DNA of 37,639 nucleotides from a virus, in the IMG/VR virus record IMGVR_UViG_3300046812_000362, positions 1 through 37,639 of that record. One strand, 5' to 3'. Positions within the stretch are counted from its first letter, which is position 1. Each line of letters opens with the position of its first letter. Positions 1-37,639 of this stretch are shown here, piece after piece. The notes under the pieces were generated by a model that did no database searches, was not told where the DNA came from, and worked only from the letters and a program-made list of their open reading frames with translations. A program made the position numbers and the translations under genes.

Positions 1-40
1 TCCACGCGCAGATTTTTTTGCTTTGGTGGGGCTCCCGCGC

Positions 41-1414
41 ATGAAAACCTTGTGGCCGGCTGACAAAGTCGAGCGCCGGCCGCTGTCGTCGCTGGTGCCG
101 GCGGCGCGCAATGCGCGCACCCATTCGCCGGAACAGGTGGCGCAACTGGCCGCGTCGATCCGGGAATGGGGCTGGACGGTTCCGGTGCTGGTTGACGAGG
201 GTGGCGCGCTGATTGCCGGGCATGGCCGGGTATTGGCGGCGGCTGAGCTGGGGTTGACGTCGGTTCCGACGATGGTGGCGGCGGGTTGGAGCGAGGCGCA
301 GGTCCGCGCCTACCGGATCGCCGACAATAAGCTAGCGCTGAACGCCGGCTGGGACGACGGGCTGTTGCGGCTGGAGCTCGGAGAGCTGCGCGGGCTCGAA
401 GTGGACCTGGGGCTGTTGGGGTTTGGCACCGAGGAGCTCGAGGCGCTGTTCGCGCCGCCGAGCGCCGGGTTGACCGATCCCGACGAGGCGCCCGAGCCTC
501 CGGCGCGGCCCGCGAGCGTGCTGGGCGACGTTTGGTTGCTGGGGCGGCACCGGTTGGTCTGCGGCGATAGCACGGATGCGGGGACGGTTACGGCGGCGCT
601 GGGCGGCACCAGGCCGCACTTGATGGTGACGGATCCGCCTTACGGTGTGGGGTACGACCCGGCATGGCGGCTGAAAACCAATCGTTTCGGGCCATCGGTT
701 GTCGGCACGGTACAGAACGACGATCGCGCTGATTGGTCCCCGGCTTGGCAGCTATTCCCCGGTTCGGTTGCCTACGTTTGGCACGGCGGACTTCATAGCG
801 CCATCGTGCAGGCCAGCCTTGAGGCGGGCGGGTTCCATATGCGCTCCCAAATAGTTTGGGCCAAGCAGCATTTTGTGTTCGGGCGCGGAGATTATCATTG
901 GCAACACGAGCCGTGCTGGTACGGGGTGCGCGGTAGGGGGAAATGGGCCGGAGATCGCAAGCAAACAACACTTTGGACGATCGCCAATCACAATCCGATG
1001 GGCGGTAAGAAAGACGATTCCACGAGCGGCCACGGGACTCAAAAGCCGATCGAGTGTATGAAGCGCCCGATCGAGAACAATTCGAGGCTAGGCCAGGCCG
1101 TATATGACCCCTTCGTGGGTTCCGGTACGACAATCATCGCCGCCGAGATGACCGGCCGCGCCTGCTACGCCATCGAGCTCTCGCCAGCTTATGTCGACGT
1201 CGCGGTGCGGCGTTGGCAGAGCTTCACCGGCGAAGAGGCGATGCTCGAAAACGAGGGGCGCAGCTTCGCCGCGGTTGCGGCCGAGCGGGTTCCTTACGAC
1301 GAAGACGCCGACAGCCTTGGCAGCTACCACGACGCGGTGGCGGCGGTGGGCAAGCGGGTCAAAGCCGGCGCGCCGGTGCCTGAGTTCTTTCTGAAACAGC
1401 AGCAAGGAGCATAG
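41..1414 (+). CDS. ParB-like nuclease domain fused to DNA adenine-type methyltransferase
   Basis: Two-domain protein of 457 residues. The N-terminal part (about residues 8-95) is a ParB/Srx-type domain, with the hallmark LIAGHGRVLAA and RIADNKLAL stretches. The C-terminal part is a beta-class amino-methyltransferase: DPPYGVGYD (catalytic motif IV, about 198-206) comes before the SAM-binding motif DPFVGSGTT (about 356-364). It should methylate an exocyclic amino group, probably N6-adenine given DPPY. ATG at 41 was chosen because a G-rich stretch (GGTGGGG, 25-31) lies in ribosome-binding position; in-frame TTG 23 and GTG 26 are alternatives. It overlaps the packaging genes' operon, a usual place for such fused enzymes in alphaproteobacterial phages. 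Its last 35 residues resemble the start of the 32717 gene. Family is clear; target sequence is unknown. Confidence 0.9.
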   Translation: MKTLWPADKVERRPLSSLVPAARNARTHSPEQVAQLAASIREWGWTVPVLVDEGGALIAGHGRVLAAAELGLTSVPTMVAAGWSEAQVRAYRIADNKLALNAGWDDGLLRLELGELRGLEVDLGLLGFGTEELEALFAPPSAGLTDPDEAPEPPARPASVLGDVWLLGRHRLVCGDSTDAGTVTAALGGTRPHLMVTDPPYGVGYDPAWRLKTNRFGPSVVGTVQNDDRADWSPAWQLFPGSVAYVWHGGLHSAIVQASLEAGGFHMRSQIVWAKQHFVFGRGDYHWQHEPCWYGVRGRGKWAGDRKQTTLWTIANHNPMGGKKDDSTSGHGTQKPIECMKRPIENNSRLGQAVYDPFVGSGTTIIAAEMTGRACYAIELSPAYVDVAVRRWQSFTGEEAMLENEGRSFAAVAAERVPYDEDADSLGSYHDAVAAVGKRVKAGAPVPEFFLKQQQGA

Positions 1415-1858
1415 ATGCCGAGGGGCGGAGCAAGACCGGGCGCAGGACGGCCGAAGGGCGTCAAGGAAGGCGACGGCCGCAACCGGCACGAGCCGACCGA
1501 GAACGGGCGCAAGAGCGTCGAGGCGATGGCCGGGTTTGGCATCCCCGAGGAGGACATCGCGCGGGTTATCGGCATTAGCGGGAAGACCTTGCGCGAACAT
1601 TACCGCGACGAGCTCGACGTCGGGCACGTCAAGGCGAACACGCGGGTCGCGCAGAACCTTTTCACGATTGCCACCGGCAGCGGCGGCGGTGCGGTCACGG
1701 CGGCGATCTTCTGGCTGAAGGTGCGGGCCGGCTGGAGCGAGTACGCGCCGGCGCCGGTTACGACGCCACGGCCCGAGGCGCTGGGCAAAAAGGAGCAGGC
1801 GCAGGTCGCGTCCGAGGAAGCCGGGCGCGGCAATGAGTGGGGCCATCTGGTCCATTAG
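1415..1858 (+). CDS. Small terminase-like DNA-binding protein
   Basis: A 147-residue protein starting directly after the preceding stop codon, with AAGGAG (1404-1409) as a well-placed ribosome-binding site. The N-terminus is basic and glycine-rich (GGARPGAGRPKG), like the AT-hook-like start seen on many phage packaging proteins. A helix-turn-helix-like segment follows (EEDIARVIGISGKTLREHY, about residues 50-68). Position immediately upstream of the large terminase, size and HTH all fit the DNA-recognition (small) subunit of terminase, which would bind the cos or pac site. The sequence itself is not diagnostic, so the role is inferred mainly from context; a general DNA-binding protein is the alternative. 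Confidence 0.72.
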   Translation: MPRGGARPGAGRPKGVKEGDGRNRHEPTENGRKSVEAMAGFGIPEEDIARVIGISGKTLREHYRDELDVGHVKANTRVAQNLFTIATGSGGGAVTAAIFWLKVRAGWSEYAPAPVTTPRPEALGKKEQAQVASEEAGRGNEWGHLVH

Positions 1859-1861
1859 CCG

Positions 1862-3574
1862 ATGATGTCGCCCTTCGCGCTGCCGGATTGGGAAGTTCGG
1901 TTGCGGCGGGGGCAGACGTTGATGCCGCCGTTGCCGTGGCTCGACAGCGCGGAAGCCGGCCGCGCGGTGGCGATCTTCGACAAGCTGCGGTTGCCCGATG
2001 TGATCGGCCGGCCGGCACTGGCTGACGCGGCCGGCGACTGGTTCCGCAACATCGTGCGGGCGCTGATGGGCTCCGTCGAAGACGACGGCGAGCGCCAGGT
2101 GCGCGAGGTCTTCTGCCTGACGCCGAAGAAGCAGTCGAAGACGACCTATGGCGCGGCGCTGATGGTGACGGCGCTGTTGATGAACCGGCGGCCGCGGGCC
2201 GAGTTTCTTTTGATTGGGCCGACCAAGATCACCGCCGATTTGGCGTTCGATCAGGCCGCCGGCATGATCGAGGCCGACCCGGACGGGTTCCTGCAGAAGC
2301 GCATGTTTGTGCAGGAGCACCTGAAGACGATCACCGACCGGCGCACCAAGGCGCAACTGCTGATCAAGACCTTCGATGCCAAGGTGCTGACCGGGGTGAA
2401 GCCGGCGGGTGTGCTGCTCGACGAGCTGCACGAGATATCGAAAAGCGCGCGGGCGGCGCGGGTGATTGGGCAGATCCGCGGCGGCATGCTGCCGATCCCG
2501 GAATCGTTTCTGGTGTTCATCACGACGCAATCGGATGAGCGGCCGGAAGGCGCATTTCTGGCCGAGTTGCAGATGGCGCGGGACATCCGAGACGGGCGGG
2601 CGGCGGGTGCCATGCTGCCGATCCTCTATGAGTTTCCGCGCGACATCATGACCGGCAGCGGTTGGTCGGATCCGGTCAACTGGCCGATGGTGATGCCGAA
2701 CCTCGGCCGCTCGGTGACGCTGGCGCGGCTCGAGGATGAGTTCGCCACCGCGAAGCTGAAGGGCAACGCCGAGCTGCGGCGCTGGGCGTCGCAGCACCTC
2801 AATGTCGAAGTTGGGCTGGCGTTGCGCTCCGACCGCTGGGCCGGCGCCGATTACTGGTCGGGCCGGGTTGAGCCGGGGCTCTCGCTCGACCGGCTGCTCG
2901 ACCGCTGCGAAGTCGTGGTGGTTGGGGTCGACGGCGGCGGGCTCGACGATCTGTTCGGGCTGACGGTGCTGGGCCGCGAGCGCCAGGAAAGCGACGTCGA
3001 CGAGGGCGAGGGCGAAACTCGGCGGGTGCATCGCTGGCTGTCGTGGTCGCATGCCTGGTGCCACGAGGGCGTACTCGACCGGCGGCTGTCGATCGCTGCG
3101 GTGCTGCAGGATTTCGCCGACGCCGGCGAGCTGACCATCGTCGACGACGAGCTCGCCGATCTCTCGGCGATCGTGGCGCACATCGAGGCAATCAAGGACC
3201 GCGGGCTCTTGGCCTGCGTCGCGGTTGATCCGGCCGGCATCGGGGAGCTGGTCGACGAGCTCGCGGCGATCGACGTGACGCTGGAGAACGGCATGCTGAT
3301 CGGCGTCGGGCAGGGCTACCGGCTGATGGGGGCGATCAAGACCGCCGAGCGGCGGCTCGTTAGCGGCGCCCTGGTGCATGCGCCCTCGTCGCTGATGGAT
3401 TGGTGCGTCGGGAACGTGAAGATCGAGCCCACCGCTACCGCGATCCGCGCCACCAAGCAGAATGCCGGCGACGCCAAGATCGACCCGTGGGCGGCGCTGA
3501 TCAACGCCGTCGACCGCATGTCGCTGAACCCGACCGCCGCGCCGGTTTTCGACGTGCAGGCAATGATCGCCTGA
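1862..3574 (+). CDS. terL: Terminase large subunit
   Basis: Packaging motor ATPase-nuclease of 570 residues, the usual length for HK97-type phages. Visible motor motifs: a deviant Walker A (TPKKQSKTT, residues 87-95), Walker B (VLLDE, 184-188) and the coupling motif TTQ (221-223). The nuclease domain shows acidic residues in VVGVDGGGLDDLFG (D357) and ACVAVDPAG (D456), followed by a late acidic site near KIDPWAALINAVD, as expected for the RNase H-like fold. It begins three bases after the small-terminase stop; ATG 1862 and ATG 1865 are equally possible. It cuts concatemeric DNA and pumps it into the prohead through the portal encoded at 6712. Confidence 0.95.
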   Translation: MMSPFALPDWEVRLRRGQTLMPPLPWLDSAEAGRAVAIFDKLRLPDVIGRPALADAAGDWFRNIVRALMGSVEDDGERQVREVFCLTPKKQSKTTYGAALMVTALLMNRRPRAEFLLIGPTKITADLAFDQAAGMIEADPDGFLQKRMFVQEHLKTITDRRTKAQLLIKTFDAKVLTGVKPAGVLLDELHEISKSARAARVIGQIRGGMLPIPESFLVFITTQSDERPEGAFLAELQMARDIRDGRAAGAMLPILYEFPRDIMTGSGWSDPVNWPMVMPNLGRSVTLARLEDEFATAKLKGNAELRRWASQHLNVEVGLALRSDRWAGADYWSGRVEPGLSLDRLLDRCEVVVVGVDGGGLDDLFGLTVLGRERQESDVDEGEGETRRVHRWLSWSHAWCHEGVLDRRLSIAAVLQDFADAGELTIVDDELADLSAIVAHIEAIKDRGLLACVAVDPAGIGELVDELAAIDVTLENGMLIGVGQGYRLMGAIKTAERRLVSGALVHAPSSLMDWCVGNVKIEPTATAIRATKQNAGDAKIDPWAALINAVDRMSLNPTAAPVFDVQAMIA

Positions 3575-3596
3575 CGAGGCATACGGGAAACTAGGC

Positions 3597-5525
3597 ATGA
3601 CCCTGGTACGCAAAACCGCCGCCGGCAAGGTGGACGGGGCGCTTTCTTATGTGCTCTCGGACGCCACGGTGGACCGCTACGGCGACATCATCGAGCCCGA
3701 CGGTTGGGAACTCACGTGGTTTAAGCAAAATCCAATTGCATTGTTTAACCACAACGCCAACGCGCCGATCGGCACTTGGCGAAATATTCGGGTTGACGCC
3801 GGCAAGCTCATGGCTGAGCTCGAGCCGGTGGCGCCAGGCACAACGCAACTGGCCGATGATGTTAGACGGCTGATTGAAGCAAACGTTCTCCGCGCGACTA
3901 GCGTGGGTTTTCAATCTATCGAGAATGTGCCGATCGATCCAAAGAATCCGTGGAACGGCACGCGCTATCTGAAGCAAGAGCTTCTTGAAACCAGCATCGT
4001 TAGTGTCCCGGCGAACCCGGCGGCACTGCAACTGGCGCGATCTCTCGGGATCTCGGACGACACCATAACCCTGGCCTTCGGCGAGCATGCCGTAACGAGG
4101 CGGGACGTGGTGAAAACCGGCGGGCAAGCCGTGATGAAGCCCCTATCGAGGGGAACACCCATGACTGACCAAACCATCAGTAGGCAGATTGAGGATCGGC
4201 AGGGCCGGCTAAACGCGGCGCGTGACCAACTGGCCGAGCACACGCGCGACCCTGAGCACGACATCGAGGTGGCGAACACGATCACCGCCGAAATTGACGA
4301 GCAAGAGAGGCGCCTAGCGTCGTTGCGAGAAACCGAGCGGCGCATCGGGTTGCGCACCGTGCAGCAGGAGGTGCTGCCGCCGACGATGGGCCACAATGGC
4401 GGGCCGCCGATGGTGGCGCGCCGGCCGCTCGGGCTGGCGAGCCGGGACGTGTCGCCGGGTGATTTGTACCTGCGGGCGATCTCGGCACGGTTCCAGGCAT
4501 ATGCCCGGGGCATGCCGGTCGAGGCGGTGCTGGCCGAGCGTTACCCGGACCACGAGCCGACCGCGATTGTCACCCGCGCGGCGATTGCCGGGGCGACCAC
4601 GACGACGACCGGTTGGGCGTCGGAACTGGTGCAACTGGCGCAGGGCGAGTTCATCAACAGCCTTATGCCCAATCAGGTGTTCCCGAAGCTCGCGGCGATG
4701 GGCACATCGCTGAATTTCGGGCCAAATAGCGGCGCGATTAAGATTCCGTCGCGCGCGACGACGCCCAGCATCGGCGGCAGCTTCGTGGCGGAATCGGCGC
4801 CAATCCCGGTGCGTCGCCTTGGGACCACGAGCATTACCTTGTATCCCCACAAGGTGGGTGGGATCTCGGTGTTCAGCCGCGAGATCGCGGCTTACAGCAA
4901 CCCCGACATCGAGACGCTGATCCGCAGCAGCATCGTCGCCGACACCCAGATCAACGTCGATGCGTTGCTGCTGGACAACGTGGCCGTGTCGACGACGCGC
5001 CCGGCGGGTCTGACAAACGGCGTCTCGACGCTCACCGCCACCGCGGGCGGCGGCTATGCGGCGTTCCTCGGCGACTTGAATAAGCTCACGGCGCCGTTTT
5101 ATGCCGCCAATGCGGGCCGCAATTTGGCGCTACTGATGAACCCAGCGCAGCGCAATCAATTGATGTTTGCGCCGGGACCGGCCGGCGCACCGTTCGGTTG
5201 GAGCACCCAGTTCACGGATATGTTCACCGTGATAGCCAGCACCAGTGTTACGGCTGGGGCTGTCTATATGATCGATGCTGCGGACTTCGTGTCGGTCACT
5301 GGCGCGCCTGAGTTCGAGGTGTCGGAAGTCGCGACGATCCACATGGAGGACACGACGCCCCTGAACATCGCGACGGGTGCGCAGGGCTCGGGCGTGCTAG
5401 CAACGCCGACTCAGTCGATGTTCCAAACCGCCCAAATTGCCATTCGCATGCTCGCCAACGTCAATTGGGCGATGGTGCGCAGCGGCATGGTGCAGTTTAT
5501 TGGCAGCGGCGTTTCCTGGGCATAA
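3597..5525 (+). CDS. Fused HK97-type prohead protease and major capsid protein
   Basis: A 642-residue fusion of two normally separate head proteins. Residues about 1-165 look like the U35 prohead protease: ALFNHN with candidate catalytic His52, TSVGFQS with candidate Ser102, and ETSIVSVPANPAALQLA. Residues about 190-250 are charged and likely coiled coil, matching the scaffolding delta domain (DRQGRLNAARDQLAEH, EIDEQERRLASLRETERR). Residues about 270-642 are an HK97-fold capsid (ATTTTTGWASELV, then SFVAESAPIPV and the GGISVFSREIAAYS region). A strong internal start lies at codon 189 (see separate entry), so capsid may also be made alone. A rho-independent terminator follows directly. Fusions of this kind are known in some phages; the protease would need to cut itself free during maturation. 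Confidence 0.9.
   Translation: MTLVRKTAAGKVDGALSYVLSDATVDRYGDIIEPDGWELTWFKQNPIALFNHNANAPIGTWRNIRVDAGKLMAELEPVAPGTTQLADDVRRLIEANVLRATSVGFQSIENVPIDPKNPWNGTRYLKQELLETSIVSVPANPAALQLARSLGISDDTITLAFGEHAVTRRDVVKTGGQAVMKPLSRGTPMTDQTISRQIEDRQGRLNAARDQLAEHTRDPEHDIEVANTITAEIDEQERRLASLRETERRIGLRTVQQEVLPPTMGHNGGPPMVARRPLGLASRDVSPGDLYLRAISARFQAYARGMPVEAVLAERYPDHEPTAIVTRAAIAGATTTTTGWASELVQLAQGEFINSLMPNQVFPKLAAMGTSLNFGPNSGAIKIPSRATTPSIGGSFVAESAPIPVRRLGTTSITLYPHKVGGISVFSREIAAYSNPDIETLIRSSIVADTQINVDALLLDNVAVSTTRPAGLTNGVSTLTATAGGGYAAFLGDLNKLTAPFYAANAGRNLALLMNPAQRNQLMFAPGPAGAPFGWSTQFTDMFTVIASTSVTAGAVYMIDAADFVSVTGAPEFEVSEVATIHMEDTTPLNIATGAQGSGVLATPTQSMFQTAQIAIRMLANVNWAMVRSGMVQFIGSGVSWA
4148..4163 (+). promoter_or_regulatory. 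Internal ribosome-binding site and ATG inside the protease-capsid gene
   Basis: GAGGGGAA (4148-4155) stands 7 bases before an in-frame ATG at 4161 (codon 189, MTDQTISRQIEDRQ). This is a stronger Shine-Dalgarno than the one before the gene's own start. Initiation here would give a 454-residue delta-domain plus capsid polypeptide without protease, which would supply capsid in large excess over enzyme. The motif and frame are seen directly; use in vivo is inferred. Confidence 0.5.
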
Positions 5526-5541
5526 GCGCCTTGCGGTAACG

Positions 5542-5566
5542 GGCGGGGCTGCGGCCCCGCCTTTTT
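5542..5566 (+). terminator. Rho-independent terminator after the capsid gene
   Basis: Perfect 8-bp stem GGCGGGGC / GCCCCGCC (5542-5549 and 5554-5561) with a TGCG loop, followed at once by TTTTT (5562-5566). It lies 16 bases past the capsid stop. It would end or attenuate transcription so that capsid mRNA exceeds mRNA for the portal and tail genes downstream. It is the clearest intrinsic terminator in the window. Confidence 0.9.
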
Positions 5567-5574
5567 CATGGGTG

Positions 5575-6027
5575 ATGACGAATATGGAAAGCAGACCTCC
5601 TGATGAGCGAACGGTGCCGCGGCAGCCGCGCGAGGAAGCCGACGCGCCGAATGTGCCACAGCCGACGCAGGCGCGCGCCGACGCCATCAAGGAAAAGACG
5701 GCAGGCGAGGAGGTTGGACCCCTGGCGGCGCCGCGCAACGTGGACGTGCCGTACCTCGGCGGCGACGGCATTGTTGGTGCCACACTGAACTGCACGATGG
5801 GCAATTGGGACGGCGAGCCGACCGGCTATGCCTATGTCTGGAAAAGCGACGGCGCGGATGTGGCTGGTACTGGCGAAAGCTACGTCGTGGCGGCGAGCGA
5901 TGCCGGGCATTCCATTACCTGCGTCGTCACCGCGAGCAATGACGCCGGCAGCACCGAGGCGCCACCGTCCAATGCCGTGGCGGTTGCTGCAGCGAGCACC
6001 GAATCATCCGAAACACGGAGGAAATGA
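5575..6027 (+). CDS. Ig-like domain virion protein, probable head decoration
   Basis: About 150 residues. The N-terminal third is charged, proline-rich and probably disordered (VPQPTQARADAIKEKT). The C-terminal part (from VPYLGGDGIVGATLNC to SNAVAV) has the pattern of a bacterial Ig-like beta-sandwich: G-ATL-C-xGxW, YxYVWKSDGxD, DAGHSITCVVTASNDAGS. Such domains are often found on exposed phage capsid or tail proteins, where they bind carbohydrate weakly. The gene follows the capsid terminator, so head decoration is the leading idea. ATG 5575 and ATG 5584 are both possible starts, and neither has a strong ribosome-binding site. Domain type is fairly sure; location on the particle is inferred. 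Confidence 0.75.
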   Translation: MTNMESRPPDERTVPRQPREEADAPNVPQPTQARADAIKEKTAGEEVGPLAAPRNVDVPYLGGDGIVGATLNCTMGNWDGEPTGYAYVWKSDGADVAGTGESYVVAASDAGHSITCVVTASNDAGSTEAPPSNAVAVAAASTESSETRRK

Positions 6028-6302
6028 TGGAAAGCACGCAATCACGCCGCACCGCGACCACCGCGGCACCGGCAACCCCGGAAACCGAGCGGCGGCTCGA
6101 CGCCAAGGCATTCAAAGAGGAAACCGACCGGCAGATTGCCGAGCGGATATCCTCCCCGCCGGAACAGCCGACGCCGACGCAGGCCGAGGCTAATGCGATC
6201 AAATCGGGCGAGGCAGTGCCGCCAGGCGAAGCCAGAAGCGGGGCGGCGCAAGAGCGGGATGTAAAGCCGGGCACCTCGGGCACGGGATACACCACGCGAT
6301 GA
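6024..6302 (+). CDS. Small disordered virion-associated protein
   Basis: 92 residues starting in an ATGATG that overlaps the previous stop. No cysteine and no hydrophobic core are visible; it is rich in Ala, Glu, Thr, Pro and Gly and is predicted disordered by eye. It shares a short motif with the upstream Ig-like protein: PTPTQAEANAIKSGE here versus PQPTQARADAIKEKT there. This suggests that both carry the same docking segment. Overlaps on both sides (ATGA with the next gene) place it in the head operon. No function can be assigned. Confidence 0.7.
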   Translation: MMESTQSRRTATTAAPATPETERRLDAKAFKEETDRQIAERISSPPEQPTPTQAEANAIKSGEAVPPGEARSGAAQERDVKPGTSGTGYTTR

Positions 6303-6712
6303 TCGCGCGGGCGCTGCTGGCGGCGACGCTGTTACTGCTGCTGCCAGGCGCGGCGGCGGCGCAGAAGATGTGCGACCAGGTCCGGACCAACCTGACGACG
6401 GCGCCCTCGGCGATAAGCGCCAAAGTGCCCGGGAAACCGAACCAACGGATTTATCTCTGCGGCTATATGATTGTCCGCAACGGATCGGCGGCCGGGCAGG
6501 ATTTGCAATTCGAGATATCATCCGGCTCCGGCGTCAACTGCGCTACCGGCAAGACCATTATCCTGCCGAAGATGGCGATTCCATCGAGTGGCGAACTGGT
6601 TAATCGCATTCCATATACCGCGGAAAAGACAGGCCCAGGGGAGTCGGTCTGTCTGGAGGTTTTCGGGTCCGGAACTTCTCTGGTCTCCAGCTTTTACTGG
6701 ACGCAGTTCTAG
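6299..6712 (+). CDS. Secreted protein with Sec signal peptide
   Basis: 137 residues. A clear Sec signal peptide is present: Arg at position 4, a leucine/alanine core and an AAAA-QK cleavage region near residue 22. The mature part is about 115 residues, beta-rich in appearance, with four cysteines (MCDQV, YLCGY, NCATG, VCLEV) that could form two disulfides in the periplasm. Starts with an ATGA overlap and ends one base into the portal start, so it is translationally tied to the head genes. Similar short exported proteins occur near tail genes of rhizobial prophages, but the role is unknown. A secreted protein in the head-assembly operon is unexpected. Confidence 0.78.
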   Translation: MIARALLAATLLLLLPGAAAAQKMCDQVRTNLTTAPSAISAKVPGKPNQRIYLCGYMIVRNGSAAGQDLQFEISSGSGVNCATGKTIILPKMAIPSSGELVNRIPYTAEKTGPGESVCLEVFGSGTSLVSSFYWTQF

Positions 6713-8112
6713 TGGCGAACTGGCTCACCCGCGTGCTCGGTTGGGGCGCGGCGTCGGTGCCTGAAGGCGCGGTGCGGCCGGGGCCATATTTTCTGTCGAA
6801 TGGTTGGCTGCCGGCCGGGAGCCCGTGGAACTACTGGCAATCCGGCCAGAACGTGCGCCCCTACGGCGGGCCGAGCGCCATGCTGGAAGCCTGCATCAGC
6901 GCCTATGCGCAAACCGTGCCGATGTGCAGCGGCGACCACTGGCGCCGGCTCGATAACGGTGGCAGGGAGCGGGTGACCAACTCGGCATTGTCGCGCATCA
7001 TGCGGCACCCGAATGAGTATCAATCGATCTCCGATTTCTTGCTGAATTTGACGCGGCGGTTGTACGAGTGTGGCAACGCCTATGCGGTGGCGCTGCGGAA
7101 CGCCCGAGCCGAGATCACCGAGCTTCACCTGATGCAAAACGGCGCCGCGATGGTTGCCGAGGATGGCAGCATCTTTTATTCGCTGTCGGGCAACGAAATT
7201 ATCGAGCGACGGCTCAATTTGCCTCTGTCCCTGCCGGGTCTCACTAATTTATCGCTGCCCGTGCCGGGTCGCGACGTGCTGCACGTTCGCCTTCATACGC
7301 CGCGGCATCCGCTGAAGGGTGAGTCGCCGATCCTGGCGGCGCAGCTTGATTTGGCGATGTCGGGCGCGGCGCTGAACCAGCAAGTTCAATTCTACGTCAA
7401 CCAAAGCCGGCCGAGCTTTCTGCTGACCACCGATGTCGTGATGAAGCGCGAGCAGGCGCAAGAACTACGCGCATGGTGGAACGAGCAATCGCAGAGCGAG
7501 AACGTCGGCGGCACACCGATCCTGACGAGCGGGCTGAAGGCGCAGCCGGTGCAGACGAGCGCGGTAGACTCCCAACTGGTCGAATCGCTGAAGATGAACG
7601 ACCAGAACATTGCGCTGGCGCTGCGCATCCCACTGCAAATGCTCGGCATCGGAAATTCGACATTCTCCAGCACCGAATTGCTCATGCAGCAGTGGGTCGC
7701 GACTGGGCTCGGGTTCACGCTGAATCACATCGAAGAAGCATTCGGGCTGCTGTTCGGTTTGCGCGGCGTGCCCGACGAATATCTTGAGCTCGACACTCGC
7801 GCCTTGCTGCGCTCGGCCTATCGTGAGCGCATCGAGGGGTTGGCGCGCGGCGTCATCTCGGGCATCTACAGTCCCGACGAGGCGCGGGCGCAGGAAGACC
7901 TTCCAGCCGTGCCGGGCGGGCACGGCGCCGAACCGAGGGTTCAACAACAGGTCGTCCCGCTGAGTTACGGCAGCGAGATGCAACCGCCATCGCCCCAGCC
8001 GGCGACCCCGCCCCCGCAGGACACGCCGCCATCTGATAATGCCGATGCCACCGCCAGCGAACTCGCTTCGTTCCGCGCTGCGTATGACGAACACCGCCGC
8101 CTTGCCGCGTGA
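6712..8112 (+). CDS. Portal protein
   Basis: 466 residues, the expected length for an HK97-type portal, the dodecameric ring at the capsid vertex through which DNA passes. Typical features: [25 protein letters not shown] near the N-terminus, [22 protein letters not shown], and the [19 protein letters not shown] and [14 protein letters not shown] region that is very characteristic of the family. The last 60 residues are proline-rich. The GTG start overlaps the preceding TAG by one base. It lies three genes downstream of the capsid, whereas in most HK97-type phages the portal lies between terminase and protease. Confidence 0.93.
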
Positions 8113-8932
8113 CCGGCTGGCAGCGGAGCTCGGCTCCGTTGTCGGCATTCTGGAGCGGGAGTTGCGGTTGCAGATGGCGGCGATGCTGGCCGAGGCGCGG
8201 CAGGAGATCGAAGCGCTGCGGGCGTGGCGCGCCGAAGCGGCGTTGCAGCTTGCCTCGCTGGTTGGCCCTGCCGGGCCGCAGGGCGAGCGCGGGGAGAGGG
8301 GAGAGCCCGGCGGGGCTGTCGTGGGCCCGCCCGGCGAACAAGGCATTCCAGGGCCGCCGGGCGAGAGCATTGAAGGCCCGCCCGGACCACAGGGGCCGCC
8401 CGGCGAGAGCATTGAGGGGGCTGTGGGTCCGCGCGGCGAGGCTGGCCCGCCTGGTAAGTTTGCCGCACCAAAAGCATGGCAGCGCGGCGTGCATTACGAG
8501 AGTGATCTCGTCACTCATGCCGGTTCGAGTTGGTGCGCTATGCGGGACACCGCCGAAGAACCGCCGCACGAGGATTGGTGCTGCGTTGCCGAGCGCGGCG
8601 CCGATGGGCGCACACCCACGTTTCGAGGCGCCTGGAAGGCCGCCAGCGCATATCGAGCGCTCGATGTGGTGATGTGTGACGGGAGTTCATTTGTCGCGCT
8701 GTGCGAGGCGCCAGGGGCGTGTCCCGGTGCCAATTGGCGATTGCTGGCCGCCCACGGCAAATCCGGCCCGCCCGGCGCACCGGGCCCACAAGGCGAGCGC
8801 GGCTACCCCGGCATGCCGGGAGTCTCGCCGGCAGCGCTCGAGGTCGACGGCGAGGGACTGTTGACGCTGCGCCTCGGCGACGGCACCCGGCTCGCTTGCG
8901 ACTTATATCCGGTGCTGGCGAAGCTGCGATGA
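8084..8932 (+). CDS. Collagen-like adhesin with carbohydrate-binding-like modules
   Basis: About 282 residues. An N-terminal amphipathic helix ([20 protein letters not shown]) probably trimerises. Then come about 20 Gly-X-Y triplets (such as [14 protein letters not shown] and [15 protein letters not shown]), with two IE insertions after GES. The middle contains two related W/Y modules, [20 protein letters not shown] and [20 protein letters not shown], with the pattern of CBM5/12 (chitin-binding type) domains. A second short collagen run ([19 protein letters not shown]) precedes a C-terminal cap. ATG 8084 overlaps the portal gene by 29 bases; TTG 8102 is an alternative. A fibre on the head or neck that sticks to glycans is inferred. 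Confidence 0.82.
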
Positions 8933-9579
8933 GGCACGGCTATCGCATAACGCGGGTCGTGACTCCGGCCGCGAGCATGGCGCTCGTCAGCCTCGATGAT
9001 GCGAAGACCGCGCTCGGCATCGACGCCGGCGACACCTCCCAGGATGCAACGCTGACGGCGCAGATCGAGGCAACCTCGATGGCGATCAACAATTACTGTG
9101 ATCGCATCTTCGTCGTGCAGACCTACCGCGACCAGTTGCGCGATGCGTATGGCACGTATGGCGAGCCGCTGGTGACCCGGCAATACCCGATCATGATCGA
9201 TGACAGCGGGGTGCCGGTGGTGGCGGTCACGGAGGGCGGCGCGGCACTCGATGCGGCGCTGTTGGAAGTGTTCCCCGAGGGGGGCGCGATCTACCGGCTT
9301 GATGCAGCGCTGGTGCCGAGTGCATGGGGTGCAGCGCTGGTGACCGTGGAATACGCGGCCGGCTTCGACCCGATCCCGGCCGACGTGCAGGGCGCCTGCC
9401 TCGAATGGCTGACGGTGCGGTGGTTTGCGGTGGGGCGCGACCCGGCGTTGCGGTCGGAGACGGTCCCCGACTTGATCAGTCAGGTTTATGCGGGCGACGC
9501 CGGTGCCGGCACCAGCGGCGGCGCCATCCCGCCCGGCGCTCGCGACATGCTGGCGCCTTACAAGATCTGGTCGGTATGA
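8929..9579 (+). CDS. Head-tail connector (gp6/gp8-like adaptor)
   Basis: 216 residues starting in an ATGA overlap. The N-terminus ([20 protein letters not shown], then [16 protein letters not shown]) and the late stretch [22 protein letters not shown] are typical of the HK97 gp6 / phiE125 gp8 connector family, which forms the ring below the portal. It is followed by the closure and tail-completion genes in the order expected for siphoviruses. Family assignment is from pattern recognition and gene order. Confidence 0.85.
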
Positions 9580-9920
9580 CGCCGCAAGTGCTGATCGCGC
9601 GGCTCGACGCGGCGATCGCCGGCTACGGGCAGAGCGTGACGTTGCAGCACGTCGCGGTGGACCCGACGACCGGCGGCACCACGGTCTCGGAGGAGATCGA
9701 GTGCGCGGCTGCGGTGAAGGCGTTCGGGCCGCAGTCGCTGGAACCCGGCGAGTCGCAGGAGATCCAGGTGGTGGTTTCGCCGACCGGGCTGGGCAGCTTC
9801 GGGCTGCCGGCCCGCGACGACGTGATCCTGATCGACGGCAACCCGAGCAACATCGCGCAGATCGCCCCGAAGTATTACGGCGGCGAGCTGTGCCGGGTGA
9901 ATTTGCTCTGCCGTGGCTGA
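9576..9920 (+). CDS. Head closure protein (head-tail joining)
   Basis: 114 residues, ATGA overlap with the connector. It has the compact beta-barrel style of head-closure proteins (SPP1 gp16 / HK97 gp7 type): GQSVTLQHVAVDPTTGG, a central AAVKAFGPQSLEPGESQ and DDVILIDGNPSNIAQIAP. Known members plug the DNA exit after packaging and dock the tail. Size and position between connector and tail-completion genes support this. Confidence 0.78.
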   Translation: MTPQVLIARLDAAIAGYGQSVTLQHVAVDPTTGGTTVSEEIECAAAVKAFGPQSLEPGESQEIQVVVSPTGLGSFGLPARDDVILIDGNPSNIAQIAPKYYGGELCRVNLLCRG

Positions 9921-10362
9921 TACGCGCGAAGTGATCCTGTCGCGACTGGCGGCGCTGTGCGCGGCAACGAGCGGCATCAATGCGGTGGTGCGCAATGCGC
10001 TCGACGTGCCCGGCAATGCGCGGCCTGCGGTCATTGTTCAGGACGGCATCGAGACGCTGCTCGACCAGCCGGGCACGGTGCGGCACTCGGAATTGCAGCG
10101 GATGGAGCTGTCGCCGGGCGTCAGCGTCTATGTGCGGGCCGGCGGCACCGCGGATGCCGGCGTGCTGCTCTCGCGATACCGCAGCACCATCGTTGCCGCG
10201 GTGCTGAGCGACAGCACCTTGCGCAATGCGACCGGCACCAACGGCCGGATCCGCTACGACGGCTGCGTCGTGCTGCCGCCCGACCCGGAAGCCAAAGAAC
10301 ACCGGATCGACATCACCCTGACGTTTCAATACGCCTTTCGACTGGAGGACATCGCCGCGTGA
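9913..10362 (+). CDS. Tail completion / terminator-like protein
   Basis: 149 residues from a GTG start that overlaps the upstream gene by eight bases. VILSRLAALCAATSGINAVVRNAL at the start and a C-terminal RIDITLTFQYAFRLEDI resemble small minor tail proteins that cap the tail tube and join it to the head. In related phages this slot is taken by the tail terminator or by the gp10-like protein that follows, so the two assignments could be swapped. No catalytic motif is seen. Confidence 0.68.
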   Translation: MADTREVILSRLAALCAATSGINAVVRNALDVPGNARPAVIVQDGIETLLDQPGTVRHSELQRMELSPGVSVYVRAGGTADAGVLLSRYRSTIVAAVLSDSTLRNATGTNGRIRYDGCVVLPPDPEAKEHRIDITLTFQYAFRLEDIAA

Positions 10363-10853
10363 GCGGCGGCATCGAGGTCCGCATCGACGAGAGCCAGACG
10401 GGCCGGATAGTGGCGCGGCTCGACCAATTCCCCAAGGAGCTGCGGGCGCGGCTAAAAGATGTCATCGCCCAACTGACGCACCAGCTTCTGGAAAAGGTTC
10501 AAGCCGCCGAGCCGGTACGCACCGGCACATTGCGCCAGCAGACGCACGCCTATCTCGACGAAGGCCCGACCTGGATACGCGGGCGGGTCCGGGCGCTGCG
10601 TGGGCAGAACAATCTCGGAGCTAGGTTTGGCGCGCTCGAATACGGCGCGCCCGGCGCGAAGCGCCGCGGCATGGTGAAGGTGCGGGCCTATCGGCGCGAC
10701 GGCGCAACAATTCGCGCGTATCTGCGGCACCAGCCGCACATCAAGGCGATGCGCTTTCTGCGCGGTCCGGCCGCGGCGCAACTGCCGCGGGCTCGGGCTC
10801 TGATCCGGCGCGCCATCGGCGATCTGTTGCAGGAAGAGAACAAGCCAACCTAG
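10359..10853 (+). CDS. HK97 gp10-like tail component
   Basis: 164 residues from GTG in a GTGA overlap. ARLDQFPKELRARLKDVI, then EPVRTGTLRQQTHAYLDEG and ARFGALEYGAPGAKRRG, fit the HK97 gp10 family of minor tail proteins (helix, then PVRTGxLRxS-like motif). It is strongly basic at the C-terminus. Members act at the head-tail junction or as tail completion proteins. Fourteen bases separate it from the tail tube gene. Confidence 0.78.
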   Translation: MSGGIEVRIDESQTGRIVARLDQFPKELRARLKDVIAQLTHQLLEKVQAAEPVRTGTLRQQTHAYLDEGPTWIRGRVRALRGQNNLGARFGALEYGAPGAKRRGMVKVRAYRRDGATIRAYLRHQPHIKAMRFLRGPAAAQLPRARALIRRAIGDLLQEENKPT

Positions 10854-10867
10854 CGGGAGTACAGCTT

Positions 10868-11383
10868 ATGGCAGCCGGCACGTTCAACGTATATGCCGCG
10901 AGCGAGATAATCGGCGCGGTGAAGTTCGTCGGAGCCAATGCGGTCGGGCCGCAATTGCAGGTCGACTTTCCAAAGGTCATGTTTCGCCCGGCGAGCGCCA
11001 TTGGGCTGATACAAGAGGAATGGGGGCAACTGACCCTGACCGGCGAAGTCCTGGTGGACGACACCGGGATTTTCGGCACGCTGACGCATCCCGACACGGG
11101 GGCCGTTTCGCCGTTGGTGTCGCAGTATTACATCGGCAAAGGCGTCGTCTCGATCCAGCTTGAGGGCGAGGTCACCTACCGGGATATCGGCAACGTGCCG
11201 ACGTTTGAATTCACCCCGGATATCCAAACGCTGGCGCACTTTTCTTCGCGCTACGGCGTGCGGGCAAAGGATCTCGAGGTCGTGACCGAGAAAAATGCCT
11301 CGCTCAACATCGTCATGGACGAGTTCACTTACGACAACCTGATGCTGGCCTTCATGGGCGAGCCGGTTGGCGGCACGACCTGA
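10868..11383 (+). CDS. Putative major tail tube protein
   Basis: 171 residues, preceded by GGGAG (10855-10859). Beta-rich sequence with no cysteine and a defined core (FEFTPDIQTLAHFSSRYG, VVTEKNASLNIVMDEFTYDNLMLAF), comparable in size to siphovirus tube proteins. It directly precedes the frameshifting chaperone and the tape measure, the fixed order in long-tailed phages. Role is inferred mainly from this order; the sequence is compatible. Confidence 0.8.
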   Translation: MAAGTFNVYAASEIIGAVKFVGANAVGPQLQVDFPKVMFRPASAIGLIQEEWGQLTLTGEVLVDDTGIFGTLTHPDTGAVSPLVSQYYIGKGVVSIQLEGEVTYRDIGNVPTFEFTPDIQTLAHFSSRYGVRAKDLEVVTEKNASLNIVMDEFTYDNLMLAFMGEPVGGTT

Positions 11384-11802
11384 TGCCTGTTAGCTTTCTT
11401 GACCTTGTTCCGAGCTGTCCGACTGCGACGGTAAGCGTCGGCACCAAAGCCGGCCCGGTTGAGGTCGAGCTCACCGGCGTTTCCCTGAAGGTGCTCGCCG
11501 GCGTCGCCAAGCGGTTCCCGGCGTTCGTGCGGCGGCTGGAGGGCGGCGCCGGCTCGCTGATGGAGCAGCCGGAAGCGATGGCCGCGCTCGTCGCCGCCGC
11601 CTTGGGGCATCCGGGCGATGCCGAATACGAGGCGCGGATTGCAGGCTTTCCGTCAGCGGCCGTGATGAACCTGTTTCAGGCCGCGCTGCGCTTGACCTTC
11701 CCGCAGGATGAGCCGGAACCCGCCCCTTTAGCGGTGCCCGCTCCCGTCGCGCTGCTCGGCGACGGGCTGGATCAGACCTCGCCTTTGCCATTGAGCAACT
11801 GA
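11383..11802 (+). CDS. Tail assembly chaperone, short form (G-like)
   Basis: 139 residues; ATG shares a base with the previous stop (TGATG). It holds a GTA/phage chaperone-like core: VEVELTGVSLKVLAGVAKRFPAF and MAALVAAALGHPGDAEYEARIAGFP. Chaperones of this type bind the tape measure during tail assembly. The frame ends at TGA 11800-11802, while the -1 frame stays open from 11709 to 11987 and encodes a second conserved-looking helical domain, so this is the short product of a frameshift pair. Confidence 0.8.
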   Translation: MPVSFLDLVPSCPTATVSVGTKAGPVEVELTGVSLKVLAGVAKRFPAFVRRLEGGAGSLMEQPEAMAALVAAALGHPGDAEYEARIAGFPSAAVMNLFQAALRLTFPQDEPEPAPLAVPAPVALLGDGLDQTSPLPLSN

Positions 11803-11987
11803 TCTGCTGGGGGCACCCGCCCGAGCTCTTGTGGAGCTACACGCCGCAGCAAGCCTCAGCCTGGGCCACGCTCGGATACGCCCGAAAGCGGGCCGAGATG
11901 GCTGAAACGCTGGCGCTGCACACGATGGCCGCCCGCGAGAAAATCGAAGCGGTCAATAAGCAACTGAAGGAATGGACCGACGCCTGA
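11383..11987 (+). CDS. Tail assembly chaperone, long form by -1 frameshift (GT-like)
   Basis: If ribosomes slip back one base on CCCTTTA (11724-11730), the product is 116 residues of the short form joined to 85 residues read in the -1 frame (201 in total). The added part contains LAFAIEQLICWGHPPELLW and a long charged helix (AREKIEAVNKQLKEWTDA). No start codon or ribosome-binding site is seen for this part alone, which argues for frameshifting. Paired short and long forms are general in siphovirus tail operons between tube and tape measure. Confidence 0.7.
11724..11730 (+). promoter_or_regulatory. Programmed -1 ribosomal frameshift site CCCTTTA
   Basis: The heptamer reads C CCT TTA in the chaperone frame, a perfect X XXY YYZ slippery pattern; after slipping, the tRNAs pair with CCC and TTT. 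It lies after the last -1 frame stop (TGA at 11709) and before the 0-frame stop (11800), the only interval where a shift is productive. No other canonical heptamer was found in that interval. Confidence 0.65.
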
Positions 11988-13821
11988 CAACCTGACCATT
12001 CAGATATCGGCCGACACCACCCGACTGCGCTCCGCGCTGACCCAGGCGCAGCAGCAACTGAAGCAGTTCGCCGCCGAAGGGCGGGCCGCGGCCCAGTCCG
12101 GCGACACGGCGGCCCTCGACCGGGCCTCGAAGGGCTACGAGACGACGCGCCGGCAGGTTGCGGCATTGACGCGCGAGCTGCGCATCAACAACACCGAGGT
12201 CAAGACCGCAGAGCGCACCTGGTCTGGGCTCGGCAGCAGTATTAGTGGCGCCGCGAGCACGCTCGGAAAATTCACCAACGTCATGGGACTGGTGAAGGGC
12301 GGACTCGTCGCGCTCGGCATTAGCGAGGCCATCAGCAAAATCACGGGTGGGATTGACGACTTCAACAAAAAGATGCTCGACCTCAACCGCACCTCGCAGG
12401 CCCTCGGCCTCGACCCGGAGGTCATCAAAACATTCCGCAAAGAGGTGGAAAAAACCGGCGGCGACGCCGATGGCGCGGTGACCGCGTTGGCGCATTTCCG
12501 CCGGCAAGTGGACGATGCTCGTGTCGCCGCCGACAATAACGGGCAGGCACTAGAGGATAACGTGCGGGTCTATCGCGGCATGGACGATGCGGCGAAGTCG
12601 GCTACTAGCAGCGTTGTCACGATGCGAGGGTCGCTGAGCGACTCGACCAACGCCGCCAGCCAATTCGTCAAGGTGTTCCGCGGCGGCGTGCGGCAAACGA
12701 CCGACCTGAACGATGCCCTCGGTGCGCTGAAAATCAGCGTCGGAAGCTACACGCAAGAGCAGATCAAGTCCGGTGCGGTCGAGCGCGATGTCGCGGCCCG
12801 GCTCCAAATGTTGAAGGATCAGGGCAAGACAGCCGAGGCCAACGCAATTGCATTCCGGCTGTTCGGCAAGAGCGTCGATGAGGCGATCGTCGCGTTTCAG
12901 ACGCTGGCGAACGCAGCCATCCAACCGGCCGGCACGCTGACCCCGGCAATCGACAACGCCAAGGCATACCAAAGCGCGCTGGTCGATCTCGAGACGGAAT
13001 TAAACAAGATCCCGAACGAGATTTTCGCCGGCCTGACGCCGCTCGCGACGCAGTGGCTGCAAAATCTTACCCAGATTCAGAAGCAGCAAAATCAGGAGAT
13101 GAGGGACGCCTGGGCAGCAACCAAGGCGTTCTGGCTGAATGATCTCGTGCCGTTCTTTGCAAATGCCCAAACAACGCTGACGCAGGGCATAAACGATTTC
13201 GCCGCGGGGTGGCAGCAGATTAAGGACAGCCTCTTCGGCACGGATTGGGCGGCGCTGTGGCAAAGCCTGGCGCAAACCGCAATTGATGCCCTCAACAGCA
13301 TCGGGAAATGGTGGGGCGATCTGCTGCAGTCGATGTTGACCGCAGTTACGGATTTTGCGGGGCGGATCGGCAGCGTGCTGTCGGGCATGGCCTCGAGCAT
13401 CGGCGGCCTGCTCGGCTCGATGCCGACGCCGTTCGCCACCGGCGGGCGGGTGCCCGGCAGCGGCACGGGCGACACCGTGCCGGCGTGGCTGACGCCGGGC
13501 GAGTATGTCGCGCGGCGCGCCAGCGTCGATTACTACGGCCCGCGGATCTTTGCGGCGCTGAACGCCCGCATGATCCCGCGCCAGATGTTCTCGAGGGTCG
13601 GCTTCGCGACGGGCGGCATGGTCGGCGGCCTGCCGATGGCATTTGCCGGCGGCGGCGACGCATCCGGCGGGACGCCCGTGCATCTGCACATCGGCGGCCA
13701 TTCTTTCGCGCTGTCTGGCCAGACCGGCGTGGTGGATGCGCTCGTCACCGAGGCGCACCGCCACAAGATCCGCGCCACCGGCATCAAGCCAAGCTGGTAC
13801 GGCGGCACGCCCGGAAGATGA
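11980..13821 (+). CDS. Tape measure protein
   Basis: About 613 residues if begun at ACG 11980; the first conventional in-frame start is TTG 12166, which would delete an obvious N-terminus (DNLTIQISADTTRLRSALTQ). AAGGAA lies about 9 bases before ACG, and no ATG, GTG or TTG exists in frame between the TGA at 11965 and 12166. The middle is long helices with hydrophobic stretches (VMGLVKGGLVALGISEAI and the GRIGSVLSGMASSIGGLLGSM region). The C-terminal part has FATGGRVPGSGTGDTVPAWL and TPGEYVARRASVDYYG, typical of tape measures in rhizobial phages. It sets tail length and enters the host with DNA. Short for the class, implying a tail of roughly 90 nm by the usual 0.15 nm per residue. Confidence 0.85.
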   Translation, partial: TPDNLTIQISADTTRLRSALTQAQQQLKQFAAEGRAAAQSGDTAALDRASKGYETTRRQVAALTRELRINNTEVKTAERTWSGLGSSISGAASTLGKFTNVMGLVKGGLVALGISEAISKITGGIDDFNKKMLDLNRTSQALGLDPEVIKTFRKEVEKTGGDADGAVTALAHFRRQVDDARVAADNNGQALEDNVRVYRGMDDAAKSATSSVVTMRGSLSDSTNAASQFVKVFRGGVRQTTDLNDALGALKISVGSYTQEQIKSGAVERDVAARLQMLKDQGKTAEANAIAFRLFGKSVDEAIVAFQTLANAAIQPAGTLTPAIDNAKAYQSALVDLETELNKIPNEIFAGLTPLATQWLQNLTQIQKQQNQEMRDAWAATKAFWLNDLVPFFANAQTTLTQGINDFAAGWQQIKDSLFGTDWAALWQSLAQTAIDALNSIGKWWGDLLQSMLTAVTDFAGRIGSVLSGMASSIGGLLGSMPTPFATGGRVPGSGTGDTVPAWLTPGEYVARRASVDYYGPRIFAALNARMIPRQMFSRVGFATGGMVGGLPMAFAGGGDASGGTPVHLHIGGHSFALSGQTGVVDALVTEAHRHKIRATGIKPSWYGGTPGR

Positions 13822-14282
13822 TCTCGGCAACGCACCTCACCGACTTCGACATTCATTTCCCCAGCGACACAGCGCCCGGCGTTGCGCCTTACTCGGCGCG
13901 CGGCCTCAAGGGCACGCTGGCGCCGATCGATGCGGCCAAGGGCAGCGATAAGCTGCGTCGCACCGTCAACGGCGGGCTCATCGACGTCTCGGCGCCGCAG
14001 ATGCGCAAATACCGGCTGGAGATCGCCGGCTCCGACCAGGCGCCGCCCGCGCTCGATGGCGTGTGGGTCGGCATGGAGGTGCTGGTCGATTGCCACGTCG
14101 AGCTCGCGTACCTGACGGCGGGAGGCAGCGCGGGGCGCTCTCCGGTGACCGGCAGCGAGCGTGTCGAGGGCGAATACACTTATTATCGCCCGCAGCTTTC
14201 CATGCGCGTCGTCGAGCTCCAGGTCGAGCGCAGCGAATGGGAAGCCTCGGTCGACTGGTCGCTAACGCTGGAGGAAATCTGA
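13818..14282 (+). CDS. Tail protein of unknown function
   Basis: 154 residues, ATGA overlap with the tape measure. It has a compact mixed fold without cysteines, with TDFDIHFPSDTAPGVAPYSA near the start, RRTVNGGLIDVSAPQMRKY and a C-terminal RSEWEASVDWSLTLEEI. In this position (after the tape measure, before the hub) siphoviruses carry the distal tail protein or an equivalent. This one is shorter than a typical distal tail protein, so the role is only suggested. Confidence 0.72.
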   Translation: MISATHLTDFDIHFPSDTAPGVAPYSARGLKGTLAPIDAAKGSDKLRRTVNGGLIDVSAPQMRKYRLEIAGSDQAPPALDGVWVGMEVLVDCHVELAYLTAGGSAGRSPVTGSERVEGEYTYYRPQLSMRVVELQVERSEWEASVDWSLTLEEI

Positions 14283-14410
14283 TGGCCTGCGGCGGCTGCG
14301 CGGCGCGCCGGGCTTGGCTGAAGCAGCGGGTGCTCCCCAGGTTGGGCAAAGTCCCGCCGCCGCCACCACCGGCGGTTAAGGCGCCGCCGCCGAAAGTCGC
14401 CAAGGGCTGA
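14282..14410 (+). CDS. Very small cysteine- and proline-containing protein
   Basis: 42 residues encoded between the stop of the previous gene and the start of the hub gene, sharing a base with each (TGATG at both ends). It begins MACGGCAARRAWLKQ and ends in a proline/lysine tail. The CxxC pair and perfect coupling on both sides argue for a real gene. Function unknown; a metal-binding or disulfide-linked tail-tip peptide is possible. Confidence 0.65.
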   Translation: MACGGCAARRAWLKQRVLPRLGKVPPPPPPAVKAPPPKVAKG

Positions 14411-17145
14411 TGCCGGGTCCCTTCTATTTCGCGTGGGCTGGCGGCACCATCACCGAGCAGCAGACGCTCGTCGTCAACGGCAACACGCACGGCGGCCTGG
14501 TCGAAACGATAACCCTGGTCGGCGATACCGAGGCAGGAATCCCCTCGCTCCTCAACATCGCCAGCAGCAGCGGGCTGGAAGCCGGCGCCTTGTACACGAT
14601 CGCCGGGCCGGGCTTAGAGGATGGCACGTTCTTCATCTACGACGTCTCGGTCCTGACGGAAGCAGGGTCGATCAACCTCAGCGATCCGGCAAGCGGCACG
14701 GTCAACAACGCGACGTTTGTGGCGACCAAATCGATATTGATCGGCTCCACGGCGGCGTCGATGACCCAGGGGTCGCATTTCCTGACCTTGGTCGACGACA
14801 TCGGGTTATTGCCGGGATTGTACTGCGTCTCGGGCACCAGCATCGGCGAGACGGCGTCGCCGGCGAGCGATACCGAGACGATTTTCGTCAGCACCGCCTG
14901 GGTTTCCTACGACGGCGGCGGCGTATTTGCCATGTATGTCTTCGGCCCCGGCGGGGCTCAGCCGGTGACGGCAACCTCGACCGGGACTTATGCAATCCGC
15001 ATCACCGGAATGCCGACGGCCGATTGGTACAGCGTCACGAGCATTCCTGCGGGGGCGTTGGCCGGATTGATCCCCGGCTTGCGGTACAACATCGCGGGCA
15101 ATGGCATTCAAGTCGGCACGACCTTTCTCGCCGAGAGTGGCGCGACGACGATCGATCTCGACCTGCCCGCCAGCTCCACAAGTATCAATGCCATCCTGAC
15201 GATTACCGGGCCGAGGACGCCAAACGCCGATTTCGACCCTGCCGTCCACAACCGGGAAGACGAACAGATCGTCAGCCTGGAGATCAGCCAGGAAGAAGGC
15301 GGCTTTGCGACGCTGACCATCGACATTCGCAATCCGAATATCGGATTGCTGGCGTTTGGCCGAAACCTCTGGTGCTGGCTGTCCTGGGATCAAGCATGGA
15401 CACCGGAGGGGAGCAGCGCGCCCGACCTCGTCCCGTTGTTTAACGGCCGATTGATCGGCGTTCCCACGCTTTCGGTCGGCGAGATTGTGCAGCTGCAATT
15501 TCTCGCGCGCCCCGACGACTTCAATGCACAGAAGGACGCGCTCGTCTCGGACATGAGCGTGCTGCCGTATTACGATCCGATCTGGCTCGCCGCGAACGTC
15601 AACCCCGACACCGTGCTGGAGACGTATTCGTCGCTCTGGCATATCGACCGCGCCAGCCTCGTATTGACGGCGAGCGACATCCTGCAAGGCGAAGCCGGCG
15701 TCATCAGCGTCGGTGAAGACGTCGCGTTCTACGATAGCTTCAGTCTTTCTTATGGGTCGGCGCCGCTCACCGCAATCACGCTATCCGGCACGGTAAGCTG
15801 GAACCAACAGGGCGAAGGCGCGCTCGACATCACTCAGACGATTATTGATGCGTTTGCCGCCGGCGGCAGCCCATACAAATCTGCCTTCGGCTTGTACCTT
15901 CCGCCGCGCGACCCGGCACGCGGTAAGCCGCCCGCCAATGCCGGCGGGCTTATTACCTGCATCTGCGGCGACGGGCTGCGCACCGATTGGCCGAAGCCGG
16001 GCACCAGCATCGGCGGCGGCTGGTCGCTTTCGAGCGACAACGATGGCGCCGGGTCGCCGCTGTGCTATTGCATCGACGCCGTGCAGCCGAACGGGTGGAT
16101 GCAAGCGCAAACCTACAACGTCAAATATGCCGGCCAATCAACCGCCGACACGACGGGCATGACCAGCGATCAGGCGGATGTCGCCGTGATCACCGAGCCT
16201 TATGGTCAGTACACTGCCCGCTTTCCGATCAATATCTACAAGATTCAGATGGTGCTGGATTGGAAAGCGGATCGGCCGCGCACCGAAACCGTCACAGCGG
16301 TTTTGACGGCCAACGTCCAGCGGGAGCTGTCTGACACCGCCGACAGCGATCGCGAAGATATGTCCTACAGTTCCGAATATATCGACAAGGGCATCGATCC
16401 CGGCGGCGAAGTGCCGCTCGGCAGCATCTCCCGCCGGTCATACTTTCAAACCGACCGCGGGGCGGCGTCTTTTGAATACCTGCTATTGGCGGCGCGGGCG
16501 AAGATGCGGGCGCGGGCGCGCTCGGTCGATATCACCTTTGGCGTCGATTGGTACACGGCGCTCGGTATCACACTGCGGCACAGCGTCATCTATCTTGATC
16601 GGCGGCTGCCTGACGGTGCCGCTACAGGCAAAGTCAAGAGCTACAAACTGACCGCCGGCGAGACGATGGCCGGCGAGTTCACCATCGGATGCGCGATCGG
16701 CAACGACGATTTGTCGAGCGCCGCCGAGGGCGTGCTGTCTTATGTCGAGGCCGATTACGTCGATCCCGGCTATCAAGTCATCGTCGGCGGTCAAAAGATG
16801 CTGCTCGATCAGGAACTGGCCTATGAGACGTTGGACAATTTTGTGATCGACGACGACAACCTAGACCTCACCAACATGACCGTGGATCGTGCGGTCAACG
16901 AATGCGTCGTGATCAATGGGTTGACCTCGCAGCTCGATACGCTGTCGGCTTACCAACGCCTGGTGGCGCCGACCGCGAGCGACCCGATCAGCGCGATGAA
17001 AACCGCGACGACGGCAGTCACCCTCGACCTGAAGCCGGTCGCCGGCAATTCATTTCACACGACCTTCTTCCCCGCCGTCTCTCAGCTCTGGTTGCCGAAA
17101 ACCATCGACCTCGCAGCTTCGTCGGGCCGACGCCATGCCGTTTGA
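14410..17145 (+). CDS. Large tail hub / baseplate protein
   Basis: 911 residues. The first 270 are Gly/Ser/Thr-rich beta repeats (three related segments around GLEAGALYTIAGPGLEDGTF, GLLPGLYCVSG and GLIPGLRYNIAGNGIQVGTT). From about residue 275 the protein resembles a hub: NREDEQIVSLEISQEEGGF, NIGLLAFGRNLWCWLSWD, LFNGRLIGVPTLSVGEIVQL and later GVDWYTALGITLRHSVIYLD. Size, place after the tape measure, and content fit the tail tip hub that anchors fibres. No peptidase or lysozyme motif was seen. It overlaps the next gene by 11 bases. Confidence 0.8.
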   Translation: MPGPFYFAWAGGTITEQQTLVVNGNTHGGLVETITLVGDTEAGIPSLLNIASSSGLEAGALYTIAGPGLEDGTFFIYDVSVLTEAGSINLSDPASGTVNNATFVATKSILIGSTAASMTQGSHFLTLVDDIGLLPGLYCVSGTSIGETASPASDTETIFVSTAWVSYDGGGVFAMYVFGPGGAQPVTATSTGTYAIRITGMPTADWYSVTSIPAGALAGLIPGLRYNIAGNGIQVGTTFLAESGATTIDLDLPASSTSINAILTITGPRTPNADFDPAVHNREDEQIVSLEISQEEGGFATLTIDIRNPNIGLLAFGRNLWCWLSWDQAWTPEGSSAPDLVPLFNGRLIGVPTLSVGEIVQLQFLARPDDFNAQKDALVSDMSVLPYYDPIWLAANVNPDTVLETYSSLWHIDRASLVLTASDILQGEAGVISVGEDVAFYDSFSLSYGSAPLTAITLSGTVSWNQQGEGALDITQTIIDAFAAGGSPYKSAFGLYLPPRDPARGKPPANAGGLITCICGDGLRTDWPKPGTSIGGGWSLSSDNDGAGSPLCYCIDAVQPNGWMQAQTYNVKYAGQSTADTTGMTSDQADVAVITEPYGQYTARFPINIYKIQMVLDWKADRPRTETVTAVLTANVQRELSDTADSDREDMSYSSEYIDKGIDPGGEVPLGSISRRSYFQTDRGAASFEYLLLAARAKMRARARSVDITFGVDWYTALGITLRHSVIYLDRRLPDGAATGKVKSYKLTAGETMAGEFTIGCAIGNDDLSSAAEGVLSYVEADYVDPGYQVIVGGQKMLLDQELAYETLDNFVIDDDNLDLTNMTVDRAVNECVVINGLTSQLDTLSAYQRLVAPTASDPISAMKTATTAVTLDLKPVAGNSFHTTFFPAVSQLWLPKTIDLAASSGRRHAV

Positions 17146-17710
17146 ATATGCCGTCCGGCCGTTTGAGACGCGGGATAGTCACGGCCGAGTCATCATCCCG
17201 GCGAGCCCGTCTGGTTTCGAGCGCGCGACCCTGACTTGGGGCGCTAAGACAACCGTCAATCAGGTTCAACTAGACCAGGAGGGCACTAACGTCGAGTGCT
17301 GCACCGACACGCGGACGCAGAATCAGGCGGACAAAGCGTTTGCCGGACAATTTATACAACAGGTTTGGGGACCGGGGACGGGCGGCCCGCCGCTGCCACA
17401 TGGACAATGGGGCGCTAGCGTTGAAACCAAGCGAAGTATAGGCGTTTCATTGAAGGTGAAAGAGACGAATAGCTGCGCCAATGATTGGGCGCAGATGTCG
17501 TTCGTTGCTTCGGCTGTGGATGCGGCCTTTGCTGATCTTAAAACCGACATCGAAGCCGGTGGCGCGGGCAAGACGGTGGATCATTGCAAGGCGAGAATCA
17601 ATTCGGTCGAAACTGAGGCCTGGGAATTTAAGGGCGACCCAGCAGGAAAGTTTCCGCAAACGGTTCCGGCCTTTCCGCCGCCCGGCCTTACCGGATCGGC
17701 GCCGGCTTAA
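17135..17710 (+). CDS. Tail-tip cassette paralogue 1 of 3
   Basis: 191 residues, first of three tandem paralogues. Shared start: MPFEYAVRPFETRDSHGRVI, then PSGFERATLTWGAK. Shared frame of cysteines: a CC pair (NVECC), a Cys before DWAQMSFVASAVDAAF, and DHC near the end. Between the first two anchors it has a long unique insert (from TDTRTQNQ to GVSLKVKETNS), and a proline-rich tail after DHC that the other copies lack. Function unknown; location between hub and fibre suggests a tail-tip or adsorption role. A variable centre inside conserved edges would suit target binding. Confidence 0.78.
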   Translation: MPFEYAVRPFETRDSHGRVIIPASPSGFERATLTWGAKTTVNQVQLDQEGTNVECCTDTRTQNQADKAFAGQFIQQVWGPGTGGPPLPHGQWGASVETKRSIGVSLKVKETNSCANDWAQMSFVASAVDAAFADLKTDIEAGGAGKTVDHCKARINSVETEAWEFKGDPAGKFPQTVPAFPPPGLTGSAPA

Positions 17711-18156
17711 TGCCCTTCGAGTATTTTGTCAGGCCCTTCCAATCCGCCGACTCACACGGCCGCGTCATCCTGCCTTCAACGCCGTCGGGGTTCGAGCGCG
17801 CGACCCTGACCTGGGGCGCCAAGGTTGCCGGTTTGCCGGAACCGGAAAGGACCGGCCCTAACGTCAATTGTTGCGGGGAACAGTTGGACGAACATCAACG
17901 GCTTGGCGAAGTGCATAAGATCGTGTCTACCGAGTCTCCCGGTTTGTTCATTCTGGAACATCGTGCCGCCGAAGTCAGGCTCAAAAAGAAAAAGCAGGAT
18001 AAATGCGCAGGCGATTGGACGCAGATGTCATACGTTGCTTCGGCGGTGGAAAGCGCGTTCGCCGGTCTTGAGGCTGACATCGAGGCCGGCGGCGCCGGGG
18101 CAGATGTAGACCACTGCAAGACAATGGTTATGCACCTCAACACAGAGTTTAAATAA
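17710..18156 (+). CDS. Tail-tip cassette paralogue 2 of 3
   Basis: 148 residues, TAATG coupling to copy 1. Nearly the same first 45 residues as copy 3 (MPFEYFVRPFQSADSHGRVI, then PSTPSGFERATLTWGAKVAG). It keeps CC, C-x-x-DWTQMSYVASAVESAF and DHC. The central insert (from GEQLDEHQRLGE to VRLKKKKQDK) differs from both neighbours and is charged. High likeness to copy 3 at the DNA level suggests a recent duplication. Function unknown. Confidence 0.8.
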   Translation: MPFEYFVRPFQSADSHGRVILPSTPSGFERATLTWGAKVAGLPEPERTGPNVNCCGEQLDEHQRLGEVHKIVSTESPGLFILEHRAAEVRLKKKKQDKCAGDWTQMSYVASAVESAFAGLEADIEAGGAGADVDHCKTMVMHLNTEFK

Positions 18157-18620
18157 TGCCGTTCGAGTATTTTGTCCGCCCGTTTCAATCTGCCGACTCA
18201 CACGGTCGAGTCATTATTCCGTCGACGCCATCGGGATACGAGCGGGCGACTTTGACGTGGGGCGCTAAGGTCGCCGGCCTGCCGGCGCCGGAACAAGGCG
18301 GCACCAACGTCGATTGTTGCAGCGAACACCTGGACGAGCTCGACCGAAAAAGCGACAGGGTCACCATCGTCGACCCGACGACGCCGGAAAATTACCTCGT
18401 GGTGGACCGCGCGATAGCGGTGAAATTGAGGAAGCGAAAGGACGACCAGTGCGCAGGAGATTGGTCGCAAATGTCGTATGTCGCGTCAGCAGTGGAAAGT
18501 GCCTTCGCCGATCTTGAATCCGATATTACGGCTGGCGGGACGGGCGGAAAGATTGATCACTGCCACCAGATTTTGCATTTGACTCCGAACACCGTGTCGC
18601 CGTCGGCCGACAAGCCATGA
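18156..18620 (+). CDS. Tail-tip cassette paralogue 3 of 3
   Basis: 154 residues, TAATG coupling to copy 2. Same conserved edges and cysteines as copy 2 (CC at NVDCC, C before DWSQMSYVASAVESAF, DHC). The centre (SEHLDELDRKSDR to VKLRKRKDDQ) is again different. A short tail follows DHC. The gene ends four bases into the next start (ATGA). The three copies could assemble as a hetero-complex or serve as alternative adhesion modules. Confidence 0.8.
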   Translation: MPFEYFVRPFQSADSHGRVIIPSTPSGYERATLTWGAKVAGLPAPEQGGTNVDCCSEHLDELDRKSDRVTIVDPTTPENYLVVDRAIAVKLRKRKDDQCAGDWSQMSYVASAVESAFADLESDITAGGTGGKIDHCHQILHLTPNTVSPSADKP

Positions 18621-19201
18621 AAAGGCGGGGCCGCGATGTGCCGGGGCTGGCGTACTCTTATCAGATCCCGTTCATGCTGGATCGTATTGTCGAACTGCAT
18701 ACCAAGCGCGACCCGACACAGGATCCGCCGCCGCCCGCGGAACCGCCGCCGGAAACGCCGATCATTTGCACGCCGTCATGGGATTCAAGCTCCGAGTTCG
18801 GCATACCGACATTTATCTATTATGTCGGCAACGCACTGTGGATCAACCCGCAGCAATGCTGCCCGCCGGCTATGCTGAACCCTGACGGTAGTCCGTTGGA
18901 CATGGGGACTATCACCGGACCAGTGGTTAATGAAGGTCATGCAATGATACCGGGGCAAAACGCCCCGTCGGTGACGATAACGTTTCACGGTGGGGTGGAC
19001 TCGATCAAAAAGTGGCCGCGAACCTGCATCCATCAAATCGATCGATACGAACCGGAGATCGTCAGCTCGCCGGTCATCTGCACAATTGATGAGATGGCAT
19101 TGCCGGAACACGAGGCGCATCAGGGATGTGGCACGACAATCATAATCACCGTGCCGCCGGGGGGCGGCGGCTACATCACTGTTGAATTTGACTGCCAGTA
19201 G
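18617..19201 (+). CDS. Tail-region protein of unknown function
   Basis: 194 residues, ATGA coupling to the third paralogue. After a short basic start there is a proline-rich linker (PPPPAEPPPETP) and then a beta-rich part with several cysteines (IICTPSW, QQCCPPAM, TCIHQID, VICTID, QGCGTT, FDCQ), which again suggests disulfides. No known family is recognised. Context (between paralogues and fibre) suggests a tail-tip accessory. Confidence 0.72.
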   Translation: MKRRGRDVPGLAYSYQIPFMLDRIVELHTKRDPTQDPPPPAEPPPETPIICTPSWDSSSEFGIPTFIYYVGNALWINPQQCCPPAMLNPDGSPLDMGTITGPVVNEGHAMIPGQNAPSVTITFHGGVDSIKKWPRTCIHQIDRYEPEIVSSPVICTIDEMALPEHEAHQGCGTTIIITVPPGGGGYITVEFDCQ

Positions 19202-19212
19202 AAAGCGGCCTG

Positions 19213-22029
19213 ATGGTTGACATCACTTATCGTACATTAGGACCGTGGGGCGGCGGCAAGGGAGCCAATCTCCAACCGAGCGAGGTTGACGAAAATTTCT
19301 ATTCGTTAGCGCAGGCGATTGTCGACATCCAGGCCAACCCGGAAGCGCCGAACGGGATAGAATCGATCACGGTCAGCGGCACGCAGATGACCATCTACCT
19401 GACGGATGGCACTGTGCTCGGGCCTTATACATTGCCGGTGCTTACGTTCCGTTGGCGCGGCGAGTTCGAGCCGAATGTCTATGCCGTGCTCGATGTCTTT
19501 ACCGTCAGCGCCGGCAACACCGACGTCCTCGATCCGGCGCTGGTTTCTTACGGCATCTATATGGTGCAGATCGCCGGCACCTATTCCCTATTCGACCAGA
19601 ACGAAATGGTCGATGGCGCGCCCGTCTACAAACAGTTGTTCGGATCGTCCGACAACAGCCTCGGCACGATGGGCGACGTCGATATCATCCCGCCGCTAAC
19701 TGACGGCGACGTGCTGCGTTGGACGGAGAGCATCAGCCGGTGGTCAAATTCCGCGCTGGGATCGATGGCGGTGCAGGCCGCCAGCAATGTCAACATCACC
19801 GGAGGCGTGTTCCACAACCTCGCCAACCCGTTGTTGCCGGGGGATGCGGTCAACAAGGCATACGTCGATGCGTTGCCGGGCGGCGCCATGGTGGCCGACC
19901 ACACCATGATGTCGAACATTTCCGGCCTGATCGGGCCGGCGCTGCCGAACACGCTGTCGGATTTCCTTGACTACGTGCTCCTGACGAGCGTGCGCGGCAC
20001 GCTGCTATATCGCGGCGGCACGGGTTGGCTCGCGTTGCCTCCGGGTGCCGAGGGTCTGTTCCTCCAGACGCACGATGCCGGCGCTGATCCGACTTGGGCG
20101 GTCGGGGCTGCCGGTGTCGTCAGGATCGCCGCCGGTACCGGGATCGATACCGGCGGCGCCGACATCACGAGCACCGGCACCGTATCGCTGGCTGCCGCCG
20201 CCGACAGCCGCCTCCTGGCAAATATCAGCGGCGCCTCGGCCGCACCGACGCCACAGACCCTATCGGCCATTCTCGACCACATCCTGACGAACGCCCGCGG
20301 CACCATCCTGGCACGCAACGTCAGCGGTTGGGTGGGGTTGGCCCCAGGAACCAGCGGCTACTATCTCAAGACGCAAGGCTCTGGCGCCGATGTGATGTGG
20401 GACGCCCCGGTAGGCTCGGGCACGCTCACCTCGATCAGCGCCGGCACCGGCATCACGACGGGCGGCTCGCCGATCACGGCGACCGGCACCGTGTCACTGG
20501 CCGACATTGCCAGCGACCGCATCTTGGCGAACATCAGCGGCAGCACGGCGGCGCCGACCCCACAGACGCTAAGTCTGATCTTCGATCACATCTTCGGCAG
20601 CACGCAGGGCGCCGTGCTGTACCGCTCGGCGAGCGCCTGGGTGATGCTGTCCCCCGGCACCAGCGGGCAGTTCCTGGCGACCGGCGGCGCGGCGGCCAAC
20701 CCCTCCTGGCAAAACGCGCCGACGACCGGGGCAGCGATCGCGAACCTGCGCATCATCGCAAACATTTCGGGCAGCACCGCGACGCCGAGCGCGAACACTC
20801 TGTCGGGCATTCTCGACGCTATCATCAGCAGCAGCCGAGGCACGCTGCTCTACCGCACCAACAGCGGCTGGACCGGGTTGGCGCCCGGCACGACCGGGCA
20901 GATCCTGCAAACCGGCGGCGCCAGCGGCGACCCAAGCTGGACCGCGGCGCCGGGCGCCACGGCGATCAGCAACAGCCGGGTGATGTCCAACATCAGCGGT
21001 GGTTCGGCGGTGCCGATCGGCAACACGCTGACCGCGATATTCGACAGCATCCTCGGTGCCGCCCGCGGGATGATCATTTACCGCGACAACAGCGGCTGGC
21101 GCACCTTGGCGGCGGGCACCGCGGGCCAGCTTCTGCGCACCGGCGGCACAACTGCCGACCCGAGCTGGATCACCGCAACGCCGGCCAGCGGCATCTCGCA
21201 ACTGACGGGCGATGTCGCCGCCGGGCCCGGCACCGGCAGCCAAGTCGCCACTCTCGCCAACACCGCCGTGACGCCGGGCAGCTACACCAGCGCGAACATC
21301 ACCGTCGACAGCAAGGGGCGCCTCACCGCGGCGGCCAATGGCACGGGCGGCGGCATCAGCGACGCGCCGAGCGACGGCACCTCCTATGGCCGGCTGAATG
21401 CGGCTTGGACCGCAGTGGCGCCGCTCGCCAGCCCGGCGCTGACCGGGACGCCCACCGCGCCGACAGCCGCTCCAGCGACGAGCACAACCCAGATTGCCAC
21501 GACTGCGTTTGTGCAAGCGGCGTTGCCGGCCGCCGGGTTGAACCAGCTTACGGGCGATGTGCTCGCCGGGCCAGGCAGCGGCAGCCAGGCCGCGACGCTG
21601 GCGACGACAGCCGTGGCGGCGGGCAGCTACACGCACACCTCTCTTACGGTAGACAGCAAGGGCAGGCTGACGGCCGCAGCGACCGGCTCGCTGCCGGTGA
21701 ATTTCATCTTTTGCGCCGGGACTGTGCTGGCGAACGCCGAGGAGCTCGCCCGCTTTATCCCGCCGGCCTGCTCATTCCCGAGCGGCGGTGCGGGGAGTTC
21801 TGGTACGGCCGGCGCGGCGGCAACAGCCAGCACGACGCTGACCGCAAAGAAAAACGGCACCGCGTTTGCGACCTTTGTCTGGTCGGCGGCAGGCACAGCC
21901 GCCACCGTTACGCTGTCGAGCACGACGAGTTTCAACGGCACCAGTGATGTGCTGTCGATCGAAGGCGCGGCGACAGCGGATACGACCCTGGCGAAGCTGG
22001 GTGTCAACCTCGCCGGCACGCGCACCTGA
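19213..22029 (+). CDS. Large repeat-containing tail fibre
   Basis: 938 residues, glycine, threonine, serine and alanine rich. Residues 1-130 look like the attachment part (SEVDENFYSLAQAI, GIYMVQIAGTYSLF). Residues about 226-652 are five tandem copies of a 70-residue unit (see repeat entry). Later come two copies of a common phage-fibre motif (QLTGDVAAGPGTGSQVATL and QLTGDVLAGPGSGSQAATL, each followed by TVDSKGRLTAAA) and the lambdoid-type ALTGTPTAPTA...QIATTAFVQ. The C-terminus is a compact beta domain. It should be the main side or tip fibre for host recognition. The start ATG is 11 bases after the previous stop. Confidence 0.88.
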   Translation: MVDITYRTLGPWGGGKGANLQPSEVDENFYSLAQAIVDIQANPEAPNGIESITVSGTQMTIYLTDGTVLGPYTLPVLTFRWRGEFEPNVYAVLDVFTVSAGNTDVLDPALVSYGIYMVQIAGTYSLFDQNEMVDGAPVYKQLFGSSDNSLGTMGDVDIIPPLTDGDVLRWTESISRWSNSALGSMAVQAASNVNITGGVFHNLANPLLPGDAVNKAYVDALPGGAMVADHTMMSNISGLIGPALPNTLSDFLDYVLLTSVRGTLLYRGGTGWLALPPGAEGLFLQTHDAGADPTWAVGAAGVVRIAAGTGIDTGGADITSTGTVSLAAAADSRLLANISGASAAPTPQTLSAILDHILTNARGTILARNVSGWVGLAPGTSGYYLKTQGSGADVMWDAPVGSGTLTSISAGTGITTGGSPITATGTVSLADIASDRILANISGSTAAPTPQTLSLIFDHIFGSTQGAVLYRSASAWVMLSPGTSGQFLATGGAAANPSWQNAPTTGAAIANLRIIANISGSTATPSANTLSGILDAIISSSRGTLLYRTNSGWTGLAPGTTGQILQTGGASGDPSWTAAPGATAISNSRVMSNISGGSAVPIGNTLTAIFDSILGAARGMIIYRDNSGWRTLAAGTAGQLLRTGGTTADPSWITATPASGISQLTGDVAAGPGTGSQVATLANTAVTPGSYTSANITVDSKGRLTAAANGTGGGISDAPSDGTSYGRLNAAWTAVAPLASPALTGTPTAPTAAPATSTTQIATTAFVQAALPAAGLNQLTGDVLAGPGSGSQAATLATTAVAAGSYTHTSLTVDSKGRLTAAATGSLPVNFIFCAGTVLANAEELARFIPPACSFPSGGAGSSGTAGAAATASTTLTAKKNGTAFATFVWSAAGTAATVTLSSTTSFNGTSDVLSIEGAATADTTLAKLGVNLAGTRT
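19888..21168 (+). repeat. Five tandem 70-residue repeats in the fibre gene
   Basis: Each unit reads roughly as R-(L/I/V)-x-(A/S)-NISG, then P-x-x-x-TLS-x-I-x-D-x-I, RGT-x-LYR, GW-x-x-L-x-PGT-x-G, and ends at (A/G)DPSW or similar. Copies begin near MSNISGL, LANISGA, LANISGS, IANISGS and MSNISGG. The repeated unit probably forms a trimeric shaft segment; copy number would set fibre length. Confidence 0.8.
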
Positions 22030-23123
22030 TGCCAACCGGCGGTTTTCTCGGGTACGCGCCGGCGACCCGCTTCAACGCTAACGCCGGCGCAAATTCCATA
22101 TTCCTGACGCCGGTTGTGGCGCAGCGCAGCGGTTCTGCGGTGGCGCTGCTTCTCGATTGCTTCTCGGCTACCGCGAGCACGACCTTCAAGGCGCTGGTCT
22201 ATGACAGCGCCCACAGCGTGCTGCTGGCATCGAGCGCGCAGTTCACCTCGACCGTGGCTAACTACAACCGCTTCCCGCTCAGCGCGCCGCTGAGCATCGT
22301 TGCGGGCACGACGTATTACGTCGGCTACGTCTGCTCGACCAGCTTGCCGGTGACGACATCATCGAGCGGCGGTCCCAATTCATGGTTTGCCAGCGGCGGG
22401 CAGAGCGTAGCCAGCCCGGCCAACCCACTGGCAACGGGCGTTATCAACGCCAACACGTTGATGATGGCGCTCGAACTGGACGGCACGGGCACGCAAGGTT
22501 TCGGGTTCAGCGTTGATCAGGCAATCAACGTCACGCTGTCGGCTTCAAACACGGTAGCCACCGCAACATCAGCTCTGAACCTTGGCTGCCACAGCCTGGT
22601 GACGCAGCTTTCCGGCACCGGGAAATGGTATGCGGAAGTGCTTGCCGGCGGCACTCTCGCCGCCAACGTCGGCATTGGGATCGCGACGGCGAACTGGGGC
22701 GTGACCCTCGGCACGACACAGCGGTCTTACTCGTATTTTCTGCTGGCAAGCGGCAGCTTACAGGGCCCGGCTGGCGCCACCGCGCTCGGGCTCAGCTATG
22801 TATCGGGCGACGTGATCGGCATCGCCTACGATGCCGGCAGCAATCTTGTGTGGTTCAACAAAAACAATGGCTCTTGGTTCGGCGCCAGTTCGACCGCAGG
22901 CAATCCGGCGGCAGGCACCGGCGGGGCTGCGGTGCAATCGACGCAGTGGCCGGTGACTGTCGCCTGCTCTACCGGCACGACGGCGACAGCCGCCGCCTGG
23001 ACCCTGCGCGACACGGCGGGCGCGCTGCAATACACGCCGCCCTCGGGGTTCTCGGCGTGGTCGGCGGCAACCTACCCAGCGCCGGCAACTGCGCTGCGGC
23101 GGCGCGTCATGGTCGTCGGGTAA
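22029..23123 (+). CDS. SPRY-domain adsorption protein
   Basis: 364 residues, TGATG coupling to the fibre. The N-terminal half is a beta-sandwich (from GYAPATRFNANAG to MMALELDG). The C-terminal half (about residues 165-335) looks like a B30.2/SPRY fold: GKWYAEVLAGG, NVGIGIATANWGVTLG, YVSGDVIGIAYDAGSNLVWF and LQYTPPSGFSAW. SPRY domains occur on phage tail proteins and bind host surfaces. It probably sits at the fibre tip or helps it fold. Confidence 0.82.
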   Translation: MPTGGFLGYAPATRFNANAGANSIFLTPVVAQRSGSAVALLLDCFSATASTTFKALVYDSAHSVLLASSAQFTSTVANYNRFPLSAPLSIVAGTTYYVGYVCSTSLPVTTSSSGGPNSWFASGGQSVASPANPLATGVINANTLMMALELDGTGTQGFGFSVDQAINVTLSASNTVATATSALNLGCHSLVTQLSGTGKWYAEVLAGGTLAANVGIGIATANWGVTLGTTQRSYSYFLLASGSLQGPAGATALGLSYVSGDVIGIAYDAGSNLVWFNKNNGSWFGASSTAGNPAAGTGGAAVQSTQWPVTVACSTGTTATAAAWTLRDTAGALQYTPPSGFSAWSAATYPAPATALRRRVMVVG

Positions 23124-23134
23124 AGGAACGCATA

Positions 23135-23281
23135 ATGATTTTAGAGATCCTGTTGTTCCTGTGGCTCCTCACGATCCTGCCGTTGCCGCCGATGGCGCCG
23201 TTCTCGGCGAGCAACGTCTATTTCGCATTCGTCGCTGTGTTGCTGCTCGGGTTGTTTATTTTCCTGCCGGCGATGCGGTGA
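23135..23281 (+). CDS. Small membrane protein
   Basis: 48 residues, preceded by AAAGGAAC (23122-23129). Two hydrophobic segments are visible: EILLFLWLLTILPL and a second, VYFAFVAVLLLGLFIFL, separated by a short PPMAPFSAS loop. Such a two-span hairpin at the end of the late operon could be a holin, but no charge pattern proves it. It couples to the next gene by a GTGA overlap. Confidence 0.68.
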   Translation: MILEILLFLWLLTILPLPPMAPFSASNVYFAFVAVLLLGLFIFLPAMR

Positions 23282-23514
23282 GTTTCGCCCTTGCTGCGGC
23301 ACTGTACCTGTTGGTGCTGCACCGGGCCGATGGTGGCGAGGTATTGGTAAACCCGGCGCAGATTGTGACATTGCACGGGCCGACGCCAGCGGGCACGCCG
23401 GCGCGGTTATTTACCGGCGCCGTCCGCTGCGCGATCGGGCTCAGCGACGGCAAGTGGTTGTCGGTGGTGGAGCCGTGCGAGGCAATCCGGGAACGGTTGG
23501 CGGGGATGCAGTAG
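23278..23514 (+). CDS. Small protein at the end of the late operon
   Basis: 78 residues from GTG overlapping the previous stop. Short hydrophobic start (FALAAALYLLVLH) and then VNPAQIVTLHGP and CAIGLSDGKWLSVVEPCEAI. It may be membrane-anchored by its N-terminus. Related short proteins with a VNPxQI core occur at phage tail/lysis boundaries, with no known function. It ends one base before a convergent minus-strand gene. Confidence 0.68.
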   Translation: MSFALAAALYLLVLHRADGGEVLVNPAQIVTLHGPTPAGTPARLFTGAVRCAIGLSDGKWLSVVEPCEAIRERLAGMQ

Positions 23515-23515
23515 A

Positions 23516-23710
23516 TCACCGCCGCCGCGCTGCGCCGTCAGGCCCAAACGATCGGTCGCACGCCTCCGAGATGATCCGCCGGCGCCGCGCTTCGTCTTCG
23601 GCGCGAGCGGCGTTCCAGCCGCCTCGCATTAGCCACATCCCTCGAATAAGGGCGACGATGCCGAAAGACAGTGTTGTGCCGGCGGCGAAGCCCCATAGGA
23701 ACAGTTCCAT
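23516..23710 (-). CDS. Small single-span membrane protein
   Basis: 64 residues, start ATG at 23710 with GAGG about 8 bases upstream. One clear membrane segment (LFLWGFAAGTTLSFGIVALI) and a basic C-terminal tail (ARAEDEARRRRIISEACDR). It is the last gene of the minus-strand recombination operon, 79 bases after the RecT stop and convergent with the late operon. It could be a lysis (spanin/holin-like) or exclusion protein; the sequence does not decide. Confidence 0.62.
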   Translation of the reverse strand: MELFLWGFAAGTTLSFGIVALIRGMWLMRGGWNAARAEDEARRRRIISEACDRSFGPDGAARRR

Positions 23711-23789
23711 TGCATCCTCATGAGTGCGCCGCGAACCCGTGTCGGCTCAGCGGTCATGGCATACCCTCATCCGGGGAATTGCGGCCACG

Positions 23790-25268
23790 TCATCCGGTCG
23801 CCGGCAGCCGCTGCCACTGCTCGGCGATGATGCGCTCGAGCTCCCCGCGGTCGACCGGCGCCAGCGCGGCGCGCGCCTCTTCGACGTTATGCTCGTTCGC
23901 GCCGAGTAGGTCGGCGAGTTCGTTGCTCGCAGTGCAGCGCCGCACCTTCGGGCCGAGCAGCGCCAGCGCCCAGATGCGCCAGTCCCGCTTGCCATTCTTC
24001 AGCGGCACCGCGATCTCGAGGCCGCTGCGCTGCGGCTCTACCGGCGGCGGCGGCTCGGCCGGCATGTGGTGGTCGACCTCGGCCAAGCCGAAAGGATCAT
24101 CATCATCGGCGCCCGTCGGTGGCGCGTGGGGCGTCTGTTCCTCGCTGGGCGGCTCTGGGGCCGGCGCCTCGCTTGCCCGCGTCTGGCGGGCCCGGCGGGC
24201 CGCCTGGGGCGGTTGGCGCTGGGTCTCGTAGGCGCGGGTGACTTCGTTGGCGAGGTCGCGATGGCCGGCAGCCGCCAGGAACTCGACCGCGACGCGGTTG
24301 TCCTCCCACCAACCCTCAAGCCGTTCGGGACCGAGCCGGGCCGCTTCGTCGAGGCATAACCGCAGCGCCTCTGCGGCGGCGCCGGCGCTGCCATAGAGGT
24401 TCTCGACGCCATCGAGGTCGACCACGGCGAACTCGGGGCCGGTCGGCTCGACGCTGCGGCTGATCTGATATTGCTCGGGCTGCGGCTCCGGTTCGCGGTG
24501 GTGGGTCAGGCGTGGGCCGAGATCCTGCCCGATCGCCGGTTCCTCCTCGTCGCGGTCCAGCACCGTGCGCAGTTCGGATGAGAAAGGCGCCTGCTTGGCG
24601 GCGCGCCGTAGCGCGGTCTTCTTCGCACCCTCCCAATAGAAATTCGTCCACATCGGCGAGTTCTTCGCGCGGCTGACGTTGCGCGCGGCCTCGATCATGC
24701 TGCGGTCGAGCACGTCGCGGATCACTTCGCCGTTCTTCAGCCGGATGATCGCGTATGCGCCGATCACCTGGCCGCGAGAGACGCCGAGCGGCGGCGGCTC
24801 GTGCTCGATGAAAGAATTGTCGCCGAGCTGATAGCGGAAATGATCCTTCTCGAACACCGCCTCGGCAATCGCGCTGGCGACCTCGCCCGATTTGCGCATC
24901 CGTTCGCGCAACCCGGCGAGCATCGGCATGTAGGTCGCTGCGTCGATCTTGCGGATATGGTCGATGCCGGTGTTTGGATCGCGCTGTTTGACGTCGGTGC
25001 GGAATACCACGAGCGCCGCCTGGCGGCCGTCGGGAAGCAAGCCGTCCACCGCGCACCGCATCGCCGCATTGAACAGCGAGCGCCGGTCGGCGTAGAGCAA
25101 TTCCGGGTTGGTCGAGACGGCGGTGACCAGCACCCGCTTGAAGCGCTCCACCGGAATGTCGGCCGGCAGCGCGTCCTTCAGGTTGGGCGTGTAGTGTTCA
25201 AGGTCCGCATAGAAGACCTCAGCCGCGCTTTGGCGGGGTTTGGTCGCAACTTCCTGGGTCTGGGCCAT
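23790..25268 (-). CDS. recT: RecT-family single-strand annealing protein with long C-terminal extension
   Basis: 492 residues, well above the usual 270-330. Residues about 20-230 carry the RecT core: FKRVLVTAVSTNPELLYADR, DGLLPDGRQAALVVF, ATYMPMLAGLRERMRKSGEV, then the PPPLGVSRGQVIGAYAII region and SPMWTNFYWEGAKKTALRRA. RecT anneals complementary single strands during phage recombination and replication. The extension has an acidic proline-rich linker (PPTGADDDDPFG) and a terminal domain (VPLKNGKRDWRIWALALLG) that may bind partners. The start overlaps the HTH gene upstream by 50 bases. No exonuclease partner is recognised next to it. Confidence 0.9.
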   Translation of the reverse strand: MAQTQEVATKPRQSAAEVFYADLEHYTPNLKDALPADIPVERFKRVLVTAVSTNPELLYADRRSLFNAAMRCAVDGLLPDGRQAALVVFRTDVKQRDPNTGIDHIRKIDAATYMPMLAGLRERMRKSGEVASAIAEAVFEKDHFRYQLGDNSFIEHEPPPLGVSRGQVIGAYAIIRLKNGEVIRDVLDRSMIEAARNVSRAKNSPMWTNFYWEGAKKTALRRAAKQAPFSSELRTVLDRDEEEPAIGQDLGPRLTHHREPEPQPEQYQISRSVEPTGPEFAVVDLDGVENLYGSAGAAAEALRLCLDEAARLGPERLEGWWEDNRVAVEFLAAAGHRDLANEVTRAYETQRQPPQAARRARQTRASEAPAPEPPSEEQTPHAPPTGADDDDPFGLAEVDHHMPAEPPPPVEPQRSGLEIAVPLKNGKRDWRIWALALLGPKVRRCTASNELADLLGANEHNVEEARAALAPVDRGELERIIAEQWQRLPATG

Positions 25269-25614
25269 TCTCTAAATCCTCCCGGCCGATTTCGAACTCG
25301 GCCAGTTCGACGAGTGTCTGCATATCCTCGGTGCTGATTGGCAAGACATGCTCAAAGAGATCCGGGCAGCGGGTGTGCAGTGCAATCAGGTCGCGGGCGG
25401 CAACGCGCAATTGCCGGCGTCTGAGCAACTCGTCGTTTGGCGTGCTATCGCCCAAAATCCTGTGCAAAGCGGCACAGCTCACCATCATCCGCTTGCCGAT
25501 CTTGATGACCGGGACGGGCAGCCGGTCTTCTCTGGCCGCGACGTAGGCGCTGTTGCGCGATAGCCCGAGGATCGCCGCCACTTCCTCGATGCTGTAGGTC
25601 CGCCGCTCAATCAT
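25219..25614 (-). CDS. Helix-turn-helix (excisionase/MerR-like) protein
   Basis: 131 residues. The first 55 form a winged-HTH of the excisionase type: YSIEEVAAILGLSRNSAYVA, then PVIKIGKRMMVSCAALHRIL. The remainder is helical and acidic, with no recognised domain. It lies inside the recombination operon and overlaps RecT by 50 bases, so its level is tied to RecT. It may autoregulate the operon or act in DNA recombination; the true recombination directionality factor is more likely the 30427 gene. Confidence 0.75.
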   Translation of the reverse strand: MIERRTYSIEEVAAILGLSRNSAYVAAREDRLPVPVIKIGKRMMVSCAALHRILGDSTPNDELLRRRQLRVAARDLIALHTRCPDLFEHVLPISTEDMQTLVELAEFEIGREDLENGPDPGSCDQTPPKRG

Positions 25615-25620
25615 AGGGCG

Positions 25621-26553
25621 TCAGCGTCTGACACTGACCCCTCCATCCTCGACCCAGGCGCGTACGCCGACGATCTGCACGCCGCTCTCGACGGCGGCGA
25701 CGCCGAGGTCGCGCAGCTCATGCTCGGTCAACTTGTGGACGAGCTGCTCGACCTGCGTTTTCCGCGGCGAGCGCATGATGTCGCGCAGCCGCGCGGCGAA
25801 ATCCTGAATCTCAAATCGGATCTGCTTGCGCCTGGTGGTCTGCCCGAGCTGCGAGCGTGTCGGCTCGTGGCGGATCGCTTCGGCGCGGCGCGCCAGCCGC
25901 TCGGCTTCGTCGGCGGCCTTCAGCGCTTCGAGCTCGGCGGCGGGATCAATCTTGCCGGCTTGCGCCTTCGCCTCGGCAGCCGCGCGGGCGGCGGCGGCTT
26001 CCTCCTCGCGCTTGCTGGCCTCCTCGGCCAGCCGGCGGCGCTCGGCCTCGACCGCGGCGCGCTGCTTGTCGTCCCATGCCGTCAGCATCCGGCTCAACCC
26101 GTCGCGGCCGCTGGTGCCGCCGATCGCCAGCGAGAGCTTCAGCTTCAGCGCGTCGTAGCTGTGGTTGATCAGCTTCACGGCATCGCGGTAGGGCTCGGTG
26201 CGCGCAAGGCGAGCCTTGTCGACCTCGTCGTGCAGCTCCTTTAGCTGGCGGGTCAGGTCGATGACCTTGCCCGCCGACGCCTCGTCCACGATGACGCTGC
26301 GCGCCGCCACGGCCAGGAGTTGAGCCGCGCGAGAGCGGCGCCCCGACAGCTCCTCGTCGATCGCCTCGGCCAACGGTGGGCGATTGTGGTGCCGGTCGGG
26401 GACCAGCGCCCTTAGCGCGGAGATCGCGCGGATCTGATCCTCCGATCCCTCGGGCCAGTTGATCACGGCGTGCGCGATGTCGACTGCCGACATGCCGGCA
26501 TATTCATCGAGGTCGGGCAGCGCTGCGGCTTCGGATACGAGTTGGTTGGTCAC
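25621..26553 (-). CDS. Coiled-coil protein of the recombination operon
   Basis: 310 residues. The centre (about 150-225) is a long alanine/glutamate/arginine coiled coil (AAVEAERRRLAEEASKREEE). It is flanked by an N-terminal helical domain (KELHDEVDKARLARTEPYRD) and a C-terminal globular part (RKTQVEQLVHKLTEHELRDL). Architecture is like uncharacterised proteins near RecT or exonuclease genes in other phages, which may act as recombination accessories. No catalytic residues are evident. Confidence 0.72.
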   Translation of the reverse strand: MTNQLVSEAAALPDLDEYAGMSAVDIAHAVINWPEGSEDQIRAISALRALVPDRHHNRPPLAEAIDEELSGRRSRAAQLLAVAARSVIVDEASAGKVIDLTRQLKELHDEVDKARLARTEPYRDAVKLINHSYDALKLKLSLAIGGTSGRDGLSRMLTAWDDKQRAAVEAERRRLAEEASKREEEAAAARAAAEAKAQAGKIDPAAELEALKAADEAERLARRAEAIRHEPTRSQLGQTTRRKQIRFEIQDFAARLRDIMRSPRKTQVEQLVHKLTEHELRDLGVAAVESGVQIVGVRAWVEDGGVSVRR

Positions 26554-26945
26554 AGCAGCGCCTCCTCCCGGCTGAAATCAGGCGCCTCGACGTCGGCCGC
26601 AGCGAGCCGACGGCGAGTCTTCAGCCGCGGATCGTCCGGGTTGCGCTCCTCGAGCCGGCGCAGCGCGTCGAAGCGCCAGCGGTATTCTTCGGCCGAGATT
26701 GGTTTTGCGTACCGCCAGTGGGTGATCGGGTTCGCCGGGCGCGGGTCGGTCAGGCTGCACAGCCGGTCGCCGAGCAGCTCGGGCTCGACCTCGACGCCGG
26801 CGATATCGGCGCGCGGGTAGAGCGACAGCCGGCCGCGGTCGAGCTTGTTATCGGGCACGCCGGGCTCGCTGTCGCACCACCACAACCTTGCCGGGACCAA
26901 TGGCCCGTGGCGTGCGACTCGCATCAGAAAGTATCTTGCTTTCAT
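26550..26945 (-). CDS. Unknown protein of the recombination operon
   Basis: 131 residues, ATGA coupling at both ends. N-terminus KARYFLMRVARHGPLVPARLW, a tryptophan/cysteine pair (WWCDSEPG), and a charged helical C-terminus (AEEYRWRFDALRRLEERN). No family is recognised. Tight coupling within the operon argues for a role in DNA handling. Confidence 0.7.
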   Translation of the reverse strand: MKARYFLMRVARHGPLVPARLWWCDSEPGVPDNKLDRGRLSLYPRADIAGVEVEPELLGDRLCSLTDPRPANPITHWRYAKPISAEEYRWRFDALRRLEERNPDDPRLKTRRRLAAADVEAPDFSREEALL

Positions 26946-27244
26946 GCAAGCTGATCCGCGACGGAGCGCAAATCCGCAGCGCGCCGCGTGAGGGCCCGCT
27001 GACGGGTGCTGCCCGCCTTGGCTACCCTTGCCTGCCCCTCCAGCGTGTGCACCGCGTGGTAAAGCTCCTGGCGCAGCAGCAGCCGCCTCTCGCCGGGGAG
27101 GTGCAGAACCACGGTGCTATCGTCGGGCACGGCTCCGTCGCAGCATGAGGTGATCCCGCTGCCGCCGCACATCCGGCATGGCGCGGCCGCACCTCCCGGC
27201 GCGAAGGCCGGATAGCCGCGACCCTGGCAGTCCGGGCAAATCAT
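26942..27244 (-). CDS. Small zinc-ribbon (DnaJ-type CxxCxGxG) protein
   Basis: 100 residues from ATG 27244, which overlaps the stop of the 24-residue peptide gene (ATGA). It begins ICPDCQGRGY and continues PCRMCGGSG, two CxxCxGxG-like motifs as in the DnaJ zinc finger, then SCCDG. The rest is a helical basic region (RQRALTRRAADLRSVADQLA). It likely binds one zinc ion and may mediate protein or nucleic-acid contacts. A longer start at 27259 is possible but less coupled. Confidence 0.76.
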   Translation of the reverse strand: MICPDCQGRGYPAFAPGGAAAPCRMCGGSGITSCCDGAVPDDSTVVLHLPGERRLLLRQELYHAVHTLEGQARVAKAGSTRQRALTRRAADLRSVADQLA

Positions 27245-27315
27245 ATCGCCAGCGCCCACGCGATCCCGGCCAGCAGCAGCCCGACGAGGAATGCCTCGAG
27301 CCGCGACGTCATCAT
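27241..27315 (-). CDS. 24-residue membrane peptide
   Basis: Encodes MMTSRLEAFLVGLLLAGIAW plus four hydrophobic residues: a short start followed by one membrane span reaching the end. The start ATG overlaps the HIRAN gene stop (ATGA) and its own stop overlaps the zinc-ribbon start (ATGA), so the reading frame is held by coupling on both sides. This is strong evidence for a translated micro-gene. Function unknown; it may tether or regulate a membrane target. Confidence 0.62.
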   Translation of the reverse strand: MMTSRLEAFLVGLLLAGIAWALAI

Positions 27316-27632
27316 CGGCCGCCCTCCCATGACACGGTGAGTTTCGGTTCCTTGCGGATCACCGGGCCGCGCACCTCGGGCGGCTCGCGCACGACGCAGC
27401 TCACGTCGCGGCCCTCGTCGAGCGCCGTCGCGATCGGCTGGTTCGCCTGCCGCGGGATGTAGCCGACCGGGATGCCGCGGTAGACGCAGGCAACCGCCAG
27501 CGGGTCGTGCGGGTTGTTGGGCTCGCGCACGAGCTCGACCTCGTCGCCGGGGCGCATCAGGGAGACGGCGGTCCGGGCGGCGGGTCCGCGGAATCCCGTG
27601 CCGACGATGACCGTGGGGATCGCGATGGTCAT
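27312..27632 (-). CDS. HIRAN-domain protein
   Basis: 106 residues that are almost wholly a HIRAN domain: VIVGTGFRGPAARTAVSLM, VELVREPNNPHDPLAVAC, then GIPVGYIPRQANQPIATALD. HIRAN domains (as in HLTF/Rad5 and bacterial and phage stand-alone forms) are thought to recognise DNA ends or stalled forks. It lies between a methyltransferase and RecT in one operon, so fork repair or DNA-end recognition is likely. It couples to the methyltransferase by ATGA. Confidence 0.85.
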   Translation of the reverse strand: MTIAIPTVIVGTGFRGPAARTAVSLMRPGDEVELVREPNNPHDPLAVACVYRGIPVGYIPRQANQPIATALDEGRDVSCVVREPPEVRGPVIRKEPKLTVSWEGGR

Positions 27633-28642
27633 TCTGCGGCTTCCACTTCCGCGAACATGCCCGCGTCATCCTGAATGCGACGGCGCGCCATCGCGGCATA
27701 AGCGGGCTTGAGTTCGATCAAGATGGCGTCGTGGCCGAGCCGGTCGGCGACTAGCCCGGTGGTGCCGGCGCCGCAAAATGGGTCGAGCACGGTGCCGCCG
27801 CGCGGGCAGCCGGCCAGGATGGCGGGCTCGATGAGCGCCGGCGGGAAGGTGGCGAAGTGCGCTTCGGCGAAAGGCTGCGCACCGACAACCCACACCGAAC
27901 GCTTGTTGCGGTCGCCCGTGACCGCATACTCATTCTCAAGATGAATTGCGGTGCGGCGGTCGTTTACCGAAGATGCGTCATCTCTCGCCGCCGCCGAGTG
28001 TCCAGCGACAACCCGGCCTATCGGAGTAACCGCCGTCTCTCTAATCGCCGCCGCATCGTAGTAGTAATTCGCCGACTTACTGAGCAAAAAAAGATACTCA
28101 TGCGCCTTCGTACAGCGGTCGGTGACGCTTTCCGGCATCGGGTTAGGTTTCGACCAGATAATGTCTTGCCGCAGATACCAGCCATCGGCACGCAGCGCGA
28201 AGGCCAGCATCCAGGGGATGCCGAGCAGGTCTTTGGGTTTGATGCCGCCCAAATCCCGCGTGCTGCCTGTGTGAGTGCGGCGCATCTGGATGGCAGACAG
28301 GCTCTTGATTTTTGGGCCCCCGCCGATATGGCCGTTGCCGCGCAGCGTGCTCGCCGACGATGGCGCTCCGCCTCTGTTCTGCGCGCCCCATGATCCGGCG
28401 TAGCTATCCCCCAGGTTCAGCCATAGCGTGCCGTCCGGCCGCAGCACGCGGCGCACCTCGCGGAACACATTCACCAGCGCGGCGATGTATTCATCAGGCG
28501 ACGGTTCAAGCCCGATCTGCCCGTCAACGCCGTAATCGCGCAGCCCGTAATACGGTGGTGATGTCACGCAGCAATGGACGGACGCTGCGGGCAAAAGCCG
28601 CAACTGATCGAGCGCGTCGCCAATGATTAGACGGACGGTCAT
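27629..28642 (-). CDS. Site-specific DNA methyltransferase (SPPY, beta class)
   Basis: 337 residues. Motif IV is SPPYYGLRDYG (from residue 28), followed after about 260 residues by motif I, DPFCGAGTTGLVADRLG: beta-class order. SPPY is usual for N4-cytosine enzymes, though some adenine enzymes have it. WYLRQDIIWSKPNPMPESV and the KAHEYLFLLSKSANYYYD segment are characteristic of this family. No restriction partner is adjacent, so it is a solitary enzyme that could protect phage DNA or alter gene expression. The ATG overlaps the upstream small gene (ATGA). Confidence 0.92.
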   Translation of the reverse strand: MTVRLIIGDALDQLRLLPAASVHCCVTSPPYYGLRDYGVDGQIGLEPSPDEYIAALVNVFREVRRVLRPDGTLWLNLGDSYAGSWGAQNRGGAPSSASTLRGNGHIGGGPKIKSLSAIQMRRTHTGSTRDLGGIKPKDLLGIPWMLAFALRADGWYLRQDIIWSKPNPMPESVTDRCTKAHEYLFLLSKSANYYYDAAAIRETAVTPIGRVVAGHSAAARDDASSVNDRRTAIHLENEYAVTGDRNKRSVWVVGAQPFAEAHFATFPPALIEPAILAGCPRGGTVLDPFCGAGTTGLVADRLGHDAILIELKPAYAAMARRRIQDDAGMFAEVEAAE

Positions 28643-28830
28643 CGGCAGTTGTATCCAGAAATACAGTCGGACCCCGGCGCGAAGGCCGAGCCGCGCTCGC
28701 AGCGCATCGCGGCGGGCGGGTCGTCGGCCAGCCAGCGACCGGCGGCGATGGCGGCGCGGGCAGCTTCGCAGGTGGCGCGGCTGGTGGCGGCGACCGTCTC
28801 CTGGCGCTCGGCCGACCAGGACAGCAGCAA
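28639..28830 (-). CDS. Small cysteine-containing protein, start uncertain
   Basis: Stop at 28639 overlaps the methyltransferase start. The convincing part is SWSAERQETVAATSRATCEA through to DPPAAMRCERGSAF and a C-terminal GSDCISGYNCR with paired cysteines. The start is unclear: TTG 28830 is the nearest conventional codon; GTA 28896 would give a signal-like KFPRVFAAPLLAAGLA start; ATG 29019 would read through the attP tRNA fragment and so is doubtful. If the leader-like part is used, the product may be exported. It is the first gene of the minus operon and abuts attP. Confidence 0.55.
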   Translation of the reverse strand: MLLSWSAERQETVAATSRATCEAARAAIAAGRWLADDPPAAMRCERGSAFAPGSDCISGYNCR

Positions 28831-28890
28831 GACGTGCGGGTCGAAGGCGAGGCCGGCGGCAAGGAGCGGCGCAGCGAAAACCCTGGGAAA

Positions 28891-28899
28891 TTTTACAAG
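28891..28899. repeat. Candidate arm-type integrase site, left arm
   Basis: TTTTACAAG matches eight of nine bases of GTTTACAAG at 29046-29054 in the right arm. It lies 44 bases to the left of the attP core. Supports a two-armed attP, but a single short match could be chance. Confidence 0.35.
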
Positions 28900-28942
28900 A
28901 GCGCCGGCACTAAGAGATTGAAATATCGAGCCGCACCGGCCC

Positions 28943-28987
28943 CTGAAAATCCGTGTGTCGGTGGTTCGAACCCGCCCCTGGGCACCA
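28943..28987 (+). other. attP: attP core: 3' part of tRNA-Phe
   Basis: The 45 bases read as the end of a tRNA: anticodon loop CTGAAAA (28943-28949, anticodon GAA = Phe), 3' anticodon stem TCCGT, variable loop GTGTC, T-arm GGTGG-TTCGAAC-CCGCC (28960-28976), acceptor strand CCTGGGC, discriminator A and CCA (28985-28987). Nothing upstream can form the 5' half, so it is not a tRNA gene. Temperate phages use such fragments to restore the host tRNA on integration. Phage genes on both sides mean the site is unrecombined. Confidence 0.85.
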
Positions 28988-29034
28988 ACTTTTTCAATGA
29001 CTTGCTGGTTGAGATGCATATCAAAGCGGACCTA

Positions 29035-29065
29035 GTTTACAGCGAGTTTACAAGTCTGGTTTACA
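29035..29065 (+). repeat. Three direct GTTTACA repeats, candidate integrase arm sites
   Basis: GTTTACA occurs at 29035-29041, 29046-29052 and 29059-29065, start-to-start spacing 11 and 13 bases (about one helical turn). They lie 48-78 bases right of the core and overlap the end of the 29061 gene. Spacing and place match arm-type sites bound by the N-terminal domain of tyrosine integrases. Confidence 0.6.
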
Positions 29066-29255
29066 ACCCGTTCTCTGCCCGTTCCGAAGCCGCGTCAGGG
29101 ACGAACACCATGGCGACGGTGAGGGCGGTGAATTTGCCGTCATTCCAGACAAGCGTGCGGTACAGCCAACCCCCTGGCACCGGCATGCGTTGAAGAAGAT
29201 CACACTTGGTTTCAGCGATCATCTCCCAGGGGAAACCTGGGCGTTCACGGGTCAT
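29061..29255 (-). CDS. Small protein between integrase and attP
   Basis: 64 residues, ATG at 29255 overlapping the integrase stop (ATGA). MTRERPGFPWEMIAETKCDL, then VPGGWLYRTLVWNDGKFTAL and a terminal AMVFVPDA. One compact beta-rich domain is likely. It is co-translated with integrase and is the last gene before attP, the place where morons or recombination accessories are often found. No family is recognised. Confidence 0.68.
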   Translation of the reverse strand: MTRERPGFPWEMIAETKCDLLQRMPVPGGWLYRTLVWNDGKFTALTVAMVFVPDAASERAENGL

Positions 29256-30343
29256 GCAACCTCGCCCTTTCCAGTTGCCGGATTGAGCCGGATGATCGCC
29301 GCCTCGCCGAGCCGCTCGCGGTTCGCTTCGGCCGAATAATGCGCCGCCATGATCAGCGTCTTCTGACCCAGCATCGCGGCAATCTCGTGCGGGCTGGCAC
29401 CGAGCTCGGCCAGCGTCGTCGCTGCGGTGTGCCGCAGCCCGTGGAAGGTCAGGCCCGGCATCACGGAGCCGCCGACCTCCATCTTGTGGATCAGCTTCCA
29501 CAGCATCGTGCGGAACCCGTCGGGCGTGTAAGGCTCGCCGCTTTGGTTCAGCACGAGCTCGAGATGCTCGACCCCGGTTGCCGGCCGGGCCGCCAGCGCT
29601 TCGTCGAGAATAGCCTTCAGCCGCAGCGCCACCGGCAGGCGCACCGGCTCGCCGGTCTTGCCTTGCACCCAGGTCACGCGGGCGCCGTCGTAGTTGAGCC
29701 GAGAGGCGCGCAGGACATCGCCCTCCCGCATCCCACAGAACATGCCCAGCGCGATCGCTACACGGACCCCGCCGTTCGCAGCATCAAGCACGGCGTCGCA
29801 CTCGTAGGGCGCCCAGCGCCGGTTGGCTTTCGGCATCCCGTGCGGGCGCTTGATCTTCAGCCGCTTGTCGGCCAGCGGGTTGACGTCGATGAGCCCATAG
29901 AGCGCGCCCCAGTTCAGCACCAGCCGCAGCACCGTGACGCAGTAGTTGGCGAAATGCCGCTTGTGCTTACGCTCGGCGGCGTTGCGGATCTCCAAGGCGT
30001 CCTTGACCTTGAAATTCAAGATAGCCTTCTGCTCGGCGCCAGGCCGCAGGAACAGAAAGACTTTCTCGTAGTCGGCGCGGGTGCGTGGTGCCAGCCCGCG
30101 GAACTCAGGCGCCGCGCGATAGGCATCGAACAGCCCGGCGAGCGTGCCGCGCAGCGGCTTCTCGGAGGCTCGGCGTTTATCATTCAGCGCGGCGAGTTCG
30201 GCCAGAAATTCCGGCGACCCGATGGCGGCGGTGAGGCGGGTCTTAGTCTTGCGGTGATAGGCGCGGACATGACCGTCCTTGCCTTTGATAAGCTGGACGC
30301 CGGGGTAGCTGGCGGGCGGTGTGGTAGATTTGAGAATAGCCAT
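29252..30343 (-). CDS. int: Tyrosine recombinase (phage integrase)
   Basis: 363 residues from ATG 30343 (MAILKSTTPPAS); a GTG at 30397 could extend it by 18. Domain order: N-terminal arm-binding part (GKDGHVRAYHRKTKTRL), SAM-like core-binding domain (FDAYRAAPEF to FANYCVTVLRLVLNWG), and catalytic domain. Catalytic set seen: Arg in FCGMREGDVLRAS, Lys in VQGKTGEPVRL, HGLRHTAAT (His-x-x-Arg), and Tyr in MAAHYSAEANRERL. It should integrate the phage at host tRNA-Phe using the adjacent attP and excise it with the excisionase-like protein at 30427. Confidence 0.93.
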   Translation of the reverse strand: MAILKSTTPPASYPGVQLIKGKDGHVRAYHRKTKTRLTAAIGSPEFLAELAALNDKRRASEKPLRGTLAGLFDAYRAAPEFRGLAPRTRADYEKVFLFLRPGAEQKAILNFKVKDALEIRNAAERKHKRHFANYCVTVLRLVLNWGALYGLIDVNPLADKRLKIKRPHGMPKANRRWAPYECDAVLDAANGGVRVAIALGMFCGMREGDVLRASRLNYDGARVTWVQGKTGEPVRLPVALRLKAILDEALAARPATGVEHLELVLNQSGEPYTPDGFRTMLWKLIHKMEVGGSVMPGLTFHGLRHTAATTLAELGASPHEIAAMLGQKTLIMAAHYSAEANRERLGEAAIIRLNPATGKGEVA

Positions 30344-30426
30344 GTGTCGAGCTTTGCTCCTCGATGTGTGGTTCAGGGGCGGCGGGTGGTTGCACACCTT
30401 GCCGCCCCGCTTTCATTAGCACGGGT

Positions 30427-30696
30427 TCATTCCAGCGCCTTCGCCCAATCGACCCCGTCGTCGGCCTGCGCCTCGGCGATGCCGGATTGCCGGTCGAGCC
30501 AGCGGTCGAGGGCGCGGATGTCATAGAGCACGCGGTTGCCGAACAGCTTAAGCGGCGCCACACCCACCCGCGCCTCGAAGTTCTCGCGGCCGACGCCGCA
30601 ATAAGCGGCAGCCTGGTCGGCGGTCAGCAGGCGCGGCGTGATGCCGGCGGGTAGCCTCGAATCGCGATTGCCGGGTGCGGCTGTGGGGGCAGCCAT
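30427..30696 (-). CDS. Excisionase-like (AlpA/HTH_17) DNA-binding protein
   Basis: 89 residues from ATG 30696, which has GGAG about 9 bases upstream. Winged-HTH pattern: LLTADQAAAYCGVGRENFEA, then PLKLFGNRVLYDIRALDRWLD. This is the usual form of a recombination directionality factor. It lies just upstream of integrase in the same direction, as xis often does. A transcription factor controlling int is the alternative. Confidence 0.78.
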   Translation of the reverse strand: MAAPTAAPGNRDSRLPAGITPRLLTADQAAAYCGVGRENFEARVGVAPLKLFGNRVLYDIRALDRWLDRQSGIAEAQADDGVDWAKALE

Positions 30697-30744
30697 TCGG
30701 TTCTCTCCACCGCGGGGTTGCGTCTGCCGCCAAATATGGCCGCT

Positions 30745-30764
30745 GCTTGCTGTCGGCCGCAAGC
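30745..30764. promoter_or_regulatory. GCTTGC-N8-GCAAGC dyad upstream of the xis-like gene
   Basis: Inverted repeat with 6-base arms (30745-30750 and 30759-30764), 49 bases before the start of the 30427 gene. It uses the same half-site as the perfect palindrome at 30992. Likely an operator for a phage regulator; no clear -10 could be fixed. Confidence 0.4.
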
Positions 30765-30780
30765 ATAATTTGCTCTTTCG

Positions 30781-30945
30781 TCAAGTCCGCTGGTCCAGTT
30801 CGTGCAATGCTGACTTTAATTCACGCAATAGCCAGCGTGCCAGCTCAACGTCGCCGCGGCGCAAATACTCCGCCAGGCAACCGGCCTGCCGCGCCATTGC
30901 GCGCAGTTTTGGGGCGGTATCGTTACAGGGGGACTGATCCGCCAT
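30781..30945 (-). CDS. Small helical protein
   Basis: 54 residues from ATG 30945, with GGAGAG at the right distance upstream; ATG 30963 is an in-frame alternative. Mostly one or two amphipathic helices (APKLRAMARQAGCLAEYLRR, ELARWLLRELKSALHEL). It starts the minus-strand xis/int transcript just downstream of the palindromic operator. Function unknown. Confidence 0.58.
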   Translation of the reverse strand: MADQSPCNDTAPKLRAMARQAGCLAEYLRRGDVELARWLLRELKSALHELDQRT

Positions 30946-30991
30946 TCCCGTTCTCTCCTCCATGGGTTTTTGAGGAGTGCGGCGCTTTTCG

Positions 30992-31025
30992 GCAAGCGAC
31001 GCTTGCTGCTATAGCAAATCAGGAT
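30992..31025 (-). promoter_or_regulatory. Candidate promoter and palindromic operator for the xis/int transcript
   Basis: GCAAGCG-A-CGCTTGC is a perfect 15-bp palindrome (30992-31006). On the minus strand, TATAGC stands two bases upstream of it, with a weak TTACAA 18 bases further up. A repressor on the palindrome would sit at the transcription start. The palindrome is seen directly; the promoter assignment is weak. Confidence 0.45.
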
Positions 31026-31066
31026 GGCCGATTGTAAGGTCCGCTGACAAGCGCAAATTCCCCGCT

Positions 31067-31450
31067 TTATTCCTCGACCGGCTTTGCCCGCTGCATATGC
31101 GAGGCATAGCGCGCGAAAAGCTCGGCGAGCTCATCGGCATTTTTGGCCGCCGCTTCAGACAGCGTGTCGACCTGCGCCAGTTGACCTTCGATCGCCTCGA
31201 TGCGCGGAACGACGAAGGCCTTTAATTCGGCCATATCCTGCTGGACGCGCGTTATCATTCGGCGCAGTTCCGAAATCCCAAACAAACCCTTGTCGGTTTC
31301 TGCCGCCGGCGGCGGCGCGAACAGATCGCCCATGTCGCAGCCATAGAGCCGCGCCAGCGCACTTAGCGTTGCCGGCTTCGGCGAGACCGCGCCTGACTCC
31401 AATTTCGACAACCGGCCCTCGGCCCAACCGAACCGTTGCTGCACCTGCAT
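31067..31450 (-). CDS. CI-type repressor, N-terminally frameshifted
   Basis: 127 residues from ATG 31450. It holds the later part of an XRE-type HTH: GWAEGRLSKLESGAVSPKPA, then LSALARLYGCDMGDLFAPPP, followed by a coiled-coil-like C-terminal half (MITRVQQDMAELKAFVVPRI) probably for oligomerisation. The first HTH helix is not in this frame; the matching AIHLKQWL lies just upstream in another frame. Deleting one G at 31471-31472 joins them as HLKQWLLHRGLTQMQVQQRF. Divergent from the Cro-like gene, so it should be the lysogeny repressor. As read, DNA binding would be impaired, unless this is a sequencing error. Confidence 0.75.
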   Translation of the reverse strand: MQVQQRFGWAEGRLSKLESGAVSPKPATLSALARLYGCDMGDLFAPPPAAETDKGLFGISELRRMITRVQQDMAELKAFVVPRIEAIEGQLAQVDTLSEAAAKNADELAELFARYASHMQRAKPVEE

Positions 31451-31541
31451 CTGCGTCAGGCCGCGATGCAGGCAGCCATTGCTTGAGATGGATCGCCGGA
31501 TCGGCCGGCGTGCCTTCGTCCTCGCTCATCGGCTTGGTCAT
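31451..31541 (-). pseudogene. Out-of-frame N-terminus of the repressor
   Basis: ATG 31541 (or ATG 31529) opens MSEDEGTPADPAIHLKQWL, the expected start of the repressor and its first helix. The frame is lost at CTGCCTG (minus strand), where CTGCTG would continue correctly into LHRGLTQM. With one base removed the whole protein would be about 153-157 residues. Neither start has a Shine-Dalgarno, so a leaderless mRNA is possible. Confidence 0.6.
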
Positions 31542-31769
31542 TTGCTGGTTTGGGTTATGCGCTCAGCGCAGATGGTTTGCCTTTCTTTTTTTGCGCGTCA
31601 AGCAAACCGATGGCAAGGCAAATGTGCATAATGGTTAACGACAGCAAGCGATTTAGCGGCGGTCTCGTCGCAGCGAAACTTGCTTTTTCGGCAAATTCAG
31701 GCCGGTTCTGCCGGCAGGTTCACGAATCTGGCGCTTGACGGAGTAGCAAGCTGTGGCAACGATAGCGGC
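31542..31769. promoter_or_regulatory. Divergent switch region between repressor and Cro-like gene
   Basis: 228 bases with no gene and visibly richer in A and T. Plus-strand candidate promoter: TTGACG (31735-31740), 17-base spacer, AACGAT (31758-31763), which would start close to ATG 31770 (leaderless Cro). Minus-strand candidate -35: TTGACG at 31601-31596. Candidate operators: GGTTTGC (31574-31580) with GCAAACC (31602-31608); TTGC-N7-GCAA (31680-31694); half-sites GCAAGCG at 31644 and GCAAGC at 31746. Region role is secure from layout; individual sites are tentative. Confidence 0.6.
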
Positions 31770-32108
31770 ATGCCAGAGCCCGCCGACTTGCCGCTCCATC
31801 CGCTAAGGCGTTATCGCGACAAGCATAATCTGCGACTTCAGGATCTTGCTTCGCTGGCCGGTTTGAGCGCTCCAGGTCTCTCCCGCATCGAAGCCGGCGC
31901 CACCGAACTGCCCGGCTGCGCCGTCATCCTGGCATTGGCCTCGGCGACCCAGCACGAGGTCGGCGAGATCGACATCTTCCGCTGGCATTTCCACGCCCGC
32001 ACCGGCGCGCAAGCCGTCGCCGGGACGATCGGCTATCAGCCGCAACGCGCCAGCGCCGCAGCTCCAGCGCCGCCCGCCAATCCAGTCAAAGAGGCGTGCC
32101 CCGCCTAA
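31770..32108 (+). CDS. Cro-like HTH regulator
   Basis: 112 residues from ATG 31770. XRE-type HTH: LHPLRRYRDKHNLRLQDLAS, LAGLSAPGLSRIEAGATEL, then AVILALASATQHEVGEIDIF. The C-terminal part is alanine/proline-rich without a dimerisation or protease domain. It opens the plus-strand early operon and faces the repressor gene across the switch, the standard position for Cro. A longer in-frame start at 31680 has no support. Confidence 0.8.
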   Translation: MPEPADLPLHPLRRYRDKHNLRLQDLASLAGLSAPGLSRIEAGATELPGCAVILALASATQHEVGEIDIFRWHFHARTGAQAVAGTIGYQPQRASAAAPAPPANPVKEACPA

Positions 32109-32137
32109 CACCATCCACCCGAGGGGGACGAACCCGT

Positions 32138-32713
32138 ATGGCCCAATCGTTAGCGTCAGCCGCCGAGCATTCATCCCTCTCCAACAGTGCCGCCCGCGCC
32201 GAGACAATCCGCGACGCGGTGCGCTGGCTCGCCGAGCATCGGGCCGAGGTGAAGGCGCTCAACGCCGAAATCAACGAGTTCATGGTGAAGACGGTCAAGG
32301 GCGACCTCGGGTTCAAAATCGCCGATTTCAACGCGGTTTATAGGGTCAGCCAGCTTGAGGTCGAGGACCGCGACCTGCTGCTCGACTGCGTCCGCGAGGG
32401 CTTTGGGGCGCTCGGCATCGGTGGCAGCGTCGATTGGGTGCAGGCGGCGGAACGTACCCCGCGCAGCCGCGCCAACGGCTACGCGGAACCCGACGAGGAG
32501 GCCCGCACCGCCGGCCGCCAGGACGGGCTCGGCGGCGTCATCGATCACGCCGCGCGCTATCCGCTGGGCGAGCCCGGTCACGCCGACTACATGCTCGGCC
32601 GCGCCGATGGCGAAGCCGAGCGCGAGCGGGCGACTGACACGTCGCGACCGCAGCGCCGCCGCGGCCGGCCGCGCAAGCAGCAGCAGGAAGCCGAGGCCGA
32701 CGCGGAGTTCTAG
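32138..32713 (+). CDS. Early protein with RMF-like C-terminus
   Basis: 191 residues, GAGGGGG about 10 bases before ATG 32138. The N-terminal half is helical (RDAVRWLAEHRAEVKALNAE, then VKGDLGFKIADFNAVYRVSQ), reminiscent of GapR-like nucleoid proteins of alphaproteobacterial phages. The C-terminal half (RTAGRQDGLGG, YPLGEPGHADYMLGRADGEA) resembles the G-x-x-AG-x-x-G / W-x-x-G pattern of ribosome modulation factor-like modules. The last 25 residues are a basic and acidic tail with an AT-hook-like RRRGRPRK. Nucleic-acid binding is likely; exact role unknown. Confidence 0.72.
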   Translation: MAQSLASAAEHSSLSNSAARAETIRDAVRWLAEHRAEVKALNAEINEFMVKTVKGDLGFKIADFNAVYRVSQLEVEDRDLLLDCVREGFGALGIGGSVDWVQAAERTPRSRANGYAEPDEEARTAGRQDGLGGVIDHAARYPLGEPGHADYMLGRADGEAERERATDTSRPQRRRGRPRKQQQEAEADAEF

Positions 32714-32716
32714 TCC

Positions 32717-33163
32717 GTGGCCGCTGACCTTCTCACGCCAGCAGAAGACGCTCGCGATTCACTGGAGTCTTACAACGACGCCATGCGCGCCATCGGCGAG
32801 CGGGTAAAGGCCGGCGCACCCGTTCCGATGTTTCTGCGCAGTCAGAGCGCACTACCAGGCCTCGATGAGCCGCCGAATAAACCCAAACCCCAGCGGGCGA
32901 AGGCCGAGGCCAAGCCCCGGTTAAAACGGGCGGCGAAACCTCGCGCTGTCGGGAAGACCCGCGACCCGCGCCTCTCTGTTAAAATGAAACGCCGGGCGTT
33001 GGAGGCCCGGCGCTTCGGAGGAGAGTGCGATGGTCAAGCATCGCAAGCTCTCGCTGAGGATTATCGTGATCCTAATCGTCAGGGTCAAGATCGTCCGCTA
33101 ATCAGCGAGGATGGTCAACCCGTCGCAAGGCGGGTTGGCCTCCCCCGGAGCCGGCAGCCATGA
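32717..33163 (+). CDS. Early protein sharing a module with the 41-1414 methyltransferase
   Basis: 148 residues from GTG 32717. Residues about 9-45 (EDARDSLESYNDAMRAIGER, then VKAGAPVPMFLRSQ) match the C-terminus of the ParB-methyltransferase at the other end of the map. The rest is basic (AKAEAKPRLKRAAKPR) and the last third overlaps two RNA hairpins and a small frame with a strong ribosome-binding site, so the true end of the protein's role is unclear. It couples to the RuvC gene by ATGA. Function unknown. Confidence 0.62.
   Translation: MAADLLTPAEDARDSLESYNDAMRAIGERVKAGAPVPMFLRSQSALPGLDEPPNKPKPQRAKAEAKPRLKRAAKPRAVGKTRDPRLSVKMKRRALEARRFGGECDGQASQALAEDYRDPNRQGQDRPLISEDGQPVARRVGLPRSRQP
32990..33012 (+). 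promoter_or_regulatory. Hairpin before the 33030 peptide start
   Basis: Perfect 8-bp stem CGCCGGGC / GCCCGGCG (32990-32997 and 33005-33012) with loop GTTGGAG. TAAAAT (32980-32985) precedes it and GGAGGAGAG (33017-33025) follows it. No T-run follows, so it is not an intrinsic terminator; it may shape a 5' leader. Confidence 0.45.
33030..33101 (+). CDS. Possible 23-residue cationic peptide
   Basis: ATG 33030 is preceded at 8 bases by GGAGG inside GGAGGAGAG, the best Shine-Dalgarno in the early region. It encodes MVKHRKLSLRIIVILIVRVK plus IVR, then TAA: alternating basic and branched hydrophobic residues, so an amphipathic strand or membrane-active peptide. It overlaps the 32717 gene in another frame and lies between two hairpins. 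Translation is plausible but unproven. Confidence 0.4.
   Translation: MVKHRKLSLRIIVILIVRVKIVR
33113..33140 (+). promoter_or_regulatory. Hairpin upstream of the RuvC-like gene
   Basis: GGTCAACCCG (33113-33122) pairs with CGGGTTGGCC (33131-33140), 10 pairs including one G-T, loop of 8. It ends 19 bases before the RuvC start. No T-run. Could stabilise or attenuate the early mRNA. Confidence 0.4.
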
Positions 33164-33840
33164 CCCGCGTGCTCGCGGTCGACGCGGCGGCAACCTGCGG
33201 CTTCGCGCTCGGCGATACCGGCGCCGAGCCCCGCTTTGGCAGCCGCAACTTCACCGGCAGCAATGCTAGCGGCGAAGTCGTGGCGCGGTTCGCCCGGTTC
33301 CTGCGAGTGATCATCGAGCGCGACAAGCCCGATGTCCTGGCCTACGAGGCACCCTACTTCCCGATGGGTTTCCGCAAGGGGCCGCCGGCAAACGCGAAGA
33401 CGCTGCGCCGGCTTTTGGGCATGGCCGAGATCATCGACGCCATCGCCTTCGATTACCGCCTGCGCTGCTATCAGGCGACCGCGGGCGAGGTCTGCGCGTA
33501 CCTGACCGGCAAATCGAACTGGGGCGGCCGCGACAAGAAGAAGGCCGCCACTATCGCCGCGGCGCGGCTGTGGGGCTGGAACGTCAGCGACGACAACCAG
33601 GCCGACGCCTGCGCGGTGTGGGCCTATGCCGAGAGCATCCTCGACCCCGTCGCCGCCGCCCAGCGGCGCGCCCGCCTCGGCCTCGAACTCGCGCTCCACC
33701 CGCCAAACGAAGACGCCCGGCAGGCGCGAGCTGCCGGGCGCCGGGGGAGGTCGGTACGCCACGAGAAATCTGGGGGATCATCTAATGGCAGAAAATCAAA
33801 TACGGCAACCACCGGCGAATTTCAATTCGCCGCCGGATGA
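33160..33840 (+). CDS. RuvC-like Holliday junction resolvase
   Basis: 226 residues, ATGA coupling. RNase H-fold acidic residues are in place: VLAVDAAATCGFALG (D8), VLAYEAPYF (E63) and DDNQADACAVWAYAE (D145/D149). The GR-DKKKAATIAAARLWG stretch before the last acidic pair is typical of phage RuvC-type resolvases. It would cut branched DNA made by replication and RecT recombination before packaging. The last 40 residues are basic and overlap the next small gene. Confidence 0.87.
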   Translation: MTRVLAVDAAATCGFALGDTGAEPRFGSRNFTGSNASGEVVARFARFLRVIIERDKPDVLAYEAPYFPMGFRKGPPANAKTLRRLLGMAEIIDAIAFDYRLRCYQATAGEVCAYLTGKSNWGGRDKKKAATIAAARLWGWNVSDDNQADACAVWAYAESILDPVAAAQRRARLGLELALHPPNEDARQARAAGRRGRSVRHEKSGGSSNGRKSNTATTGEFQFAAG

Positions 33841-33904
33841 TTTCCGCCTCGTAATAAGCCGCGGGCCGCAAACGCCCGGCCTCAGCGTGCGAGGCGAGTT
33901 ATGA
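33785..33904 (+). CDS. Small early protein
   Basis: 39 residues from ATG 33785, with GGGGGA about 8 bases upstream. MAENQIRQPPANFNSPPDDF then VISRGPQTPGLSVRGEL. It overlaps the resolvase end and couples to the next gene by ATGA. Proline- and asparagine-rich, no fold can be recognised. Confidence 0.5.
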   Translation: MAENQIRQPPANFNSPPDDFRLVISRGPQTPGLSVRGEL

Positions 33905-34080
33905 CCTGGCCCGCCGCATACCGAATCGCCGACGACCAGATCGCTTTCTGGAAGCGCATCGGCATCACTGCCGAGGAGGCCCAGCGCGCGCTGCAATGCG
34001 ACTTTCCAGCACAGTGGCGCCGGGTGCGCGAGCAACTCGCCGGATGGGCGATGGCGCATAAAGACCGATGGGAGGATTGA
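33901..34080 (+). CDS. Small early protein, helical
   Basis: 59 residues from ATG 33901 (ATGA overlap). Reads MTWPAAYRIADDQIAFWKRI, then ITAEEAQRALQCDFPAQWRR and a C-terminal helix EQLAGWAMAHKDRWED. Tryptophan-rich and helical throughout. It ends one base before the GTG of the replication gene. No known family, but composition and coupling support a real gene. Confidence 0.62.
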   Translation: MTWPAAYRIADDQIAFWKRIGITAEEAQRALQCDFPAQWRRVREQLAGWAMAHKDRWED

Positions 34081-34081
34081 C

Positions 34082-34984
34082 GTGTCACAAGCGCCGATGA
34101 TGCCGGTATGGCCCGACGCCCTGATCGGGGACACGCTGCATCTCAGCGCGGAGCAATTCGGCGCCTATCTCCTGCTGCTGTTCGCTACCTGGCGAAACAA
34201 CGGCAAGCCCCTACCCGACGACGACAGAAAACTGGCGCGGATCTGCCGTTGCAGCCTCCCGCATTGGCGTCGCGTGCTGCGCCCGACCGTTATTGAGTTT
34301 TTTCAAATAGATGACGGATTTTTGCATCAGTTACGGCTAGAGTCGGAGTGGAATTTCGTGCTCAAAACGAGGGCCATTCGTACCATTTTCGGATCCGCGG
34401 GTGGTAAAGCTAAGGCACTGAAATCGGCCAATTCGGGTCTAGCAAAAGCTACGGTTTTGCTAGAGAAAAATCCTAGCAAAACTGTAGCAACCCATACCCT
34501 TAAGAAGAAAGAAAGAGAGAGCCTTGAGGATGTTACTGCGCACGCGCGCGTAATAGGCTCGCCCGACACAAAGACAAGGCCCTCTCTCAAGATTTTAGAA
34601 AAGAATCAGGAAAGCGAAGCGGAGCCGCGGCAATCGCTCGGCGACATCCCGGAAGGATGGCTCGCCGACGCCGAAGCGGCCCGCGACGAGGCGCAGCTCG
34701 AACCCGTCAACCTGATGCTCGAGTGGGGCAAGTTCGCCGCCCGCGCCGACGGACCCGTCGAATTGCGCCGCTGGATCGAGTGGAGCCTGCGGGCGTGGGT
34801 CAGCCGCGAACCGAAACCCAAAACCAACGGCTCGCCGCCGACCGAAGCCGTGGCCGAAACCCCGTGGGCCGCCCGTGTGCGGCAATGGCAGCTCGACGGC
34901 TGGTGGCTGCCGAGCTTCGGACCCAAGCCCGGCGAGCCCGGATGCTTCGTGCCGCGGCAGTTTCTCGCGGAGGCCGCGGAATGA
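34082..34984 (+). CDS. DUF1376-type replication protein
   Basis: 300 residues from GTG 34082. The N-terminal 85 residues match the DUF1376 pattern: MPVWPDALIGDTLHLSAEQF, then GAYLLLLFATWRNNGKPLPD, LARICRCSLPHWRRVLRP. This domain is common at the start of phage replication initiators. The middle (about 115-175) is lysine/serine-rich and lower in GC, and its DNA carries an iteron-like cluster. The C-terminus (SLRAWVSREPKPKTNG, WQLDGWWLPSFGPKPG) may recruit host helicase. Organisation recalls lambda O, where the origin lies in the initiator gene. Confidence 0.8.
   Translation: MSQAPMMPVWPDALIGDTLHLSAEQFGAYLLLLFATWRNNGKPLPDDDRKLARICRCSLPHWRRVLRPTVIEFFQIDDGFLHQLRLESEWNFVLKTRAIRTIFGSAGGKAKALKSANSGLAKATVLLEKNPSKTVATHTLKKKERESLEDVTAHARVIGSPDTKTRPSLKILEKNQESEAEPRQSLGDIPEGWLADAEAARDEAQLEPVNLMLEWGKFAARADGPVELRRWIEWSLRAWVSREPKPKTNGSPPTEAVAETPWAARVRQWQLDGWWLPSFGPKPGEPGCFVPRQFLAEAAE
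34430..34525. other. Candidate replication origin inside the DUF1376 gene
   Basis: CTAGCAAAA occurs at 34439-34447 and 34473-34481, and inverted as TTTTGCTAG at 34455-34463; a fourth partial copy, GTAGCAA, is at 34484-34490. The first two form a 10-bp perfect stem (34438-34447 / 34455-34464). A nearly pure purine tract follows (34502-34521). The block is much richer in A and T than its surroundings. Iterons plus AT-rich/polypurine DNA within an initiator gene is the lambda-type origin plan. Confidence 0.5.
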
Positions 34985-35907
34985 AGAACCGCCACGATGA
35001 CCGGCAGCCCTCGCTTTTTGAGCGTGACGAGGATACGTGCAGTGTCCCGGCGCCGCCGAACCGGCTTCCTTTCGATCCAACGAAAATGCGGATAACCGAG
35101 CATGAGGGCGAACCTTGCGTGCTTGATCTGGATCTCGGGCAAGCGCTCGGATACGTCGAGCCCCGACAGATCCGGCAATTGATTCGTCGCTTAAGCGTGC
35201 ACTCTGCGTGGGGGATTTTGTATTACCGTAATACAAAATCCTCTACGCGCGGTCGCCCCGGGATCGACTATCTGCTGACAGAGAAGCAGGTCATCCTGAT
35301 TTGCATGCGATGCGAACTCACAAACATCGAAGAAGTGCAATCGCAGATCGCCGATGTCTTCATAGAGTGGCGGCACGGCCGGCTTCGCCCCATCGACGCT
35401 AAGACTGAAACCAAATTGCTAGACGCAGCCGACCGCGCTCATATCGCTTCGCCAGACGTCATCGAACTACTCGCCAAGCTGGTAGCAAACGATAACGATC
35501 GCAAGCAAGATCTCGCAGATATCAAGCGGTACATTCAACAACAAGACGACGACGAACGAAAGGACTTCTCGAAACAGCAATGCGATCTGTATGCCAGGAC
35601 GCTCGATCGGTTCTATGGCGGCCTCGACCCAGGCGGAGGACAAGTCAAACTGACCGACGGGAAGGGGCATCTGTTGCCACACCCGCTCGTTGAGGTCGAC
35701 CATTACAACGGACTACGTGGCGACAACCGCACGGTGAACGGATGGCCGTTGAGCCCCAATACACACAAGCAAAAGACGGGCGGCGAGAGCTTCAGCGATG
35801 AGAATAGAGTTTTTCTAAAGCGGCTCCGCGCGGTGTTAGAGAGCGAGGCCGACACACAACAAGAACTAAAGTTCTTAGCCGAAACCGATGACGGCGAGGC
35901 ACCATGA
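34981..35907 (+). CDS. Antirepressor-like protein with HNH-like C-terminus
   Basis: 308 residues, ATGA coupling. Residues about 45-135 resemble the Rha/Bro-N-like phage regulatory domain: DLDLGQALGYVEPRQIRQLI, RGRPGIDYLLTEKQVILICM, then QIADVFIEWRHGRL. A helical linker follows (DADRAHIASPDVIELLAKLV-like region, IKRYIQQQDDDERKDF). The C-terminus has PLVEVDHYNGLRGDNRTVNG and PLSPNTHKQKTGG, an HNH-like D-H...N...H order, but without the usual CxxC zinc pairs, so activity is doubtful. Contains a perfect 29-bp palindrome at 35213. Could regulate the switch or act as a DNA-binding nuclease. Confidence 0.72.
   Translation: MKNRHDDRQPSLFERDEDTCSVPAPPNRLPFDPTKMRITEHEGEPCVLDLDLGQALGYVEPRQIRQLIRRLSVHSAWGILYYRNTKSSTRGRPGIDYLLTEKQVILICMRCELTNIEEVQSQIADVFIEWRHGRLRPIDAKTETKLLDAADRAHIASPDVIELLAKLVANDNDRKQDLADIKRYIQQQDDDERKDFSKQQCDLYARTLDRFYGGLDPGGGQVKLTDGKGHLLPHPLVEVDHYNGLRGDNRTVNGWPLSPNTHKQKTGGESFSDENRVFLKRLRAVLESEADTQQELKFLAETDDGEAP
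35213..35241. repeat. Perfect 29-bp palindrome
   Basis: GGATTTTGTATTAC (35213-35226), one central C (35227), and the exact reverse complement GTAATACAAAATCC (35228-35241). It lies inside the coding sequence for LYYRNTKSS of the antirepressor-like protein. No T-run follows on either strand. It is the longest perfect dyad noticed in the window and is AT-rich against a GC-rich background, fitting a protein-binding site or cruciform. Confidence 0.8.
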
Positions 35908-36134
35908 GCCAACCCCGCCGATACCCGCCGGAAGCGCTCGCGCTGTTCGCCGAATACCGCGACCGACGCGAGCCATATCGCCCGATCGAATGCCACAACG
36001 GCAGCCCGTGCTGGGTAGAGGACGGCCCGCCGAGCATTACCAGCGTCAGCCTCGGCAACCGCTGCACCGGCTGCGGTGCCTCACCGCTGGCATTTGGCCG
36101 CCGCCACAGGAGGGATGCTGATGGACCGCTATGA
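35904..36134 (+). CDS. Small cysteine-containing early protein
   Basis: 76 residues, ATGA coupling to the preceding gene. PPEALALFAEYRDRREPYRP, then CHNGSPCW and RCTGCGASPLAFG: two cysteine pairs that could bind one zinc ion. The C-terminus is short and basic. Likely a zinc-ribbon DNA- or protein-binding factor; no family is recognised. Confidence 0.65.
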   Translation: MSQPRRYPPEALALFAEYRDRREPYRPIECHNGSPCWVEDGPPSITSVSLGNRCTGCGASPLAFGRRHRRDADGPL

Positions 36135-36324
36135 CGCCTGGATGCTGCGGATCGAACTCCTGCGCCAGATCCAGCACGCCGCCGGGCTCGATCCCGACGG
36201 CCCGCGGCTGGTGCCGATGCAAGCGCGGCTATCGCGGGAGCAAACCCGGCGAGCGGTGCGCCGGGCCGGCGAGATCGCCGACCGCGACGGGCGGCTGCGG
36301 CGCGCGCTGCGGTTGCTGTGGTGA
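36121..36324 (+). CDS. Small helical early protein
   Basis: 67 residues from ATG 36121, with GGAGGGA at the proper distance (36110-36116). Arginine-rich and helical: DRYDAWMLRIELLRQIQHAA, then LSREQTRRAVRRAGEIADRD. It overlaps the previous gene by 14 bases. Last gene of the plus-strand early operon, convergent with the pilus-like gene. Function unknown. Confidence 0.62.
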   Translation: MDRYDAWMLRIELLRQIQHAAGLDPDGPRLVPMQARLSREQTRRAVRRAGEIADRDGRLRRALRLLW

Positions 36325-36332
36325 TCTCTCGC

Positions 36333-36776
36333 CTAATGCCCCACGGGAACGCTAACAGTCGAGCCCGCCGGCAGATCGGCGATATTTGTTCCCGAGTTCG
36401 TCGGCTCGCCGTGAACCTCGGACCAAATCTGCTCCTTCTGGCCGCGCAGCACCCGCACCGTTCTCGGGCCGGTTACGTTGACCTCGCGGCTCATCGCCAC
36501 TTGGCCGTCGTCCCCCAGAGCGTAGAGAGACGTGCGGCCAGCCTTTTTACCATAAACGTAAATCAGGTTCCTGCCGCCCTGCGTCGGGATTTGAACGTCG
36601 GCAACGTCAGGGTTTGCGACAAACACGTTCCCGAACGGGGTGGCCGTCTGAACCAGCACTCCAGTGCCGGCTCGGGAAATGACAAGCGGCGGCCCGTCAG
36701 GGCGGATTTCATCGGCCACTGCCGGGCCGACGAGCGCGACGAGCAGTGCTGCGGTCGTTAGGATGCGATAAGCCAT
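36333..36776 (-). CDS. Secreted pilus-secretin (CpaC/RcpA) N-terminal-domain protein
   Basis: 147 residues with a Sec signal peptide (MAYRILTTAALLVALVGPAV, cleavage near VADE). The mature part has the pattern of the N-terminal domain of Tad/Flp pilus secretins: PLVISRAGTGVLVQTATPFG, NVFVANPDVADVQI, LIYVYGKKAGRTSLYALGDD. The secretin pore domain that should follow is absent, and no pilus genes are near. It is alone on the minus strand between two plus-strand gene blocks, as expected for a moron expressed in the lysogen. A periplasmic decoy or modifier of the host pilus secretin is inferred; stand-alone copies also occur on bacterial chromosomes. Confidence 0.82.
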   Translation of the reverse strand: MAYRILTTAALLVALVGPAVADEIRPDGPPLVISRAGTGVLVQTATPFGNVFVANPDVADVQIPTQGGRNLIYVYGKKAGRTSLYALGDDGQVAMSREVNVTGPRTVRVLRGQKEQIWSEVHGEPTNSGTNIADLPAGSTVSVPVGH

Positions 36777-36807
36777 GATCGAAATACCTGCGTTCGGTTG
36801 TGGTCAG

Positions 36808-36837
36808 GCGTTGGGCGGGTTACTGCCCGCCTGGCGC
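36808..36837. promoter_or_regulatory. GC-rich hairpin upstream of the secretin-like gene
   Basis: A 12-pair stem with three G-T pairs (36808-36819 with 36826-36837; core GGGCGGG / CCCGCCT) and loop TTACTG. It lies in the 5' region of the minus-strand gene. No T-run on either strand, so an intrinsic terminator is unlikely. May be an mRNA leader structure. Confidence 0.35.
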
Positions 36838-36911
36838 CGCCTTCAACTTGGGCCGCGCTCCGAGCGTGGGCTTGTCATATCCGGCCAAAAACTTGATAGC
36901 GGCGACACGCG

Positions 36912-37406
36912 ATGATGGCTTCTGTCGACGGTCTCCTCCCCGAGCGGTTGCAGCACGACCGGGTGACGCGCGATGCGGCAACGCTCGCCGATGCAGTGGG
37001 CGCCATCGGCATGCCGTGGCGGGTCGAGGGGCTGCTCGGCCGCCTCGAGCGGCACGGTCACATCGGCGCGCGGGAGCGGCACGCTGGCGAGGAGTTCGCC
37101 CGGCTGTTCCAGTTGGCCCATTTGGACCCGCTGCGGGCTGCCGACATCGTGCGCGAAGGCCGCGGCAATGGCGCTGGGCCGCACGGCAGCGAACGGGCAC
37201 GGCGTCGCATCATCGCCGCTATGGACGCGCTCGGTGGGCACGGCAGCCCGTGTGCTACTGCGGCGTGGTTTGTGCTGGGCTGCGAATTGTCGATGCGCGA
37301 ATGGGCGATGCGCGAGGGCTGGGGCGGTCGGCCGTTGCGAGAAGAGGTGGCCAAGGGTACGCTGGTCGGTGCGTTGGGTGTGCTGGCAAAGCACTTCGGC
37401 GTTTGA
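36912..37406 (+). CDS. Candidate late-gene regulator
   Basis: 164 residues (ATGATG start, either codon possible, weak ribosome-binding site). Helical, with RVTRDAATLADAVGAIGMPW, FARLFQLAHLDPLRAADIVR and a C-terminal segment LSMREWAMREGWGGRPLREE, then VAKGTLVGALGVLAKHFGV. The last segment is HTH-like and resembles the DUF6456-type end of proteins found before terminase genes in rhizobial phages. It sits directly before the TTGACA promoter of the packaging block, the position of Q-type regulators. No biochemical role can be read from sequence. Confidence 0.62.
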   Translation: MMASVDGLLPERLQHDRVTRDAATLADAVGAIGMPWRVEGLLGRLERHGHIGARERHAGEEFARLFQLAHLDPLRAADIVREGRGNGAGPHGSERARRRIIAAMDALGGHGSPCATAAWFVLGCELSMREWAMREGWGGRPLREEVAKGTLVGALGVLAKHFGV

Positions 37407-37414
37407 ATAAATCC

Positions 37415-37442
37415 TTGACAGTTCTCCGATATGGCGTATTCG
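37415..37442 (+). promoter_or_regulatory. Candidate late promoter
   Basis: A perfect -35 consensus TTGACA (37415-37420), 16-base spacer, and a weak -10 (TATTCG, 37437-37442). It lies 8 bases after the 36912 gene and before HNH, so it could start the packaging and structural transcript. A strong -35 with a poor -10 would fit a promoter needing an activator. Confidence 0.5.
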
Positions 37443-37470
37443 CATTTGCTAGGTGTGAGAGCCGTCACTC

Positions 37471-37485
37471 AAATCAAATTGATTT
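37471..37485. promoter_or_regulatory. 15-bp palindrome before the HNH gene
   Basis: AAATCAA-A-TTGATTT, perfect 7-base arms about one central base, starting 11 bases before the HNH GTG and about 20 bases past the expected transcription start. An operator, or part of a packaging recognition site, is possible. Confidence 0.5.
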
Positions 37486-37496
37486 TCTGAAACGCC

Positions 37497-37639
37497 GTGC
37501 TGAGCAGGCCGCCGCGCATCGGTATCGCACCGCCTCGTATCCCTACCTCGGATAGTCGGCGCGTCCCGCCACCACTGAAGACCGCCGACCCAATCTACTA
37601 CAGCCGCGAGTGGCGCATCCTCATTGCTCGGATCATCAG
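37497..37639 (+). CDS. HNH endonuclease, N-terminal part (cut by window end)
   Basis: Opens at GTG 37497: MLSRPPRIGIAPPRIPTSDS, then RRVPPPLKTADPIYYSREW and RILIARII, and runs off the window edge after 47 codons. The proline/arginine-rich start followed by ADPIYYSREWRxLxxRII is very typical of the small HNH proteins next to HK97-type terminases, which assist cos cleavage. The catalytic HNH residues would lie beyond the edge. The start lacks a strong ribosome-binding site. Confidence 0.72.
   Translation, partial: MLSRPPRIGIAPPRIPTSDSRRVPPPLKTADPIYYSREWRILIARII

Follow-up and report, generated by a model that had tools for sequence, protein, structure and literature searches.

Why does a phage carry a gene for a small exported protein that resembles the N-terminal domain of a pilus secretin? 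The question was raised by a minus-strand reading frame in IMG/VR virus record IMGVR_UViG_3300046812_000362, the whole of which (37,639 nt, here called the window) was analyzed. Pfam found TerL, prohead protease/capsid, portal, RecT, integrase and DNA methylase genes in it. The features around the reading frame are as follows.

34082–34984, plus strand: DUF1376 gene, left syntenic anchor (PF07120, E=7.8e-21); adjoins the DUF6456-like gene in relative G001
34942–35907, plus strand: antirepressor-like ORF with low GC3, belonging to the extra segment described below; function by sequence reading only
36333–36776, minus strand: secreted Pil_N-domain gene; signal peptide at about aa 1–21, CpaC-type core at aa 36–102, conserved tail at aa 103–147
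36336–36467, minus strand: C-terminal tail of 45 residues (about aa 104–147), a family-wide motif, CpaI-like, without the Cys pair
36780–36796, minus strand: Shine-Dalgarno hairpin (CGAA...TTCG) directly upstream of the start codon; alignment helix 3, folds
36807–36841, minus strand: GC-rich hairpin of the 5' leader; alignment helices 1 and 2
36881–36897, minus strand: conserved upstream box ATCAA-N5-TGGCCGG, putative promoter or operator; sole exact match in the window
36912–37406, plus strand: DUF6456-like gene, right syntenic anchor (PF20057, 22.8 bits, just below the cut-off of 26.3); 88% identical in G001

The protein and its place in the phage genome

The reading frame encodes a protein of 147 aa with the N-terminus MAYRILTTAALLVALVGPAVA. 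Its hydrophobic leader ends in PAVA and is followed by DE, which was read by rule as an AxA-type cleavage site; the same rule-based reading found a signal peptide and an AxA-type site in the homologues. PF13629 (T2SS-T3SS_pil_N) matched residues 36–102 with 55.8 bits (E=3.9e-15; gathering score, 23 bits). The secretin pore domain PF00263 was found by Pfam neither in the reading frame, nor elsewhere in the window record, nor in the seven other carrier records. A preliminary description of the locus had proposed just this, a signal peptide and a pilus-secretin N-domain with no pore domain, and had named PF13629 as the model that should match.

It had also taken the product for an N-domain standing alone. 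This held with respect to the missing pore, but not to the rest of the protein. Alignments showed a C-terminal motif, TVRV...(I/T/V)WSE(A/V)H...(A/S)DLP(A/T)GS(T/S)V(S/T)(V/M)P.G, in all eight phage proteins. Because they have this CpaI-like tail in common, the window protein is more than a bare N-domain.

The AlphaFold2 models were poor, with mean pLDDT of 42 and 56; in the second, the core reached 62–79 by block and the tail stayed below 50. Foldseek searches with these low-pLDDT models gave no match below E=0.001. PADLOC gave no match.

The gene was confirmed to lie alone on the minus strand between two plus-strand blocks: the early block ends at 36324, and the gene at 36912 opens towards the late block. 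In the relative G001 (locus L085), the DUF1376 and DUF6456-like genes overlap by stop and start, whereas 1.9 kb separates them in the window. Therefore, the window has an extra segment, 34985–36911, that is flanked by phage genes. In carrier L200, homologues of the small window ORFs at 35904 and 36076 come directly after DUF1376, so these two have the look of normal early genes, and what sits between 36324 and 36912 is the Pil_N gene together with the region upstream of it. The Pil_N gene is absent at the G001 junction and has the position of an accessory gene, in keeping with the earlier view of a lysogenic-conversion-type gene.

A host flank as the source of the gene was rejected on the synteny with G001 and the phage genes on both sides, and with these neighbours the gene is not part of a tad/cpa locus. 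The 3' part of a tRNA lies by the integrase at about 28943–28990, in the window and also in L103. It is likely to be the attP core and, by our reading of the anticodon loop, is that of tRNA-Phe. A search for the host with this core matched one genome with one mismatch. TerL-bearing prophages in the genomes reached no more than 61% identity.

Three other features of the window were recorded. An ORF in the structural region (8039–8932, plus strand) has collagen-like Gly-x-y repeats. A second ORF with a signal-peptide-like start (6299–6712, plus strand) lies between the capsid and portal genes and is about 48–52% identical in eight related contigs. Three consecutive tail-module ORFs (17135–18620, plus strand) are related end to end and start with MPFEYAVRPF or MPFEYFVRPF.

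A family of eight phage genes and its ancestry

Full-length homologues were found in seven further phage contigs, by alignment-based scans only, with 54–76% identity to the window protein (L103, 76%; L199, 65%; L198, 64%; L200, 61%; L203, 58%; L202, 55%; L201, 54%). PF13629 matched all seven with 50–62 bits. With the window protein as sole query, scans of viral and genome contigs and a tblastn of GenBank phages found no relative, and a cellular CpaI-like protein as query found no further viral carrier. The gene gave no match over the curated cut-off in 26 phage records with a related TerL.

The carriers have tail-module homologues in common with the window. In the other seven, the Pil_N gene is convergent to the tail operon; in the window it lies at the early/late junction instead. 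It adjoins the integrase gene in L103 and L202 (tblastn), integrase-like ORFs were read in L199 and L201, and in L203 it comes after the RecT operon. Between the window and L103, dN/dS was 0.164/0.959, or about 0.17 (Nei-Gojobori, single pairs only). The phage genes are under purifying selection and, given this ratio and the seven homologues, the window ORF is more than a chance reading frame. The several positions, the purifying selection and the gene's own conserved upstream region make it an accessory (moron) gene. The family is real, and had not been described in the literature searched.

CpaC was the best cellular BLAST hit for all eight phage proteins. Against models built from cellular sequences alone, with no phage sequence, all eight cores scored 67–81 bits with CpaC versus 37–51 bits with CpaI. 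A domain tree on 68 columns, in which two phage proteins were tested (window and L103), placed both inside the CpaC secretins; a group of 21 CpaC and the phage pair, containing no CpaI, had 97% support. The core thus nests in CpaC and does not group with cellular CpaI.

The tail behaved differently from the core. Its addition raised the CpaI-model score of all eight proteins by 2.7–8.1 bits and lowered the CpaC-model score. Shuffled tails equalled the CpaI-model gain in 0–6 of 200 trials; in several of the eight proteins the likeness is modest, with 6/200 shuffles reaching the gain for L103, 3/200 for L199 and 2/200 for L203. On the core scores, the domain tree and the gain from the tail, the phage protein combines a CpaC-type core with a CpaI-like tail.

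In 289 alphaproteobacterial genomes, the matches to the window protein as query were almost all full secretin frames. With a profile built partly on two stand-alone cellular proteins, secreted stand-alone CpaI-like proteins were found in 34 of these genomes, a set that is not wholly independent because the profile also had two phage rows. All 34 have a Cys pair, C-x(3-6)-C, in the tail, which is absent from the phage proteins. For several, the region also encodes a full CpaC. The first two cellular proteins adjoin TadE-like genes, by our reading the CpaI-CpaJ/K layout. A plain CpaI orthologue was rejected for the phage protein on its core ancestry, its best hits to CpaC, the missing Cys pair and the non-tad locus.

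In a recurrent Tad-locus layout (L175, L178, L180, L190, L191, L192 and similar), the cellular CpaI-like gene lies a few kb from a full CpaC and opposite to it. Chromosomal relatives listed from the orders of genomes G308 and G175 were nearly always secretin-sized frames. Some short Pil_N frames in genomes (G172, G174) were dismissed as contig-end truncations.

The upstream box and the RNA leader

All eight carriers had the box ATCAA-N5-TGGCCGG upstream of the gene, L200 with one extra copy, and none of the 188 loci without a match had it. For the window gene there was no match to the sigma-70 consensus and no clear terminator.

In seven of the eight phages, the gene is preceded by a two-hairpin leader of 73 positions that reaches the start codon. 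A covariance model of the leader hit the window at 36774–36842 (minus strand) with 75 bits, the window being among its training sequences. The Shine-Dalgarno hairpin is weak in the window and stronger in most homologues; in its helix 3, 97.3% of cells were paired, and both sides had changed in 4/5 pairs. The leader of the L103 Pil_N gene itself has diverged (21.9 bits), and its Shine-Dalgarno hairpin re-forms with different letters. L103 has a second leader (8941–9014, 46 bits) in front of another secreted ORF, a Cys-rich one of 57 aa by the integrase (9012–9182, plus strand).

Leaders were collected from the window, L103, L198–L203, L204–L208 and L211–L213, and so from both phages and bacterial genomes. 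They have a conserved CCT.ACC.C.ACC-like linker, and their second hairpin contains the Shine-Dalgarno region. Leader matches at E<=0.001 occurred in 7 of the 289 genomes, and most of the better ones had, downstream, a short ORF with a MADSENTRT-like start. The two weakest genome matches (L209 and L210) look like chance. The MADSENTRT-like ORFs were seen downstream of the leader in L204, L207 and L211–L213, and one genome (G042) has four copies of the leader. By eye, TTGAC-like boxes and palindromes lie upstream of the bacterial copies.

Covariation was strong in the 16 sequences assessed. Both sides had changed in 10/14 pairs, and none of 500 shuffles reached any of the measures, in an alignment that was made with a covariance model and so leans towards structure. 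When the partners were slid, the signal was gone. A real structure is likely in view of these slid controls and of the letter changes seen in the bacterial copies. Rfam had no family at the gathering score for the leader. RF00043 reached 35 bits against its gathering score of 55, and was taken as generic hairpin resemblance.

Possible action on the Tad pilus

In Caulobacter, CpaI is a small protein of the periplasm that combines an RcpA-N-like fold with a C-terminal three-strand sheet (PMC13170226); cells were thus already known to have stand-alone Pil_N proteins. It lies beneath CpaC; its tail sheet has been modelled on the CpaC N-domain, and the C-terminal hairpin of CpaB on CpaI (PMC13170226). 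Without CpaI, secretins form but the alignment complex is missing (PMC13170226).

The phage protein, once exported, probably lets the resident phage interfere with host pili. The reading that we rank first, at somewhat short of an even chance, is that this accessory gene of a temperate phage makes a decoy, a mimic of the CpaC N-domain with a CpaI-like tail, that lowers or alters Tad piliation. Assuming a host with a Tad system, the exported product would mimic the periplasmic N-domain of CpaC, the Tad-pilus secretin. In a lysogen, the soluble protein would occupy the interface of CpaC with CpaI or CpaB, and this would break the coupling between the outer-membrane gate and the alignment complex of the inner membrane. 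Tad piliation would then be lowered or altered, and Tad-pilus-dependent phages might be excluded or attachment changed. We infer each step of this chain, from binding through piliation to phage exclusion. Such a binding site may be open to a decoy, since the RcpA N-domain is flexible without partners and was unresolved alone (PMC10499894).

More probable partners are the ring of CpaC N-domains, CpaI and CpaB. The pilotin, also proposed earlier as a target, found no support and is an unlikely partner: CpaO did not fit the Caulobacter machine, in which the partners of the N-domain are CpaI and CpaB (PMC13170226). A fuller version, in which the output of this hybrid decoy of CpaC core and CpaI docking tail would be set by an RNA leader with a ribosome-binding-site hairpin common to other exported phage proteins, is more doubtful.

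The same anatomy would also suit a protein that favours pili. The protein could substitute for CpaI, bridging CpaC and CpaB in hosts without it and boosting or stabilizing lysogen pili or attachment. The CpaI-like tail agrees with this, a clear CpaI is missing from many Tad systems (PMC13170226), and genomes G274 and G175 have a CpaC close to the phage core with no separate CpaI-like match among those listed. We consider it unlikely, however, as the phage core is nearer to CpaC than to CpaI, and the tail lacks the Cys pair of the 34 cellular proteins. It is likewise improbable that the product is a periplasmic conversion protein with no Tad role, acting on another envelope target such as the receptor of a superinfecting phage. 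Superinfection-exclusion proteins do hit many envelope parts (PMC11436027) and no result here points to a particular target, but the kinship with two Tad components is specific.

An action of a VirB9-like fold on a conjugative type IV secretion channel, limiting plasmid transfer, is suggested by the VirB9-like RcpA N-domain (by HMM and fold; PMC10499894), but is very unlikely: the sequence relatives found were CpaC and CpaI only, and Pfam found no VirB9 match in the window protein or its seven phage homologues. That the product is an Ig-like part of the virion or of the lysis system, as suggested by weak matches in single homologues (Big_2, E=0.0055; a holin PHROG, E=0.011) and by a lambda tail tube Ig domain among the insignificant Foldseek matches, is no more credible given the signal peptide, the orientation opposing the late operon, the variable position and the absence, over the curated cut-off, from the 26 related phage records.

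The decoy reading, ranked ahead of a CpaI substitute and of another envelope target, would matter because Tad pili are important adhesive pili of many Alphaproteobacteria. If it is true, the CpaC-CpaI/CpaB bridge, which was not modelled in place until 2026, is open to attack, and the phage protein is a natural inhibitor for probing it.

Pilus-inhibiting phage proteins, CpaI and CpaC were known already; the phage Pil_N family is new as far as searched. The literature searched contained no phage-borne Tad component and no described system of this kind, as the preliminary description had supposed, and phage proteins that turn pili off, known for Pseudomonas type IVa pili, were not found there for Tad pili.

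With the CpaC/RcpA N-domain (PF13629), the likeness is that of the phage core, in the best cellular hits of all eight proteins and the 97% clade. The phage proteins differ in the lack of the secretin pore region, in their conserved tail and in a short insertion in the domain (..TQGGRN..). With CpaI they share a small, secreted, stand-alone domain of the Pil_N/RcpA-N type and a C-terminal tail of similar sequence. On the other hand, the cellular CpaI proteins examined lie in Tad loci, give lower scores with the phage core and, in 34/34 cases, carry C-x(3-6)-C in the tail, whereas the phage proteins have no such pair and are encoded among phage genes.

Like other phage morons, the Pil_N gene is an extra gene against its neighbours' direction, with its own upstream region and a variable position; it differs in the RNA-hairpin leader also found before other genes. 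In proposed purpose, changing host pili and excluding other phages, the nearest comparison is with two phage proteins. Tip of phage D3112 acts on PilB. PfsE inhibits type IV pili via PilC and brings about superinfection exclusion (PMC8764522). These two act on inner-membrane or cytoplasmic parts of the type IVa pilus, whereas the phage Pil_N protein is a putative periplasmic mimic of part of a Tad secretin.
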